A stretch of DNA of 64,000 nt from Microvirga sp. 3-52 (lineage in GTDB: Bacteria > Pseudomonadota > Alphaproteobacteria > Rhizobiales > Beijerinckiaceae): positions 124,001 through 188,000 of the forward strand of contig NZ_JAHAMK010000002.1 of the NCBI RefSeq assembly GCF_018383585.1, given 5' to 3'. This document shows positions 1 to 64,000 of this stretch, in pieces. The position numbers and the translations under genes are program-made. The notes below the pieces were generated by a model. The model was not told the origin of the DNA, made no database searches, and saw only the letters and a list, made by a program, of their open reading frames with translations. The first letter of the stretch is position 1, and every line of letters begins with the position of its first letter.

Positions 1-905
1 GCGCGGTCTACGCGCTGTTCGTCGGCATCGTCGAGCGCTTTACCGGGCTGCGCCTCATGTCCAACATGGCGCAGCAGGTCACCTTCGTGATGGTGCCCCC
101 GCTCCTGCTGATCTTCCTCGTGCTCGGCACCATCTTCATCGGTCTTGCGACGCCGACCGAAGGCGGCGCCATGGGCGCGCTGGGCTCTGTCATCCTGGCC
201 GCGGTCAAGCGCAAGCTCGACAACAATCCGTCCCGGTTCAACTGGACCCTCGTGCGCCAGGCCACGGAGGCGACGGCGAAGCTCTCGGCCTTCGTGCTGT
301 TCATCCTGATCGGCGCCCGGGTGTTCTCGCTCACCTTCTACGGCGTGAACGGGCACATCTGGGTCGAGCACCTGCTCACCTCGCTGCCGGGCGGACAGGT
401 CGGGTTCCTCGTGGTCGTGAACGCGCTGGTGTTCTTCCTGGCCTTCTTCCTCGACTACTTCGAGCTCGCCTTCATCATCATCCCGCTGCTCGGCCCCGCC
501 GCCGACAAGCTCGGGATCGACCTGATCTGGTTCGGCGTGATCCTGGCCGTGAACATGCAGACCTCGTTCATGCACCCGCCCTTCGGCTTCGCCCTCTTCT
601 TCCTGCGCTCGGTGGCCCCCAAGGTGCCGTATATCGACCGCTTGACCGGCAAGAAGATGGAGCCCGTCACCACCGGCCAGATCTACTGGGGCGCCGTTCC
701 CTTCGTGATCATCCAGCTCATGATGGTGGGTATCGTGATCGCCTTCCCGGGCATCGTCACGCACTACAAGGGAACGGGTCCCGTGGTCGATCCGGCGGCT
801 GTGCAGAAGAAGCTCGACGATCTGCTGGTTCCGGGCCTCGGCGATCCCGGCGATCCCGGCGGCCTCCCCGGCCTGAACTTCGACGAGCCGCCGAAGATTC
901 AGTAA
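1..905 (+). CDS. TRAP transporter large permease (DctM-like), C-terminal part, 5' end outside the window
   Basis: The open frame runs from the first bases of the window to TAA at 903-905, so only about 300 C-terminal residues are present. The segment is rich in hydrophobic helices and has the DctM-type stretch with PTEGGAMGALG near the start and NMQTSFMHPPFGFALFFLRSVAP in its middle, which is typical of the large membrane subunit of TRAP secondary transporters. These proteins use an ion gradient to import carboxylates or similar organic anions delivered by a periplasmic binding protein. The binding protein and small permease genes would lie upstream. The tail is unusual, being Gly/Pro/Asp-rich (GDPGDPGG) after the last helix. 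The substrate cannot be read from this part. Confidence 0.9.
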   Translation, partial: AVYALFVGIVERFTGLRLMSNMAQQVTFVMVPPLLLIFLVLGTIFIGLATPTEGGAMGALGSVILAAVKRKLDNNPSRFNWTLVRQATEATAKLSAFVLFILIGARVFSLTFYGVNGHIWVEHLLTSLPGGQVGFLVVVNALVFFLAFFLDYFELAFIIIPLLGPAADKLGIDLIWFGVILAVNMQTSFMHPPFGFALFFLRSVAPKVPYIDRLTGKKMEPVTTGQIYWGAVPFVIIQLMMVGIVIAFPGIVTHYKGTGPVVDPAAVQKKLDDLLVPGLGDPGDPGGLPGLNFDEPPKIQ

Positions 906-927
906 GGGCGGTTCACGCGATAAATGA

Positions 928-960
928 GAAAGGCGGGCTTTGAGGCCCGCCTTTCTTGTT
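928..960 (+). terminator. Rho-independent terminator after the TRAP permease
   Basis: A perfect 9-bp stem (AAGGCGGGC / GCCCGCCTT, 930-938 with 945-953) with a 6-base loop is followed by a T-rich tract. It lies 25 bases after the dctM stop codon. Confidence 0.85.
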
Positions 961-1017
961 TGGATCCCGGGCAAGTTATGGGCTGTCGCCAGTGAAGGCC
1001 GTCGTCTTCCTCCGCTC

Positions 1018-1108
1018 GTCATCACGGGCCTTGTGCCGGTGATCCCGATTGGTGACGCGCAGCGCTCTTCAGAAACGACATGGCCGGGACAAGTCCGGCC
1101 ATGACGAG
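1018..1108. repeat. Dispersed intergenic palindromic repeat, family A, copy 1
   Basis: The element has a first palindrome (GGCCTTGTGCCGGTGAT type), a variable GC-rich spacer and a second palindrome (ATGGCCGGGACAAGTCCGGCCAT). It matches copies at 10056 and 24259 closely and at 14449 and 32060 partially. It sits in a non-coding gap between two genes. Confidence 0.85.
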
Positions 1109-1136
1109 GATCGCGAATGAATCGAAGCGTTTGGTC

Positions 1137-1211
1137 CTACCGAACCACCTCGTCATAAAGCTCCGGTTTGAAGCCGACGAGAATACGCCCGCTGAGATCG
1201 AGAACGGCGCG
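1137..1211 (-). pseudogene. Remnant of the 3' end of an ArsC-like gene (about 25 codons)
   Basis: Translating the minus strand from about 1211 to the TAG at 1137-1139 gives a peptide ending LVGFKPELYDEVVR. This matches the C-terminus of the intact ArsC-like protein at 1982-2329, which ends LVGFKPEIYEEAVR, with only conservative changes. No upstream part of the gene is present, because the next gene stops at 1213. It is therefore a truncated duplicate of the gene tail, and the two copies bracket the intervening secreted-protein gene as diverged direct repeats. Confidence 0.8.
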
Positions 1212-1212
1212 T

Positions 1213-1956
1213 TCACCGGCGCCGATAGATCCCGGTGAAGGTGACGTTGTGGCCACCGCACATATTGTTGTCTTTCACGAGCAGATAGGAGCCCATGCGG
1301 CGCATCTGGACCCTGCAATCGTATTCGTCGGCCTTATCGTAGGGCAGCGTTCCGTTCTCGCCCATGCCGAAGGAGAGCCTGCCGCTCTCAGCTACGGCTT
1401 CTCCATCGAGCGACCCGATATTGACGGCCCCGCGCTTCATACGCTCCGGATCGGAAGCTCCCCAGCTGGCATCACCCTTGATCTTCAGCCTGCCGTGCCC
1501 GGCACCTGCTTCGATGACGATCGTCTGCTCAGGACCGCTCCGCCATTGCCCGGTCCAGCCCTCCGGCTGTCGGACGGGTGGCTCCTGCACGGGGGAGATT
1601 GAGGCCCGAGGCAGCCAGCCGTCCCTCACCACCCCTTTCGGGCTGACATAGCTGGCGCAGACGAAGTCTCCGCTGCCGCCCGAGATCACCACCTCATCGC
1701 CGGGCACGAGATAGGCCCTGTCCTTGCAGGCAACACTGTCGTTGGGGCAGCCCTTCTGAAAAACGTCGCGTTTCACGAAGTTCACACGCGGCGAGAGATT
1801 GTTGATCCTGCCGAAGGAGACCGCTCCATCCGCGTCCAGATTCTCGAGTTCATAGCCGAAGTGAAAACATCCGGCGCTGGCTGCCACGGAGGGACAGACC
1901 CAGGTGGCACCGAGAAGCACAATCCCTGCAAACTCTGTCCTGCGTACCCAGCCCAT
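1213..1956 (-). CDS. Secreted hypothetical protein with SH3-like half, 247 aa
   Basis: The N-terminus has a hydrophobic stretch ending near AASAG (about residue 28), consistent with a Sec signal peptide. Residues 30-120 contain four cysteines and a segment resembling a bacterial SH3-like domain (DRAYLVPGDEVVISGG ... GWLPRASI), as found in periplasmic proteins that bind peptidoglycan or act as lysozyme inhibitors. The C-terminal half is a separate beta-rich region (EGWTGQWRSG ... FTGIYRR) that recalls small lipocalin-like or inhibitor-like domains. I do not recognise a named family. The gene is flanked by the intact ArsC-like gene upstream and a decayed copy of that gene's 3' end downstream, so it may have entered this site. 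Confidence 0.75.
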   Translation of the reverse strand: MGWVRRTEFAGIVLLGATWVCPSVAASAGCFHFGYELENLDADGAVSFGRINNLSPRVNFVKRDVFQKGCPNDSVACKDRAYLVPGDEVVISGGSGDFVCASYVSPKGVVRDGWLPRASISPVQEPPVRQPEGWTGQWRSGPEQTIVIEAGAGHGRLKIKGDASWGASDPERMKRGAVNIGSLDGEAVAESGRLSFGMGENGTLPYDKADEYDCRVQMRRMGSYLLVKDNNMCGGHNVTFTGIYRRR

Positions 1957-1981
1957 CGCATTTCTCCCGCTGGATCGGGCT

Positions 1982-2329
1982 CTATCGGACCGCTTCCTCG
2001 TAAATCTCCGGCTTGAAGCCGACGAGAAGGCGCCCGCCGAGATCGAGCACCGGACGCTTGATCATGGAGGGCTGGTCGAGCATGAGCGCGAGCGCTTTCC
2101 GCTCGTCGAGGTCGGCCCTGTCGGTATCCGGCAACTTGCGGAAGGTCGTTCCCGCACGGTTGAGGAGCGTCTCCCAGCCGACACTGCCGGCCCAGGCTTC
2201 GAGGCGAGGACGGTCGATGCCCTCGGCCTTGTAATCGTGAAAGGTGTAAGGCACACCCTCGGCATCCAGCCAGGCGCGCGCCTTCTTCATCGTGTCGCAG
2301 TTCTTGATGCCATAAAGCGTAACCGGCAT
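1982..2329 (-). CDS. ArsC/Spx-family reductase (YffB-like), 115 aa
   Basis: The protein starts MPVTLYGIKNCDTMKKA, the signature of the YffB/ArsC branch of the thioredoxin fold, with a single Cys at position 11 in place of a CxxC pair. Pfam-type ArsC features continue with YTFHDYKAEG and a terminal RPVLDLGGRLLVGFKPE. Length is normal for the family. YffB-like proteins are glutathione-dependent thiol reductases; arsenate reduction is not established for this branch. It begins three bases after the guaA stop, so it is probably cotranscribed with guaA. The 3' end has a decayed duplicate at 1137-1211. Confidence 0.88.
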   Translation of the reverse strand: MPVTLYGIKNCDTMKKARAWLDAEGVPYTFHDYKAEGIDRPRLEAWAGSVGWETLLNRAGTTFRKLPDTDRADLDERKALALMLDQPSMIKRPVLDLGGRLLVGFKPEIYEEAVR

Positions 2330-2332
2330 CCC

Positions 2333-3889
2333 TCACTCCCACTCGATGGTGCCGGGCGGCTTCGAGGTGATGTCGTAAGTGACGCGGTTGATGCCCTTCA
2401 CCTCGTTGATGATGCGGGTCGCGACGCGGCCGAGGAAGCCCATGTCGAAGGGGTAGAAATCCGCCGTCATGCCGTCGATGGAAGTGACGGCGCGCAGGGC
2501 GCAGACGTGATCGTAGGTACGCGCATCGCCCATGACGCCGACCGTCTTGACCGGCAGCAGCACGGCGAAGGCCTGCCAGATCTGATCGTAGAGGCCCGCG
2601 TTGCGGATCTCCTCGAGGTAGATCGCATCTGCCTTGCGCAGAATGTCGAGCTTTTCGCGGGTGATCTCGCCGGGAACGCGGATGGCGAGGCCCGGACCCG
2701 GGAACGGATGGCGCCCGACGAAGGCATCGGGCAGGCCGAGCTCGCGGCCGAGCACCCTCACCTCGTCCTTGAAGAGTTCGCGCAGCGGCTCGACGAGCTT
2801 CATCTTCATGCGCTCGGGCAGGCCGCCGACATTGTGGTGGCTCTTGATGGTGACGGACGGGCCGCCGGTGAAGGAGACGCTCTCGATCACGTCGGGATAG
2901 AGCGTGCCTTGCGCCAGGAAGTCGGCGCCGCCGATCTTTTTCGCCTCCTCGTCGAACACGTCGATGAAGAGCCGGCCGATGGTCTTGCGCTTGACCTCCG
3001 GGTCCGACACGCCCTCCAGCGCACCGATGAAGAGATCCTGCGCCTGCACGTGCACGAGCGGGATGTTGTAGTGATCGCGGAAGAGCGTCACCACCTGCTC
3101 GGCTTCCGCGGCGCGCAGCAGGCCGTGGTCGACGAAGACACAGGTGAGCTGGTCGCCGATGGCCTCGTGGATCAGCACCGCGGCCACGGCGGAGTCGACG
3201 CCACCGGACAGGCCGCAGATCACCCGACCGGTACCGACCTGGGCGCGGATGCGCTCGATGGCCTCCTCGCGGAAGGCCTTCATGGTCCAATCGCCCGTGC
3301 AGCCCGCGATGTCGCGGACGAAGTTGCGGATGAGCTGGGCGCCTTGCGGCGTGTGCACCACCTCCGGGTGGAACTGCACGCCGTAGAACTTGTGCTTCTC
3401 GTCGGCCACGACCGCGAAGGGCGCGTTCTCCGATGCGGCCAGAACCTCGAAACCCTCCGGCAACCTGGTGACCCGGTCGCCGTGGCTCATCCAGACGGGA
3501 TACTTCTTGCCGACCTGCCATACGCCTTGGAACAGCGGGCTCTCGGTGAGCACCTCGACCTCGGCGCGGCCGAACTCGGAATGGTGGCCACCCTCGACCT
3601 CGCCGCCGAGCTGGGCCGCCATGGTCTGCTGCCCGTAGCAGATGCCGAAGACCGGAAGATCCGTGTCGAAGAGTTCCTGCGGTGCGCGGGGCGAGGCATC
3701 GGTCGTGACCGATTCAGGGCCGCCCGACAGGATCACGCCCTTTGGCTTCATGGTCCGGATTGCCTCAGCGGCCTTCTGGAACGGCACCACCTCCGAATAG
3801 ACGCCATCCTCACGCACGCGCCGTGCGATGAGCTGGGTCACCTGGGAGCCGAAATCGACGATGAGGATCTTGTCGTGGGTCTGGGTCAT
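2333..3889 (-). CDS. guaA: GMP synthase (glutamine-hydrolysing), 518 aa
   Basis: GuaA converts XMP, ATP and glutamine into GMP in the cytosol. The class I glutamine amidotransferase domain (residues 1-200) carries the nucleophile Cys84 in GICYGQQ and the HPEVVH histidine. The ATP pyrophosphatase domain has the P-loop [10 protein letters not shown] near residue 227. The C-terminal dimerisation domain ends GTIEWE, which is the invariant family terminus. The length matches homologues. It lies in a minus-strand block with rsmB and guaB, a synteny common in Rhizobiales, so guanine nucleotide synthesis genes are physically linked here. Confidence 0.98.
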
Positions 3890-3942
3890 GGCAGGTTCTT
3901 ACGGCTTTCAGGGTCGGGACAACAGTCGGAATATGAGGCTTT

Positions 3943-5241
3943 TCATGGGTTTCGCACCAGGATCGCGGCATAAAAGCCGTCGGTGCCGGTCGTGTGCGGC
4001 GTCAGCTGCAGGCCATGCGCGGTCGGGCGCACAGAGGCTTTGAGCGAGCCGAGCCCCGCCTGCTCCAACACCGTGTCGAACGGAATGGGCGAGAAGCCCG
4101 CATGGCGCTCCATGAAGGCGGAGAGCGCGTCGTCGTTCTCCTCGGGCAGGATCGAGCAGGTGATGTAGACGATGCGGCCACCGGGCTTCACGAGAGCAGC
4201 AGCCCGGTCGAGAACCGTCGCCTGCTCGTTGCGCCGAACCTCCAGACTTCCGGGCCGCAGACGCCATTTCGCATCGGGGTTGCGCCGCCAGGTGCCGATT
4301 CCGGTGCAGGGCGCATCCACGAGAACGCAATCGATCTTTCCATCCAGATCGGTCACCGCATCGGCTCTCGCACGCGGCGTGCGGACCTGGACGTTGCGCA
4401 CCCCTGCCCGGTTCAGCCGGTCATGGATCGGGGCGAGCCGGCGGGCATCGTTGTCGGTGGCGTAGATCTGACCGTGGTTCTCCATCTGAGCCGCGAGCGC
4501 CAGGGTCTTGCCGCCGCCGCCGGCGCAGAGATCGACCACCTGCTCGCCGGGTTTGGCGCCCGACAGTAGGGCGACGAGCTGCGAGCCCTCGTCCTGGATC
4601 TCGATCCAGCCCTTCAGGAATTCGGGCTCGGATTGGACCGCCGGGCCGCGTCCGTCCTCGCTCGGGGCGATCCGCAGGCCCAGCGGCGAGAGCGGCGTCT
4701 CGATGGCGTTGAGATGCGGAAGGGCATCGTGCGCCTCATCGCGGGAGGACACTTTCAGCCTGTTCACCCGCAGGTCCAGCGGAGCGCGGGTGGTGAGGGC
4801 CTGCATCTCGGGCACGAGATCGTCGCCGAAGAGCCGCCGGAGCGACGGCTCGATCCAGTTGGGGAAATCGCCGGCGACAGGGGCCGGGGCGGTGCTCAAG
4901 TCGGCCCTTTCCAGGCGCTCGCGCTCATCGGCCGTCAACGGCTCCGGGGCGAAACGCTCGCCCGAGCACAAGGCCCCGATGGCATCGGGGCTTAGCCCAC
5001 GCTGAAGTTTCAGCATACCGAGCATGATTGCGCGCGGCGTGCCCTCTCCCATGATCCAGGCGGCGGAGGCCTTCCGGCGCAGGGCGTCGTAGACGAGGCT
5101 CGCGATAGCGGCCCGGTCCTTGGAGCCGGCGAAGCGGTGCGACAGGCCCCAATCCTTCAGGGCGTCGGTCGCCGGTCGGCGGCGGGCGTCGATATCGGCC
5201 AGGATCTCGACGGCGGCGGAGATGCGAGCGGCTGGTGTCAT
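3943..5241 (-). CDS. rsmB: RsmB-type 16S rRNA (cytosine-C5) methyltransferase, 432 aa
   Basis: The N-terminal about 130 residues resemble the NusB-like RNA-binding domain of RsmB. The C-terminal catalytic domain has the SAM-binding DLCAGGGGKTLALA, the DAPCTGIGTWRRNPDAKW motif IV with its cysteine, and the TCSILPEEND motif VI cysteine that attacks the base. RsmB methylates C967 of 16S rRNA. I chose the ATG at 5241 (MTPAARISAAV). The frame is open to 5358, but that extension is not protein-like and would overlap the divergent promoter region. No strong Shine-Dalgarno is visible before 5241, so the start is the least certain part. Confidence 0.93.
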   Translation of the reverse strand: MTPAARISAAVEILADIDARRRPATDALKDWGLSHRFAGSKDRAAIASLVYDALRRKASAAWIMGEGTPRAIMLGMLKLQRGLSPDAIGALCSGERFAPEPLTADERERLERADLSTAPAPVAGDFPNWIEPSLRRLFGDDLVPEMQALTTRAPLDLRVNRLKVSSRDEAHDALPHLNAIETPLSPLGLRIAPSEDGRGPAVQSEPEFLKGWIEIQDEGSQLVALLSGAKPGEQVVDLCAGGGGKTLALAAQMENHGQIYATDNDARRLAPIHDRLNRAGVRNVQVRTPRARADAVTDLDGKIDCVLVDAPCTGIGTWRRNPDAKWRLRPGSLEVRRNEQATVLDRAAALVKPGGRIVYITCSILPEENDDALSAFMERHAGFSPIPFDTVLEQAGLGSLKASVRPTAHGLQLTPHTTGTDGFYAAILVRNP

Positions 5242-5363
5242 CGAAAAAGCACACTTAAGCTTGGCCGTATAAACGACACATTGTTTCCTATTTTCCGTCC
5301 CCATCGACAGTGGATGGTGAGGCTGCGTGCAATCCGCACGATTCCTCTTTGGAGCCACTCTCC

Positions 5364-5513
5364 ATGTTGACCCGACTGACCCGCGGCCTGATTGCCGTCG
5401 GCCTGACCCTCGCCATCGCCGCCTGCGCCACGGCCCCGGCTGCCGATCTCACGCCGCCTCCGATCAAGCAGACCGACGCCAAGACGCAGCTCGAGAGTGG
5501 CCGACGCTACTAA
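5364..5513 (+). CDS. Small lipoprotein, 49 aa
   Basis: The peptide has a short basic N-terminus, a hydrophobic stretch and a lipobox (AIAAC, Cys21), followed by a Pro/Thr-rich mature part of only 29 residues ending in ESGRRY. GGAG at 5351-5354 gives a ribosome-binding site about nine bases before ATG at 5364. The mature protein would be a lipid-anchored peptide in the cell envelope. I do not recognise a family. It is divergent from rsmB and convergent with the MAPEG gene, with a strong hairpin in between. Confidence 0.75.
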   Translation: MLTRLTRGLIAVGLTLAIAACATAPAADLTPPPIKQTDAKTQLESGRRY

Positions 5514-5521
5514 TGCGATGC

Positions 5522-5548
5522 GCGGGATGGGTGCAACGCCCATCCCGC
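5522..5548. terminator. Strong hairpin between convergent genes
   Basis: A perfect 10-bp stem (GCGGGATGGG / CCCATCCCGC) with a 7-base loop lies nine bases after the lipoprotein stop and just before the stop of the convergent MAPEG gene. There is no clear T tract on either side, so it may act as a bidirectional transcript-end structure. Confidence 0.55.
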
Positions 5549-5554
5549 CACTTC

Positions 5555-5986
5555 CTAAACGCCAGTCTCGGCCGCAAGCACCCGAATACCGAAGATGACC
5601 CACATGGCCGCCAGTATCAGCACCCCGACCACGAAGGCCTGAAAGCGCAAGGCTACCTTGTTCGAGGTTGTATGGATCGCCGCATGAACGAGGCGGCTCG
5701 TCACGAACATCCAGGACATGACCACGAAGAGCATGTCGGCCTTGCGGGTGATCAGCGCCAGCACCACGAGCACGTAGAACAGGACCGGGAGCTCGAACTG
5801 GTTATGGTACGCGTTCTGAACCTGCAGGATACGACCGGGCCAGTTGCGCTCGCCCAGGGCGATGTCCTTCACCTTCACCTCGCCGGCCCGCAGGCTGCTC
5901 AGCCGCGAACTGCCCATCCAAAGCAGCAGGATGAGGGTCAGGGCGACCTGAACGTAGACCGGGAGGAGAATGGCGGTGATGCTCAT
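5555..5986 (-). CDS. MAPEG-family integral membrane protein, 143 aa
   Basis: Four hydrophobic helices and the sequence GERNWPGRILQVQNAYHNQFELPVLFYVL, with its asparagine- and glutamate-containing core, identify the MAPEG family (microsomal glutathione S-transferase-like). Bacterial members are small inner-membrane proteins of mostly unknown substrate. The gene lies between guaB and rsmB on the same strand, 21 bases after the guaB stop, and is probably read through from guaB. Confidence 0.85.
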   Translation of the reverse strand: MSITAILLPVYVQVALTLILLLWMGSSRLSSLRAGEVKVKDIALGERNWPGRILQVQNAYHNQFELPVLFYVLVVLALITRKADMLFVVMSWMFVTSRLVHAAIHTTSNKVALRFQAFVVGVLILAAMWVIFGIRVLAAETGV

Positions 5987-6007
5987 GGGTGGGAACTCGA
6001 CTGAAGC

Positions 6008-7660
<1,653 letters not shown>

Positions 7661-7676
7661 CTAAGTCCTGCGAGTC

Positions 7677-9113
7677 ATGCGCCAATCCCGCCTTCTCCCG
7701 CTGATCATCGCCACAGCCTTGTTCATGGAGAACACGGATTCGACGGTGATCTCCACCTCGCTGCCGATGATCGCGGAAAGCCTGGGGACGGATCCTATCG
7801 CCCTCAAGCTGGCGCTGACCTCCTATCTGGTGAGCCTCGCCATCTTCATCCCGATCTCCGGCTGGATGGCGGATAAGTACGGCGCCCGAACCATCTTCAC
7901 CGCTGCCATCGGCGTGTTCATGGCAGGCTCGCTCGCCTGCGCAGCCTCAAACTCCCTCGAATGGTTCGTCATTGCCCGCTTCGTCCAGGGCGCCGGCGGG
8001 GCCATGATGGTGCCGGTCGGCCGCCTCGTGCTTCTGCGGAGCGTCCAGCGCAGCGAGGTGGTGCAGGCGCTCGCGACCCTGACGATCCCGGCGCTCGTCG
8101 GCCCGATCGTCGGACCGCCGCTCGGCGGCTTCATCACCGAGTACTTCAACTGGCGCTGGATCTTCTTCATCAACATCCCCATCGGCATCCTCGGCATCGT
8201 GTTGGCGACCCTCTACGTGCCGAACATCAGAGAGGATGATACGCCGCCGCTGGATTTCATCGGCTTCCTGCTCTCGGGCTTCGGCTTCGCGCTGCTCATG
8301 CTGGGCTTCGCCTCCGGCGGGCGCCACCTCATCCCGGCGGAGATCTCGACCGGCTGCGTGGTGATCGGCGCGATCTGCCTCGTCCTCTATGTCTTCCACG
8401 CGCGGCGCACGCCGTATCCGGTCCTGCAACTTCGCCTGCTGAAAATTCCGACCTTCCGCATCAGCGTGGTCGGCGGCTTCCTCTTCCGTATCGGCATCGG
8501 TGCCATCCCGTTCCTGCTGCCGCTGATGCTGCAGGTCGGCTTCGGGCTCAGTCCTTTGGCCTCGGGCTCGCTCACCTTCATCGCGGCCGTGGGCGCCCTG
8601 TTCATGAAGACCATGGCCAAGCGCATCCTCGAGCGGACGGGCTTCCGCAGGCTCTTGATCGTCAATGCGTTCATCGGCGCGGGCTTCGTCGCCGCCAACG
8701 GGTTCTTCACACCCGAGACGCCCCACTGGCTGATCATGATCATTCTCCTGGTCGGCGGTTGCTTCCGCTCACTCCAGTTCACCAGCCTCAACGCCATCGG
8801 CTATGCGGAAATCTCAAACCGCGAGATGAGCTACGCCACGAGCCTGTCGAGCGCCCTCCAGCAGGTCTCGCTCAGCATCGGCGTGGCCTTCGGGGCGTTC
8901 GTGCTGGAGGCCGCCGCAAGCCTCGATGGCGATGCCACGATCACGGCCGCTGATTTCGGCCCGGCCTTTTGGGCCGTTGCGACGGTGTCCGCCCTGGCCG
9001 GCTTCGTCTTCGTAGGACTTACGCCGACAGCCGGCGCCGAGATGTCGGGACACAAGATTGTGAAGGAAAAAGCTCCTTCGACGGGCCTCGGAGACGGTAT
9101 GTCCGGCCGTTAG
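7677..9113 (+). CDS. MFS drug/proton antiporter, DHA2 (EmrB/QacA) type, 478 aa
   Basis: A polytopic membrane protein with many hydrophobic helices. Family marks are MENTDSTVISTSLPMIAESL in helix 1, GWMADKYGARTIF in the loop 2-3 motif A, and GPIVGPPLGGFITEYFNWRWIFFINIPIG for the antiporter motif C and the EmrB-type segment. These exporters move lipophilic compounds out in exchange for protons. No membrane fusion protein gene lies beside it, so it probably acts alone in the inner membrane. It is divergent from guaB across about 175 bases. The substrate is unknown. Confidence 0.9.
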   Translation: MRQSRLLPLIIATALFMENTDSTVISTSLPMIAESLGTDPIALKLALTSYLVSLAIFIPISGWMADKYGARTIFTAAIGVFMAGSLACAASNSLEWFVIARFVQGAGGAMMVPVGRLVLLRSVQRSEVVQALATLTIPALVGPIVGPPLGGFITEYFNWRWIFFINIPIGILGIVLATLYVPNIREDDTPPLDFIGFLLSGFGFALLMLGFASGGRHLIPAEISTGCVVIGAICLVLYVFHARRTPYPVLQLRLLKIPTFRISVVGGFLFRIGIGAIPFLLPLMLQVGFGLSPLASGSLTFIAAVGALFMKTMAKRILERTGFRRLLIVNAFIGAGFVAANGFFTPETPHWLIMIILLVGGCFRSLQFTSLNAIGYAEISNREMSYATSLSSALQQVSLSIGVAFGAFVLEAAASLDGDATITAADFGPAFWAVATVSALAGFVFVGLTPTAGAEMSGHKIVKEKAPSTGLGDGMSGR

Positions 9114-9150
9114 AGCGCGCTACTCTCCTGCCTCGGATCAGGAGGCCCCT

Positions 9151-10008
9151 ATGGATCAGCGCATCATCGACCTCTACGACGACTTCACCCATGGCGGCAT
9201 GAGCCGCCGCAGCTTCATCGACAAGCTCGCTGCATTGGCCGGAAGCACGGCGGCCGCGACGGCCCTGCTGCCGATCCTGCAGAACAATTATGCCCAGGCG
9301 CAGACGGTCCCCGAGAACGATCCGCGGATCACTGCCGAAACCGTGGATATCCCTGGCACTCCGGGGCTCAAGGGCTATCTGGTCAAGCCGAAAGATGCCG
9401 CGGGCAAGCTGCCGACCGTCATCGTCATCCACGAGAATCGGGGTCTCAACCCGCACATCAAGGATGTAACGAGGCGCATGGCCGCCGAGGGGTTTATAGC
9501 GCTCGGGGTCGATTATCTCTCGCCCATGGGCGGAACGCCTACCGACGAGGACAAGGGCCGCGAGATGATTGGTCAATTGAAGCAGCCGGACGTCATCACC
9601 TATGGCAAGGCGGCGGTGGCCTACCTGAAGGGACGCCCGGACAGCAACGGCAAGGTCGGTGCCATCGGGTTCTGCTGGGGCGGCGGCGCGGTGAACAACC
9701 TCGCAGTCAACGAGCCGAACCTGAATGCAGGCGTCGCCTATTACGGTGGCCAGCCCAAGCCGGAGGACGTGCCGAAGATCAACGCCGCGATGATGATGCA
9801 CTATGGCGGGCTCGACGAGCGCATCAACGCGGGCATTCCCGCTTACGAGGCGGCGCTGAAGCAGGCGGGAAAGACCTACGAGATCTACGTCTACGAAGGC
9901 GCCAACCACGCCTTCAATAACGACACCAACGCGGCGCGCTACGACAAGGAGGCGTCGGATCTCGCCTGGAGGCGGACGGTCGAATTCCTGAAGAAGAACC
10001 TGGCGTAA
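9151..10008 (+). CDS. Dienelactone hydrolase family protein with Tat-like signal, 285 aa
   Basis: AGGAGG precedes the ATG by six bases. The N-terminus has SRRSFIDKLAALAG followed by a hydrophobic segment, a twin-arginine-type export signal, with a likely processing site near YAQAQT (about residue 50). The alpha/beta hydrolase domain carries the nucleophile cysteine in GFCWGGG, the aspartate in YGGLDERIN and the histidine in NHAFNND, the Cys-Asp-His triad of dienelactone hydrolases. Exported members like this (YghX-like) are not proven to act on dienelactone; another ester or lactone is possible. It appears to be a single-gene transcript. Confidence 0.88.
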   Translation: MDQRIIDLYDDFTHGGMSRRSFIDKLAALAGSTAAATALLPILQNNYAQAQTVPENDPRITAETVDIPGTPGLKGYLVKPKDAAGKLPTVIVIHENRGLNPHIKDVTRRMAAEGFIALGVDYLSPMGGTPTDEDKGREMIGQLKQPDVITYGKAAVAYLKGRPDSNGKVGAIGFCWGGGAVNNLAVNEPNLNAGVAYYGGQPKPEDVPKINAAMMMHYGGLDERINAGIPAYEAALKQAGKTYEIYVYEGANHAFNNDTNAARYDKEASDLAWRRTVEFLKKNLA

Positions 10009-10055
10009 CGGAGTCTTGACAGCGCCGTCCCAAGGTTGCGCGCGCACTCCGACTT

Positions 10056-10147
10056 GTCATCACCGGCCTTGTGCCGGTGATCCCGATCGGTTGAGGCGCC
10101 GCGCTCTTCCATATCGAGATGGCCAGGACAAGCCCGGCCATGACGGC
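10056..10147. repeat. Family A intergenic palindromic repeat, copy 2
   Basis: Same two-palindrome layout as the copy at 1018: CACCGGCCTTGTGCCGGTGAT, then a spacer, then ATGGCCAGGACAAGCCCGGCCAT. It occupies nearly the whole gap between two convergent genes. Confidence 0.9.
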
Positions 10148-10155
10148 ATTAGCTG

Positions 10156-11091
10156 TCAATCCTCGAAGGCCTCAACCTGCACCCGCTGGCCGATCATGAA
10201 GGCGTCGCCCACGAGCCGAAACGGGGCGACGTCGACTTCGGACTGGCGGGCGTTCAGCAGGGTATCGAAACGCTGGTAGATGCCCTGGTACTCCGCGGGC
10301 TCCTCCTGCACCATGAGCTTTCCGCCGATCTCGAGGCAGCTTCCGCCATGGGTGAGCTTGAGATTCAGGCCGGCCTCGGTCTCAACCTCGATGTCCCAGG
10401 TCTGCGGCCCCGTCTGGCGCCAGTCGAACACGGCCTGCAGGTCACCGTTGCCGTGACTTGCCGAGAAGGTGAGATGGGCGGCGATCGGCGCATCGCGGTT
10501 GGCCGGGAATTCCAGGCTGGAACTCTTGATGAAAACCGGCTCGGGCATAATGCGGGTGACGATCGAGAGCGCGTTGATCCCAGGATCGAACACGCCGAAA
10601 CCGCCGGCCTGCCAGATCCATTGCTGGCCCGGATGCCAGTGGCGCACGTCTTCCTTCCAGGTCACCAGAAGCCGCTTGATGACCCATCCAGCGAGCGCCT
10701 TCTTCGCTTCCTCGACCGCCTTGTTGTACTGGGCGTGCCAGGTCGTGAAGACAACCTTGCCCATCTTCGCGGCGAGCTCCTTGAGATCTTCAAGTTCGCT
10801 CAATGTGGCGGCGGGCGGCTTTTCCAGCAGCACGCTCTTGCCCGCCAGAAGCGCATCGCGGGCGATCTGATGGCGGACCTGGGGCGGCGTGCAGATGGAC
10901 ACCGCCTCCACCTCGGGAATCTTCAGGAGCTCCCGGTAATCCTGGAAGCTGTACTTTGCTTCATCCGGCTGCAGCCCGCGCTGGCTCGCAACCGCCAGCA
11001 GCTCGAAGTCCGGATTGGCCTTGATGACGGGCAGGTGCTGATCCTGCGCGATCTTGCCGAGGCCGATGATGCCGATCTGGTGCGCTGCCAT
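10156..11091 (-). CDS. Gfo/Idh/MocA-family sugar 1-dehydrogenase (galactose/arabinose type), 311 aa
   Basis: The N-terminal Rossmann domain begins IGIIGLGKIAQDQHLP and carries the EKPPA catalytic lysine motif. The middle segment WKEDVRHWHPGQQWIWQAGGFGVFDPGINALSIVTRI is almost diagnostic of the D-galactose / L-arabinose 1-dehydrogenase branch, which oxidises the sugar to its lactone with NAD(P)+ in non-phosphorylative pathways. Length fits. No sugar transporter or lactonase is adjacent, so the physiological substrate is inferred from family only. The 3' end abuts a family A repeat. Confidence 0.88.
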   Translation of the reverse strand: MAAHQIGIIGLGKIAQDQHLPVIKANPDFELLAVASQRGLQPDEAKYSFQDYRELLKIPEVEAVSICTPPQVRHQIARDALLAGKSVLLEKPPAATLSELEDLKELAAKMGKVVFTTWHAQYNKAVEEAKKALAGWVIKRLLVTWKEDVRHWHPGQQWIWQAGGFGVFDPGINALSIVTRIMPEPVFIKSSSLEFPANRDAPIAAHLTFSASHGNGDLQAVFDWRQTGPQTWDIEVETEAGLNLKLTHGGSCLEIGGKLMVQEEPAEYQGIYQRFDTLLNARQSEVDVAPFRLVGDAFMIGQRVQVEAFED

Positions 11092-11124
11092 GGTCGTGGT
11101 CCTTACAATCGAAGGCTTCGGGCG

Positions 11125-11240
11125 GAATCATCAGACCCAAAAGTGGGGAGCGCTTTTGGGGTCTATCCGATGATCATTCTTGGCTGACGCATCGTTCGGG
11201 GTGGAGAACCGGATCCGCTTTTCCGCACCATGCATCAGGT
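11125..11240. repeat. Family B intergenic repeat, copy 1
   Basis: The element has a first hairpin-forming block (GACCCAAAAGTGGGG ... CTTTTGGGGTC), a middle block with ATCCGATGATCA and a last block GGAGAACCGGATCCGCTTTTCCGCAC. The same order of blocks recurs at 53097 and, in part, at 54535. It fills the gap between the sugar dehydrogenase and rlmE. Confidence 0.75.
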
Positions 11241-11243
11241 CTG

Positions 11244-11942
11244 TCAAGCTGCGGGAGTCTCGTCCGCGCGTCCCCGAAAACCGGTCGCCAGCACATAGAG
11301 TTCCGCCGAGTCGGCGCGGCTCGCCGCGGGCTTCACGTGGCGCACCACGGCGAAATCGCGCTTGAGATCGGCCAAAAGCTGGTTTTCGGTGCCGCCCTGG
11401 AACACCTTGGCGACGAAAGCGCCGCCGGGCGCGAGGATCTCACGGGCGAAGTAGATCGCAGCCTCGGCAAGACCGATGATGCGCAGATGGTCGGTCTTCT
11501 TGTGGCCGGTGGTGTTGGCCGCCATGTCGGACATGACCACGTCGGCAGGACCGCCCAGCATTTCGATCAGCTTGCCGGGAGCGCTCTCATCCAGGAAGTC
11601 GAGCTGGATGAACTCGACGCCTGCCATCGGATCGATGGGCAGAAGGTCGATGCCGACGACCTTTCCCTTCGGGCCAACCACCTTGGCGGCGATCTGCGAC
11701 CAGCCGCCGGGCGCGGCGCCGAGATCGACGATCTTCTGTCCGGGCTTGAGGATCTTATACTTCTCGTCGATTTCCAGAAGCTTGAAGGCCGCGCGGGAGC
11801 GATAACCCTCGCGTTTGGCGCGAGCCACGTAGGGATCGTTGAGCTGACGCTCAAGCCATTTCTGCGAGGAAAGGGACCGCTTGTTGGCGGTTTTCACGCG
11901 CTGCTTGAGATTGCGGACCCCGGAACCTGCCTTCGCACTCAC
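11244..11942 (-). CDS. rlmE: 23S rRNA (uridine-2'-O)-methyltransferase RlmE, 232 aa
   Basis: RlmE (FtsJ) methylates the ribose of U2552 in 23S rRNA. Motifs are the SAM-binding [13 protein letters not shown], the catalytic residues in AFKLLEID (Lys), SDMAANTTG (Asp), [10 protein letters not shown] (Lys) and [11 protein letters not shown] (Glu). I place the start at GTG 11942, whose GTGA overlaps the stop of the upstream Ppx/GppA gene by four bases, with AGGGGG just before it, implying translational coupling. The N-terminal about 40 residues (basic, [17 protein letters not shown]) are the usual alphaproteobacterial extension relative to the E. coli enzyme. Confidence 0.94.
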
Positions 11943-13120
11943 CGCTGGCCCCCTCGCCACACGGAATCCTCTCGCATCATCTTCATCAAAATTCCTTCGC
12001 GCAGTCCGCGATCCGCGATGCGCAGGCGCTCCGAGGGAAAAGCCCGCCGGATCGCTTCCAAGATGGCGCAGCCCGCGAGAACCAGATCGGCGCGTTCCTT
12101 GCCGATGCAGGGGTTCTCCGCACGCTGCGCGAAATCCGAATGCAGCAGCCGCTGCATTACCGTCGAGATCTCGCCATTGCGCATCCACATCCCGTCGACC
12201 CGGCGCCTGTCATAGCGCGCAAGGCCCAGGTGAATGCCGCCGACGGTCGTGACGGTTCCCGAGGTGCCGAGCAGATGGAAGTTGTGGGCCCGCCCCGCCT
12301 GGGCCGCCACGAGGGCGAAATCGAGCAGAAGTTCGGACACCTCCTCGACCATGCCCTCGAAGGTCTCGGGGGTGACGTCGATGCCGCCATAGCGCTCGGC
12401 CAGCGTCACCACACCGACAGGCAGCGAATCCCATGCACGGATGCGCTTGCAGGGATCGGCGAAGGCGTGAGGCGCCCGGCCGTCGAGCCATGCGATTTCC
12501 GTCGAGCCGCCGCCGATATCGAACACGATGACCGAGTGCGCTTTGGGATCGACCAGGGACGCGCAGCCCGTGACTGCGAGATAAGCTTCAGTCTTGCGGT
12601 CGACGATCTCGAGCTCGAGGTCGAGGTCATCGCGTACCCTATCGATGAAGGACGGGCCATTCTCGGCCAATCGGCATGCTTCCGTCGCCACGAGGCGCGC
12701 CCGCGCAACATCCTTCGCGGCCATCTTCTCGCGGCAGACACGAAGAGCATCGATGGTCCGGCCGATCGCATCGTCGCTCAGGCGATTGCCGAGACCGAGA
12801 CCTTCACCGAGCCGCACGATGCGCGAGAATGCGTCGACGACGCGGAAGCCAAAATGTGCAGGTTCTGCAATGAGAAGGCGGCAATTGTTCGTGCCCAGGT
12901 CGAGCGCCGCATAGCTTTTGGAAGAACGCCGCCGATGATCCATCCGCGCCGGTGAGGGGCGCTCCGCAACCAAGGCCCCGCCGTTTGCGGATCCATTCAA
13001 CGGATCCGCATGTCGGTCTCCTGGTTCTGCGGTCGCGTCCACTTTGACGGTCAAAACGAATCCCCGAACATCCCGATCGGATGCCTTGATTGAAGGAGAG
13101 AGTAACCGTCCCTCTGCCAT
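11939..13120 (-). CDS. Ppx/GppA-family phosphatase, up to 393 aa
   Basis: The actin-like ATPase fold is marked by [16 protein letters not shown] (about residue 71 onwards) and the second phosphate motif [15 protein letters not shown]. Members hydrolyse polyphosphate or pppGpp; which of these applies cannot be decided from sequence. Coupling to rlmE by a four-base overlap is common in Rhizobiales. The first 60-70 residues are not conserved and the start is uncertain: ATG 13120 is the longest option, and ATG 12943 ([14 protein letters not shown]) is a plausible shorter start giving 334 residues. Confidence 0.88.
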
Positions 13121-13169
13121 CCTGCCAAGGGCAGGCCCTGCAGATTGTCGCCTGCCCTCCCGGGGAGCG

Positions 13170-14354
13170 TCAGAGCCGAAGGTCCTTGAAGCGCTCGGTC
13201 AGCCCCTTCAGGACATCGGCTCCCACGTTGGCGATCGCGACGCGCAGGTGGCCCTCCTGGCCCGGGCCGAAATAGCTTCCCGGCAGGCACAGGACGCCCC
13301 GCTCGGTCGCGAGCTTCTCGGCCACCTGCTGCGCTCCGGCCCCTTGGAAAGGATGATGCAGAAAGGCGAAATAGGCTCCGACCGATTCGATCTTCCATTC
13401 CGGCAGAGGCGCGAGAGCGTCCTGAAAAACCTGTGCACGCCGGTTGATCTCGGCCCGGTTGTCCTCCCGCCAATCGCGCAAGGCGTCGATGGCCCATGGC
13501 AACGCGGCCTGGGCCGTGCGCGGGGCGCAGATCTGGATGCAGTCGAGAATCTTGGCAATTTGTTCGATCAGCAGCGCGTCGGCCGTGATGGCTCCCGTGC
13601 GGTGCCCCGGGATCGCGTAGGATTTCGAGAAGGAATAGAGCTGGATGACCGTTTCGCGCCATTTCTCGCCAATGAACAGACCATGGGCGCGGTTCATACC
13701 CTGCGGCAGGAAGTCCCGGTAAGTTTCATCGATCACGAGATAAATGCCGCGCTTGGCGCAGAGCTGCGCGAAGCTTTCGATCACGTGAGCGGGATAAACC
13801 GCCCCGGTCGGATTGTTGGGTGTGACGAGCACGATGGCGCGAACGTTCCCGTCGATCAGCGCTTCCGCATCCTCCACCCTCGGCACGAATCCGGTCTCGG
13901 GCCGGCAGGGCAGCGGACGCGGCTCGATCCCCAGCATGTCGAGGGTCATCTGATGATTGAAATACCAGGGCGTCGGCAGCAGCACCGCTTCGCCGCGATG
14001 GGCCAGCAGCATCATGGCGGCGAAGAAGGCCATGTTGCAGCCTGCCGTGATCGCCGTGTCCTCCGGCTCGATCCGGCCCTCGTAGAGGCGGGAGAGATCG
14101 GCCGCATAGGCTTGCCGGAGAGGCGCATCGCCATTGATGGGGCCGTATTGCGAACCGCCCGCGGAGCCGGCCGCAGCCGCCATCCGCTCCAGCAGTCCAG
14201 CATGGGGTGCATTGCCCGGAACCGCCTGCGAGAGGTTGATCAGCGGACCGAAGGACCCATCATAGCGCTCGGTCCAGCTCTGCGCCTCGGGGATCGGAGG
14301 GCTCCCGACATCCGTGACAAGTGGATTGATGGGATTCACAAGACCGGACGCCAT
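13170..14354 (-). CDS. PLP-dependent aminotransferase, class I/II, 394 aa
   Basis: Fold-type I features are INLSQAVPGNAP near the N-terminus, YGPINGDAPLRQAYA, the VTPNNPTGAVYP loop, VIDETYRDF with the PLP-binding Asp, and YSFSKSYAIPGHRTG, whose Lys forms the Schiff base. The enzyme probably transfers an amino group from an amino acid to a 2-oxo acid; the substrate is not evident. I chose ATG 14354; a TTG six codons upstream is also in frame. A GGAG lies about 11 bases before the ATG. It stands alone between Ppx/GppA and efp. Confidence 0.9.
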   Translation of the reverse strand: MASGLVNPINPLVTDVGSPPIPEAQSWTERYDGSFGPLINLSQAVPGNAPHAGLLERMAAAAGSAGGSQYGPINGDAPLRQAYAADLSRLYEGRIEPEDTAITAGCNMAFFAAMMLLAHRGEAVLLPTPWYFNHQMTLDMLGIEPRPLPCRPETGFVPRVEDAEALIDGNVRAIVLVTPNNPTGAVYPAHVIESFAQLCAKRGIYLVIDETYRDFLPQGMNRAHGLFIGEKWRETVIQLYSFSKSYAIPGHRTGAITADALLIEQIAKILDCIQICAPRTAQAALPWAIDALRDWREDNRAEINRRAQVFQDALAPLPEWKIESVGAYFAFLHHPFQGAGAQQVAEKLATERGVLCLPGSYFGPGQEGHLRVAIANVGADVLKGLTERFKDLRL

Positions 14355-14448
14355 GAAACGGTTCGACTCCAAAAATTCAAGGGCAGGACGTCCGGTGACC
14401 CTTCACCGAAACCGCCTGCCCTTCAAGGTCTGATCTGCATCGCTGGAC

Positions 14449-14479
14449 GTCATCACCGGCACAAGGCCGGCGGTGACGA
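14449..14479. repeat. Family A repeat, partial copy in inverted orientation
   Basis: Only the first palindrome is present, reading CATCACCGGCACAAGGCCGG, the reverse complement of the start of the full copies. It lies 17 bases downstream of the efp stop codon. Confidence 0.7.
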
Positions 14480-14495
14480 GAGATGGAGAAGAACC

Positions 14496-15062
14496 TCAGT
14501 CCTTCGCGCGCTCCACGTAGGAGCCGTCTTCCGTCATGATGACCACGCGGGTGCCGGCCTGGATGTGGGGCGGCACCAGGGTGCGCACGCCGTTCGACAG
14601 CATGGCGGGCTTGTAGGACGACGATGCCGTCTGGCCCTTCACGACCGGCTCGGTCTCGGTGATCTCGAGGGTCACGCGGGCCGGCAGCTCGATGGCGATC
14701 GCTACGCCGTTATGGGTCGAGAGCATCACGGCCATGCCTTCCTGGAGATAAGGCTTTTGGTCGCCGATGATGTCCTCCGGCACGACCACCTGATCGTAGG
14801 TCTCCGGGTTCATGAAGTGGAAGCCCTCGCCGTCCTGATAGAGGAAGGTGTGCTCGCGGTCCTCCACGAAGGCACGCTCGACCTGCTCGGTGGTGCGGTA
14901 GCGCTCGGAGACCTTCACGCCGTCCGAGATGCGGCGCATGTCGAGCTGGGTCACCGGGGTGCCCTTGCCGGGGTGGATGTTCTGGGCGGTGAGGACCACA
15001 TAGAGCTTGCCGTCCATATCAACGACGTTGCCTTTGCGGAGCGTAGAGGCGATGACCTTCAC
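14496..15062 (-). CDS. efp: Elongation factor P, 188 aa
   Basis: EF-P binds between the P and E sites and rescues ribosomes stalled on polyproline. The three beta-barrel domains are present at normal length. The tip loop reads NIHPGKGTP with Lys33, the residue that EpmA lysylates, so this is the lysine-type rather than the arginine-type EF-P. This agrees with the epmA and epmB genes that start 143 bases away on the opposite strand. Confidence 0.98.
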
Positions 15063-15205
15063 GGGAGGCTTTCCTTGTGACAGATAGGGGCGCGTCGTGA
15101 GGGTCGGGTCGTCCTGCCCCCAGTGGCGTCGAAAACGGTTTTCGGAGCCGCAAGTAGCCTATCTTCGCGCAAATCGCCAGTCCGACCTTAACGAGCGCCT
15201 TTGGA

Positions 15206-16270
15206 ATGGATCAACCCGTGCCTGCCCCCTCTCCCTGGTGGACGCCCCACGTCCATGCGGACCGGCGCCCGTTTCTTCTGGGCCGGAACCGCATCCAGGC
15301 GGCCCTGCGAGAGTTCTTCGCCGCGGGGGACTTCGTGGAGGTGGATACCGCCACGCTCCAGACCTCGCCGGGAAACGAGGCGCATCTCCATGCCTTCGCT
15401 ACCGAAGCGATCGGCCTCGACGGGTCGCGGGCGTCTCTCTATCTCCACACCTCTCCCGAATTCGCCTGCAAGAAGCTGCTGGCGGCGGGCGAAACCCGCA
15501 TCGCCTGCTTCGCCCATGTCTACCGGAACCGCGAGCGCGGCCCCCTGCACCACCCGGAATTCACCATGCTCGAATGGTACCGGACGGGCGAGAGCTACGA
15601 GGCGCTCATGAAGGATTGCGGCGCAATTCTGGGCCTCGCCGCCGAGACGGCCGGCACCCGCACCCTCACCTACCGTGACCGGGAGACCAATCCCTTCCGG
15701 GAGCCGGAGCGTCTGAGCGTGGCCGAGGCCTTCGAGCGCTTTGCCGGGATCGATCTTCTCGCTTCCATCGACGGGAGCGGCGGGACGGATCGGGAGCACC
15801 TAGCCGCCAGCCTGAAGAATGCGGGCCTGCGGGTGGCGGCGGACGATACCTGGGCGGATCTGTTCAGCCGAGTCATCGTGGAGCGGGTCGAGCCCAATCT
15901 CGGCTTCGGTCGGGCCACGATCCTGGACGAGTACCCGGTCGCGGAAGCGGCCCTCGCCCGTCCGACCGCCCGTGACCCGCGTGTGGCGGAACGGTTCGAG
16001 CTCTATGCCTGCGGCGTGGAACTCGCCAACGCCTTCGGCGAGTTGACGGACGCGGCCGAACAGCGTCGGCGCTTCAAGGCCGAGATGGCGGAAAAGATGC
16101 GGGTCTATGGAGAAACCTATCCCGTGGACGAGGATTTCCTGACGGCGCTGGCCCACATGCCCGAGGCGAGCGGCATCGCGCTCGGCTTCGACCGGCTCGT
16201 GATGCTCGCCACCGGCGCCTCGCGCATCGACCAGGTGATCTGGGCTCCCGTGCCGGAGACAGGCCGTTGA
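15206..16270 (+). CDS. epmA: EF-P--(R)-beta-lysine ligase, 354 aa
   Basis: EpmA (GenX/PoxA/YjeA) is a paralogue of class II lysyl-tRNA synthetase that lacks the anticodon-binding domain and attaches beta-lysine to EF-P Lys33. The protein has class II motif 2 (AHVYRNRERGPLHHPEFTMLEWYRTGE) and motif 3 (ASGIALGFDRLVMLATGA), begins directly with the catalytic domain and has the expected 320-350 residues. It is divergent from efp, and its stop codon overlaps the start of epmB, so substrate and modifying enzymes form one locus. Confidence 0.95.
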   Translation: MDQPVPAPSPWWTPHVHADRRPFLLGRNRIQAALREFFAAGDFVEVDTATLQTSPGNEAHLHAFATEAIGLDGSRASLYLHTSPEFACKKLLAAGETRIACFAHVYRNRERGPLHHPEFTMLEWYRTGESYEALMKDCGAILGLAAETAGTRTLTYRDRETNPFREPERLSVAEAFERFAGIDLLASIDGSGGTDREHLAASLKNAGLRVAADDTWADLFSRVIVERVEPNLGFGRATILDEYPVAEAALARPTARDPRVAERFELYACGVELANAFGELTDAAEQRRRFKAEMAEKMRVYGETYPVDEDFLTALAHMPEASGIALGFDRLVMLATGASRIDQVIWAPVPETGR

Positions 16271-17316
16271 ACGCGATCCTTCCCCTTCGCACGCCTGCGG
16301 AGCTGGTCGAGACGGGCCTCGTCGCACCGGAGCATCGGGCCGGGATCGAGCGCGTGGCCGAGCGCTATGCCGTCGCGATCAGCCCCGCCATGGCCGCACT
16401 GATCGACCGGGACGATCCGAACGATCCCATCGCCCGCCAGTTCGTGCCGGATGCGGCCGAACTGGATGTGACGCCCGAGGAGCGCGCCGATCCCATCGGC
16501 GACATCGCCCATTCGCCGGTCGAGGGCATCGTCCACCGCTATCCCGACCGTGTGCTGCTCAAGGCCGTTCATGTCTGCCCGGTCTATTGCCGCTTCTGCT
16601 TCCGCCGCGAGATGGTAGGCCCGCAGGGGCTCGGCACTCTCTCGCCCGGGGCCATGGACAAGGCGTTCGCCTATATCGCGGACCATCCGGGCATTTGGGA
16701 GGTGATCCTCACGGGTGGAGATCCACTGGTGCTCTCGCCCCGCCGTCTCGCCGAGATCATGCAGCGGTTGGCGGCCGTCGATCACGTGAAGATCGTGCGC
16801 TTCCACACCCGCGTTCCCGTGGTCGAGCCGGAGCGGATCGACGACGCCTTGGTCGCGGCCCTGAAGGCAAGCGGAAAAACAGCCTATGTGGCCCTTCATG
16901 CCAATCATCCGCGCGAGCTGACGCCCGCGGCACGGGCCGCCTGCGCACGGCTCGTCGATTCGGGCATCGTCATGATCAGCCAGTCCGTGCTGTTGAAGGG
17001 CGTAAACGACGACCCCGACACGCTCGCCTCCCTGATGCGGGCCTTCGTGGAGACGAGGGTGAAGCCGTATTACCTCCACCATCCGGATCTCGCCCCCGGC
17101 ACGAGCCATTTTCGCCTGACCATCGAGGAAGGCCGGGCTCTGGTCGCGGGCCTGAGAGGACGGATTTCCGGGCTCTGCCAACCGACCTACATCCTCGACA
17201 TTCCCGGCGGCCACGGCAAAGCCGTGATTGGACCGGATGCCGTCCATGACCATGGAGGCTGCCTTACGGTCTCGGACTTCAGGGGCGGCGAGCACACCTA
17301 TCCGCCGGTGGAATAA
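16267..17316 (+). CDS. epmB: EF-P lysine 2,3-aminomutase-like enzyme, 349 aa
   Basis: EpmB is a radical SAM, PLP-dependent enzyme that isomerises (S)-lysine to (R)-beta-lysine for use by EpmA. The Fe-S motif is CPVYCRFCFRR (CxxxCxxC) and the PLP lysine is in SVLLKGVNDD. Length matches EpmB and not the longer KamA aminomutases. The start is TTG 16267, overlapping the epmA stop by four bases (TTGA), which argues for coupled translation. No epmC (hydroxylase) is in the window. Confidence 0.93.
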   Translation: MNAILPLRTPAELVETGLVAPEHRAGIERVAERYAVAISPAMAALIDRDDPNDPIARQFVPDAAELDVTPEERADPIGDIAHSPVEGIVHRYPDRVLLKAVHVCPVYCRFCFRREMVGPQGLGTLSPGAMDKAFAYIADHPGIWEVILTGGDPLVLSPRRLAEIMQRLAAVDHVKIVRFHTRVPVVEPERIDDALVAALKASGKTAYVALHANHPRELTPAARAACARLVDSGIVMISQSVLLKGVNDDPDTLASLMRAFVETRVKPYYLHHPDLAPGTSHFRLTIEEGRALVAGLRGRISGLCQPTYILDIPGGHGKAVIGPDAVHDHGGCLTVSDFRGGEHTYPPVE

Positions 17317-17352
17317 CATAAGTTAATTCAGAGAGTTAGCACATCCGGTTCG

Positions 17353-17377
17353 GGAACACTGCCTCTGAATAGGGTTT
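17353..17377 (+). promoter_or_regulatory. Weak EcfG-like promoter upstream of SPW protein 1
   Basis: GGAAC (17353-17357) is followed after 16 bases by GTTT. The spacing is one base shorter and the base before GTT is G instead of C compared with the four good matches in this window, so this is only a candidate. Confidence 0.3.
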
Positions 17378-17428
17378 GACTGGTGCGCCCTCGCGCTCAC
17401 AGGCAGCCAAGCCAAATGAGGATTGTAC

Positions 17429-17809
17429 ATGCGTTTCATTCCAACCCGTATCCACGGTGCCGTCGACTATCTGACCGGGCTCGCCCTGATCATGGCTCCT
17501 TTCGTGCTCGGCTTCGCCGATAACGGGCCGGCCCAATGGGTGCCCATGATCCTTGGGGCCGCCATCCTGGTCATGAGCCTCATGACCGATTACGACTTCT
17601 CGCTGGCGAGGCTGATCCCGATGCGGGCCCATCTCGGCGTCGATGCGGCGGGCGGTCTACTGTTGGCGGCCTCGCCGTGGCTTTTCGGCTTTGCGGATCA
17701 GGTGTTCTGGCCTCACCTGATCATCGGCGTATTCGAGATCGCCGTGGCCCTCACGACGAACACGGTATCCGACACCGCTGATGTCGGTGTCGATCGCAAC
17801 TACGGCTGA
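17429..17809 (+). CDS. SPW-repeat membrane protein, 126 aa (copy 1)
   Basis: The protein has two repeats of the SPW type, each a pair of membrane helices, seen as FIPTRIHGAVDYLTGLALIMAPFVLGFAD and HLGVDAAGGLLLAASPWLFGFADQVFWPH. GAGG seven bases before ATG 17429 decides the start over an in-frame TTG at 17423. SPW proteins are small inner-membrane proteins of unknown role. It is paralogous to the 124-residue protein at 45135, with the same MRFIPT start and a closely related FGFxDQVFWPH segment. Confidence 0.85.
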   Translation: MRFIPTRIHGAVDYLTGLALIMAPFVLGFADNGPAQWVPMILGAAILVMSLMTDYDFSLARLIPMRAHLGVDAAGGLLLAASPWLFGFADQVFWPHLIIGVFEIAVALTTNTVSDTADVGVDRNYG

Positions 17810-17910
17810 TGATTTTAGCGTCTTCGTTGAGACGACCCTGGCCGTAAAGTGCGGTAAGATCGCCTCCGGCCGGGTTCAACTCTGGACTCGCCCGGAGGCG
17901 GAGCCCGACG

Positions 17911-18279
17911 ATGGCGAAGGATGCGGTTGAACCCGTCGAAAGCGACGAGCAGCAGCGGGTCGATTCCACCTTCCGCAACGGCTCCATCACGGCCATCGGA
18001 GTCGTTGTCGGCTTTTCCCTCGGGTTCTTGAGCCGCTGGTCGGCGCTTCCTGGGGAATGGATGCAAACGGATCTCGTCTCGGTGGCCTCGATCACGCTGG
18101 GCCTTGCCCTTCAGGTCAAGGCTCTCGCGGATCTGCTCCTCGTCTCCTCGCTCCAGCTCAAACGGTACAACCGCTCGATCCGGTTTTTTCTCGCCGGCCT
18201 GATCCTCGTCGGGCTCGGAGTCGTGTTCGCCGTCTTCGCCGATCTGTTAGGCTTCGGCGGCATCGTTCTTCAAGGGTGA
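17911..18279 (+). CDS. Small membrane protein of unknown function, 122 aa
   Basis: Residues 1-25 are acidic and soluble. Three hydrophobic segments follow (about 27-43, 57-80 and 92-115), with a basic loop QLKRYNRSIRFF between the second and third. I do not recognise a family. It lies 101 bases after SPW copy 1 on the same strand and is convergent with arfB. Confidence 0.65.
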   Translation: MAKDAVEPVESDEQQRVDSTFRNGSITAIGVVVGFSLGFLSRWSALPGEWMQTDLVSVASITLGLALQVKALADLLLVSSLQLKRYNRSIRFFLAGLILVGLGVVFAVFADLLGFGGIVLQG

Positions 18280-18283
18280 CGGC

Positions 18284-18706
18284 TCAATCGAACCCGGGCT
18301 TACCGCTGCGGCCCTTCTTGATCTCGGACCGCCGCCCCTTCGCTTCCAGCCTGCGCTTCTTCGACGCCAGGGTCGGCCGCGTCGGGCGGCGCGGCTTCGG
18401 GCGCTCCGTCGCCTGGCGGATCAGTTCGACCAGACGTTCGACCGCATCCTCCCGGTTGCGTTCCTGGGTGCGGAACCGCTGGGCCGTGATGATGAGAACG
18501 CCCTCGTTCGTCAGCCGTTTTCCGGCCAACCGCTCCAGCTTCTCCTTTACGTAGTCCGGCAATGACGGAGAGTTGCGCACGTCGAAGCGCAGCTGGACGG
18601 CAGTCTCGACCTTGTTGACGTTCTGGCCGCCCGGACCGGAGGCGCGGATGAAGCTTTCCTGGAGTTCCGCCTCATCGAGCGCGATGGAATTCGTCACCTG
18701 GATCAT
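18284..18706 (-). CDS. arfB: Alternative ribosome-rescue factor / peptidyl-tRNA hydrolase ArfB, 140 aa
   Basis: ArfB (YaeJ) releases peptides from stalled ribosomes. The catalytic GGQ is in RASGPGGQNVNKVETAV at about residues 22-38, and the C-terminal tail (about residues 100-140) is strongly basic (RPKPRRPTRPTLASKKRR), which in this family enters the mRNA channel. The frame is open far upstream, but the conserved start MIQVTNSIALDE fixes ATG 18706. Length is the usual 140 residues. Confidence 0.95.
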   Translation of the reverse strand: MIQVTNSIALDEAELQESFIRASGPGGQNVNKVETAVQLRFDVRNSPSLPDYVKEKLERLAGKRLTNEGVLIITAQRFRTQERNREDAVERLVELIRQATERPKPRRPTRPTLASKKRRLEAKGRRSEIKKGRSGKPGFD

Positions 18707-18863
18707 CAAGGGCCTCGGACCGGACGCGGAGAAAAGAAGTGGGGCGTGTGGTCCTAATTCCAATGCAAGCTTATCCGGCACTTGTCGATGTCTCCGAGAC
18801 ACCTTAAGCGCCTCATGCACCCGCTTTCCCGGATCCCTGGTCCGGCCTCTTTTCCGGCTGTCC

Positions 18864-19790
18864 ATGTCTGCCATTCTCGCCAGCCTGATCCCCACCTTTC
18901 TGATCATCGCCACCGGCTGGCTCTGCCGGGCGACGAATTTCGTGAGCGAGCAGCACTGGGCCGGGCTCGAGCGCGTCACGTACGTGATCTTTTTTCCGGC
19001 TCTCATCATCGACACCCTGTCCCGTGCCGACCTATCGTCTGTTCCGGTCCTCGGGGTCGGCGGCGCGTTGACCGGCGCCATTCTGACGATGGCCGCCCTC
19101 GTGCTGACCTTGAGGCCTGTGCTGGAGCGCAGGTTCGGTATCGACGGTCCGAGCTTCACGTCCATTTTCCAGGGCGCCACGCGCTGGAACACCTTCGTCG
19201 GGCTCGCAGTCGCGGGAAGCCTGTTCGGACAGCGCGGGATCGCCCTGATCGCGGTCGTCATCGCGGCCATGGTGCCGCTCCTCAACCTGCTGGCTTTCTA
19301 CGTCTTCATCCGGTTTGCTGGAAGGCCCAAGCAGAGCCCTTGGGACATCCTGCGCTCGTTCCTGACCAATCCTTTCATCTGGTCCTGCGCCGTGGGTCTC
19401 GTGCTCAATCTCCTGGCGCCGCCACTGCCGAAACCGATCGCCGGATATATCGAGCTGACGGGGCGGGCGGCGCTGGCGGCAGGGTTGCTGATCGTCGGCG
19501 CGGGCCTCGACATCCGAAGGCTCGCCAGTCCGGGGCTGCCTCATATCCTGGCTGCGGGCCTCAAACTCGTTCTCATGCCGATCATCGCAGTGACCTATGG
19601 GGGCTTCATCGGCGTGACTGGCGACGACATGACGGTGACGATCATCGCAGCATCCGTACCGTCGGCCAGCGCCGCCTATGTGCTTGCCCGCCAGATGGGC
19701 GGCAATGCCGGCCTCATGGCCGAGATCCTGACCCTGCAGACGCTGCTGGCCCTCGCCTCGATGCCACTGTTGATTTCTCTTCTGGGCTGA
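18864..19790 (+). CDS. AEC-family (auxin efflux carrier-like) transporter, 308 aa
   Basis: About ten hydrophobic helices, with the family layout of two five-helix halves. The start MSAILASLIPTFLIIATGWLCR and the segment WAGLERVTYVIFFPALII are typical of bacterial AEC proteins, some of which export malate or other organic acids. ATG 18864 was chosen because upstream in-frame sequence lies over the divergent arfB start and is not membrane-like. The substrate is unknown. Confidence 0.87.
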   Translation: MSAILASLIPTFLIIATGWLCRATNFVSEQHWAGLERVTYVIFFPALIIDTLSRADLSSVPVLGVGGALTGAILTMAALVLTLRPVLERRFGIDGPSFTSIFQGATRWNTFVGLAVAGSLFGQRGIALIAVVIAAMVPLLNLLAFYVFIRFAGRPKQSPWDILRSFLTNPFIWSCAVGLVLNLLAPPLPKPIAGYIELTGRAALAAGLLIVGAGLDIRRLASPGLPHILAAGLKLVLMPIIAVTYGGFIGVTGDDMTVTIIAASVPSASAAYVLARQMGGNAGLMAEILTLQTLLALASMPLLISLLG

Positions 19791-19872
19791 ATATACAACC
19801 TAAGGTTAGGTAAAATCAGCTTGTTTTATTTTTGGTTGTGCTACTATCTAGCCGATTTGAAACAGAGAGACA

Positions 19873-20130
19873 GTGTCGGCCTCGATGTCGAAACCCCCGC
19901 GCCAATTCCTCCAGGTCCCGGCTCCGAACGAACTGCAAGCGACTGCCGGGGTGACTGGCCATGGCCGGCCGGGCATGTCGGCGACGGAGACGGCTCAATA
20001 TATTTCCGAATTTGCCGCAGAGCTGTCGTTCCTCGCCCGTGAGGCAAAGTTCGATCTTTTGGCCTATCTCCTGGACATGGTGAGGCTGGAGGCCGTCAGA
20101 AATCTTCAGGTAGCTGAAAAGGACCGTTAA
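19873..20130 (+). CDS. Conserved small protein of unknown function, 81-85 aa
   Basis: The C-terminal half has an amphipathic helical sequence (AQYISEFAAELSFLAREAKFDLLAYLLDMVRLEAVR) that I recall as a conserved small protein in Rhizobiales, without a named function. The start is either GTG 19873 or ATG 19885. The upstream 80 bases are AT-rich and hold a plausible -10 (TACTAT). It is convergent with dprA, five bases apart. Confidence 0.65.
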   Translation: MSASMSKPPRQFLQVPAPNELQATAGVTGHGRPGMSATETAQYISEFAAELSFLAREAKFDLLAYLLDMVRLEAVRNLQVAEKDR

Positions 20131-20135
20131 GCAGT

Positions 20136-21323
20136 TCAGCGCCCGACGATCAGCGAGACCGCATTGCCGCCGTGGCGTTCGAGCCGTCCGGCGATCTCGA
20201 GTTCCAGCAAGGCCATCTGAACGTTGCGGATCGACAGCCCGGACTGCCTGACCAGATCGTCGACGGCAACCGGCGAAGGTCCGAGGAAAGCGATCAGATC
20301 GGTCTCGTCCGCATTCGTTTCCTCATCGAGCCCGGTCTCGGGCATGACCGGCCTCACGGGAGCGCGGACGATGTCGGGAAGGTCCAGTTCGTCCCAGAGC
20401 TCCTCGGAGCCGAGCGTGGAATGCGGCTCCTCCACGCTCCGGTCGAGGCGGGGGCCGGAGGCGATCAGCGGCTCCAGGACGCTCGTCACATGCTCGACGC
20501 CGGCGCAGAGGGTCGCACCTTCGCGGATGAGATCGTTCGTGCCCTCGGCGCGAGGATCGAGCGGCGAGCCCGGAACGGCGAAGACCTCCCGCCCCTGCTC
20601 CAGGGCGAAGCGCGCGGTGATGAGCGAGCCGGATCGGCGCGCCGCCTCGACGACGACGACACCGTAGGAGAGACCCGACACAATTCTGTTCCGGCGCGGA
20701 AAATCCCGCCCCCGTGGCTCCCAGTCCATGGGCATCTCGGAAATCACCGCTCCGCCCTGTTCCACGATGGCCTGCAGCAGCGGTTCGTTCTGGGCCGGAT
20801 AGACCCGATCCTGACCGCCTGCCAGCACGGCAACCGTTCCGGTCTCCAGCGTCGCCTTGTGGGCCTTCGTGTCGACGCCCCGCGCCAGTCCGGACACCAC
20901 CACGTAACCGGCCTCGCCGAGCTGGCGCGACAGGCGCTCGGCGAAGGTCAGGCCGGAGGCCGAGGCGTTGCGCGATCCGACGATGGCCACCGAGGGTCTC
21001 GCCAGAAGGTCGGCCGAGCCACGAAGAGTGATCAAAGGCGGCGCGGTATCGATCGCCTGCAGGGTCTTCGGATAATCCGCCTCGCCCATCGCGATGAACC
21101 GGACGCCGAGGCGCGCGGCGGCGACCATCTCCTTCTCGGCCTCGGCCCGGCTGCAGACCTTCAGCATCAGGCGCCCGCCGCGGCGGGCGAGATCCGGCAA
21201 GGCCTCCAGGGCGGCGGCTGCGCCTCCATACTGGTTGACCAGGGCGCGAAAGGTGCGCGGTCCCACATTCTCCGAGCGGATGAGGCGAAGCCAGTCGAGA
21301 CGCTGCTCATCCGTCAGGATCAT
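20136..21323 (-). CDS. dprA: DNA-processing protein DprA, 395 aa
   Basis: DprA binds incoming single-stranded DNA and loads RecA during transformation. The Rossmann-like core has [30 protein letters not shown] and the [12 protein letters not shown] segment. A C-terminal winged-helix domain (about residues 330-392, [32 protein letters not shown]) is present. It is the last gene of the pyrB-pyrC'-plsY-dprA operon, starting three bases after plsY. Confidence 0.95.
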
Positions 21324-21326
21324 GGA

Positions 21327-21929
21327 TTATCCCTTCTGTCCGATCTTGCCTTCGGTCCCAGCGAGAAGGCGGCTGATATTCTGACTGTGCTTCCACCAGA
21401 GAAGCGCCACGAGGATGACCGCCGTTCCGGCCATTCCCGGCTCACCGAGGAGCCACAGGACGACCGGCGTCGCTGCGCTGGCGACCAGGGCGGAAAGGGA
21501 GGAATACCGGCTGGCGACGGCCACGCCGAGCCAGATCAGGGCGAAGATCAAGGCTGCCAGGGGCTTGAGGCCGATCAGCACGCCGATGAACGTGGCGACC
21601 CCCTTACCGCCCTTGAACCTGAGCCATACGGGGAAGAGGTGGCCCAGGAATGCGCCGAGCGCCGCGATCGTTGCGAATTGCGGCCCCCATTGCGCGGCGA
21701 TCAGCACTGCGGCCGTGCCCTTGAGCGCATCACAGATCAAGGTGGCGGCGGCCAGCCCCTTGCGACCGGTGCGCAGCACGTTGGTGGCGCCGATGTTGCC
21801 GGAGCCGATCTTCCGCACGTCGCCCAGGCCCGCCATGCGGGTGAAGATCAGGCCGAACGGGATAGAGCCCAGAAGATAGCCGAAGACCAGAGCGGCCAGC
21901 AGGTGCAGGAGGTTGGCTTCGTCAGACAT
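21327..21929 (-). CDS. plsY: Acyl-phosphate:glycerol-3-phosphate acyltransferase, 200 aa
   Basis: PlsY is a polytopic inner-membrane enzyme that acylates glycerol 3-phosphate from acyl-phosphate, the first step in phospholipid synthesis. The three conserved loops are visible: [27 protein letters not shown] and [11 protein letters not shown]. Length and hydrophobic pattern match the family. It begins 11 bases from the end of pyrC' on the same strand. Confidence 0.96.
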
Positions 21930-21939
21930 TCATTTCTCG

Positions 21940-23232
21940 TTACATCGTATCGTGCTGGAAAACTACCCTGCCCGCAACCATCGTTGTCGAAACCCGACCC
22001 TCTAGACGGGCTTCGTCGAAGGGTGTGTTCTTGGACAGCGATTTGAGCTGACGCTTGTCGAGAACGTAAGGCGCGTCCGGATCGAAGACGATGAGATCCG
22101 CCGGTGCGCCGACGGCAAGCCGCCCGCCTGGAAGACCAAGGATTTCCGCCGGTTTCGTCGACAGGGCGCGCAGGAGCTTCGGCAGCGAAATGCGGTCCGA
22201 ATGAACGAGGCGCAAAGCCGCCGAGAGCAGGGTTTCGAGCCCGACAGCCCCATCGGCCGCCTCGGCGAAGGGCAGCCGCTTGTTCTCAACATCCTGTGGA
22301 TTGTGGTCAGAGACGATCACGTCGATGGTGCCGTCGGCCAGCGCCTCGATCATCGCCTGCCGGTCGTCCTCATGCCGGAGCGGCGGCGAGAGCTTCAGGA
22401 AAGTCCGATAATCGCCGATGTCGTTCTCGTTGAGCGCCAGGTGATTGATGGAGACCCCGCAGGTGACCGGCAGCACATCCTGTTTCGCGCGCCGCATGAT
22501 CTCCGCCGAATCGGCGCACGAAATCATGGCCGCGTGGTAGCGCCCGCCCGTGAGGCGCACGAGCCGGATGTCGCGCTCGAGCATCACCGTCTCGGCCTCG
22601 CGCGGGATACCGGGCAGCCCGAGGCGCGAAGCGAACTCGCCCTCGTTCATCACGCCCTGCCCGACGAGGTCGGGATCTTCCACGTGGTGGATGATCAGCG
22701 CATCGAAATCGCGGGCGTAGGTGAGCGCCCTGCGCATCACCTGGGCATTCGTGAGCGAGCGTGCGCCGTCCGTGAAGGCGATGGCGCCAGCCTCCTTGAG
22801 GCGGCCGATCTCCACCATCTCCTGCCCCTCCAGCCCTTTCGTCAGGGCAGCGGCCGGGCAGATGTTGACGATGGACGTATCGCGCGCGCGGCGGACGATG
22901 AAATCGATGACCGCCGGATCGTCGAGCGCCGGGCTCGTATCGGGCATGGATACGACGGTGGTGACACCACCGGCCGCAGCCGCCTCGCCGGCGCTCTTGA
23001 GGGTCTCGCGGTACGGACCGCCCGGCTCGCCGATGAAGGCGCGCATGTCGATGAGACCAGGGCTGAGCACCTGTCCGCCGCAATCGATCACCTGCGCGTC
23101 GGCCGCTTCCGCGACTTGCGGGCCGACGGCCTGGATGAATCCGTCGCGCACCAGCACCCCGCCCCGCTCCTCGCGGTCGCCGGCGGGGTCGATGAGGCGG
23201 GCATTCTTGAAAAGGATGGGTTGGCTGCTCAT
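21940..23232 (-). CDS. pyrC: Dihydroorotase homologue, probably non-catalytic (PyrX/PyrC' type), 430 aa
   Basis: The fold and alignment landmarks of class I dihydroorotase are clear (LIDPAGDREERGGVLVRDG, HHVEDPDLV, GVMNEGEFASRLGLPGIPREAE, TDGTIDVIVSDHNPQ). However, the first metal motif, normally DxHxH, reads LIDMRAFIGEPG at about residues 60-70, with both histidines replaced. The later YHxxHxS histidine is also missing (YHAAMIS). Such homologues act as structural partners of aspartate carbamoyltransferase, so another dihydroorotase should exist elsewhere in the genome. ATG 23232 follows GAGAGG; a GTG at 23244 overlapping the pyrB stop is possible. Confidence 0.88.
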   Translation of the reverse strand: MSSQPILFKNARLIDPAGDREERGGVLVRDGFIQAVGPQVAEAADAQVIDCGGQVLSPGLIDMRAFIGEPGGPYRETLKSAGEAAAAGGVTTVVSMPDTSPALDDPAVIDFIVRRARDTSIVNICPAAALTKGLEGQEMVEIGRLKEAGAIAFTDGARSLTNAQVMRRALTYARDFDALIIHHVEDPDLVGQGVMNEGEFASRLGLPGIPREAETVMLERDIRLVRLTGGRYHAAMISCADSAEIMRRAKQDVLPVTCGVSINHLALNENDIGDYRTFLKLSPPLRHEDDRQAMIEALADGTIDVIVSDHNPQDVENKRLPFAEAADGAVGLETLLSAALRLVHSDRISLPKLLRALSTKPAEILGLPGGRLAVGAPADLIVFDPDAPYVLDKRQLKSLSKNTPFDEARLEGRVSTTMVAGRVVFQHDTM

Positions 23233-23240
23233 GACGCCTC

Positions 23241-24188
23241 TCACCGGTTCGGCAGATGGCTCGCCAGAGCCTCCAGCACCGCCATGCGCACGGCGACGCC
23301 CATTTCGACCTGTTCGCGGATCAGGGACTGCGGGCCGTCCGCGACGTCCGACGAAATTTCGACGCCCCGGTTCATCGGCCCAGGATGCATCACAAGCGCG
23401 TCGGGCTTGGCGAAGGCGAGCTTCTCCTGATCGAGCCCATAGAAGCGGAAATACTCTTTGACCGAGGGCACGAAAGAGCCGTTCATGCGCTCGCGCTGCA
23501 GGCGCAGCATCATGACGATATCCGCGTCCTTCAGCCCCTCCTTCATGCTGGTGAAGGTCTCGAAACCGAGCCGGGCGATGCCGGGCGGCAACAGGGTCGA
23601 GGGCGCGACGAGGCGCACCCGCGCGCCCATGGCGGCGAGCAGGATCATGTTGGAGCGCGCCACGCGGGAGTGCAGAATGTCGCCGCAGATCGCCACGGTC
23701 AGGCCTTCGATGCGGCCCTTGTTGCGGCGGATGGTGAGCGCATCGAGGAGCGCCTGGGTCGGATGCTCGTGTGCGCCGTCGCCCGCATTGACCACCGAAC
23801 AGTCGACCTTCTGGGCGAGGAGATGCACCGCACCGGCCGCGTGATGGCGCACGACGATGATGTCGGGCCGCATGGCGTTGAGCGTCACGGCGGTGTCGAT
23901 CAGCGTCTCGCCCTTCTTCACCGAGGACGATCCGACCTGCATGTTCATCACGTCGGCGCCGAGGCGCTTTCCGGCGATCTCGAAGGAGGATTGGGTGCGG
24001 GTGGAGGCTTCGAAGAAAAGATTGATCTGGGTCCGGCCACGAAGGCTCGACTTGCTCTTCTCGATCTGGCGACTCACCTCGACCTGCTGGTCGGCTAGGT
24101 CGAGTAGCGCCTGAATGTCCAATGGAGACAGCCCCTCGATGCCGAGGAGATGCCGGTGGGGAAAAACGGATCGGGGGGCGTCAGTCAT
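23241..24188 (-). CDS. pyrB: Aspartate carbamoyltransferase catalytic subunit, 315 aa
   Basis: PyrB makes N-carbamoyl-aspartate from carbamoyl phosphate and aspartate, the first committed pyrimidine step. Motifs are [20 protein letters not shown] (carbamoyl phosphate binding), [11 protein letters not shown] and [11 protein letters not shown]. There is no regulatory PyrI gene; in this type the pyrC' product forms the complex. It heads a four-gene minus-strand operon. Confidence 0.97.
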
Positions 24189-24552
24189 CTTAAAGCGATG
24201 GCTATAGGCGGTCCGGGAAACGGCGGCAAGCCGAGTTTCTCGCCCGCCGCCCTACCATGTCATCATCGGCCTTGTGCCGGTGATCGCGCTTTGGTCAGGC
24301 GCCGTGCTTTTCTGATCGGGATGGCCGGGACATGCCCGGCCATGACGGGGAGAGTGTCATTCCCGGCCGGAACGCAGCGGAGGGCAAGGGGAGCCGCTTA
24401 CACGCCCCGCGTGATGGATCCCCTTCCCGGCCCTCACGGGCCGCCGGGGATGACACTCGCGCGCTTCTCCCTCTCCGCGAGCCGGAGGGAATCCTGTTGC
24501 GGGTTCGGAAACGTACTACAATTGAGAGCTGTGTATCGCCGAGGATCACGCT
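24189..24552. other. Intergenic region between pyrB and the AidB-like gene
   Basis: This 364-base divergent gap holds a full family A repeat (24259-24350) and then an unrelated GC-rich segment (about 24360-24460) with inverted-repeat character (GGCCGGAACGCAGCGG ... CCGCCGGGGATGACA). Promoters for both flanking genes must lie here, but I could not assign them. Confidence 0.6.
24259..24350. repeat. Family A intergenic palindromic repeat, copy 3
   Basis: Both palindromes are present: CATCGGCCTTGTGCCGGTGAT, then a spacer, then ATGGCCGGGACATGCCCGGCCAT. It shares the spacer core GCGCCGTGCTTTTCTGATCG with copy 2 in diverged form. Confidence 0.9.
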
Positions 24553-26190
24553 ATGCCGTCGAGCCATGACACGCACGAGGTCTTCAACCAGACGCCGCCC
24601 TTTGGGGACGTGAACCTGATCGCGAGCAACCGCCCCCTGCTCGATGCGCTGAAGGCGAACGGCGTCGACGCGGAGGCGGAAGGCCTCGTTGCCTTCGGCG
24701 AGGCCTGGGGGTCGGCTGAGCGGCTCGACATCGGCCGTCTCGCCAACGAGTACCCGCCGAAGCTCCGCACGCACGATGCGCGAGGCTACCGGATCGATGC
24801 GGTCGAGTTCCATCCCGCCTATCATGTCCTCATGCGGGCCAGTATGGAGGACGGCCTCCATGCCTCGACCTGGGATGAGCCCGGGTCCGGTCATTCCCAC
24901 GTGGCGCGGGCGGCGCGGCTCTATACGGCGTCGGGTGTCGAGAGCGGTCATATCTGCCCCGTCACCATGACCCATGCCTCGGTGGCGGCGCTCGCCGCTT
25001 CCGCGACCCGACTCGCCGAGTGGCTGCCGAAGATCCGCTCTCGAGATTACGATTCCCGCTTCATCCCCTTCTGGGAGAAGACCGCCGTCACCCTCGGCAT
25101 GGGCATGACCGAAAAGCAGGGCGGCACCGATGTCCGTGCCAACACTACCCGTGCCGCTGCCAGGGCCGGGGACGAATACGTCCTCACCGGCCACAAATGG
25201 TTCATGTCGGCTCCGATGTGCGATGCCTTTCTGGTGCTCGCCCAGGCTCCCGGCGGGCTGACCTGTTTCCTCGTACCCCGGTTCCGGCCCGACGGCTCGC
25301 TCAACGCCATTCGCCTGCAGCGGCTGAAGGACAAGCTCGGCAATCGCTCGAATGCCTCGTCCGAGGCCGAGTTCCAGGAGGCCTTTTCCTGGAGAATCGG
25401 CGAGGAAGGACGTGGGGTGCGCACCATCATCGGGATGGTGCAGCTGACCCGCCTCGACTGCGCAGTGGCCTCGGCCGGCCTCGTGTGGATGGGGCTGGCA
25501 CTCGGCCTTCATCATGCCCGGCATCGCAGCGTCTTCCAGAAGAAGCTCATCGACCAGCCCGCCATGCGGATGGTCCTGGCGGACCTCGTCCTCGAGGGCG
25601 AGGCCATGACAGCTCTCGCCCTGCGGGCTGCGCACAGCTTCGATGTCGAACGCGCCGACGATCACGAGGCGGCTTATGCCCGGCTCATCACCCCGGCCGC
25701 CAAGTTCGGCATCTGCAAGGCCGCTCCGCGCCTCCTCTACGAGGCCATGGAGTGCCTTGGCGGCAACGGCTATGTGGAGGAGAGCGCCCTGCCCCGCCTT
25801 TATCGGGAGGCTCCGGTCAACGCGATCTGGGAGGGTTCGGGCAATGTGATCGCCCTGGACATCATCCGCGCCGAGAACCGGGAGCCCGAGGTGGCTGCCT
25901 CCGTGCTGGAGCGCCTGATGGCGGATGTCACCGGTCTTCCGGGAGCCTCGGATACCGCACGGGACATCGTTCTAGCCCTACAATCCTCCGATCCCGAAGC
26001 GAAGGCGAGGTTCGTGGCGGAGCGGCTTTTCATCCTGGCCGCCACAGCGGCCCTTGCCCGCTCCGCGCCACCTCAAATCACCGAGGCTTATGCCTTGACC
26101 CGCCTTGCTGCGCCGTCCCGGATGATCGGTGCCAACGACCTTGGGCCCGCGGTAATTCCCTTGCTGGAACGGGCCTTCGTGGCCATATAG
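24553..26190 (+). CDS. AidB-like acyl-CoA dehydrogenase, 545 aa
   Basis: The length (AidB is about 540 residues) and the opening HEVFNQTPPFGDVNLIASNRPL set this apart from ordinary acyl-CoA dehydrogenases of about 380 residues. The FAD-binding segment MGMTEKQGGTDVRANTT and the C-terminal MECLGGNGYVEESALPRLYREAPVNAIWEGSGNV are family marks. E. coli AidB is induced by alkylating agents and binds DNA; its enzymatic role is unclear. The gene stands alone ahead of topA. A 7-bp inverted repeat (ACAAGTC / GACTTGT, 26202-26221) follows without a T tract. Confidence 0.88.
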   Translation: MPSSHDTHEVFNQTPPFGDVNLIASNRPLLDALKANGVDAEAEGLVAFGEAWGSAERLDIGRLANEYPPKLRTHDARGYRIDAVEFHPAYHVLMRASMEDGLHASTWDEPGSGHSHVARAARLYTASGVESGHICPVTMTHASVAALAASATRLAEWLPKIRSRDYDSRFIPFWEKTAVTLGMGMTEKQGGTDVRANTTRAAARAGDEYVLTGHKWFMSAPMCDAFLVLAQAPGGLTCFLVPRFRPDGSLNAIRLQRLKDKLGNRSNASSEAEFQEAFSWRIGEEGRGVRTIIGMVQLTRLDCAVASAGLVWMGLALGLHHARHRSVFQKKLIDQPAMRMVLADLVLEGEAMTALALRAAHSFDVERADDHEAAYARLITPAAKFGICKAAPRLLYEAMECLGGNGYVEESALPRLYREAPVNAIWEGSGNVIALDIIRAENREPEVAASVLERLMADVTGLPGASDTARDIVLALQSSDPEAKARFVAERLFILAATAALARSAPPQITEAYALTRLAAPSRMIGANDLGPAVIPLLERAFVAI

Positions 26191-26327
26191 GAAACATACG
26201 TACAAGTCCGATTTGACTTGTCGGCGATCATCAACCACTTATCCCGCCCTGCGACGGTCAGGGGCTGACCGCCGTATCCGCCTTGGCAACAGGGCCTCCG
26301 CCTGTTCCCGCTTTTAGGAATTCGTTC

Positions 26328-29036
26328 ATGAAAGTCCTCGTCGTCGAGTCGCCTGCAAAGGCCAAGACGATCAATAAGTATCTCGGCAAGGATTACGAGG
26401 TCCTGGCCTCCTTCGGGCATATCCGCGATCTGCCCGCCAAGGATGGTTCAGTCGACCCGGATGCCGATTTCCGTATGATCTGGACGCTCGAGGACCGGGG
26501 CTCGAAGCGGGTCTCCGACATCGCCAAGGCTCTCAAGGGAGCCGAGAAGCTCATCCTCGCCACCGACCCGGACCGCGAAGGCGAGGCGATTTCCTGGCAC
26601 GTCCTGGAGGCTCTGCGGGAAAAGCGCGTCCTCAAGGACATGCCGGTGGAGCGCGTGACCTTCAACGCCATCACTAAGGACGCGGTACAGGCGGCCCTGC
26701 GCCAGCCCCGCGAGATCGACCAGGCCCTCGTCGATGCCTATCTGGCCCGCCGCGCCCTCGACTATCTGGTGGGCTTCACCCTCTCGCCCGTGCTCTGGCG
26801 CAAGCTGCCCGGGGCCCGATCGGCCGGCCGCGTTCAGTCGGTGGCGTTGCGCCTCGTCTGCGACCGCGAGCTCGAGATCGAGACCTTCAAGCCGCGCGAA
26901 TACTGGTCCCTAATCGCCACCCTGGCCACGAGGGACGGCGGCGTGTTCGATGCGCGCCTCGTCGGCGCCGACGGCAAGAAGATCCAGCGCCTCGACATCG
27001 GCAACGGCACGGATGCGGAGGCTTTCAAGAAGGATCTGGAGCTCGCGACGTTCTCCGTGGCTAACATCGAGGCCAAGCCCGCTAAGCGCCACCCCTATCC
27101 GCCTTTCACCACCTCGACTCTGCAGCAGGAGGCCTCGCGCAAGTTGGGCTTGGCCCCTGCCCAGACCATGCGCATCGCGCAGCGCCTCTATGAGGGCGTG
27201 GATATCGGCGGCGAGACGGTCGGTCTCATTACTTATATGCGTACGGACGGCGTCGACATGGCGCCCGAAGCCGTGCAGGCCGCCCGCCGCGTCATCGGCA
27301 AGGAATACGGCGACCGCTATGTGCCGGGTGCGCCGCGCAAGTACACCACCAAAGCCAAGAACGCGCAGGAGGCCCACGAGGCTATCCGTCCGACGGACAT
27401 GAGCCGACTGCCGAAACAGGTGGCGAAGTACCTGGAGCCCGAGCAGGCCCGCCTCTACGACCTGATCTGGACCCGCACTATCGCCAGCCAGATGGAATCG
27501 GCCGAGCTCGAGCGCACCACGGCCGACATCGCGGCCCAAGTCGGCCCGCGCAGGCTCGATCTGCGCGCCACCGGCCAGGTGATCAAGTTCGACGGCTTCC
27601 TTACCCTCTACAACGAGAGCAAGGACGACGAGGGCGACGAGGATGAAGGCCGCCTGCCACCGATGAAAGCCAACGATCCGTTGGAACGCCGTCGCATCAA
27701 TGCGAGCCAGCACTTCACCGAGCCGCCGCCGCGCTATTCGGAAGCCTCGCTCGTGAAGCGCATGGAGGAGCTCGGCATCGGCCGTCCCTCGACCTACGCC
27801 GCCGTGCTGCAGACCCTGCGCGATCGCGAATACGTGCGCATCGAGAAGAAGCGGCTCGTGCCCGAGGACAAGGGGCGCATCGTCACCGCATTCCTGGAGA
27901 GCTTCTTCCGCCGCTATGTGGAATACGATTTCACCGCGGATCTCGAGGAGCAGCTCGACCGGATCTCCAATTCTGAGATCGACTGGAAGCAGGTGCTGCG
28001 CGACTTCTGGCGCGACTTTTCCGCCGCCATCGGCGGGACGAAGGAGCTGCGCACCACCGAAGTGCTCGACGCCCTGAACGAGCTGCTCGGGCCGCACATC
28101 TTCCCGGACAAGGGCGACGGCTCCAATCCGCGCACCTGCCCGACCTGCGGCACGGGCCAGCTCTCTCTGAAACTGGGCAAGTTCGGCGCCTTCATCGGCT
28201 GCTCCAACTATCCCGAGTGCAAGTACACCCGTCAGCTTGCCGCCAACGGCGTCGAGGGCGAAGGCGACGGCTCCTCCGAGAACGGCGGTGCGCCGGGCGT
28301 GAAGGTGCTGGGCACGGATCCTGAAACCGGCCTTGAAGTGACGCTGCGCGACGGCCGCTTCGGCCCCTTCGTCCAGCTGGGGGAAGGCGAGAAGCCCAAG
28401 CGCTCGTCCCTGCCCAAGGGCATGTCTCCGGCCATGGTCGACCTGGAGAAAGCCTTGAAGCTCCTGGCGCTGCCGCGTCAGGTGGCAACCCATCCGGAAT
28501 CCGGCGAGCCGATCCTGGTGAGCATCGGCCGCTATGGGCCTTACGTTCAGCACGGCAAGGTCTACGCCAATCTCGGCCCCGGCGACGATGTTCTCGAGAT
28601 CGGCGCCAACCGGGCCATCGATCTGATCGTCACCAAGGAAAGCGGCGGGGGCGGCGCCCGTCGCGGCGCGGCCGATCCCGGCCGCCCCCTAGGCGAGGAT
28701 CCGGAATCCGGCAAGCCCATCGTGGTGAAGGCCGGGCGCTTCGGGCCCTATGTGACCGATGGTGAGACCAACGCCACCCTGCCCCGGACTGTCGTGGCCG
28801 AAGCGGTGACGCTGGTTGAGGCTGTCGAGCTTCTCAAGGCCCGCCGCGCGGCCGGTCCGTCGAAGAAATCGGCCCGTGGACGCAAGGCTCCAGCCAAGAA
28901 GGCTGCGGCCAAGACACCTTCTGCGAAGAAGACCGCCACGAAGACGGCGGCGAAGAAGGGTCTGGCCAAGAAGCCAGCTGCAAAGAAGGCCCCCTCCAAG
29001 ACGGCAGCTGCCAAAAAGACGGCCAAGGCAGGCTGA
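26328..29036 (+). CDS. topA: DNA topoisomerase I, 902 aa
   Basis: TopA relaxes negative supercoils by single-strand passage. The Toprim domain starts at the N-terminus (KVLVVESPAKAKTINKYLG), the acidic DxDxE motif is in ATDPDREGEAI, and the active-site tyrosine is in GLITYMRTDGVD. A single zinc-finger repeat (CPTCG...GCSNYPECKY) is near residue 605, followed by zinc-less repeats (GRFGPFVQLG, GRYGPYVQHG, GRFGPYVTDG). The last 60 residues are a Lys/Ala-rich tail with AKK repeats, which probably binds DNA. ATG 26328 was chosen because conserved sequence begins there, with AGGA upstream. Confidence 0.97.
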   Translation: MKVLVVESPAKAKTINKYLGKDYEVLASFGHIRDLPAKDGSVDPDADFRMIWTLEDRGSKRVSDIAKALKGAEKLILATDPDREGEAISWHVLEALREKRVLKDMPVERVTFNAITKDAVQAALRQPREIDQALVDAYLARRALDYLVGFTLSPVLWRKLPGARSAGRVQSVALRLVCDRELEIETFKPREYWSLIATLATRDGGVFDARLVGADGKKIQRLDIGNGTDAEAFKKDLELATFSVANIEAKPAKRHPYPPFTTSTLQQEASRKLGLAPAQTMRIAQRLYEGVDIGGETVGLITYMRTDGVDMAPEAVQAARRVIGKEYGDRYVPGAPRKYTTKAKNAQEAHEAIRPTDMSRLPKQVAKYLEPEQARLYDLIWTRTIASQMESAELERTTADIAAQVGPRRLDLRATGQVIKFDGFLTLYNESKDDEGDEDEGRLPPMKANDPLERRRINASQHFTEPPPRYSEASLVKRMEELGIGRPSTYAAVLQTLRDREYVRIEKKRLVPEDKGRIVTAFLESFFRRYVEYDFTADLEEQLDRISNSEIDWKQVLRDFWRDFSAAIGGTKELRTTEVLDALNELLGPHIFPDKGDGSNPRTCPTCGTGQLSLKLGKFGAFIGCSNYPECKYTRQLAANGVEGEGDGSSENGGAPGVKVLGTDPETGLEVTLRDGRFGPFVQLGEGEKPKRSSLPKGMSPAMVDLEKALKLLALPRQVATHPESGEPILVSIGRYGPYVQHGKVYANLGPGDDVLEIGANRAIDLIVTKESGGGGARRGAADPGRPLGEDPESGKPIVVKAGRFGPYVTDGETNATLPRTVVAEAVTLVEAVELLKARRAAGPSKKSARGRKAPAKKAAAKTPSAKKTATKTAAKKGLAKKPAAKKAPSKTAAAKKTAKAG

Positions 29037-29041
29037 TCCCG

Positions 29042-29542
29042 ATGAGGGAGTGGCTGTCCTGGTTATCGGTGGAATATGCCGATCAGCTCGAGATGACGTT
29101 GCGCCTTTGCAGCGCAACGTTCGCCGGTATGCTCATCGGGATCAACCGAGACATTCACAACAAGCCGATCGGGATGCGGACGCTGGGCCTCGTCGCCCTT
29201 GGTTCCGCCATCGTGATCCTCTCAGGCTCGGTCTATGAGGGATTGCACTTCGGGCAGGATGCAGTCAGTCGCGTCGTGCAAGGTATTCTGACGGGATTGG
29301 GCTTCCTCGGCGCGGGATCGATCCTGCGCGCCAAGGATGGAACGGAGGTTCAGGGGCTGACGACGGCCTCGACCGTCTGGATCGCAGCCGCTCTCGGCGT
29401 CACGGCAGGCCTGGGCGCTTGGTTCATCACCATCGCCGGCACCCTCGTCACGCTCTTTCTGCTGACCTACGGCACGCGCCTCGAGCGGAAGCTCATTCGC
29501 ATATTCGGCAACAAACCCGATGAAGGAGATTTAGATGATTAG
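29042..29542 (+). CDS. MgtC/SapB-family membrane protein, 166 aa
   Basis: Several hydrophobic helices with the family core LRLCSATFAGMLIGINRDIHNKPIGMRTLGLVALGSA and GILTGLGFLGAGSILR. MgtC proteins are inner-membrane proteins that affect magnesium homeostasis and, in pathogens, F-type ATPase activity. It begins six bases after the topA stop and is probably cotranscribed. Its 3' end overlaps the convergent 69-residue gene by 12 bases. Confidence 0.88.
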   Translation: MREWLSWLSVEYADQLEMTLRLCSATFAGMLIGINRDIHNKPIGMRTLGLVALGSAIVILSGSVYEGLHFGQDAVSRVVQGILTGLGFLGAGSILRAKDGTEVQGLTTASTVWIAAALGVTAGLGAWFITIAGTLVTLFLLTYGTRLERKLIRIFGNKPDEGDLDD

Positions 29543-29740
29543 CCCGAGCCCCAGCAGGGCGACGGCAGCCATGCCGAGCCAGATCAGGCTGGTTCCGTAG
29601 GAACGGTGGACGGCGGGCGTCGCATCCGGCTCGTCGAAGGCGAAAGCCTCACCGGCGTTGCGCGCGGCGCGGTCCAAGTGAAGCTTCTGTGCCGGTCCCA
29701 TCGTCGTCCGCGTCACGTCCAAATCTCCCGCCAAGCTCAT
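29531..29740 (-). CDS. Small C-tail-anchored protein of unknown function, 69 aa
   Basis: Residues 1-45 are soluble (LAGDLDVTRTT, then GPAQKLHLDRAARNAGEAFAFDEPD) and the last 20 residues form one hydrophobic helix ending at the C-terminus (SLIWLGMAAVALLGLGLII), so the protein should be anchored by its tail. I do not recognise a family. The gene is preceded by an excellent EcfG-type promoter, which supports its being real and stress-induced. That promoter would start RNA only about seven bases before ATG 29740, so translation would be nearly leaderless. A later start is possible. Confidence 0.6.
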   Translation of the reverse strand: MSLAGDLDVTRTTMGPAQKLHLDRAARNAGEAFAFDEPDATPAVHRSYGTSLIWLGMAAVALLGLGLII

Positions 29741-29753
29741 GCTTAACCATTCC

Positions 29754-29779
29754 AACGTGAATGGAATTTAAACAGTTCC
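29754..29779 (-). promoter_or_regulatory. EcfG-type general stress promoter for the 69-residue protein
   Basis: On the minus strand GGAAC (29779-29775) is separated by 17 bases from CGTT (29757-29754), an exact match to the alphaproteobacterial EcfG consensus. The expected transcription start is about 29747. Confidence 0.7.
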
Positions 29780-29962
29780 TTGTGACAGCCGAAAGACATC
29801 CTTTCGGGGGAATTCGCTGGTAACCTTTACAAGCTAGCCTGTTTTCACTTTTGTCCTCCGGGACAACGAACTGCCCTTTCCGTTTCCGTTTTGTTCACGT
29901 ATAAAAACGGCATGGGATATAGTGTAAAGAAACGCGAATCATCATCTCGGACCAAGGTCCCA

Positions 29963-32023
<2,061 letters not shown>

Positions 32024-32059
32024 ACCAGGGCACGGAGAAGCAATCTGTCTCACTCCCGT

Positions 32060-32142
32060 TATTACCAGCGCTCTATGCCGGTGACCCCGAGAGGAGAGGC
32101 GAAGTGCCTTACCAACCAAGATGGCCGAGCCTGTCCTGACCA
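32060..32142. repeat. Family A repeat, degenerate copy 5
   Basis: The order of blocks is kept (TTACCAGCG..ATGCCGGTGACCCCGA, spacer, AAGATGGCCGAGCCTGTCCTGACCAT), but both palindromes carry several mismatches against copies 1-3. Confidence 0.6.
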
Positions 32143-32201
32143 TCCGGAGAACATGCTCAAAGTCGCCACCTGAAAAATTTTCAAAAATTTGCGGAACCCT
32201 T

Positions 32202-32226
32202 GGAACCAACCTCGAGCCGGCACGTT
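32202..32226 (+). promoter_or_regulatory. EcfG-type general stress promoter of the sRNA beside parE
   Basis: GGAAC (32202-32206), 16 bases, then CGTT (32223-32226). This is an exact consensus match, with an expected start of transcription near 32233. Confidence 0.75.
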
Positions 32227-32232
32227 TTATGA

Positions 32233-32300
32233 ACTCACCGGCTCATTCTGCCCCCACGGGCCGGTACCTCAAAGGCTCCGTTATCGGGGCCTTATTTTTT
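32233..32300 (+). ncRNA. gsrN: GsrN-like stress-regulated small RNA, about 67 nt
   Basis: Downstream of the EcfG-type promoter the RNA would form a first stem-loop ACCGGC / GCCGGT (32237-32242 with 32260-32265), whose loop holds the unpaired run CUGCCCCCA. A second stem AAGGCUCC / GGGGCCUU (32272-32279 with 32286-32293) is followed by A and six Ts, a good intrinsic terminator. Caulobacter GsrN is a sigma-T-dependent sRNA with a C-rich loop that pairs with target ribosome-binding sites, and as I recall its gene lies by parE in several alphaproteobacteria. Position, promoter, size and loop all agree, so I call it GsrN-like. The 5' end is predicted, not measured. Confidence 0.65.
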
Positions 32301-32428
32301 GGCCAAATGCCCCTTGCCTGCCGGATCTCTTGTCCTGTCCGAGCGTCATTATGGATGCCGGACGGCTCGGACTAGCCGCAGCCACGCTTGCATGCGAGAA
32401 GATCCTGTAAACCCAACGAGCTTTTCCC

Positions 32429-34753
32429 TTGCCCAAACGTTCGAACACCGATCAGTCCAACGCCCTTCCCAGCCGGGAGGAGGTCGTCTCCTTCATTGCC
32501 GATGCCCAGGGCAAGGTCGGCAAGCGGGAGATCGCGCAGCGCTTCGGGATCAAGGGCAGTGATCGCATCTGGCTGAAGCAGATCCTCAAGGACCTGGAGA
32601 TTGACGGCATCGTCGACCGGAGGGGGAAGACGGTTCATAAGGCGGGCCAGTTGCCCCCGGTGGTGCTGGCCGACATTACCAAGCGGGACCGGGACGGCGA
32701 ACTGATCGCTGTTCCAACCGAGTGGGACGAGGAGGAGCACGGCTCCATCCCGACGATAATCGTCGTTTCGCCGCGCAAGCCGCGACCCGGCATGCCCGTG
32801 GCGGGCGTGGGCGACCGGGCACTGCTGCGGGTCGAGCCGCTCAAGCCCGGCGACATCCATCGCTATTCCGGCCGAGTGACCAAGATCATCGCCAAGAAGC
32901 AGGCGCAGGTGCTCGGCCTCTTCCGGGCCCTGCCCGAGGGCGGCGGAAGGCTCGTGCCAGTGGACAAGAAGGCACGCGATCAGGAACTGCAGATCAGGTC
33001 TGGCGACGAGAGCGAAGCCCGGGACGGCGACCTTGTCTCCGTGTCGGTCGTGAAGCACGGCCGCTTCGGCCTGCCCACGGCCAAGGTGAAGGAGCGGCTG
33101 GGGACGATCAAATCGGAAAAAGCCGTGAGCCTGATCGCGATCTACGCCCACAACATCCCCAATGAATTTCCCAAAGCCGTCCTCGAGGAGGCCGAGAAGG
33201 CACGCCCCGTATCGCTCGACGGCCGTGAGGATTGGCGCGATCTGCCCCTCGTCACCATCGACCCGCCGGATGCCAAGGATCACGACGACGCCGTCCATGC
33301 GGTTCCGGACGACGACCCGAACAATGCGGGTGGCACCATCCTCACTGTGGCGATTGCCGATGTCGCGGCCTATGTCCGGCCTGGTTCGGCCATGGACCTC
33401 GAGGCGCAGGAGCGAGGCAATTCCGTCTATTTCCCTGATCGAGTGGTCCCCATGCTGCCGGAGCGGATCTCCAACGATCTGTGCTCGTTGAGGCCGCGCG
33501 AAGACCGCCCTGCGCTTGCCGTGCGCATGGTGATCGGCCCGGACGGGAGGAAAATCCGCCACAGCTTCCACCGGATCATGATGCGCTCGGCGGAGAAGCT
33601 CTCCTATGGTCAGGCCCAGGCCGCCATCGATGGCAGGCCGGATGACGTAACGGGGCCGATCCTCGACACGATCCTGAAGCCCCTATGGGCCGCTTACGAA
33701 TTGGTGAAAAAGGCGCGCGACGTCCGTGAGCCGCTGTTCCTCGATCTGCCGGAGCGCAAGATCGTGCTCAATCCCGACGGCACCGTGGACAGGATCTTCG
33801 TGCCCGAACGGCTCGAGGCGCACAAGCTCATCGAGGAGTTCATGATCCTCGCCAATGTGGCGGCCGCCGAGAGCCTGGAAAAGGCCGAGTCCGACCTGAT
33901 CTACCGGGTCCACGACGAGCCGTCGCTCGAGAAGATGCGGGCTTTGAGCGAGGTGCTGGCGTCCATCGGCCTCAAGCTTCCTACCCAGGGAGCGCTGAAG
34001 CCGGAACTGTTCAACCGCATCCTGCGCAGCGTCGAGGATACGGAGCATCAGCTCTTCATCAACGAGGTGGTGCTGCGTTCGCAGTCGCAGGCCGAGTACT
34101 CGGCGGAGAATTACGGCCATTTCGGTCTGAACCTCCGCCGCTACGCCCACTTCACCTCACCGATCCGCCGCTACGCGGACCTCATCGTCCATCGCGCTCT
34201 GACAACCGCCCTCAAGCTCGGCAAGGACGGCCTGCCGCCGGACACCACCCGCGCGCAGCTGATCGAGATCAGCGCCAAGATCTCGGGCGCCGAGCGCCGC
34301 GCCATGGCGGCCGAGCGTGAGACAATCGACCGCCTGATCGCGCACTTCCTTGCGGACCGGATCGGGGCCACATTCAACGGACAGATCTCGGGCGTCTCGA
34401 AGGCGGGGCTCTTCATCAAGCTGAACGAGACCGGCGCGGACGGCTTCGTTCCGGCGGCCACCATCGGCGACGATTACTACCGCTACGACGAGAGAACCCA
34501 CTCGATGCGCGGCGACGATACGGGTGAAACGTATCGCCTCGGCGACAAGGTAGAGGTGAAGCTTGTCGAGGCTGCGCCCGTCGCCGGTGCACTGCGCTTC
34601 GAGATTCTCACCAAGGGCCGCTTCACCGGCAGGACGGGAGGCGCCAAGAAGGGCGGGCGGCGTCCGCCGCAGGGCTTCAAAGCAGGCAAGGCGCCCACGC
34701 CGAAGGGCCGCTCTCCGACCCGCGTGAAGGTCAAGCGGCGTGGGCGTGCCTGA
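32429..34753 (+). CDS. rnr: Ribonuclease R, 774 aa
   Basis: RNase R is a processive 3'-5' exoribonuclease that degrades structured RNA. An N-terminal helix-turn-helix-like segment (REEVVSFIADAQGKVGKREIAQRFGIKG) is followed by cold-shock domains, the RNB catalytic domain (TIDPPDAKDHDDAVHA with the Asp cluster, then YFPDRVVPMLPERISNDLCSLRP) and a C-terminal S1 domain. The tail is very basic (GGAKKGGRRPPQGFKAGKAP). The start is TTG 32429, because the conserved N-terminus begins there and no ATG is near. Confidence 0.95.
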   Translation: MPKRSNTDQSNALPSREEVVSFIADAQGKVGKREIAQRFGIKGSDRIWLKQILKDLEIDGIVDRRGKTVHKAGQLPPVVLADITKRDRDGELIAVPTEWDEEEHGSIPTIIVVSPRKPRPGMPVAGVGDRALLRVEPLKPGDIHRYSGRVTKIIAKKQAQVLGLFRALPEGGGRLVPVDKKARDQELQIRSGDESEARDGDLVSVSVVKHGRFGLPTAKVKERLGTIKSEKAVSLIAIYAHNIPNEFPKAVLEEAEKARPVSLDGREDWRDLPLVTIDPPDAKDHDDAVHAVPDDDPNNAGGTILTVAIADVAAYVRPGSAMDLEAQERGNSVYFPDRVVPMLPERISNDLCSLRPREDRPALAVRMVIGPDGRKIRHSFHRIMMRSAEKLSYGQAQAAIDGRPDDVTGPILDTILKPLWAAYELVKKARDVREPLFLDLPERKIVLNPDGTVDRIFVPERLEAHKLIEEFMILANVAAAESLEKAESDLIYRVHDEPSLEKMRALSEVLASIGLKLPTQGALKPELFNRILRSVEDTEHQLFINEVVLRSQSQAEYSAENYGHFGLNLRRYAHFTSPIRRYADLIVHRALTTALKLGKDGLPPDTTRAQLIEISAKISGAERRAMAAERETIDRLIAHFLADRIGATFNGQISGVSKAGLFIKLNETGADGFVPAATIGDDYYRYDERTHSMRGDDTGETYRLGDKVEVKLVEAAPVAGALRFEILTKGRFTGRTGGAKKGGRRPPQGFKAGKAPTPKGRSPTRVKVKRRGRA

Positions 34754-34771
34754 CATTTTAAGGATTGACGG

Positions 34772-35251
34772 ATGTCTTTGACGATCGAGACCGCATCGCC
34801 GGCAACGGGAGACGTAAATGCCATACCGGCCATGAGACGCGGCTTCCTGGGCCATTGCCCGGCTTGCGACAAAGGCCGCCTCTTCGGTCGCTTTCTCAAG
34901 GTTGCGGACCATTGCGAGGTCTGCGGGACGGAATTTCACCATCACCGGGCCGACGACCTGCCCCCCTATATCGTGATTTTCATCGTCGGCCACCTGATCG
35001 GCTACGGGATCCTCATGACCGAGACCAGGCTCGAGATGCCCATGTGGATCCATCTCGCGACGTGGCCGGCCCTGACGCTGATCCTGTGCCTGACCCTCCT
35101 TCAGCCGGTGAAAGGCGCTGTCGTGGGACTGCAATACGCGCTAGGAATGCACGGCTTCGGGGCGGCCCGAACCAAGAAGAACGCCGACGAGGACAACGCC
35201 CGTGACGGACACCGAGACCCTGGCGAAGATGGACCGCCTCGTTTCCACTGA
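34772..35251 (+). CDS. DUF983 membrane protein, 159 aa
   Basis: A zinc-ribbon-like segment (GHCPACDKGRLFGRFLKVADHCEVCG, two CxxC pairs) precedes two membrane helices (about 68-85 and 95-118), the layout of DUF983 proteins. The function is unknown. It follows rnr by 18 bases and overlaps the NUDIX gene by 50 bases, so all three are probably one transcript. Confidence 0.88.
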   Translation: MSLTIETASPATGDVNAIPAMRRGFLGHCPACDKGRLFGRFLKVADHCEVCGTEFHHHRADDLPPYIVIFIVGHLIGYGILMTETRLEMPMWIHLATWPALTLILCLTLLQPVKGAVVGLQYALGMHGFGAARTKKNADEDNARDGHRDPGEDGPPRFH

Positions 35252-35954
35252 GACCAACCTCAAGCTCCCCACTCTCCGCCCCGTCGACGCCGCGACCCTC
35301 ATCCTCATCGACCGCAAGGGCAAGAGCCCGAAGGTTCTCATGGGCAAGCGCCATGCGGGCCTAAAATTCATGCCGGGCAAATTCGTCTTTCCCGGCGGGC
35401 GGATCGAGGCAGGCGACCGGTCCATGACGGTCACGGGTGCCCTTCACCCTCGCGCCGAGCAGGCATTGATGGCGCGCGTCACCCGTCCTTCGACCCAGCG
35501 CAGCCGGGCGCTGGCACTTGCCGCCATCCGTGAGACCTTCGAGGAAACCGGGCTGCTGCTCGGGAGCAAAGATTATGGCGGGCCGGAGAGCGTGCCCGCG
35601 GGCACCGTATGGACGGCTTTTCAGGAACGGGGGATCTTTCCCGATCTGGAGGCGCTGCATTTCATCGGCCGGGCTATCACGCCGCCCAAGCGCGTCAGGC
35701 GCTTCGACACTCGATTCTTTGCCGCTGACCGCACGGCCATCGCCGATGAGATCTTGGGAGTCATCGGGCCGGAGGCGGAACTCGTGGAGCTGGCGTGGGT
35801 CACCATCGCCCAGGCCAAGGCGCTGGACCTGCCTCCGATTACGACCGTTGTCCTGGACGAGCTGGAGGCCAGGATCGCAGCGGGATTCGGTCACCAGCTG
35901 CCGGTTCCATTTTTCCATCAGCAGCGCGGCCGTTTCGTGCGGGAGCTGCTGTAG
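35202..35954 (+). CDS. NUDIX hydrolase, 250 aa
   Basis: The Nudix box is split: FPGGRIEAGD is followed, after an insert of about 30 residues, by ALALAAIRETFEETGLLLG, which carries the REtxEExG metal-binding helix. This spacing is seen in a subgroup of larger NUDIX enzymes acting on nucleoside diphosphate derivatives or CoA; the substrate here is unknown. GTG 35202 has GAGGA about ten bases upstream. Start and length agree with the rnr-DUF983-NUDIX-rpmG order common in Rhizobiales. Confidence 0.88.
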   Translation: MTDTETLAKMDRLVSTETNLKLPTLRPVDAATLILIDRKGKSPKVLMGKRHAGLKFMPGKFVFPGGRIEAGDRSMTVTGALHPRAEQALMARVTRPSTQRSRALALAAIRETFEETGLLLGSKDYGGPESVPAGTVWTAFQERGIFPDLEALHFIGRAITPPKRVRRFDTRFFAADRTAIADEILGVIGPEAELVELAWVTIAQAKALDLPPITTVVLDELEARIAAGFGHQLPVPFFHQQRGRFVRELL

Positions 35955-36335
35955 CCGACCTATCGTCATCTTGGACGGCGTCAGCCGATCGGGAATCGCG
36001 GGATAAGCAGAGCACTGTCCTATCAGCGAAGGTCAGGATCCGGAACCACGATCTTAGCCATTCGGCACAGTCAGTTGTTTCATGGCTCTCCACCTGAGCG
36101 CGGATGACAGCGGAGTTTCAAGCGCCACTTTCTGTCCGTTGTACCGGGTTCTGCTCGGTGGCCCTGGAATGCCGAGCCAGCAGGATTTCCTCCAATCCCG
36201 CCCTTCGCCCTTGACTGATCTGCGATAATCGGGCATGGGAATGCCACGATTTTCCGGCCGGGTTCGCCCGGCCTTTGCGTTTCGGCCATGCCGTGGGGCG
36301 AACCGAACCGCCGAACCGAACAAGAGGTCCCGACC
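35955..36335. other. Leader region of rpmG
   Basis: This 381-base gap shows no credible protein-coding gene. Its one clear structure is an intrinsic terminator-like hairpin at 36256-36276, 60 bases before the rpmG start codon. Confidence 0.6.
36256..36276 (+). terminator. Terminator-like hairpin in front of rpmG
   Basis: A perfect 7-bp GC stem (GGCCGGG / CCCGGCC) with a stable TTCG tetraloop is followed by TTTGCGTTT. It either ends the NUDIX transcript or acts as an attenuator in the rpmG leader. Confidence 0.6.
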
Positions 36336-36503
36336 ATGGCCAAAGCCGCAACGATCAAAGTGAAGCTCGTCTCCACCGCCGACACGGGCTTTTTCTACGT
36401 GACGAAGAAGAACTCGCGCACGATGACCGAGAAGCTCGCGCTGAAGAAGTACGATCCGGTCGTGAAGAAGCACGTCGAGTTCAAGGAAGCCAAGATTAAG
36501 TAA
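36336..36503 (+). CDS. rpmG: 50S ribosomal protein L33, 55 aa
   Basis: The sequence [29 protein letters not shown] is L33. It lacks the four-cysteine zinc site of the C+ form, so it is the zinc-independent paralogue. AAGAGG lies about seven bases before ATG 36336. Length is standard. A strong terminator follows. Confidence 0.97.
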
Positions 36504-36535
36504 TCCACTTACATCTAAGCTTTTGGACTTATTAC

Positions 36536-36570
36536 GAAAACCGCCTCATTATCGAGGCGGTTTTTTCGTT
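36536..36570 (+). terminator. Rho-independent terminator of rpmG
   Basis: An 11-bp stem (AAAACCGCCTC / GAGGCGGTTTT) with a 5-6-base loop is followed by a T run. It lies 35 bases after the rpmG stop codon. Confidence 0.9.
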
Positions 36571-36679
36571 TGGGCCAACGCGTAAACGCCGCTTTTCTGG
36601 AGAAACTGGCCCCCTCTGGAGCCAATTCCGGCAGCAAGGGCAGTCTCCCATCTAGTCCCTAGCTCCTCGGAGCTGCGGG

Positions 36680-36793
36680 TCAGGTAAACGAGATCCCGAG
36701 CCAGAGCGTGATGAACGCGAAGGAACTGGCAACGATGGCCCACTCTGCCGCCGTCAGCCTGCTCGACTTGGTCGATGATTTGCCTTGGGTCAC
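36680..36793 (-). CDS. Candidate small single-helix membrane protein, 37 aa
   Basis: GTG 36793 is preceded at a normal distance by AAGGGGG. The peptide starts MTQGKSSTKSSRLTAAEW and continues into one hydrophobic helix (AIVASSFAFITLWLGISF) before TGA, the charge-then-helix layout of small membrane proteins. It is too short to judge by composition and I recognise no family. A longer 96-codon frame over the same bases is not protein-like and lacks a comparable ribosome-binding site. Confidence 0.4.
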   Translation of the reverse strand: MTQGKSSTKSSRLTAAEWAIVASSFAFITLWLGISFT

Positions 36794-37064
36794 GATAAGC
36801 CCCCTTTTTATACGTCGAGGGGTAGACGAAGCTAATCAATGCCCCCGATCAGAGTTTGCCAGGGTACGGCGAAGTTCACACTGCGGATGTGCTGGGCAAC
36901 ACATTCGGATCAAAGCTCGCTCCGATCGCATGCAACGCACCGGCCGTGGCAGCTGGGGCCTGGCCTGACCAAGTTTGTTCATAATTAGAGAGGGCGAGGA
37001 ACGTCGCCTCACACGACCTCGCCTCTGCAACAACCAGGTGTAAAACCTTACTTGTGCCGGAACC
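36794..37064. other. Intergenic region with no recognised gene
   Basis: The only structure noted is a hairpin near 36989-37015 (GGCGAGG / CCTCGCC, 7 bp, 14-base loop or longer), upstream of the small ORF and beyond the 3' end of the EEP-family gene. No promoter could be assigned. Confidence 0.5.
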
Positions 37065-37907
37065 TCACAGATCAAGCTCCAGAAGCACAGGCTGGTGGTC
37101 TGACGCCTGTGTCGCTTGGTTGTAATCGATCCTGCCGACCTTAGACGCCAGATCCTCAGTCACGAACATGAAGTCACAGCAATGCGGAGGTCCATTCGAC
37201 TGCTCGAAGAGGCAGAACGAGGTCGGGTGCGGACTGCCTCCGTGGGCGACCTGCCAAGCGTCAAGAAGAGCAGGCACCTGACGGCTGAAAGGCTCCGAGA
37301 TCCGCCGCTTCACCGGATCATCCGGGCGCATGTTGAAGTCGCCGGTCAGGATCGCCGATGGGGAGGTGGGGAACAGGGCATAGGTGCCGGGACCGTCCTC
37401 GCGAGGCGTGACGACGCGCTCACAGGCGGTGCGATGGGCTTCGCGGATTCCTTCGACCTGCGCCTTCCTCAGCCTGCCGGCCGAGTACTCCAAATGCGTG
37501 GTCATGACCCGAACAGGCCCCGAAGGTGTTTCGACGACCGCCTCGAGCATAAGACGCGGCATGTTGCGGGTGGAAGCGGCCTCCCAAGGCAGGGTGTATC
37601 GCAGCACCTGCGCCACCGGCAGGCGAGACAGGATCATGTTGCCGAAGCGGCGGCGCCCCCCTGCCCCGTCCGGAACATCGAGCGCGACACCTTCGACTGC
37701 GGTGTAACCCGGCAGGAGCCGCGCCAGCTCAGCGAACTGGTTCAGTCCCCGGCTGCCCTTGAGATCGGTGAAATTGTCCGAAACCTCCTGAAGGCAGAGC
37801 ACATCGAACTCCGCGAAGGCGTGCGCCTCGTCCACGATTCGCCGGAGATCGACGGTCCCGTCGATGCCCAAGCCCCATTGAATGTTCCAGGTTATGATTC
37901 TGAGCAT
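37065..37907 (-). CDS. Endonuclease/exonuclease/phosphatase (EEP) family hydrolase, 280 aa
   Basis: EEP landmarks are ITWNIQWGLG (N-terminal Asn), FDVLCLQEVSDN (metal-binding Glu), MTTHLEYS, ILTGDFNMRPDDP and the terminal QASDHQPVLLEL with the catalytic His. There is no signal peptide, so it should be cytosolic. It is the last gene of an operon with a complete ABC importer, 15 bases after the permease, which suggests that it cleaves the imported compound, perhaps a phosphodiester or phosphomonoester. That is inference. Confidence 0.88.
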   Translation of the reverse strand: MLRIITWNIQWGLGIDGTVDLRRIVDEAHAFAEFDVLCLQEVSDNFTDLKGSRGLNQFAELARLLPGYTAVEGVALDVPDGAGGRRRFGNMILSRLPVAQVLRYTLPWEAASTRNMPRLMLEAVVETPSGPVRVMTTHLEYSAGRLRKAQVEGIREAHRTACERVVTPREDGPGTYALFPTSPSAILTGDFNMRPDDPVKRRISEPFSRQVPALLDAWQVAHGGSPHPTSFCLFEQSNGPPHCCDFMFVTEDLASKVGRIDYNQATQASDHQPVLLELDL

Positions 37908-37922
37908 GTGGTTCCGAAAGCC

Positions 37923-38837
37923 TTACTGGCCGACCTTACTCAGCACATCGGCTTTGAGGAAGCGTTCGATGACGAACATGAACACGACAGACGGAACGAG
38001 CAGGATGAGAGCCGTGATGGAGGCGATCTGGTAATTGCCGCCCATGCTTGCATTGTAGAGCAGGAGCGGGAGCGTCGTAATCTGGGGCACGCCGACGAAG
38101 AAGGTGCCGGTGAACTCGTCGAGCGATTCCAGAAAAACGAAAATGGCGCTCGCCATGACGCCCGGTGCGGCGAGCGGCAATGTCACGGTGAAGAAGGTCC
38201 GCAGCGGCGAGGCTCCGATATTGCGCGCGGCGAGTTCGAGATCCCTGTCGACGGCCGCGAAGGCGGCGGCGGCGATCCAGACCGAATAGACGAGGCCGTG
38301 GGCCGCGTGAACGAGCACGACGCCGGTGATCGTTCCGGTGAGCCCGATGCTATAGAAGACGCGGGCCACGTTGATGTAGATCGCGACAGACGGGAAAGCC
38401 TGCGGCAGCAGGAACAGAATCATCAGAGCCGTGCGCCAAGGCAGCTTGAGACGAGCCAAGGCATAGCCTGCCGGAACCGAAACGGCGAGCGCTACCATCA
38501 CCGTCAGGCAGGCGATTCCCACGCTCGTCATAAGTGACGACATGGCGTCGCCCGTGGGACGGAAGACGACTTCCCAGTAGCGCATGCCGTAGGACACAGG
38601 GAGCTTGAACGGAGTGTACCACCGCTCCGCGACCGACCACAGGGCGAGATTGGCCAGAGGCCCGAACAGCAGGAAGGCGAAGACTGCAAGGCCCAGGATC
38701 TTGAGGACCGTGGAGCCCAGGACCCAGACCCTTGCGCCGGCCGCCGATGATGCCGGCTCGTGCGACGTGGCTCGAGGGTCGCGGGAAACGGCAAGCGGTT
38801 CCGCATTCGCAGGTGAGACGTGGAGCCGCCCGCTCAT
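37923..38837 (-). CDS. ABC transporter permease, PotC-like, 304 aa
   Basis: Six hydrophobic helices after a 40-residue soluble leader. The EAA loop is seen in RDLELAARNIGASPLRTFFTVTLPLAAPGVMASAIFVFLESLDEF, characteristic of the spermidine/putrescine/iron/phosphonate permease group. It overlaps the preceding permease gene by four bases, so the two permeases are likely to be made together as a heterodimer. Confidence 0.92.
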   Translation of the reverse strand: MSGRLHVSPANAEPLAVSRDPRATSHEPASSAAGARVWVLGSTVLKILGLAVFAFLLFGPLANLALWSVAERWYTPFKLPVSYGMRYWEVVFRPTGDAMSSLMTSVGIACLTVMVALAVSVPAGYALARLKLPWRTALMILFLLPQAFPSVAIYINVARVFYSIGLTGTITGVVLVHAAHGLVYSVWIAAAAFAAVDRDLELAARNIGASPLRTFFTVTLPLAAPGVMASAIFVFLESLDEFTGTFFVGVPQITTLPLLLYNASMGGNYQIASITALILLVPSVVFMFVIERFLKADVLSKVGQ

Positions 38838-39667
38838 GCCTGCACCTCACGCTTGACGCTGTGGCGAAGATAGATCCACGCGACGGCTCCTGCGATGGCA
38901 TACGAGATGACGCCGAGCGCGTTAGCGGTGGCGTAATCGCCATAGGAGTTGATGCGGAATGCCATGTCCACGGTGAGCATGGTGGGTTGCGAGCCCGCAA
39001 CCATCATCGGCACCGACAGCACGGACAGCATGGTGACGAAGGAAAGGACGAGGCCGACGAGGAGCGTCTGCACCACCTGCGGCAGGACGAGCTCGATCAG
39101 AACCCGGATCCGCGAAGCACCAAGATTGCGCCCCGCCTCGATGGTTGCGCGGTCGATGGAGGCCATCGCTCCAGCAAGCATGAGCGTTACGAAAGGCACC
39201 TGCTTCCACACGAACGTGATGATGATGCCGCGCCAGTCGAGGAAACTCGTGGCCTGGAGCGGTTCCATCACACCGAGCGCCACGAGAGAGTTGTTCATCA
39301 GGCCGTTCTTGGCCAGGAAGGTCCTCATGCACTGAGCCGCGACGATGAAGGGGATGAAAAGCGGCCAGCGATAGAGCGCCCGCAGCGCTGCAACCAGCCA
39401 GGGCGTCTCGCCGAGCGTGAGAATCCCCGCTATCGCGATCGAGAACAGGCCCGTCAGAAGCGTCGAAACGACGACGATGAAGAGCGTGAAGAGAATGTCG
39501 GTGGAGTAGAGATCGAAGGCCTTCCGGAAGTGCATGAGCGACAGGCCCCCTCCCGGCTCCGTGAATGCTGCGGCCAGCGAGAAGCCGAGGGGATAGAGAA
39601 ACAGCGCGCAGATCATCGCGAGCGCCGGTGCGATGAGCAGAAGGCCAAAGAAGGAAGGTCTCGCCAT
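38834..39667 (-). CDS. ABC transporter permease, PotB-like, 277 aa
   Basis: Six helices with the EAA loop IDRATIEAGRNLGASRIRVLIELVLPQVVQTLLVGLVLSF. It is the first of two permease genes, 93 bases downstream of the binding-protein gene. The paired inner-membrane permeases form the channel for the ATPase encoded at the head of the operon. Confidence 0.92.
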   Translation of the reverse strand: MARPSFFGLLLIAPALAMICALFLYPLGFSLAAAFTEPGGGLSLMHFRKAFDLYSTDILFTLFIVVVSTLLTGLFSIAIAGILTLGETPWLVAALRALYRWPLFIPFIVAAQCMRTFLAKNGLMNNSLVALGVMEPLQATSFLDWRGIIITFVWKQVPFVTLMLAGAMASIDRATIEAGRNLGASRIRVLIELVLPQVVQTLLVGLVLSFVTMLSVLSVPMMVAGSQPTMLTVDMAFRINSYGDYATANALGVISYAIAGAVAWIYLRHSVKREVQA

Positions 39668-39760
39668 GGTCTGGAACTGTCCCGTTCCCGAAGGAAGCGC
39701 ATCGGGTTCATGAGGCGCGGGCGGCCTCTGTTGCAGGCCGCCCGCATTCTGACGGATGAC

Positions 39761-40894
39761 CTAGTTGGCCACCTTCCTCTCGTAAGTCTCGAGAATGTCG
39801 TTGAAGTAAGGGCCGATCGGGAACGGCTTGCCGTTCGCCGCGAGCGTATCCGGCGGGATGTCTGCGAAGAGCTGGTTCCAGGCGGCCTGATCGAGCTTGC
39901 CTTCCAGGTTCTTGGCATCGATGCCCGGATACCAGTTGAAGCGTTTCACGATGCCTTCCGCCTGCACGTCCGGGCTCGTCGCAAGGGCGATAAACTCGGC
40001 GGCGAGCTTATCCTGCGCCGTCCTTGATGGAATGGCGTAGTACATCGGCTGGCCGGGCATGCCGGGCGAAACGAGCTTCAGGCGCATATTCGGCGGAAGC
40101 TTTCCGTCGGCCTTCCAGGTATAGAACATGTCCACCCAGACCGGGCCCATGGCGATCTCGCCGCGGTTGAGCATGTCAAGCGTGCCCGCATTGCCGGGGG
40201 TGATGACCACGTTCTGGTTGAATTCCTTCAGATCGGCCATCGCCTTGTCCCAGGTCGCCTTCGTGGCGGCATCGTAAGGACCCTTTTCGAGCTTTGCCGC
40301 ATCGCCGCCGAAGGCGGAAATCCACCCGGTAACGAAAGCGACGCCGGACATACCGCCCTTGATGCCGTTATAGCCGAATTGCTTCGGGTTCTTCTTCACC
40401 CAGTCGCGCAGCTCGGCGTAATTGTTGGGCGGATTCTTGATCAGATCCGGATTGTAGGCGATCGCCGTCTGCGAATGGAACATGGGCATGACGTAGCCGG
40501 AGACATCCGTGCCGAGCGAGTTCGTGGCCGTGTCTCGGGTCACCAGCTTTCCGGTCGGAAGTGAGTCGCGATACTTCTTGAGCAGCTCGTCCTTCACCAT
40601 CGTGCCTGCGGCCTTCTGGTGAATGACCACCACGTCGAAATCCGCGTTGGCGCCGGCCTTCTTCTGCGCATCGAGCTTCTCGAAGATCTTCTGCGATCCG
40701 CCGTCTCCCGGCCCGGTGCCGACGGCCACGACCTTCACACCCGGATGGCTCTTCTCGAAGAGTGGCCCGAGATAATCCTTGATGTAATCGACCATGTTCT
40801 GGTCGCCGGCAGTCGCGACGTTGAGCGTCTGCGCACTCGCCGCACTGCTCATCAGAAGGGCTGCGAGTCCCGCAGCCAGTAAGCTTTTATGCAT
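39761..40894 (-). CDS. ABC transporter periplasmic substrate-binding protein, family 1, 377 aa
   Basis: A Sec signal peptide (HKSLLAAGLAALLMSSAASAQ, cleavage near residue 22) leads into a type II periplasmic binding fold (TLNVATAGDQNMVDYIKDYLGPLFEKSHPGVKV ... FDVVVIHQKAAGT). GGGAGG precedes ATG 40894. The ligand cannot be read from sequence. With PotB/PotC-like permeases and an EEP hydrolase in the operon, a phosphorylated organic compound is a fair guess. Its start overlaps the ATPase stop by eight bases. Confidence 0.9.
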   Translation of the reverse strand: MHKSLLAAGLAALLMSSAASAQTLNVATAGDQNMVDYIKDYLGPLFEKSHPGVKVVAVGTGPGDGGSQKIFEKLDAQKKAGANADFDVVVIHQKAAGTMVKDELLKKYRDSLPTGKLVTRDTATNSLGTDVSGYVMPMFHSQTAIAYNPDLIKNPPNNYAELRDWVKKNPKQFGYNGIKGGMSGVAFVTGWISAFGGDAAKLEKGPYDAATKATWDKAMADLKEFNQNVVITPGNAGTLDMLNRGEIAMGPVWVDMFYTWKADGKLPPNMRLKLVSPGMPGQPMYYAIPSRTAQDKLAAEFIALATSPDVQAEGIVKRFNWYPGIDAKNLEGKLDQAAWNQLFADIPPDTLAANGKPFPIGPYFNDILETYERKVAN

Positions 40895-41978
40895 GGTGTC
40901 CTCCCGTTGTCTGGGTTTTGGGAAACAGGTGCAACGACGCCAGCGGCAGGCGCAGGCCAACCGGGCGGTCGAGCTCGTGATAGCGATCGTCCGTCACAGT
41001 GAAGTGACGGTCGCCGATGGCGGCCACGTACCTGTAGTGTCCTCCGGGATACGTTCTCTGCGTGATTTTTCCCGGTAGGACGATCGAGCCGTCGATCCGT
41101 GCATGCGGATCGACGAGCGAAGCGATATCGTCGCGAAAGTAGGCGGTTACGTGCCCGACGGGCACGTCTGCGCCGAGGGCCGTCGCCGTGCTGTCGTCAA
41201 CCCTGACCTCGACACCGGCCCCCGAGGGGCGGACATCCAGGTCGAGGGTGTTCTCCGCCCCCATGAAGCTGGCCACGAAGGGCGAGTTCGGGCGGTCGTA
41301 AACCTCCTTCGGAGACCCGACCTGCGCAATCCGTCCGGCATCCATCACGACGATCCGGTCGGCCATGGTCATGGCCTCCTCCCGATCATGCGTGACATGG
41401 ATCGCCGTGAAGCCGAGACGGTTCTGAAGAGACTTGATTTCCGATCGAAGCTGGATGCGCACCTTGGCGTCCAGATTGGACAGGGGCTCGTCGAGAAGCA
41501 GGATTCCGGGCTCGATGGCCAAGGCCCGCCCCAGGGCCACGCGCTGGCGCTGGCCTCCCGACAGATCCGTCACCTTCCGGTCTTCGAGGCCGGACAGGTT
41601 CAGCATCTTCAGCACGCTGGCGACGCGGGCCCGGATCTCCTCTTTGGGGAGCCCGCGCAAGCGGAGGCCATAGCCCACGTTGCCGAGGACGGTCATGTGC
41701 GGCCAGAGAGCATAGGACTGGAACATCATGGCCATGCCGCGCTTCTCTGGCGGCATGTTCACCACATCCCGGCCGGACAGGCGGATCGCTCCGCCGGCAG
41801 CCTTCTGAAATCCGGCAATGGTCCGCAATAATGTGGTCTTCCCGCAGCCGGAGGAGCCCAGAATGGCTATGAACTCGCCAGGCGCAACTGAAAGGCTGAC
41901 CCCATGGAGCACCCGCTGACTGCCATAACTGACCTGAAGGTGATCGACATCGATCGCGGCCAAGACAGAACTGTCCAC
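40887..41978 (-). CDS. ABC transporter ATPase, PotA/UgpC-like, 363 aa
   Basis: Walker A is GSSGCGKTT, the signature is LSGGQRQRVALGRALA, Walker B is ILLLDEPLSNLD and the switch histidine is in HVTHDREEA. A C-terminal TOBE-type regulatory domain (about residues 240-355) is present, as in PotA/UgpC/FbpC ATPases. I chose GTG 41978, which follows GGGAGG by about ten bases; the frame is open to 42035. It is the first gene of the five-gene operon ATPase, binding protein, permease, permease, EEP hydrolase. Confidence 0.92.
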   Translation of the reverse strand: MDSSVLAAIDVDHLQVSYGSQRVLHGVSLSVAPGEFIAILGSSGCGKTTLLRTIAGFQKAAGGAIRLSGRDVVNMPPEKRGMAMMFQSYALWPHMTVLGNVGYGLRLRGLPKEEIRARVASVLKMLNLSGLEDRKVTDLSGGQRQRVALGRALAIEPGILLLDEPLSNLDAKVRIQLRSEIKSLQNRLGFTAIHVTHDREEAMTMADRIVVMDAGRIAQVGSPKEVYDRPNSPFVASFMGAENTLDLDVRPSGAGVEVRVDDSTATALGADVPVGHVTAYFRDDIASLVDPHARIDGSIVLPGKITQRTYPGGHYRYVAAIGDRHFTVTDDRYHELDRPVGLRLPLASLHLFPKTQTTGGHHA

Positions 41979-42147
41979 GTCTAAGTATCCTCCCGAACGC
42001 GCTTTTCCGCGTCTCTTATCGAAGGAGAAGATCACATTTGGATGTCAGTGGGAAGTGTACCCTACGGTCACTCGCCTCCCTCCGAATCTCCCGCCCACAA
42101 CCAAGCCTGGTCAGGAGGGAGCGCATCGGGGCAATGCAGGTCCATCA

Positions 42148-42178
42148 AATGAAAACCGCCCTCTTTGGGCGGTTTTCC
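42148..42178 (-). terminator. Terminator of the Gly/Trp-repeat protein gene
   Basis: A near-perfect stem GAAAACCGCCC / GGGCGGTTTTC surrounds the loop TCTTT at 42150-42176. Read on the minus strand it ends GGCGGTTTTCATTTG and lies about 50 bases after the stop at 42225. The symmetry would also allow it to act on the plus strand. Confidence 0.8.
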
Positions 42179-42224
42179 GTCTGTTCCAGGGTAGAGCCGC
42201 CCAGCCGGGGCCGCCTTCGATGTT

Positions 42225-42860
42225 TCAGCGGTACACGCCTTCGATCCGACGGATATGCCTGACGTTTCGTCGACCGACCGAGCCGGTTGTCACCACGTCG
42301 CGACGAACGGCTCGCACCACGCGACCACGGTCCCGATAAACGACACGCGTTACGGTACGAGGCTGGCGATAGACAACCCGTGTCCTATAGACCGGCTCGC
42401 GATAGACCACACGGGTCCGATAAACAGGGGCAGGCCGGTAGACGACCCGGGTGACGGGAGCCGAGTAGTAGCCGTAGGACGGGTAGCCGTATCCATCGGC
42501 CGGGTAATTATAGGCTGCCGGATAGCCGTAGCCGTACCGGTACCCGTAGGCTGGATAGCCGCCATATGGGTAACCGTAGCCATAGGCAGGAGTAGCTGCG
42601 GCGGTGATCAGACCACCCAGAACGGCGCCACCGATCAGGCCGGCGGCAAGCGCACCGCCCCCGCCCCAGCCGCCACGGCGGTAGTAGGTGGGATAGTAGC
42701 CGCCACGCCAACCACCGCCACGCCAACCACCGCCACGCCAACCACCGCCGTGCCAACCACCACCGTGCCAACCGCCGCCGCGCCATCGCTGGGCTTCAGC
42801 AGAGCCGATGCTCGCAACGGTGATCGCAGCCACACCTGCCAGTAACGCTAGCTTTTTCAT
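42225..42860 (-). CDS. Secreted Gly/Trp- and Tyr/Arg-repeat protein, 211 aa
   Basis: A signal peptide (MKKLALLAGVAAITVASIGSAEAQ, 24 residues) precedes six tandem five-residue repeats of WRGGG/WHGGG, a Gly/Ala-rich hydrophobic patch (GGGGALAAGLIGGAVLGGLITAAA), a Tyr/Gly/Pro segment (YGYPYGGYPAYGY) and a C-terminal series of VVYRxPVYRTR repeats. The design is that of a low-complexity, basic envelope or secreted protein. Similar proteins are common and uncharacterised in Rhizobiales. GAGG six bases before ATG 42860 decides the start over ATG 42884. Confidence 0.85.
   Translation of the reverse strand: MKKLALLAGVAAITVASIGSAEAQRWRGGGWHGGGWHGGGWRGGGWRGGGWRGGYYPTYYRRGGWGGGGALAAGLIGGAVLGGLITAAATPAYGYGYPYGGYPAYGYRYGYGYPAAYNYPADGYGYPSYGYYSAPVTRVVYRPAPVYRTRVVYREPVYRTRVVYRQPRTVTRVVYRDRGRVVRAVRRDVVTTGSVGRRNVRHIRRIEGVYR
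42700..42785. repeat. Tandem 15-bp repeats inside the Gly/Trp protein gene
   Basis: About 5.5 copies of a 15-bp unit (CCACGCCAACCACCG on the plus strand), with C-to-T changes giving Arg or His codons, encode the WRGGG/WHGGG repeats. Copy number could vary between strains. Confidence 0.85.
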
Positions 42861-43038
42861 GACCAACCTCATGAGAAGTGGCAAATACCCTTCAATAACA
42901 AAATAATTCGGAAGCCTGAGCTTTGGTTCGCAGCTTGGCCGATGAACGCGCTTCTTTCTTTAGAGAATTCAAGGGTTTCTGAACAGATTGTCAGAATTTC
43001 TTGCGGTTTCTGGACGGGAAGGTTCGCATAGCCAACCA

Positions 43039-43200
43039 CTAGGTTGAAGTCTGGGAGCAAGTGATCCGGCTGGTTGCCTCGCGCCACACCGCCTTGCGCC
43101 GCTTGGCCAGGGCAAGATCCTGTCCGTGCTCGAAGGCAACAGGATCGAGGAAGACGACGAGATCTTCGATCCGCCGGTCCTGAGTATCGGGTTTTTCCAT
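43039..43200 (-). CDS. Candidate small soluble protein, 53 aa
   Basis: GAGG lies seven bases before ATG 43200. The peptide (start MEKPDTQDRRIEDLVVFLDP, then AFEHGQDLALAKRRKAVWREAT) is charged and helix-forming, unlike random GC-rich translation. I recognise no family. A weak EcfG-like promoter match lies upstream. Two longer frames over the same bases are low-quality and lack ribosome-binding sites. Confidence 0.45.
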   Translation of the reverse strand: MEKPDTQDRRIEDLVVFLDPVAFEHGQDLALAKRRKAVWREATSRITCSQTST

Positions 43201-43245
43201 CTTTTGCCCTCAGCGTAGACATCGTTCTCCGACGCGGACGGAAAG

Positions 43246-43270
43246 AACAGGCAGGCCGGCGCGGAGTTCC
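43246..43270 (-). promoter_or_regulatory. Weak EcfG-like promoter upstream of the 53-residue ORF
   Basis: On the minus strand GGAAC (43270-43266), 16 bases, then TGTT (43249-43246). Spacing is right but the first base of the -10 is T instead of C. Confidence 0.4.
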
Positions 43271-43321
43271 GGGCGTCGGCGTCCGGCGGGTGCTCGGGCT
43301 TTCCCGTGGCGCGCCGGCTAC

Positions 43322-43957
43322 TCAACGAGCATAGACCTGAGAGCGCGGAAAGATCGTGTTTCCGGCCACGACCTGTGCAATCACGCCAGCGATCTTGTCG
43401 CCTCCCTTGGCGGAGGGCTCGATAGGATTTGCGTAGTCGTCGGGCTCGTCGCAGATCAGGCGAAGGTCGATGAGGTGGAGCCTGCGGGTGAAAGCCTCGC
43501 GGGTAATGACATCGTTGAAAATCGACAGGGCCGTCACGACGAGACGCTGCTCCTGTGGCTCAGGGAAGCGCGCGTCGTAGATCGTGCAGAGCGCCGTCGG
43601 GAGCCGCCGCTCCAGGATCGCATCCAGCATGGCGCGATAGTTGCGGGCGAATTCGTCCCGCACGTCCGCGAATCTCGTCATCACCTCCGCCACCGAACGA
43701 GCCTGTTCGCGCAGGATTCCGCTGTTGCGCAGGGCATCGTTGCCGCCGACGCTCACGACAAGATGGCTGGCGTCGGCGGGCGTTCGCGGCACCTGATGTG
43801 CGACTCCCGTCGTGACGGCTCCATCGACCGCGCAGAGAGTCGCCTTCGAGCCTGAGGGGAGCTTGGCACGGACCTGCGCCACCACGTCAGGCTCGCCACG
43901 ACGCACATAGGCGCCATTGTCGAAGATGCTGTCGCCCAGGAGAACCACGTGGGTCAT
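43322..43957 (-). CDS. SGNH/GDSL-family hydrolase, 211 aa
   Basis: The N-terminus VVLLGDSIFDNGAYV holds the block I nucleophile Ser10, and SVGGNDA is block III with its Asn. The usual block V DxxH near the C-terminus is not evident; the corresponding region reads NPIEPSAKGGDKIAG, so the catalytic histidine may be missing or replaced. There is no signal peptide, so it is predicted to be cytosolic. Its start overlaps the stop of the receiver gene (ATGA), so the two are translationally coupled. Confidence 0.85.
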   Translation of the reverse strand: MTHVVLLGDSIFDNGAYVRRGEPDVVAQVRAKLPSGSKATLCAVDGAVTTGVAHQVPRTPADASHLVVSVGGNDALRNSGILREQARSVAEVMTRFADVRDEFARNYRAMLDAILERRLPTALCTIYDARFPEPQEQRLVVTALSIFNDVITREAFTRRLHLIDLRLICDEPDDYANPIEPSAKGGDKIAGVIAQVVAGNTIFPRSQVYAR

Positions 43958-44337
43958 GAGTCTCTCCCGAGCAGCCGGTTCAAAGTCGAAACGAGATGAG
44001 TCGTCAGGTAGGGCTTGGCGATGAACTCACCGCCTTCCGGTACAGGGCCCGATGTCGCATCCGAATGACCCGACATCAGCACCACCGCCACGTCCGGCCA
44101 GTGAATGCGCGCCCTCTCCGCCAGTTCGACCCCGTCCATCTTTCCGGGAACATGAGCATCGACCACGAGGCCCTGCACGGCCGAGCTTTTTTCGAGGAAT
44201 GCCACGGCCTCGTCCGAGTCTGCGGCCTCCACAACCTCGAAGGAAGCCCCCCGCAGGTGGTCGGCAACGGCTTGGCGGATGGTCGGCTCCTCGTCCACGA
44301 GCACGATCAGAGGGGATTGCTGTTGTATCGAAGGCAC
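43954..44337 (-). CDS. Single-domain response regulator (receiver only), 127 aa
   Basis: The CheY-like fold has the acidic pair Asp15/Glu16 in VLVDEEPT, the phosphoacceptor Asp60 in LVVDAHVPG, a Ser in LMSGHSD and the conserved Lys108 in FIAKPY. There is no output domain. GTG 44337 is preceded by GGAGGAG; the frame is open further but not protein-like. No histidine kinase is nearby. It is coupled to the SGNH hydrolase and is divergent from a gene with a strong EcfG-type promoter. Single-domain receivers act in the phosphorelay to the EcfG anti-anti-sigma system in related bacteria, a possible but unproven role here. Confidence 0.88.
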   Translation of the reverse strand: MPSIQQQSPLIVLVDEEPTIRQAVADHLRGASFEVVEAADSDEAVAFLEKSSAVQGLVVDAHVPGKMDGVELAERARIHWPDVAVVLMSGHSDATSGPVPEGGEFIAKPYLTTHLVSTLNRLLGRDS

Positions 44338-44375
44338 TCGTGCTCCTCCATCAGGGATGGAAACCGTGCCGGCAC

Positions 44376-44400
44376 AACTTGGCGCAAGCGGCCTTGTTCC
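44376..44400 (-). promoter_or_regulatory. EcfG-like promoter of the receiver-SGNH operon
   Basis: On the minus strand GGAAC (44400-44396), 16 bases, then AGTT (44379-44376). One mismatch to CGTT. It lies back to back with the good plus-strand match at 44416. Confidence 0.45.
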
Positions 44401-44415
44401 GGATGATCCGTGTGA

Positions 44416-44441
44416 GGAACGTCGCGTCCCTGGCAGACGTT
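44416..44441 (+). promoter_or_regulatory. EcfG-type general stress promoter for the 78-residue protein
   Basis: GGAAC (44416-44420), 17 bases, then CGTT (44438-44441). This is an exact consensus match 38 bases before ATG 44479. Confidence 0.75.
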
Positions 44442-44478
44442 GATTCACTAGCCCGAAAGCGGGCCGAGGAGAGATCAG

Positions 44479-44715
44479 ATGCTGGAGACATTCAGAGTAT
44501 CCGCACTGACGATGGTGCTGATGGCGTGGAGTGCCATCGCCGTAGCCCAAACAACCCCAGGGGGCACACCTGGAGGCGCGACAGCCCCGCCAGCAGGAAC
44601 CACGACCGACGCCGCAGACGGTGGAATGAACTGGCTCTGGATCATTGCCTTGATCGCGGTGGTGGCCGTCCTGCTCTTCTACTTCCTGGGTCGCGGCCGG
44701 AGCACCCGGATCTGA
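44479..44715 (+). CDS. Small membrane protein of unknown function, 78 aa
   Basis: A cleavable or uncleaved N-terminal hydrophobic stretch ends at IAVAQ (about residue 24). A Gly/Thr/Pro/Ala-rich linker of 25 residues follows, then one membrane helix (WLWIIALIAVVAVLLFYFL) and a basic C-terminus GRGRSTRI. GAGGAGAG lies upstream of ATG. The exact EcfG-type promoter points to a general-stress envelope role. Confidence 0.75.
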   Translation: MLETFRVSALTMVLMAWSAIAVAQTTPGGTPGGATAPPAGTTTDAADGGMNWLWIIALIAVVAVLLFYFLGRGRSTRI

Positions 44716-44735
44716 AGGCCAAGTCCCCTCAGCGG

Positions 44736-45002
44736 TCACGCCGACGGTGGGTCCCCGTCTGCTCGAATGAAGGAGCTGAAGTTTTCGAGCCAAGATACCA
44801 GCCACAGCTCCAGGGCTGTTTTGGCTGCCTGTTCCGTCGGCCCATAACCCCAGGCATCCTCCTGCAGGGGCGTCGACCAGATCCAGAATCTGTTGCTACC
44901 GTCGTAAGCCACGCTTCCCACCTCGATGGGGCCGACGAAACCGACATGGCGGTTGAGCGGCACACCGGCCACCTGGTCCTGCTGCCACCGAATCCTGCTC
45001 AT
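44736..45002 (-). CDS. Small soluble protein of unknown function, 88 aa
   Basis: The sequence begins MSRIRWQQDQVAGVPLNRHVGFVGPIEVGSVAYDGSN and is rich in tryptophan (WIWSTPLQEDAWGYG, LELWLVSWLENF). ATG 45002 is preceded by GAGCGGCGG; the frame is open upstream to 45161, but that part overlaps the divergent EcfG promoter. I recognise no family. Its 3' end is 20 bases from the convergent 78-residue gene. Confidence 0.6.
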   Translation of the reverse strand: MSRIRWQQDQVAGVPLNRHVGFVGPIEVGSVAYDGSNRFWIWSTPLQEDAWGYGPTEQAAKTALELWLVSWLENFSSFIRADGDPPSA

Positions 45003-45075
45003 CCGCCGCTCTGCCTTTCGCTCCTTGCGAACTAGAGCACGCCCGTCTCCGCACAAGCTGCCTCGAACAGGGCAA

Positions 45076-45101
45076 GGAACAGCCCGTATCAGAACAACGT
45101 T
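45076..45101 (+). promoter_or_regulatory. EcfG-type general stress promoter for SPW protein 2
   Basis: GGAAC (45076-45080), 17 bases, then CGTT (45098-45101). This is an exact consensus match 34 bases before ATG 45135. Confidence 0.75.
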
Positions 45102-45134
45102 GGTGCGAACGCGATGGAGCAAGGGGATGTCGGC

Positions 45135-45509
45135 ATGCGTTTCATACCCACCAGTGTACATGGTGTGATCGACTATCTCTGGGGTCTGGCGCTCCTCGCG
45201 GCCCCGTGGCTCTTCGGCTTTGCCGATGTGCCGGCAGCGAAATGGACAGCCGTGACCTTCGGTTTAGGTGCGATCCTGTACTCCGCACTCACCGCCTATG
45301 AGTTCGGCGTTCTCAAAATTCTGCCGGTGTCCCTCCACCTCATTCTCGATGGGATCGGCGGGGGCGCGCTCGCTGCCTCCGCGTTCCTGTTCGGCTTCTC
45401 CGATCAGGTCTTTTGGCCGCATGTTCTCTTCGGCCTCTTCTCCGTCACGGCCAGCCTCGTCACCCGCATGGAAACGATGCTGCCGACCGGCCACCGGGAG
45501 CCTGTCTAG
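45135..45509 (+). CDS. SPW-repeat membrane protein, 124 aa (copy 2)
   Basis: Two SPW-type repeats, each a helix pair (MRFIPTSVHGVIDYLWGLALLAAPWLFGFAD and LHLILDGIGGGALAASAFLFGFSDQVFWPH). It is clearly paralogous to the protein at 17429. AAGGGG eight bases before ATG 45135 decides the start over ATG 45114. The strong EcfG-type promoter indicates stress induction. The zinc-ribbon gene follows on the same strand. Confidence 0.85.
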   Translation: MRFIPTSVHGVIDYLWGLALLAAPWLFGFADVPAAKWTAVTFGLGAILYSALTAYEFGVLKILPVSLHLILDGIGGGALAASAFLFGFSDQVFWPHVLFGLFSVTASLVTRMETMLPTGHREPV

Positions 45510-45578
45510 AGATTGGGACTGCTCGGTTGACCAAGGCGTGCGAGAGGCGCAGCATCGGGGCTCTCGAGGGAGGCGCCC

Positions 45579-45761
45579 ATGTTCGAACAAGCTGTCCAAG
45601 TGAGCGAGGCGTTCCGCGAAAGTGCACGGCAGATGCACGGGTCGCTTCATATGGCGCTGAAAGGCTGCCCCGAATGCCGGACAACACAGATGATCGCATC
45701 CCCCGTTCTGGGTATCTGCGAGGATTGCGGTTCGGGTCTGGTCGTGCTGCCGCGCGAATAG
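45579..45761 (+). CDS. Zinc-ribbon miniprotein, 60 aa
   Basis: Residues 1-25 are helical and charged. Residues 30-50 hold two CxxC pairs (C30-PE-C33 and C47-ED-C50) separated by 13 residues, a small zinc ribbon. GGAGG precedes ATG. The family is unknown to me. It lies between SPW copy 2 and the FUSC gene on the same strand and may belong to the EcfG-driven transcript. Confidence 0.7.
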   Translation: MFEQAVQVSEAFRESARQMHGSLHMALKGCPECRTTQMIASPVLGICEDCGSGLVVLPRE

Positions 45762-45837
45762 GGCACGACGAAGCAGGTCGTCTTTCCCGTAGCGGGGCCC
45801 GTGAACCGCCCTCTATGCTCTGCGGCCGGAGAATCGC

Positions 45838-46959
45838 ATGGCATCGTCTGGGTGGATCGAACGGATACGCAACCGCATCGGAGCGCGTCCCGCGGAATTG
45901 AAGCTGGCGCTGCGGGTCACCATCGCGGGCATCTGCGCCTATGCCGTCACGAAGATTTTCGATCTGCCGCAGGGCTACTGGGCCGTGATTACGGCCGTCG
46001 TCGTCACGCAGGCAAGCGTCGGCGGGTCGCTCAAGGCTGCTGTCGAACGGTTCAGCGGCACCCTCGCCGGGGCGATTTATGGCGGCCTGATCGCTGCCCT
46101 CGTGCCCCATACTACCCCTCTGAGCTTGGGAATGGCCATCGCCCTGGCGTTGTTTCCATTAGCGCTTCTGGCAGCGGTGAACCCTGCGTTTCGGGTCGCA
46201 CCTATCACCTCGCTCATCATGCTTCTGCCGCCCACCGGGCAGGCCATAGGCCCCCTTGCCTCCGCGCTCGATCGGGTGCTGGAGATCACACTCGGCAATA
46301 TTGTCGGTGTGGCGGTCTCCCTCCTTATCCTGCCGGCACGAGCGCATACCCTGATGACCGACGCTGCGGCCAAGGTCGTGTCCCTGAACGCCGAGCTGTT
46401 CTCCGTTTTCATCGAGGAGCTGGCGGCCACCCCACAAGGACGCGCGCCCCTTCAGAAGCTCCACCCCCAGATCCGTTCCGCCTTGAAGAAGGCGGAGGCG
46501 GCCGCCGAAGAGGCCGCGCGGGAAAGACAAAGCCACCTGACGGAAGCCCCCGATCCGGAGCCGCTCATCCGTACGCTCTATCGGGTGCGTCATGATCTGG
46601 TGATGATCGGCCGCGCGGCCTCCACGCCCCTGCCGGTTCCGATTCGGGAGAGGCTCGGCCCTTCTCTCATCGCCCTGCATGAGGCGACTCGCGCTCTGCT
46701 CCTCGATCTCGCGCAGGCACTTCAGCATCGCAAGGCCCCGCCCGAGCCCCATGCCTTTCAGGAAGCCCTGAATGCCTTCAGCAGCGAGGCGGAAGCGCTT
46801 AGGTCAGAGGCTCTCACGCGTGATCTGCCAGGGAAAACCTTCGGACAGGTCTTCGCTCTGGGCTTCGCGTTCGAGCAGTTCCAGAAGGACTTGAGCGATC
46901 TTCTGCTCCGCGCAGACGATCTCACCCTGGAGCCCGCCCACAAGGCTGCGGAGACTTGA
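45838..46959 (+). CDS. FUSC-family membrane protein (aromatic acid exporter type), 373 aa
   Basis: The N-terminal half (about residues 18-165) has six hydrophobic helices beginning LALRVTIAGICAYAVTKIFDLPQGYWAVITAVVVTQ, the FUSC signature. The C-terminal half is soluble and helical. Members with this half-size form one FUSC unit and probably act as dimers exporting aromatic or other hydrophobic acids. GGAG lies upstream of ATG 45838. The alpha/beta hydrolase gene follows eight bases after the stop. Confidence 0.88.
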   Translation: MASSGWIERIRNRIGARPAELKLALRVTIAGICAYAVTKIFDLPQGYWAVITAVVVTQASVGGSLKAAVERFSGTLAGAIYGGLIAALVPHTTPLSLGMAIALALFPLALLAAVNPAFRVAPITSLIMLLPPTGQAIGPLASALDRVLEITLGNIVGVAVSLLILPARAHTLMTDAAAKVVSLNAELFSVFIEELAATPQGRAPLQKLHPQIRSALKKAEAAAEEAARERQSHLTEAPDPEPLIRTLYRVRHDLVMIGRAASTPLPVPIRERLGPSLIALHEATRALLLDLAQALQHRKAPPEPHAFQEALNAFSSEAEALRSEALTRDLPGKTFGQVFALGFAFEQFQKDLSDLLLRADDLTLEPAHKAAET

Positions 46960-46966
46960 ACCGCTC

Positions 46967-47803
46967 GTGGCTCGAAAATCCTGGTCGGCACCAATGTGGC
47001 TCTTCTACCTGATCCTCGGGATCGCGCTTCTTTACGCAGGCTTGGTGCTGATTGCGGCGCTGCTTCAAACGAAGATGCTTTTTCCTGTGCAGATGGCGGC
47101 TGCAAACCGACCATTGCTGCCGCCATCAGCCGAACGGCTCGAGACGACGACACCCGACGGCCACCGCTTGATCGGAGTTCGGCTGGGAGCTCCATCAGAT
47201 CGGAGGCCCTCCCTGCTCGGCTTCGGCGGCAACGCCTGGAATGCGGATTCCATGGCGCTTTATCTTCATGGCCTCTTTCCCGACCATGAGGTAATCGCCT
47301 TCCATTACCGGGGCTATCCACCGAGTAGCGGCGAGCCGAGCGCGAAGGCTCTGTTCGACGATGCTTTGACGATCTTCGGCCATCTCCAACAGGAGCGGCC
47401 GCGCCCCGTTATTGCAATAGGCTTCAGCATCGGCAGCGGCGTTGCATCCTTTCTGGCGCACCACCGTCCTGTGACCGGACTGATCCTCGTCACCCCGTTC
47501 GATTCCTTGAGAGCATTGGCGAAAGAACATTTCTCCTGGGCGCCGACAGGACTGGTTCTGCGCCATCAGATGCCTGTCATCGATCTGGTGAAGGAAAAGC
47601 AGACGCCCACCGCAATCATTGTCGCCGGCCGTGACACCATCGTCCCGGCGCGCCGCAGCGATCCCCTGCGGCGCGCCATCCCCAATCTTATTCTCGATCG
47701 AACGATTACGGATGCAGGCCACAACAATCTTTACGATCATCCGGCCTTCGCGTCCGCGATGCGCGAAGCGGTGGCCCTGTTCGAGGTTACCGCTCCGCGC
47801 TGA
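46967..47803 (+). CDS. Membrane-anchored alpha/beta hydrolase, 278 aa
   Basis: One N-terminal helix (WLFYLILGIALLYAGLVLIAALL) anchors an alpha/beta hydrolase domain with the nucleophile in GFSIGSGVA, the acid in AGRDTIVP and the histidine in DAGHNNLYDHP. The order matches the BEM46/YfhR-like group of uncharacterised serine hydrolases. The start is GTG 46967, seven bases after the FUSC stop; ATG 46994 is an alternative. It is convergent with ade. Confidence 0.85.
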   Translation: MARKSWSAPMWLFYLILGIALLYAGLVLIAALLQTKMLFPVQMAAANRPLLPPSAERLETTTPDGHRLIGVRLGAPSDRRPSLLGFGGNAWNADSMALYLHGLFPDHEVIAFHYRGYPPSSGEPSAKALFDDALTIFGHLQQERPRPVIAIGFSIGSGVASFLAHHRPVTGLILVTPFDSLRALAKEHFSWAPTGLVLRHQMPVIDLVKEKQTPTAIIVAGRDTIVPARRSDPLRRAIPNLILDRTITDAGHNNLYDHPAFASAMREAVALFEVTAPR

Positions 47804-47807
47804 ACGC

Positions 47808-49649
47808 TCACTCCTCGTAGAGCGGCACCAGCTCCATCTCCGGCACGAGCACCAAGCCCTTGTCGGTGATGCGGATCTCGGGAATGACGGAAAGCGGGAT
47901 GAGATTGAAGCCCATATAGGGAATCCTGCAGCCTGCCTTTTCCCACGCAGCCTTCAGGGCGCGGGTTTCCTCGGCGACTTCCGTCACTCGCTTGTCGGAG
48001 AGAAGCCCCGCGATCGGAAGCGGCACCATGGCGATGACCTTGCCCTGATCCACCAGGCAGACACCGCCTTGCGCCTTGATGATGGCATCGAGGGCCACCT
48101 GCATATCGTCCTCATTCGTCCCAGCCACGATCAGATTGTGGGAATCGTGCCCGACGCTGCTTGCAACAGCACCGCTCTTCAGACCGAAATCCTTGAGAAG
48201 ACCATGGGCGATGCCGCCCCCGTTCGTGCGGCCGTGGCGTTCGATGACGGACACGAAGGTGAGCTCGTTCTTGGCGAGCAGCGTATCCCAATCCGTCTCG
48301 GGCTCGAGCTGCACCTTGTCATGGAAGAGCACGATGCCCGGCAACGCGACGCGGATCACATTAGCCTCAACGGCCGACGTGGGCAGTTCCGGGATCAGCT
48401 TCGGCCGCTCGGAGACATGGACCGTGCGGTACGCCTGGGCGGGATAGCGGTAGCGGTTGGAGAGTGCCTGATCGAGCACCGGCGTGATCTTTCTGTTTTC
48501 GACCACGAGTTCGCCACCATACCAGGTGTTCTGCACTTCGAGCGCGTCGTTGAGCAGCACGACGTCCGCGCGGCGTCCGCCGCCCAGGCCGCCGATCTCT
48601 CCCTCCATGCCGAAGCGCGTGGCCGGGTGGAGCGAACCCATGCTCCAGGCCTGCTCTCGGCTCATGCCTGCGCGGTGGGCTTCGCGCGTCACCCAATCCA
48701 TGCCGAACATCATCAGGTCGTCCGCATCGCGGTCGTCGGTGCATACGCAGATGCGCTTATGCGAGGAACCCAGTTCCGTGATGGTCTTGATGGCCTCGGG
48801 CAATGAATGCCATGGCGTCGTAGGTGGGCCGCCACGCAGGAAGATCCATACGCCCGCATCGAGCAGATCGTCGGCGATGTCGCGGTCGATCGCTTCATGC
48901 GTATCGGTGACGCCGCTTGCCGCGTAAGCGGCCACGAACTCACGTCCATAGATGTGGCCCGAGACTGGCTTGCCACGCTCCAAGGCGGCCGCGAGGATCG
49001 CGTGGCTGCGCTCGTCCCCCATGGTCACGGGTACGAAATCCATCTTCTCGCCGAGGGCCGCCGCCTCCGGCCAGCGGTCGAAAAGAGCTGCGATCTTGTC
49101 CGGCGTGAGGTCACCGCCCGCCGTTTCCAGGTCCGGCGTGGTGGCGGGCACCGTGCTCGGCACCGTGAGGAAGATAGACAATGGCGCTTGGCGCGCGTCC
49201 TCCAGCATCATCTCGATACCGGCGGCATCCATCACGTTGCCGATCTCGTGACTGTCGCAGAAAATCGTCGTGGTGCCGTTGAGGAGCGCCGCCTCCGCAT
49301 AGGCGCAGGCCGTGATCATGCTGCTCTCGATGTGGATGTGCGGGTCGACGAGACCCGGGGCGACGATGCCGCCCATCGCATCATACACCCGGCCCGGTGC
49401 TCCATCGACCTCGCGATACGCACCGGCAGGCTGCACGGCCGCGATGCGCCCTCCGGCGACCCAGAGTTCCCGCTCCGGCGCAATACGTTCGCTATAGGTC
49501 GAAAGCACACGGGCGCCCGTAATCACGAGATCGGCGGGAGCCCGACCGGAAGCGACATCCGCGAGGCGTCGGGTCATCACCGACAGGGGAGCGACGGAAA
49601 AGCGGGTCAGCGCCGTCTTGGGCGGCAGCGAAGGTGTACGATGGTCCAT
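47808..49649 (-). CDS. ade: Adenine deaminase, 613 aa
   Basis: AdeC-type adenine deaminase converts adenine to hypoxanthine. The amidohydrolase barrel has [14 protein letters not shown], the family-specific CDSHEIGNV and EKMDF segments, and the C-terminal domain has [14 protein letters not shown]. Length (about 590-610) fits. The first 25 residues before [11 protein letters not shown] are an extension, and a start at that methionine (codon 25) is possible. A 14-bp perfect palindrome lies 17 bases before the ATG. In purine salvage the product feeds IMP, upstream of GuaB, which is encoded in the same window. Confidence 0.94.
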
Positions 49650-49666
49650 GATCCCTCATCCCGTTT

Positions 49667-49680
49667 GGACAATATTGTCC
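49667..49680. promoter_or_regulatory. Palindromic operator upstream of ade
   Basis: GGACAATATTGTCC is a perfect 14-bp palindrome 17 bases before the ade start codon. Such symmetry and position suggest a dimeric repressor site over the promoter or 5' leader. I cannot name the regulator. Confidence 0.55.
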
Positions 49681-49840
49681 CAGGGTAGCAGGGCGGAACG
49701 GCAACTGCATCCCGGAACGGCCATGGGGCGCGCCTTCCCTAGCGGCGCCCCCTTATCGTTAAGCTTGTATGGAACAGGGAGGCATAGCGATTCGATAGTA
49801 TGTCGGGACGCCTGGCTGAAACCTATGGATGGCGGCACGC

Positions 49841-49870
49841 AAAACAAAAGGCGCCTTTCGGCGCCTTAAG
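49841..49870 (-). terminator. Intrinsic terminator of the candidate sRNA
   Basis: The stem AAGGCGCC / GGCGCCTT with a short loop at 49849-49868 is followed on the minus strand by TTTTGTTTT. Confidence 0.8.
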
Positions 49871-50022
49871 GCAGAAAACTGAAAAGAAGTGGTGGCCAGC
49901 TGGGGACAGCGTTGAGGAGGCAACGATCTGCCCCCAGGCTGGCCGAGCCCCCGAACTCCCAGGAGATGCGGCGGACCTGAGCATCCGTAGGGCATTACGT
50001 CCGCTTTAAGGCGGAGACTTGG
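49841..50022 (-). ncRNA. Candidate small RNA with an anti-Shine-Dalgarno loop
   Basis: On the minus strand a long stem (GGCCAG and CUGGGG arms, 49894-49909 with 49928-49944) carries an inner perfect hairpin CGUUG-CCUCCU-CAACG at 49910-49925, exposing CCUCCU, the complement of Shine-Dalgarno sequences. An upstream stem GCGGAC / GUCCGC is also present. The RNA ends in the intrinsic terminator GGCGCC-GAAA-GGCGCC (49851-49866) followed by UUUUGUUUU. CCUCC-loop sRNAs are known in alphaproteobacteria. It could instead be an attenuated leader of ade, which lies 190 bases downstream on the same strand. The 5' end is a guess. Confidence 0.6.
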
Positions 50023-50170
50023 GCTGAACGTATAGGAAACATGGAACGATGCAAGCGCCGATGTGGCCAAAAAGCGGCATTTTCCAAAAAAACTTAAAGG
50101 CAAGTCATGTCAAAGGGATGACTCGCTCTTTTGAAGCTTCTGCTCGGGTCATGCCATGGATTCGACCCAG

Positions 50171-50554
50171 TTATGACGGCTTCCCATCGGCTTCCAGATA
50201 AGTTTTCACGGTCGCGATGAACTTGGAAACCGAGATCGGCTTTGACATATAGGCCTCGCAGCCCCCTTCCCTGATCCGTTCCTCGTCCCCTTTCATGGCG
50301 AAAGCCGTAATGGCGATCACGGGAATCGACTTCAGCTCGTCATCGGCCTTGAGCCAACGGGTCACTTCGAGGCCTGAAACCTCAGGCAACTGAATGTCCA
50401 TGAGGATCAGGTCCGGCTTGTGAGCCCGGGCCAGTTCCATGGCTTCGATGCCATGGCTGGTCTTCAAGGTCGCATAGCCATGGGCCTCGAGGAGATCGTT
50501 GAAGAGCTTCATGTTGAGTTCGTTATCCTCAACGATGAGCACAGTCTTCTTCAT
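50171..50554 (-). CDS. divK: Cell-cycle response regulator DivK, 127 aa
   Basis: The single receiver domain matches Caulobacter DivK almost throughout: [23 protein letters not shown], phosphoacceptor Asp53 in [21 protein letters not shown], and [24 protein letters not shown] with Lys105. DivK controls polarity and CtrA activity through PleC/DivJ and CckA. In many relatives pleD follows in the same operon; here there is no gene for 520 bases downstream, so divK is monocistronic or pleD has moved. Confidence 0.97.
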
Positions 50555-50654
50555 GGGCGCTATCCCCGGGGCCCCAGATGTACTTCATCGGCCCAATGGT
50601 TCATTTGATGGTATAGTTAAGTCCAAACCTATTGATGAAATGCAAACTGACAGA

Positions 50655-50945
50655 ATGAACACTCCCTTAAAAAGAGTTACCCGCGAGGAGGCCGAAAATG
50701 TCGCACTCGGCGCTTTTTCGTTCCTTACGGGCGACGAGGAGCGGCTGAGCCGATTCCTGGCGGTCTCGGGCCTGCGCCCCGAAACCATCCGTTCGGCCGC
50801 ATCGTCCCCTGGATTCTTCGCCGGGATCCTCGATTATGTCGTGTCCGACGAGCCGCTGCTGATCTCGCTCGCCAAAGAGCTGAACACCAAGCCAGAGCAC
50901 ATCATGGAGGCCCATTGGACCCTCTCTCCGTCCGAGTTCGAATAG
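50655..50945 (+). CDS. DUF3572 protein, 96 aa
   Basis: A small helical protein with the family sequence AENVALGAFSFLTGDEERLSRFLAVSGLRPETIRSAASSPGFFAGILDYVVSDEPLL. The function is unknown; it is usually found next to divK and dinB in Rhizobiales, as here. The start is ATG 50655 or ATG 50640. It lies 12 bases before dinB and is divergent from divK. Confidence 0.88.
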   Translation: MNTPLKRVTREEAENVALGAFSFLTGDEERLSRFLAVSGLRPETIRSAASSPGFFAGILDYVVSDEPLLISLAKELNTKPEHIMEAHWTLSPSEFE

Positions 50946-50957
50946 CCCCGACGACCC

Positions 50958-52226
50958 ATGAGCGACGCCCCTCTCTGCCGTGACTGCCTGACGCTTTCAG
51001 CCAGCCCCCTGGCGGAGCGGTGCTCGGCCTGCGGGTCCCCTCGCCTTCTGCGGCACAAGGAGCGCGACAGCCTCTCCATCGCCCATGTGGATTGCGACGC
51101 TTTCTTCGCGGCGGTGGAAAAGCGGGACGATCCAAGCCTCGCCGACAGGCCGGTGATCATCGGCGGTGGCAAGCGCGGCGTGGTCTCGACCGCCTGCTAT
51201 GTCGCGCGTACCTACGGCGTACGCTCGGCGATGCCCATGTTCCAGGCGCTCAAGCTCTGCCCCCATGCCACGGTGATCAAGCCCAACGGCGATAAGTACA
51301 GCAAGGCCGGACGCGAGGTGCGCCAGCTCATGCGAGAGCTGACACCGCTGGTGGAGCCCGTCTCCATCGACGAGGCCTTTCTCGACCTGACCGGGACGGA
51401 GCGGCTTCATCACGGCAGCCCAGCCCTGACCCTCGCCCGCTTCGCCCGCAAGGTGGAAAAGGAGATAGGAATCAGTATCTCCGTCGGACTCTCCTACAAC
51501 AAGTTCCTGGCCAAGATCGCCTCCGACCTTGAGAAACCCCGCGGTTTTTCCATCGTCGGACGAGAGGAAGCCGCCGACTTCCTTGCGGACAAATCGGTCG
51601 GGATCATTCCCGGCATCGGCGCATCGGCTCAAAACAGGCTCGCCAAGGCCGGGGTGACACGGATCGCGCATCTCCGCGACGTGCCGCTGAAGACCCTGTT
51701 CGAGGCCCTCGGGCGCGACTCTCAGCGCCTGTCCCGGTTGGCCTGGGGTGAGGATCGCCGGTCGGTCAACCCGGAACGCGAGACGAAGAGCATCTCGGCG
51801 GAGACCACTTTCGAGACGGATTTGCGCTCCTTCGAGGATCTGGAGCCGATCCTGTGGCGGCTCTCGGAAAAGGTCTCCCGTCGCCTGAAGGCGGCTGGCC
51901 TAGCCGGGCAGAGCGTGACCCTGAAGCTGAAAGACAGGGATTTTCGGCTCCTCACGAGAACCCGGTCGGGCCTCGCCCCGACCCAGCTCGCCGCCCGGCT
52001 CTTCGATCCGGCGCGGCAGCTCCTGAGGGCCGCCTGCGACGGCACTGCCTTCCGCCTCATCGGCATCGGCGCCGCCGATCTCTGTGATGCAGCCGACGCC
52101 GACAAGGGCGATCTCGCGGATCAGAGCGTGGTGCGGCAGGCCCATATGGAGGCCGCCATCGACAAGCTTCGCAACAAATTCGGCGCAAACGCCGTGCAGA
52201 AGGGGATCGTGCTGCGCAAGCCCTAG
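50958..52226 (+). CDS. dinB: DNA polymerase IV with N-terminal zinc ribbon, 422 aa
   Basis: The Y-family polymerase has IAHVDCDAFFAAVEKRDDP (metal-binding Asp), SIDEAFLDLTG (catalytic Asp-Glu), the KFLAKIASDLEKP motif, a helix-hairpin-helix thumb and a little-finger domain. Before the palm there are about 40 extra residues with C7-RD-C10 and C22-SA-C25, a likely zinc ribbon, as seen in Rhizobiales DinB. The enzyme performs error-prone translesion synthesis. No lexA or imuB is nearby and no clear SOS box was seen. Confidence 0.95.
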   Translation: MSDAPLCRDCLTLSASPLAERCSACGSPRLLRHKERDSLSIAHVDCDAFFAAVEKRDDPSLADRPVIIGGGKRGVVSTACYVARTYGVRSAMPMFQALKLCPHATVIKPNGDKYSKAGREVRQLMRELTPLVEPVSIDEAFLDLTGTERLHHGSPALTLARFARKVEKEIGISISVGLSYNKFLAKIASDLEKPRGFSIVGREEAADFLADKSVGIIPGIGASAQNRLAKAGVTRIAHLRDVPLKTLFEALGRDSQRLSRLAWGEDRRSVNPERETKSISAETTFETDLRSFEDLEPILWRLSEKVSRRLKAAGLAGQSVTLKLKDRDFRLLTRTRSGLAPTQLAARLFDPARQLLRAACDGTAFRLIGIGAADLCDAADADKGDLADQSVVRQAHMEAAIDKLRNKFGANAVQKGIVLRKP

Positions 52227-52236
52227 ACTCCACGAT

Positions 52237-53076
52237 CTACTGCTGACAGGAGCTCGGCGCCTGCACGTCCAGGCTCTTCAGGTCGCCCTTCAGGGCGAAG
52301 TCCCCGTAATCGAGCTTCAAGGCGCGGCTGATCCCGTTCTCGTAGAGCTCGAAGGAGATCGTATAGACGGGCGTCCGGTCGGCCTTGCCTTCCTCGAAGT
52401 AGCTGATCGTCACGGGCCAGCGCGCGACCGAGGCGAGCTTCCCGCCCTGAACGACATCCTCCAGAGAGGCCGTCGCCGCGCCCGCCTCGATCTTGCGGCC
52501 GATCAGACCCAGGGTGTCGTAAACCTTGTCGCCCTTGTTGGAACCGTCGTAGACCTTCACGGAAAGAGTGCTGTCCCCCCGTCGCCCCGCCTCGATCAGG
52601 CGCTTGAGGTGCTCGGTCGGGAACACGGTCTCGCCTGTGGCTTCGAACGCCTTTCTCTTCGGCTGCTTCAGATCGACGTTGAGGCTCCCCTGGGGCGTGA
52701 TCTTGGCGTCACCGTCGACCTCGCCATCCTTGATCATGCCCTGCCGGAGCGATGTGGACTTGAAATGCATGGAGCGGCCATCGCCCGTCTCGTAGGTCGC
52801 GGTCTGTATGTCGAGGGTGTTGGACCCCGACTCGCTGCTGTTGAGGATCGTGACCTGCCGGTATTTCAGGGTGTAGCCGTCGCAGGCGTCACCGCCGAAT
52901 TCCATGGCAATGCGACCCCTTGCATTCTCGACTCCATTGGAACCGCCGACCCTCAGAAGCGAAAGGTCGTAGACCGCTCTGTGGGGCACAAGTTGAACAG
53001 AAGGCTTTGGCGTCTCCGCGAAAGCCGGCGCCAGAAAAGCCATGGACAGGCCAGAGGCTACAACAAGGAACCGCAT
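52237..53076 (-). CDS. eipB: Envelope integrity protein EipB (DUF1849), 279 aa
   Basis: A Sec signal peptide (about 20 residues, ending AFAE) precedes PHRAVYDLSLLRVGGSNGVENARGRIAMEFGG and CDGYTLKYRQVT, the start of the DUF1849 beta-spiral. Two cysteines, Cys65 and Cys277, match the conserved intramolecular disulfide of Brucella EipB, a periplasmic protein needed for envelope integrity. Length is right. It is convergent with dinB, ten bases apart. Confidence 0.92.
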   Translation of the reverse strand: MRFLVVASGLSMAFLAPAFAETPKPSVQLVPHRAVYDLSLLRVGGSNGVENARGRIAMEFGGDACDGYTLKYRQVTILNSSESGSNTLDIQTATYETGDGRSMHFKSTSLRQGMIKDGEVDGDAKITPQGSLNVDLKQPKRKAFEATGETVFPTEHLKRLIEAGRRGDSTLSVKVYDGSNKGDKVYDTLGLIGRKIEAGAATASLEDVVQGGKLASVARWPVTISYFEEGKADRTPVYTISFELYENGISRALKLDYGDFALKGDLKSLDVQAPSSCQQ

Positions 53077-53096
53077 TTCTTCTCCCGATCCGACGC

Positions 53097-53215
53097 TAGG
53101 GCACCGGACCCAAAAGTGGAACCCACTTTTAGGATCGATCCGATGCTCAATCCCTTCAGCAGCGCATCTGTCGGTGCGGAAAACCGGGTCTCCATTTTCC
53201 GCATGATGCGCGAGC
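53097..53215. repeat. Family B intergenic repeat, copy 2
   Basis: The block order is GGACCCAAAAGTGGAACCCACTTTT, then ATCCGATGCTCAATCC, then GGTGCGGAAAACCGGGTCTCCATTTTCCGCATGATGCG. It corresponds to the copy at 11125 and lies upstream of eipB. Confidence 0.75.
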
Positions 53216-53316
53216 CAAGATAGGATCCTCCTGCGGACAGGGCAATGTTCCCGCTTGCGTCCTTACGGCTCATCCGCCACTACTCCGTCCGGATGATGTC
53301 ACGGAACGAGGCTTCC

Positions 53317-53787
53317 ATGAGCGCAGTCGACAAAAAACTTCAGGAACTGGATATCACTCTTCCGACGCCGGCTGCACCGGTTGCGAATTATGTCCCATTC
53401 GTTCGGACCGGAAACCTGATCGTCGTCTCGGGGCAACTCTGCCTCGGCCTCGACGGCAAGCTATCCGACGCCCACAAGGGCAAACTCGGCGCGGAAATCT
53501 CACCCGAGGTCGGCCAGGACGCCGCACGCCTGTGCGCCATCAACCTGCTCGCCCAGCTCAAGGCCGCCGTGGGCGATCTCGACAACGTCACCCGCTGTGT
53601 CCGCCTGGGCGGCTTCATCAATGCGGTGCCGACCTTCGCGGCCCTGGCTCCCGTCATGAACGGCGCTTCGGACCTGATGGTGGAGGTCCTGGGTGATGCC
53701 GGCCGCCATGCCCGCTCCACCGTCGGGGTCGCGGAATTGCCCCTCGATGCCTGTGTCGAAGTCGAAGGAATGTTTGAAGTCAAATGA
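53317..53787 (+). CDS. RidA-family protein (YjgH/YER057c-like), 156 aa
   Basis: The RidA fold is shown by VPFVRTGNLIVVSGQLCLGLDG, VGQDAARLCAINLLAQLKAAVGDLDNVTRCVRLGGFIN and RSTVGVAELPLDACVEVEGMFEV. RidA proteins hydrolyse reactive enamine/imine intermediates; this longer subgroup (about 155 residues) is less studied. ATG 53317 follows GAGG. The stop overlaps the GDPD start (ATGA), so the two genes are coupled. Confidence 0.9.
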   Translation: MSAVDKKLQELDITLPTPAAPVANYVPFVRTGNLIVVSGQLCLGLDGKLSDAHKGKLGAEISPEVGQDAARLCAINLLAQLKAAVGDLDNVTRCVRLGGFINAVPTFAALAPVMNGASDLMVEVLGDAGRHARSTVGVAELPLDACVEVEGMFEVK

Positions 53788-54536
53788 GCACACCGAGCTG
53801 GCTCGTCGCGAAGCCCATCGCCCATCGCGGCCTCCATAACAAAGCCGAAGGCATCATCGAGAACACGATCTCGGCCGCGGAAGCCGCCATCGCGCGCGGC
53901 TTTCCCATCGAGCTCGACGTTCAACTGACCGCCGACAACGAGGCCGTCGTCTTCCACGATTTCGAGCTCGACCGCCTCACGGGCGAGACCGGGCTGCTGG
54001 TCGAGCGCAGGATATCCGCTCTGACTGGGATCGGCATCTCAGGTGCCGCGAAGGGAGACAAGATTCCGTCGTTCAAAGACTATCTCGGCACGATTGCCGG
54101 ACGCACGCCCCTGGTCATCGAGATCAAGAGCAAGTTCAACGGCGATATGCGGCTGACGAAGCGGGTCATTGAGATTCTGGCCGAGTACAACGGCCCCTTC
54201 GTCGTGAAGTCGTTCGATCCGGATATCGTGGCGTATCTCCGCGAAAACGCGCCGCACATCACACGCGGGTTCATCGGAGAGCTGGAATATGCGTCCAAGT
54301 CGGACAGCTACCTGACGCCCGAGGCCAAGCACCGGATGGCGAACCTGCTGCATTTCTCCGAGACGCAGCCGCACTTCCTGTCCTGGCGCGTCAAGGATAT
54401 CCCCTGTGCTTCGACTCATCTCAGCCGGATCCTGGGCAGCCTGCCCGTGATGACTTGGACGGTGCGCAATCCTGAGGACCGCGCCAAGGCCGAAAAGCAC
54501 GCGGACCAGATGGTGTTCGAGGACTTTCTGCCATAG
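53784..54536 (+). CDS. Glycerophosphodiester phosphodiesterase family protein, 250 aa
   Basis: The GDPD barrel has PIAHRGLHNKAEGIIENTISA with the HRG and EN residues, IELDVQLTADNEAVVFHDFELDRLTGETG with the metal-binding Glu/Asp and His, and VIEIKSKF. The enzyme should hydrolyse glycerophosphodiesters to glycerol 3-phosphate and an alcohol. No signal peptide, so it is cytosolic. Coupled with the RidA gene. Confidence 0.92.
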   Translation: MSTPSWLVAKPIAHRGLHNKAEGIIENTISAAEAAIARGFPIELDVQLTADNEAVVFHDFELDRLTGETGLLVERRISALTGIGISGAAKGDKIPSFKDYLGTIAGRTPLVIEIKSKFNGDMRLTKRVIEILAEYNGPFVVKSFDPDIVAYLRENAPHITRGFIGELEYASKSDSYLTPEAKHRMANLLHFSETQPHFLSWRVKDIPCASTHLSRILGSLPVMTWTVRNPEDRAKAEKHADQMVFEDFLP

Positions 54537-54600
54537 AGCATTGCTTCGCGCGGAGTGCCGAAGCGGCTTTTCCGCACGATGCCCGATGGTTGCAAGGATC
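54535..54600. repeat. Family B intergenic repeat, partial copy 3
   Basis: Only the terminal block is recognisable (GAGCATTGCTTCGCGCGGAGTGCC, then GCGGCTTTTCCGCACGATGC), just after the GDPD stop codon. Confidence 0.55.
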
Positions 54601-54649
54601 TCGCTGAGTGATTAGCTCTTAACGCCTAACGGCGGGATCCTTCCACCCA

Positions 54650-55825
54650 GTGACACTCCAAGTCAAAATTGCCCAAGGTCTCAAGGCGGTTCCGTCCTCC
54701 GACTGGGATGCCTGCGCGATCGGCACCGGCACGGGCGATGACGATCCGTTCAACCCGTTCGTGTCTCATGCCTTTCTGTCCGCACTGGAGGATTCCGGCT
54801 GCGTCGGGGGCAAGACCGGCTGGGGGCCTGTTCATATTCTCGTCGAGGATGAAGCTGAGAATCTGCTGGGTGCGGCCCCCTGCTATCTGAAGTCCCATTC
54901 CATGGGCGAGTACGTGTTCGACCATTCATGGGCGGATGCCTATACCCGTGCGGGCGGCCGCTATTATCCCAAGCTCCAGGTCGCGGTTCCGTTCACGCCG
55001 GTCACGGGCCCCCGCCTCATCGTCCCGCATGGATCCCGATCAGCGGAGGTCCGCTCCTATCTGATCGCTGGTCTTAGAGCCTTGAGAGACAAGACCGGGG
55101 CTTCCTCCATTCACGCCACCTTCGTGCAGGAAGCGGATCTCGGTGCCCTGACCGCAGAGAAGTTCCTGCAGAGGGACGACCAGCAGTTCCACTGGTTCAA
55201 TGACGGCTATGGCAGTTTCGAGGACTTTCTGGCTGCCCTTGCGTCACGCAAGCGCAAGGCCATCCGGCGCGAGCGGCGCGATGCCCTGGCAAACGGCATC
55301 TCTATCGACTGGGTGACCGGGAGCGACATCGAGGAGGCCCATTGGGACGCATTCTTCTCGTTCTACATGGACACGGGTTCGCGCAAGTGGGGGCGGCCCT
55401 ACCTCAATCGCAGCTTCTTCTCCCTTCTCGGCGAGCGCATGGCCGACAGGGTTCTGCTCGTCATGGCCAAGCGCAACGGACGGCATATCGCGGGCGCCAT
55501 CAACTTCATCGGCGACAAGCGGCTCTACGGACGCAACTGGGGATGCATCGAGGATCATCCCTTCCTGCATTTTGAGGTCTGCTATTACCAGGCGATCGAA
55601 TTCGCCATCACCCGCAGGCTCGACCGGGTCGAAGCCGGAGCCCAGGGGGAGCACAAGCTCGCGCGCGGCTACAGGCCGGTGATCACGTCCTCGGCCCATG
55701 ACATCGCCGATCCTTCGTTGCGCCGGGCGGTGCAGGACTATCTCGACCAGGAGCGTCTCTACGTGTCAGAGGCTGCGGAAGAACTGGCGGAGGCTACCCC
55801 GTTCCGGCACACGGATCAGGATTAG
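54650..55825 (+). CDS. FemAB-like GNAT-fold acyltransferase (DUF482/PF04339 type), 391 aa
   Basis: The sequence opens ALKAVPSSDWDACA-like (GLKAVPSSDWDAC), continues with PFVSHAFLSALEDSGC and has YYPKLQVAVPFTPVTGPRLI, HATFVQEAD, DQQFHWFNDGYGSFEDFLAALASRKRKAIRRER and IEFAITRRLDRVEAGAQGEHKLARGY, the successive landmarks of the FemAB-like PF04339 family. Enzymes of this fold acylate peptides or cell-envelope precursors; the substrate is unknown. The start is GTG 54650. It converges with the FMN reductase, overlapping by four bases. Confidence 0.9.
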   Translation: MTLQVKIAQGLKAVPSSDWDACAIGTGTGDDDPFNPFVSHAFLSALEDSGCVGGKTGWGPVHILVEDEAENLLGAAPCYLKSHSMGEYVFDHSWADAYTRAGGRYYPKLQVAVPFTPVTGPRLIVPHGSRSAEVRSYLIAGLRALRDKTGASSIHATFVQEADLGALTAEKFLQRDDQQFHWFNDGYGSFEDFLAALASRKRKAIRRERRDALANGISIDWVTGSDIEEAHWDAFFSFYMDTGSRKWGRPYLNRSFFSLLGERMADRVLLVMAKRNGRHIAGAINFIGDKRLYGRNWGCIEDHPFLHFEVCYYQAIEFAITRRLDRVEAGAQGEHKLARGYRPVITSSAHDIADPSLRRAVQDYLDQERLYVSEAAEELAEATPFRHTDQD

Positions 55826-56403
55826 CGTAAGGACGCGGATGCGTTCTGCCGCGCAGCCCGAACGTAGGCGGTGTAGCCTTCGAGATACTTGCGGAGCTGG
55901 TCCTCGATTTTCTGATCGGCGAAGGTGCCGTCCTGGTTGAAAACCGTCTGCGCACGCGACACCATCAGGCGCCCGCCGGCCCAGAAGTCTGCTTTCAGCG
56001 TTCGCAGGACCGGAAGCCACGCATTCTGGGACAGGATGGTGCCGAAACCGCCCGGCGACGCGCCGATGACAGCCACTGGCTTGCCGCCGAAAACGCGCTT
56101 GATGTCCGAGTCCGGCCGGGAGAGCCAGTCGATGGCGTTCTTGAACACGCCCGGGATGGAATTGTTGTATTCCGGTGTGACGAGGAGCAGGCCGTCCGAA
56201 GCGGCGATGGCATCTTTCAACTCGGTGACCCGCATAGGAATCCCGTCGTTGACCTCGACATCGCCATCGTAGAGCGGGATTCCCTTGATCGTTTCGACCA
56301 CCAGTTCTGTGTTCTCGGGCATCAGGCCCGCAGCGTTTCGCAGCAAGGCGGAGTTATAGGAGGCTTGGCGCAGGCTTCCCGAAATGCCGATCAGTTTCGT
56401 CAC
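55822..56403 (-). CDS. NAD(P)H-dependent FMN reductase, 193 aa
   Basis: The flavodoxin-like fold begins IGISGSLRQASYNSALLRNA, the phosphate-binding loop of FMN reductases, and continues with LVTPEYNNSIPGVFKNAIDWLSRP and GKPVAVIGASPGGFGT. This group includes ChrR/YieF-type quinone and chromate reductases that protect against oxidative stress. It stands alone; a divergent promoter is not obvious. Confidence 0.92.
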   Translation of the reverse strand: MTKLIGISGSLRQASYNSALLRNAAGLMPENTELVVETIKGIPLYDGDVEVNDGIPMRVTELKDAIAASDGLLLVTPEYNNSIPGVFKNAIDWLSRPDSDIKRVFGGKPVAVIGASPGGFGTILSQNAWLPVLRTLKADFWAGGRLMVSRAQTVFNQDGTFADQKIEDQLRKYLEGYTAYVRAARQNASASLR

Positions 56404-56573
56404 CGCGTCCTCATTGTCCGTCAGAAGGCCACACCGTGGGCCTGGGGTTAGGCTGAGCGTCGCTTATCCACGTTTTAATCCGATGCTCCAGGCTCCGGAA
56501 ATGGTCCATTCAAACCAATGGAAGCCTGTTTCTTGGTCCAAAGCGACTGATGCTCCCTTAACGTAGTCTATCA

Positions 56574-56609
56574 AATAGAAAGCCGCATCGGCATGTGGTC
56601 CGATGCGGC
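56574..56609 (-). terminator. Terminator of the clpS-clpA operon
   Basis: A perfect 10-bp stem (GCCGCATCGG / CCGATGCGGC, 56582-56591 with 56100+ offset at 56600-56609) has an 8-base loop. On the minus strand it is followed by TTTCTATTT, 35 bases beyond the stop of the 83-residue protein. Confidence 0.85.
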
Positions 56610-56643
56610 CAGATAGCAGAGTCGGGTCCGGGCTGGGCCAGCC

Positions 56644-56895
56644 TCAAAGGCTGGAGATGATCGCGTCGATCCCTTCCATGATCGCGGCCGGCGATGTGCC
56701 GACGGCGTTCAGGCCGATGTTCAGAAGCCAGTAGCAGCCAAAGATGATCACCGGCACGAGGATCCAACCCAGGATTTCCTCGAACCACACGCGCCGGCGA
56801 CGACGCAGGTAGCGCTTTTCGCGCCATGACAGCCTCGCCGGAGCGTCCAGGGTCCGGGACGCCTCAAGCGGTCCCTCGTGAATCTCACTCGTCAT
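56644..56895 (-). CDS. Small membrane protein of unknown function, 83 aa
   Basis: The N-terminal half is soluble and very basic (SWREKRYLRRRRRVWFEE). One long hydrophobic segment follows (ILGWILVPVIIFGCYWLLNIGLNAVG). I recognise no family. Its start overlaps the clpA stop by four bases (ATGA), so it is translationally coupled to clpA and could be a membrane partner or simply a conserved neighbour. Confidence 0.75.
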   Translation of the reverse strand: MTSEIHEGPLEASRTLDAPARLSWREKRYLRRRRRVWFEEILGWILVPVIIFGCYWLLNIGLNAVGTSPAAIMEGIDAIISSL

Positions 56896-59357
56896 GCTCT
56901 AACCAACGGAACTTTCGGGACGGTGCGAACACCTCCGCCCCCATTACCATCGGATCCCTTCGGTTTCACGGCCTTTTTCGTCTTCGAAGAAGCGGACTTG
57001 GCCTTGGGCTTCTTCTTAGCGGCATTCGTCACGTCCTTCTCGGGCTTCGGCTTCACCGGCCCTTCGACGTATTCGAAACCGAGGCTCTGCAGACCGATAT
57101 CGTCCGTCTTGACCACGACGCGGACGGCTCCGCCGTCCTTCAGGCGGCCGAAGAGAACCTCGTCCGCGAGCGGTGTCTTGATGGTCGACTGGATCAGGCG
57201 ACCCATCGGGCGGGCGCCCATGGCTTCGTCATAGCCGTGCTCGACCAGCCAGTCGCGGGCCTCGTCGGTGAGCTCGATCGAGACGTTGCGGTCGGCAAGC
57301 TGGGCGTCGAGCTGCATGACGAACTTGTCGACCACCTTCTGCACCACTTCCTTCGGCAGATGAGCGAAGGAGATGATCGCGTCGAGACGGTTACGGAACT
57401 CGGGCGTGAACAGCTTGTTGACCGCCTCCGTATCGTCCCCCTCGCGCTTTGTGCGGGTGAAGCCGTAGGCCGGGCGGGCCATGTCGGCGGCCCCCGCATT
57501 GGTGGTCATGATAATGATCACGTTACGGAAATCGACCTGCTTGCCGTTGTGATCCGTCAGCTTCCCGTGGTCCATGACCTGGAGCAGGATGTTGAACAGA
57601 TCCGGATGGGCCTTCTCGATCTCGTCAAGCAGAAGCACGCAATGTGGATGCTGGTCGATCCCGTCGGTCAGGAGACCGCCCTGGTCGAAGCCCACATAGC
57701 CGGGAGGAGCGCCGATCAGGCGGCTGACCGTGTGCCGCTCCATATACTCCGACATGTCGAAGCGCAGGAGCTCGACGCCGAGGGACGTGGCAAGCTGCTT
57801 GGCCACCTCGGTCTTGCCGACGCCCGTGGGACCGGCGAACAGGTAGGAGCCGATGGGCTTTTCCGCATCGCGCAGGCCGGCGCGAGCCAGCTTGATCGCC
57901 GAGGATAGCGCCTCGATGGCCTTGTCCTGGCCGTAAACAACGCGCTTCAGGGTATCCTGCAGATGCGCAAGCACCTCCGCATCGTCCTTCGACACCGTCT
58001 TGGGCGGGATGCGGGCCATGGTGGCGATGGTCGCCTCGATCTCCTTGATGCCGATGGTCTTCTTGCGACGGCCCTCGGGAAGCAGCATCTGCGACGCGCC
58101 GGTCTCGTCGATCACGTCGATCGCCTTGTCCGGCAGCTTCCGGTCATTGATGTAGCGGGCCGACAGCTCCACCGCCGCCTTGACGGCTTCGTTGGTGTAC
58201 TTGAGCTTGTGGAAGTCCTCGAAATAGGGCTTCAGGCCCTTCACGATCTCGATGGCGTCCGGCACCGAAGGCTCGTTAACGTCGATCTTCTGGAAGCGAC
58301 GCACGAGGGCCCGATCCTTCTCGAAATACTGGCGGTATTCCTTGTAGGTGGTCGAGCCGATGCAGCGGAGGCTGCCCTGGGCGAGCGCAGGCTTCAGAAG
58401 GTTCGAGGCATCCATCGCACCACCGGAGGTGGCGCCGGCGCCGATCACCGTATGGATCTCGTCGATGAACATGATGGCGTTCGGATGCGCTTCGATCTCC
58501 TTCATGACCTGCTTCAGGCGCTCTTCAAAGTCGCCACGATAGCGGGTACCGGCAAGGAGCGTTCCCATGTCGAGGGAGAACACGGTGGCACCTTTCAGGA
58601 CCTCCGGCACCTCGCCCTGGACGATCTTGCGGGCCAAGCCCTCCGCGATGGCAGTCTTGCCGACGCCCGGCTCGCCGACGAGGAGCGGGTTGTTCTTCTG
58701 GCGGCGGCACAGGACCTGGATGGTGCGCTGGACCTCGGATTCACGGCCGATTAGCGGATCGATCCGACCTTCCTTCGCCTTCTTGTTGAGGTTGACGCAG
58801 TAAGCCTCGAGCGCGTCGCCCTTTTTCTTCTGGCGCGCGTCGCCCTCGTCCTGCGTCGGACGCTCGGTGGAGGGCTCCTCCTCGGATCCGCGCGGGGAGC
58901 GGCTTTCCGTGAGGCCTGGGCGCTTGGCGATGCCGTGGCTGATGTAGTTGACCGCGTCGTAACGGGTCATGTCCTGCTCCTGCAGGAAGTAGGCCGCGTG
59001 GCTCTCGCGCTCGGCGAAAATGGCCACGAGCACGTTCGCGCCGGTCACCTCGTCGCGGCCGGACGACTGGACATGGATCACCGCCCGCTGGATCACGCGC
59101 TGGAAGCCGGCCGTCGGCTTGGAATCCTGGCGTCCATCGGCCACGAGATTGGCCAGCTCGCTGTCGACATAATCGACCAGGTTGCGGCGAAGAATTTCGA
59201 TATCGACATTGCAGGCCCGCATGACGGCCGCAGCATCCTGGTCGTCGATCAGGGCCAGGAGAAGGTGTTCGAGGGTTGCATATTCATGGCGGCGCTCGCC
59301 CGCGAGAGCGAGAGCTCGGTGAAGGGCTTGTTCAAGACTGCGAGAAAAGCTCGGCAA
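56892..59357 (-). CDS. clpA: ATP-dependent Clp protease ATP-binding subunit ClpA, 821 aa
   Basis: ClpA unfolds substrates for ClpP. The N-domain (1-140) receives substrates from ClpS. AAA+ module 1 has Walker [16 protein letters not shown] and Walker [11 protein letters not shown]; module 2 has [15 protein letters not shown] and [13 protein letters not shown]. The ClpP-binding IGF-type loop region lies in module 2. The C-terminus has an additional Lys/Ser/Gly-rich tail of about 60 residues ([21 protein letters not shown]). clpS lies 30 bases upstream, so the adaptor and unfoldase are one operon. Confidence 0.97.
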
Positions 59358-59387
59358 CGGCTTGTCCTTTTATGAGACGGGGCTCGG

Positions 59388-59780
59388 CTAATTCTTTTCC
59401 ATGACACATTGCAGAGGGTGCTGGTGCTTCCTGGCGAAATCCATCACCTGGGTCACCTTGGTCTCGGCAATTTCGTAGGTAAAAACTCCACATTCTCCCA
59501 CGCCATTCTGGTGTACGTGCAACATGATCCGGGTCGCATCCTCACGGTTCTTGTTGAAGAACCGCTCCAGCACGTGCACCACGAACTCCATCGGGGTGTA
59601 ATCGTCGTTCAAGAGGAGAACGCGGTAAAGGTTCGGCCGTTTCGTGCGCGGCTTGGTTTTCGTGATGATAGCCGTGTTCGAACGACCGCCATCGTCGCCT
59701 CCAGGGGGCTGTGACCCGCCGGCAGCGGATACCGGAAAAGATTCCGACAGGGTCAAAGTACCTTGAGCTAACCGCAACAT
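59388..59780 (-). CDS. clpS: ATP-dependent Clp protease adaptor ClpS, about 130 aa
   Basis: ClpS delivers N-degron substrates to ClpA. The core [58 protein letters not shown] has the NDDYTPM substrate pocket. The N-terminal 50 residues are variable and the start is uncertain: ATG 59780 is my choice, and the frame is open to 59918. A well-placed GGAGG-N4-ATG lies inside the gene but is out of frame. Confidence 0.9.
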
Positions 59781-59988
59781 AGTCGGACGACCGCCCCTTC
59801 TTGTGTTCTTGGCCTCGACCTCCGGTCCGTCCTGTTTCGGGCCATCGGCAACAATCCAAATGTATAGTCGCTCCATTCGGTTTGCCAGATCAACCAGATG
59901 GGTGGTCGCAGTCTTCAAGAAAAGAGCGACATCTTGGTCACTCCTGCGCGAGCGGAAGGCCCAGCCCTAGATGCATGGCAGCCCCAAC

Positions 59989-60013
59989 GCAAAACGCCCG
60001 GGACAGGCCCGGG
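59989..60013 (-). terminator. Terminator of the phasin gene
   Basis: The stem CGCCCGGG / CCCGGGCG around ACAGG, followed on the minus strand by TTTTGCGTT, lies about 35 bases after the phasin stop codon. Confidence 0.85.
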
Positions 60014-60041
60014 CGCGTCATGAGACAAGACTGATCCCGCC

Positions 60042-60377
60042 TTAGGCGGTCGTGGCCTTGGAGAGGAGCCCCTCGTAGGGCTTCATCGTCTCCGTCGCGA
60101 GAGCTGAGTAGAGCGAGCCCATCTTGGCCGTCTGGCTGACGAGACTGTCATAGGCGCCTTTTACGAAGGCGGTCTGGATTTCAACGGCCTTGTCGAGGGT
60201 CTGCACGCCGAGGAGCTTCTCCACAGTTGCCGAGGTCTGCTCGAACGATTTACGGGCGAAATCCGCCGTCTCGGTGGCAATCGTCTGGCTGTTACTGGAG
60301 AAGGCACCCAAGGCCTTGACGGTAGCATCCAGGTTGTCCTGGCCGAACTTCTGGATCTGGGTAAACGGCTGAAGCAT
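60042..60377 (-). CDS. Phasin family protein, 111 aa
   Basis: Phasins coat polyhydroxyalkanoate granules. The protein is an extended amphipathic helix pair with the phasin_2 pattern (FGQDNLDATVKALGAFSSNSQTIATETADFARKSFEQTSATVEKLLGVQTLDKAVEIQTAFVKGAYDSLVSQTAKMGSLYS). ATG 60377 (MLQPFTQIQKFGQDN) follows GAGG; the frame is open to 60467, but that overlaps the promoter. The promoter region carries two TGTGCA-type palindromes that fit repression by PhaR, the regulator displaced by PHA. Confidence 0.92.
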   Translation of the reverse strand: MLQPFTQIQKFGQDNLDATVKALGAFSSNSQTIATETADFARKSFEQTSATVEKLLGVQTLDKAVEIQTAFVKGAYDSLVSQTAKMGSLYSALATETMKPYEGLLSKATTA

Positions 60378-60438
60378 TGTGAACCTCGGCAATAACGAGT
60401 TAGATGACGGATGGCGCCGCTGGATAGCTGACGAACCC

Positions 60439-60467
60439 ATTATGTGCAGTGCACAAAAATTTGTCAA
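60439..60467 (-). promoter_or_regulatory. Sigma-70-type promoter of the phasin gene
   Basis: On the minus strand TTGACA (60467-60462), 17 bases, then CATAAT (60444-60439), a near-consensus housekeeping promoter. Transcription should start near 60432, giving a leader of about 55 bases. Confidence 0.75.
60443..60455. promoter_or_regulatory. Operator 1 (PhaR-like) in the phasin promoter
   Basis: TGTGCAGTGCACA is a perfect 13-bp palindrome around one central base. It overlaps the -10 element and the spacer of the phasin promoter. Confidence 0.65.
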
Positions 60468-60473
60468 GTTTCA

Positions 60474-60488
60474 TTGTGCAATGCACAA
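60474..60488. promoter_or_regulatory. Operator 2 (PhaR-like) in the phasin promoter
   Basis: TTGTGCAATGCACAA is a perfect 15-bp palindrome around one central base, seven bases upstream of the -35 element and 32 bp (three helical turns) centre to centre from operator 1. Confidence 0.65.
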
Positions 60489-60632
60489 TAAGCCGACCAC
60501 TCCATTCGCCCCCGTTAACCGCCCCGTAACCGCAACCTCTTACCATCGGAGGGTGTGTTGTGCCGGTAACGGTTCCTTCGAGAGAGCCGGGCGCAAGGGC
60601 CTAAGAACCAAACGAAACAGGGATTTTGAAGC

Positions 60633-62219
60633 ATGAATTCGGTTTGGATGGGACGCCGAAAGACATGGGCTCTGATTGGTATTGTCGTGTCAGTTGCCGT
60701 TGCGATCGCATCCCCTGCGGACGCGGCACGTCGCAAGGCCAAGTCGTCCGGTGGTGGCTACAGCCCGCTTTCCGCCTCCATCGTCGTCGATGCAAAGACC
60801 GGTAAGATTCTGCAGGGCGAAAATATTGACGAGCCGCGGATCCCGGCGTCGCTCACCAAGGTGATGAGCCTCTACCTGCTCTTCGAGCAGCTCGAGCGGG
60901 GCCGTATGCGCCTGGATACTCCCCTCACCGTTTCCGCCTATGCCGCCAGCCAGCCGCCGACCAAGCTGGGGGTCCGTCCGGGATCAACCATCAAGGTCGA
61001 CGATGCCATCAAGGCCATGGTGACCCTCTCCGCCAACGACGTTTCCGTCGTGGTCGCCGAGAACATCGCCGGCTCCGAAGATGCTTTCGCCCAGATGATG
61101 ACCCGCAAGGCCAGGGAGCTCGGCATGAGCTCGACGGCGTTCTACAACCCCCATGGCCTGCCGCACTCCCCGCCGAACATCACGACCGCCCGCGACCTGT
61201 CCGTCCTCGGCCGCGCGATCCAGGACCGCTTCCCGAAATACTTCGCCTATTTCCAGACCCGCTCGTTCCAGTACGGCAGCCGCACCATCCGTGGCCATAA
61301 CCGGCTGCTCGGCAAAATCGAGGGCGTGGACGGAATCAAGACCGGTTATACTCGCCTCTCCGGCTTCAACCTGCTGACCTCGGTGAATACCGACACCCGC
61401 AGCATTGTCAGCGTGGTGCTCGGCGGCCGCTCTGGCGCTTCCCGCGACCAGAAGATGGCCTCGCTCATCGCCTCTCATCTGCCTCGCGCCTATGCGGGCA
61501 CCCGGACTGCTCCTGCCGTGTTCGAGAACCAGCCTGCCCTGGTGGCTGAGGCCCCGGCCCCGCGGCCCGTCGAGACCTCGCCCGTCGCGGCTCCTGTGAA
61601 AGTGGCGTCTGCTACCCCGCAGGCCCCCATTGCTCAGGCCTCGACGCCCCAGGCTGCACCCGCGCGTAAGCCGCTCGACCTGAACACCTTGCGGCCGGTC
61701 GTCGCCTCGGCCTCGGGCGCCAGTTCGACCACCACTCCCTCCTCCGTGCGGTGGCAGAAGGGCCAGGAACCGCTGCCGCTGAACGCCCAGGCCTATGCCG
61801 CTCTGCCGGCTCCAGCCCAGATCCCCGCCTCCCAGAAGGCTGCTCTCCAGGCCAGGATAGAGGCAAGGGCCGTCGAGCCCGCGCAGGGCTCTACCGTCTC
61901 TGCGGAGACCAAGACAGCCTCCCTCAAGACTGAAGCTCCCAAGTCGGAGGCGGCCGAGCCCAAAAAGGTGGTGAACGGCTGGGTGATCCAGCTCGGTGCC
62001 ACGGATGACGAGGACAAGGCGAAGGCGATGCTCGACTCCGCCCGCGGTCGCTTCGGCAAGGTTCTCGGAAAGGCCTCACCCTTCACCGAAAAGGTGACTG
62101 TCGAAGGCAGCACGCTCTTCCGCGCCCGCTTCTCCGGCTTCTCCGAGTCCGATGATGCGGCGAATGCGTGCAAACAGCTTAAAAAGGCTGGTGTGAACTG
62201 CTTCGCCTCGCGCGGCTGA
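60633..62219 (+). CDS. D-alanyl-D-alanine carboxypeptidase with C-terminal SPOR domain, 528 aa
   Basis: A signal sequence (about residues 11-32) precedes a penicillin-binding-protein 5-type serine peptidase with S73-LT-K76 in PASLTKVM, S133-A-N135 in TLSANDVSV and the KTG motif in DGIKTGYTRLSG. A Pro/Ala-rich linker (about 290-440) leads to a SPOR domain (VVNGWVIQLGATDDEDKAKAMLDSARGRF ... CKQLKKAGVNCFASR), which binds denuded glycan at the division septum. The enzyme therefore probably trims peptidoglycan stem peptides during division. It is divergent from the phasin gene. Confidence 0.93.
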   Translation: MNSVWMGRRKTWALIGIVVSVAVAIASPADAARRKAKSSGGGYSPLSASIVVDAKTGKILQGENIDEPRIPASLTKVMSLYLLFEQLERGRMRLDTPLTVSAYAASQPPTKLGVRPGSTIKVDDAIKAMVTLSANDVSVVVAENIAGSEDAFAQMMTRKARELGMSSTAFYNPHGLPHSPPNITTARDLSVLGRAIQDRFPKYFAYFQTRSFQYGSRTIRGHNRLLGKIEGVDGIKTGYTRLSGFNLLTSVNTDTRSIVSVVLGGRSGASRDQKMASLIASHLPRAYAGTRTAPAVFENQPALVAEAPAPRPVETSPVAAPVKVASATPQAPIAQASTPQAAPARKPLDLNTLRPVVASASGASSTTTPSSVRWQKGQEPLPLNAQAYAALPAPAQIPASQKAALQARIEARAVEPAQGSTVSAETKTASLKTEAPKSEAAEPKKVVNGWVIQLGATDDEDKAKAMLDSARGRFGKVLGKASPFTEKVTVEGSTLFRARFSGFSESDDAANACKQLKKAGVNCFASRG

Positions 62220-62235
62220 GCTGACATAGAGAACC

Positions 62236-62270
62236 CTGCGACGGTGCGTGTGTTTGCGCCGTCGCAGCTT
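62236..62270. terminator. Hairpin between convergent genes
   Basis: A perfect 9-bp stem (CTGCGACGG / CCGTCGCAG, 62236-62244 with 62259-62267) with a 14-base loop lies between the carboxypeptidase and the J-domain gene. The T tract is weak. Confidence 0.45.
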
Positions 62271-62298
62271 GAAGACAAACCGGATCGCGCGTGGAGTA

Positions 62299-63009
62299 TC
62301 AGCGATGTCGGCCCAACAGGACTTCTCTCGCCTCGTTGACGCGAGCCGCGAGGTACGCCGTCCCTCCTTGGTCGGGATGGAGTTTCTTCATCAGCGTCCG
62401 GTGCGCTTTTCGGACCTCGTCGAGGCTCGCACCAGGCTGAAGCCCCAGGATCTGATAGGCTTCCTCTTTCGTCATTACGCCCGAATGCGCATGGGTGCGC
62501 GTCCGCGTGTCACGATCTCCATGAGCGTTTTCACGCCAGCCGGTAAACCGGCGATCAAGATAAGCCTCTAGGAGTGGTATGCCCTGTGGATCATGGGCAC
62601 AGCATTCGTCATAGACACGGCTCAAGCTCTGCGGGTCCAGGCTCGAGAGGCGGCGCCCCGCGAACGCCCCTACCAGGATGGTGCCTTCGACAGCGCCGGT
62701 CGTGTGGTCGATCTCCATCTCGATCATGGCCGATCGGATGCGGGAAAAGCGGCCGGTCGCCTGCTGGAATTTCCGCCAAGGCCCCGGGAGGTTCAGGGCA
62801 TTCCAGCCCAACGCCCAGGCTCCAAAGCCGCCAAGGAGAAGGGCCATATCGAAGCGTCCTTTGACCCCTAGAAGCACGGCCGCACCCAACGCCGCGATAC
62901 CTGCCACGACCTTGAGGCTTTTCGCCAGGGTCTGGGCATCGGAGCGCGTATAAGACTTGGCGAGCCACCACAGAAGCGCGACCGCCACAATTCCAAGAAG
63001 CAGCATCAT
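62299..63009 (-). CDS. Membrane-anchored J-domain protein, 236 aa
   Basis: One or two N-terminal hydrophobic segments (LLLGIVAVALLWWLA and VVAGIAALGAAVLLGV, then MALLLGGFGAWALGW) anchor the protein. The last 65 residues are a J-domain (MTKEEAYQILGLQPGASLDEVRKAHRTLMKKLHPDQGGTAYLAARVNEAREVLL) with the HPD motif that stimulates a DnaK ATPase. The C-terminal position of the J-domain resembles Tim14/DjlA-like membrane cochaperones. ATG 63009 is preferred over GTG 63024 because GGGGAAG just before it can serve as ribosome-binding site. Confidence 0.88.
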   Translation of the reverse strand: MMLLLGIVAVALLWWLAKSYTRSDAQTLAKSLKVVAGIAALGAAVLLGVKGRFDMALLLGGFGAWALGWNALNLPGPWRKFQQATGRFSRIRSAMIEMEIDHTTGAVEGTILVGAFAGRRLSSLDPQSLSRVYDECCAHDPQGIPLLEAYLDRRFTGWRENAHGDRDTRTRTHAHSGVMTKEEAYQILGLQPGASLDEVRKAHRTLMKKLHPDQGGTAYLAARVNEAREVLLGRHR

Positions 63010-63093
63010 CGTTTTCTTCCCCACCCCAACATGTGGGCCGAGATGGGGCCGATGTAAATCGGCAGCTTGAAGAATGAAGCCTGCGCTGAAGGC

Positions 63094-63801
63094 CTAATCA
63101 GGCCGTTTCGGACTATCGAGGCCGCGCTGGACCGCGGGACGAGCCAGTCCGCGCTCCAGCCAGGCCGGGACACGTTTCAGGCTGTCGAACTCCACGAGTT
63201 CTCCCGCGCCGTAGAAGCCGATCAGGTTGCGGACCCATCCGAGCAGGGAGATGTCGGCGATGGTGTAGTCCTCGCCCATGATCCAATCGCGCCCCTCGAG
63301 CCTCGTCTCCAGCACGCCGAGCAGGCGCTTGGATTCGTTCCGGTAGCGTTCAAGCGGGCGCTTGTCCTCGATCTCACGGCCGGCGAACTTGTGGAAAAAT
63401 CCGAGCTGACCGAACATCGGCCCGACGGCCGCCATCTGGAAGAAGACCCATTGGATGGTCTCGTAGCGCCGCGCAGGATCGGATGGCAGGAACTTGCCGG
63501 TCTTCTCGGCAAGGTACAGGAGAATGGCGCCGGATTCGAACAGAGGCAGCGGTTTACCGCCAGGTCCGTCGGGATCGATGATGGACGGGATCTTGCCGTT
63601 CGGGTTCAGGGACAGGAACTCAGGGGTCCAAGTTTCATTCTGGCCGATATTGATGAAATGCGGCTCGTAGGGAAGTCCGGTCTCTTCCAGCATGATAGAG
63701 ACCTTTACCCCATTGGGCGTGGGCGTGGAATAGAGCTGGATCCGGTCGGGATGCTGGGCCGGCCAGCGGGTCGCAATCGGGAAGGCTGAGAGATCGGCCA
63801 T
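63094..63801 (-). CDS. Glutathione S-transferase family protein (YfcG/YghU-like), 235 aa
   Basis: The thioredoxin-like N-domain has IQLYSTPTPNGVKVSIMLEETGLPYEPHFINIGQNETWTPEFLSLNPNGKIPSIID and the LFESGAILLYLAEKTG glutathione-binding segment. The helical C-domain has the RYETIQWVFFQMAAVGPMFGQLGFF pattern of the YfcG/YghU (Nu-class) GSTs, which reduce disulfides and peroxides with glutathione. It stands alone. Confidence 0.9.
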   Translation of the reverse strand: MADLSAFPIATRWPAQHPDRIQLYSTPTPNGVKVSIMLEETGLPYEPHFINIGQNETWTPEFLSLNPNGKIPSIIDPDGPGGKPLPLFESGAILLYLAEKTGKFLPSDPARRYETIQWVFFQMAAVGPMFGQLGFFHKFAGREIEDKRPLERYRNESKRLLGVLETRLEGRDWIMGEDYTIADISLLGWVRNLIGFYGAGELVEFDSLKRVPAWLERGLARPAVQRGLDSPKRPD

Positions 63802-63896
63802 GGGAACTCCATCGTCGGGGTGAGTCGTGATGGAGCAATGCTAGAGGGACAGTCTCCGCTTGCAAACGCGAAGCCCAGGACTGCCCCGATCAAGGT

Positions 63897-64000
63897 TCAA
63901 TGCAGCAATCCGGCTCGGCTGCGCTGACTTTCCCGTTCCCAGGCCTGGACGACGACACCGTTGATGCCGGAATCGTGGAGCCTGTCGCTCAGATCGATGA
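63897..64000 (-). CDS. C-terminal end of an unidentified protein, continues past the window
   Basis: Thirty-four codons end at TGA 63897-63899. The translation is protein-like (DLSDRLHDSGINGVVVQAWE, then a basic tail), and codon use fits the neighbours. Too little is present to name a family. Confidence 0.6.
   Translation of the reverse strand, partial: IDLSDRLHDSGINGVVVQAWERESQRSRAGLLH

What the first reader, a model, noticed from the sequence alone, without database searches (positions are those of the whole stretch)
32202..32300. GsrN-like general-stress small RNA beside parE
An exact EcfG-type promoter (GGAAC-N16-CGTT) is followed at the right distance by a 67-base region with two stem-loops. 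The first exposes CUGCCCCCA and the second is a clean intrinsic terminator with six Ts. No protein gene fits. In Caulobacter the stress sRNA GsrN is driven by the same sigma class and uses a C-rich loop to pair with ribosome-binding sites; I recall that its homologues sit near parE. This would extend that sRNA to this lineage.
Basis: partly seen in the sequence, partly recalled or inferred. Interest (0 to 1): 0.78.

Follow-up and report, generated by a model that had tools for sequence, protein, structure and literature searches.

The report
Stress-controlled small RNA in Microvirga
A short non-coding RNA gene with a general-stress promoter and a strictly conserved C-rich loop is kept in nearly all Microvirga genomes examined and belongs to a small set of sister RNAs tied to the bacterium's main stress switch; it probably works like Caulobacter GsrN, but its targets must differ because the known target gene katG is missing here.

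Summary
Window 32202-32300 has an exact EcfG-type promoter (GGAAC-N16-CGTT), a hairpin with a 13-nt unpaired loop AUUCUGCCCCCAC, and an intrinsic terminator. The promoter alone is no rarer than chance; conservation makes the case: 24 of 25 Microvirga genomes carry the unit, each with promoter and loop core. Over 52 aligned rows, 7 of 8 stem pairs show compensatory change. The GsrN idea is partly right. Proximity to parE as a GsrN trait is wrong: the GsrN paper's main text never mentions parE and uses proximity to phyR/nepR/ecfG. The constant neighbour here is rnr (24 of 24), not parE (17 of 24). But the same hairpin lies near phyR in 4 of 5 loci fetched from two other genera, and this genome's own GSR locus holds two further EcfG-driven C-rich hairpins. 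The window copy is thus one of at least four such RNAs here. katG, GsrN's proven target, is absent from this genome and 21 others of 25. No homology to Caulobacter GsrN was shown. Best reading: a GsrN-like trans-acting sRNA; targets unknown, expression untested.

The parts
32202..32226 (+). EcfG-type promoter: -35 GGAAC (32202-32206), 16-nt spacer, -10 CGTT (32223-32226)
   Evidence: read directly; GGAAC and CGTT present in all 24 genus homologues; matches the GAAC-N16,17-C/GGTT consensus given for Methylobacterium (PMC4814048 passages)
32233..32300 (+). predicted sRNA of about 65-70 nt; the start is inferred from the -10 box, not mapped
   Evidence: fold z = -4.7; conserved in 24 of 25 genus genomes; model R1 92.6 bits, the window copy being one of the model's own sequences
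32237..32265 (+). hairpin 1: stem 32237-32244/32258-32265, 13-nt loop 32245-32257 AUUCUGCCCCCAC (presumed target-pairing seed)
   Evidence: TCTGCCCCCAC invariant in 24 of 24; two-sided changes in 7 of 8 stem pairs over 52 rows
32272..32300 (+). intrinsic terminator: stem 32272-32280/32285-32293, T-run 32295-32300
   Evidence: a hairpin with a T-rich tail follows in the 24 genus homologues while its letters vary
29891..32023 (+). parE, DNA topoisomerase IV subunit B, upstream neighbour (178 nt before the promoter)
   Evidence: TIGR01055 781 bits; within the 1.4-1.5 kb held upstream in 17 of 24 genus homologues
32429..34753 (+). rnr, ribonuclease R, downstream neighbour (constant)
   Evidence: TIGR02063 693 bits; downstream in 24 of 24 genus homologues, 189-235 nt from promoter to the extrapolated gene start in 21 of 24

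Best explanation
[quoted passage not shown] When stress activates PhyR, NepR releases EcfG and the RNA is made; it ends at its own terminator. Its 13-nt unpaired loop (core UGCCCCC) most likely pairs with G-rich sites in several mRNAs and changes their translation or stability, as the C-rich loop of Caulobacter GsrN does. It is one of at least four EcfG-driven C-rich-loop RNAs in this Microvirga genome. Two of these still sit at the phyR-nepR-ecfG locus; the window copy lies before rnr. Shown here: the anatomy, the conservation, the covariation, the paralogues and the link of relatives to the GSR locus. Inferred: transcription, EcfG dependence, pairing in trans, any role in stress survival, and the direction of movement between loci. 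The PhyR-NepR-EcfG switch is established knowledge of the response.
For: Anatomy. Kept in 24 of 25 genus genomes, with promoter and loop core in all 24. Stem covariation on 52 rows: 25 cells with changes on both sides against 8.4 +/- 2.2 in shuffles, 0 of 500 as high. Same unit in other genera of the family: 18 of 149 genomes, 5 of 43 genera. Of five loci fetched from genera g170 and g175, four have it 0.2-2.5 kb from phyR, two of these with ecfG on the far side of phyR. In g170 it is next to a PRC-barrel gene; the same gene adjoins the GSR-locus copy in 25 of 25 Microvirga loci checked. The own genome carries phyR, nepR and ecfG-type genes. A second EcfG-driven copy lies on contig 35.
Against: No transcript data. 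The promoter motif is as frequent as chance genome-wide. The constant spacing to rnr would also fit a leader role. On close relatives alone the first hairpin shows no two-sided change, and only one pair does on 41 sequences. No conserved target site was found. In the three genus genomes that do have katG, the loop pairs with the stretch around its start no better than with shuffled letters. 131 of 149 family genomes gave no match under strict filters.
Confidence: 0.8

Rival explanations
1. The unit is a cis-acting leader of rnr: an EcfG promoter that raises RNase R under stress, with the terminator acting as a leaky or regulated attenuator and the loop as a sensor.
For: rnr follows in 24 of 24 genus homologues, 189-235 nt from promoter to gene in 21 of 24.
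Against: The same promoter-loop-terminator unit occurs without rnr close by near phyR in other genera, in Salinarimonas, on contig 35 of this genome, as a second copy in M. aerophila and as a copy in M. aerilata. In one genus genome rnr lies 1266 nt away. The terminator is strong.
Confidence: 0.1
2. It is an orthologue of GsrN in the strict sense, with the same descent and the same core targets as in Caulobacter.
For: Same promoter class, exposed C-rich loop as the best conserved part, relatives near the GSR locus.
Against: In a sample of 385 class genomes only the own genome and one weak match were found (strict filters, and it is not shown which families the sample held); shorter RNA; katG not found in 22 of 25 genus genomes including this one. 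The published homologues outside Caulobacteraceae were mostly assigned by position, promoter and, for some, expression.
Confidence: 0.06
3. It is only the terminator of parE plus a chance promoter match, with no RNA product of its own.
For: The promoter motif is common by chance; parE ends 178 nt upstream.
Against: Promoter and loop are kept in 24 of 24 homologues while the spacer varies, also in the 7 of 24 where parE was not found upstream; paralogues exist elsewhere with the same promoter.
Confidence: 0.03

Closest known systems
GsrN of Caulobacter crescentus (eLife 2018, PMC5869019; passages and section 14 read)
   Same: EcfG/SigT-class promoter; unpaired C-rich loop near the 5' end as the best conserved element; in C. 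crescentus too the gene lies away from the GSR locus
   Different: No sequence relation shown; about 65-70 nt against about 100 nt; loop has five Cs in a row against six; katG, the proven target, not found here; several EcfG-driven sister RNAs in one genome, which the GsrN text I read does not describe; processing and Hfq dependence unknown
Predicted GsrN-like RNAs of Rhizobiaceae, Rhodopseudomonas and Bradyrhizobium (same paper, Figure 9 legend and section 14)
   Same: EcfG-type promoter, C-rich loop (stated for the Rhizobiaceae set), GSR-locus position; the position is met here by relatives and by two other copies in this genome
   Different: The window copy itself lies between parE and rnr; those sequences could not be compared here
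RpoE2 (EcfG-class) sRNAs of Sinorhizobium meliloti (PMC3616915, passages only)
   Same: General-stress sigma motif predicted upstream of 23 sRNAs
   Different: No sequence link tested
Rfam RF00519 suhB/mmgR
   Same: Short stem with UGCCC in the loop, then terminator
   Different: 20.4 bits, far below the cut-off of 41; that it is not an EcfG-driven family is recalled, not from a call

Membership tests
GsrN | Near-consensus EcfG/SigT promoter directly upstream | tested here: met
   Exact GGAAC-N16-CGTT; GGAAC and CGTT kept in 24 of 24 genus homologues
GsrN | Exposed C-rich loop near the 5' end, most conserved part of the RNA | tested here: met
GsrN | Proximity to the ecfG/nepR/phyR locus (criterion used in PMC5869019; C. 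crescentus itself is an exception) | tested here: not met
   Window copy lies between parE and rnr; phyR, a nepR and an ecfG-type gene are on contig 52, not contig 55. Met by relatives in g170 (2 of 2 loci) and g175 (2 of 3 loci fetched) and by two other copies in this genome
GsrN | Sequence homology to Caulobacteraceae GsrN | tested here: inconclusive
GsrN | katG mRNA as target | tested here: not met
   katG (TIGR00198) not found in the own genome nor in 21 of the other 24 genus genomes; in the three that have it, no pairing better than shuffles
GsrN | About 100 nt, cleaved to a stable 51-54-nt 5' isoform; Hfq stabilises the full-length RNA | not testable with these tools
   Predicted length here only about 65-70 nt; no expression data
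GsrN | Transcription dependent on EcfG/SigT | not testable with these tools
   No transcriptome held
suhB/mmgR (RF00519) | Score at or above the Rfam gathering cut-off (41 bits) | tested here: not met
   20.4 bits

The most novel reading that the evidence does not exclude
Microvirga runs its general stress response through a set of at least four EcfG-driven sister RNAs with different C-rich loops: the window copy before rnr, a copy on contig 35, and two at the phyR locus. The ancestral GSR-locus RNA was duplicated, one copy kept the UUCUGCCCCCAC loop before rnr, and the copy left at the GSR locus changed its loop, giving a divided seed repertoire in bacteria that mostly lack katG.
Probability: 0.5. 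Interest if true: 0.62.

Novelty: new variant of a known kind. Interest (0 to 1): 0.5.

Why it matters
GsrN is the only EcfG-driven sRNA that I read of here with a worked-out role in alphaproteobacterial stress survival. A defined set of loci with promoter and seed in Microvirga, Salinarimonas and related genera makes it testable whether C-rich GSR RNAs are a general arm of this response, whether one RNA has become several, and what they act on where katG is missing.

Tried and rejected
Model R1 (with terminator) over the order gave 136 of 397 genomes with matches, the own one included. I inspected the 29 loci held from outside the own genome, L059-L087: 0 of 29 had the promoter pattern, and they look like unrelated terminators, so R1 counts outside the genus were dropped; matches without a locus were not inspected. 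In the own genome R1 listed 24 matches at E up to 10. Eight loci were inspected: C56 (end of a tRNA) and C39 were dropped as terminators; C32 has a similar 5' arm but no C-run and no promoter. Named hit L122 (UBP17 MAG) has no matching stem and is taken as chance.

The named scan required exact promoter and loop letters, so their invariance in alignment A2 is partly by construction; the independent test is the DNA search.

Target search: TGGGGGCAGA occurs 41 times in four genomes against 14 for the reversed pattern. The excess may be codon use. After removing four self sites, all 37 others were fetched. Four lie just before a plausible start in one genome each (L259, L262, L274, L280). Two sites are shared between two genomes each (L252/L265, L253/L281), but inside long open frames on both strands, so coding conservation is the simpler reason. 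No target is proposed. Pairing around the katG start of the three genomes that have katG: no better than shuffles.

Not done: a target search over all 5' leaders, a tree of the hairpins, and a comparison with real GsrN sequences.

Full report
OBSERVATION. The sequence reads as stated: GGAAC (32202-32206), 16 nt, CGTT (32223-32226), then a hairpin and a terminator ending in six Ts at 32300. The RNA from 32234 folds at -28.7 kcal/mol, z = -4.7, with loop AUUCUGCCCCCAC unpaired. Rfam has no match here at its cut-offs; the best sub-threshold match is suhB/mmgR, 20.4 bits against 41. The promoter motif alone proves nothing: 153 matches in the genome against 182 for the reversed control.

ORGANISM AND CONSERVATION. 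A pattern scan of named genomes gave 40 stretches, 37 of them titled Microvirga, plus Salinarimonas ramus, Rhizobiales bacterium YIM 77505 and one chance-looking MAG hit. A DNA search that did not require the motifs found the unit in 24 of 25 genus genomes, own one included, and in 0 of 16 genomes from other families of the order. The loop core TCTGCCCCCAC is invariant in all 24.

STRUCTURE. On 24 close sequences the first hairpin shows no two-sided change and the terminator two pairs with one. On 41 sequences one pair has a two-sided change. On 52 rows including paralogues and other genera, 85.2% of cells pair, 7 of 8 pairs show two-sided changes, and 25 cells show them against 8.4 +/- 2.2 in shuffles, 0 of 500 as high. 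That alignment was fitted to the structure and leans towards it; its outermost pair is unpaired in 39 of 52 rows; and two weak rows (L153:1198, L108:4470) look spurious. Read by eye, GGAAC is exact in 50 of 52 rows, CGTT in 50, and GCCCC stands in the loop in 48 (misses: two type-b rows and the two spurious ones).

NEIGHBOURS. rnr follows in 24 of 24 genus loci, at 189-235 nt in 21, and at 343, 375 and 1266 nt in the others; parE lies within the 1.4-1.5 kb held upstream in 17 of 24. Among the 40 named stretches rnr follows in 33; in one of the other seven (L110) the held sequence ends too soon. So 'beside rnr' is the stable description. ParE and RNase R were confirmed by NCBIfam and Pfam.

OTHER GENERA. 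A promoter-plus-hairpin model (R2, 41 sequences) matched 18 of 149 family genomes in 5 of 43 genera. In a sample of 385 class genomes it matched two: the own one, and one weak match without exact GGAAC or UGCCCC. In g170 (L170, L171) the RNA lies about 2.5 kb from phyR. In g175, L172 and L174 have it about 0.2 and 0.8 kb from the phyR match, while L179 shows no phyR but only 0.6 kb is held beyond the RNA, and an rnr lies 5.7 kb upstream; a fourth g175 genome was not examined for context. ecfG was found on the far side of phyR in L170 and L174. In M. aerophila a second copy lies 1.6 kb from an ecfG-type gene. In three g157 and two g168 loci no phyR or ecfG was found within flanks of about 7-8 kb. 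The label ecfG is mine: ECF sigma genes whose best NCBIfam model is NF009192 (some just below its cut-off), found by similarity to the one beside phyR in YIM 77505; PhyR is confirmed by NF006623 and Pfam, NepR by PF18557.

PARALOGUES IN THIS GENOME. A second EcfG-driven copy is on contig 35. At the GSR locus on contig 52 (phyR, nepR, ecfG) two further EcfG promoters are followed by C-rich hairpins and terminators. Type a has loop GAAUGCCCCCUU, beside a PRC-barrel gene. Type b has UCCUCCCC and UUCCCC in a long loop, just downstream of phyR. Type a was found in 25 of 41 genus genomes; of these 25 loci, 20 have the exact promoter pattern followed by UGCCCC, and 25 have the PRC-barrel gene nearby. 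The same gene adjoins the g170 GSR-locus RNA whose loop core equals the window's. Type b was seen in 6 of the 30 phyR loci held (48 of 60 genomes had a phyR match), in four genera. That the window type descends from the GSR-locus RNA is inference; no tree was made.

LITERATURE. From PMC5869019 I read passages and the whole of section 14: GsrN homologues are placed by EcfG-type promoter, expression and proximity to ecfG/nepR/phyR, with C. crescentus an exception in position; 'parE' occurs 0 times in the main text. The EcfG consensus GAAC-N16,17-C/GGTT is from passages of PMC4814048. S. meliloti has predicted RpoE2 motifs upstream of 23 sRNAs (passages of PMC3616915). Searches for sRNA work in Microvirga or for sister sRNAs in this response returned nothing on the point as far as their listings show; other searches, seen as listings: 5, 21, 62, 63, 64. 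Only open-licence papers are held, so absence there is weak evidence.

MECHANISM. The likely mode is pairing of the C-rich loop with G-rich mRNA sites, by analogy with GsrN, where 5' loop pairing to the katG leader was shown by compensatory mutations (passages). Here katG was not found in 22 of 25 genomes, the own one among them, so that circuit cannot be the conserved one. A scan for perfect 10-nt complements gave no convincing shared target.

VERDICT. A real, conserved, EcfG-promoter sRNA gene, GsrN-like in build and probably in mode of action, not shown to be GsrN by descent, and one of several in its genome.

Noticed in passing
window 49889-49995 (-): Rfam EcpR1 (RF02500) match at 60.6 bits, just over its cut-off of 60. 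It happens to hold UGGGGGCAGA (49927-49936, -), a perfect 10-nt complement of the loop of the RNA studied here. It lies in a part that differs from the EcpR1 consensus, and none of the 19 loci scanned from the three other genomes had an EcpR1 match, so chance is likely; an RNA-RNA pairing is a lead only.
   Followed up: partly
L090, L091, L092 (own genome C54:49756-49829, C14:1465-1539, C53:17146-17219): Three further hairpin-terminator RNAs with loop core UGCCCCUAC but without an EcfG promoter; two share an upstream element AGAAC-Y-GTCA ... CCCGACAGACA. Possibly a related seed under another regulator.
   Followed up: partly
L185:8270 (+), own genome C52: EcfG-driven hairpin with a long loop holding UCCUCCCC and UUCCCC just downstream of phyR, nearly letter-identical in four genera; a candidate positional GsrN counterpart.
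   Followed up: partly
own genome C52:59543, C40:20253, C60:44661, C70:15812: Four NepR-type matches over the Pfam cut-off and EcfG-type sigma genes on at least three contigs: the stress switch itself is multi-copy.
   Followed up: partly
L225, L226, L236 (phyR loci of more distant genera): EcfG promoters followed by large hairpins holding CCCCCUC near phyR, possibly further C-rich GSR RNAs.
   Followed up: no
L002/L089, own genome C32:15754-15801: A diverged copy of the hairpin lacking the C-run and the promoter, just after a small ORF; perhaps a decayed copy.
   Followed up: no
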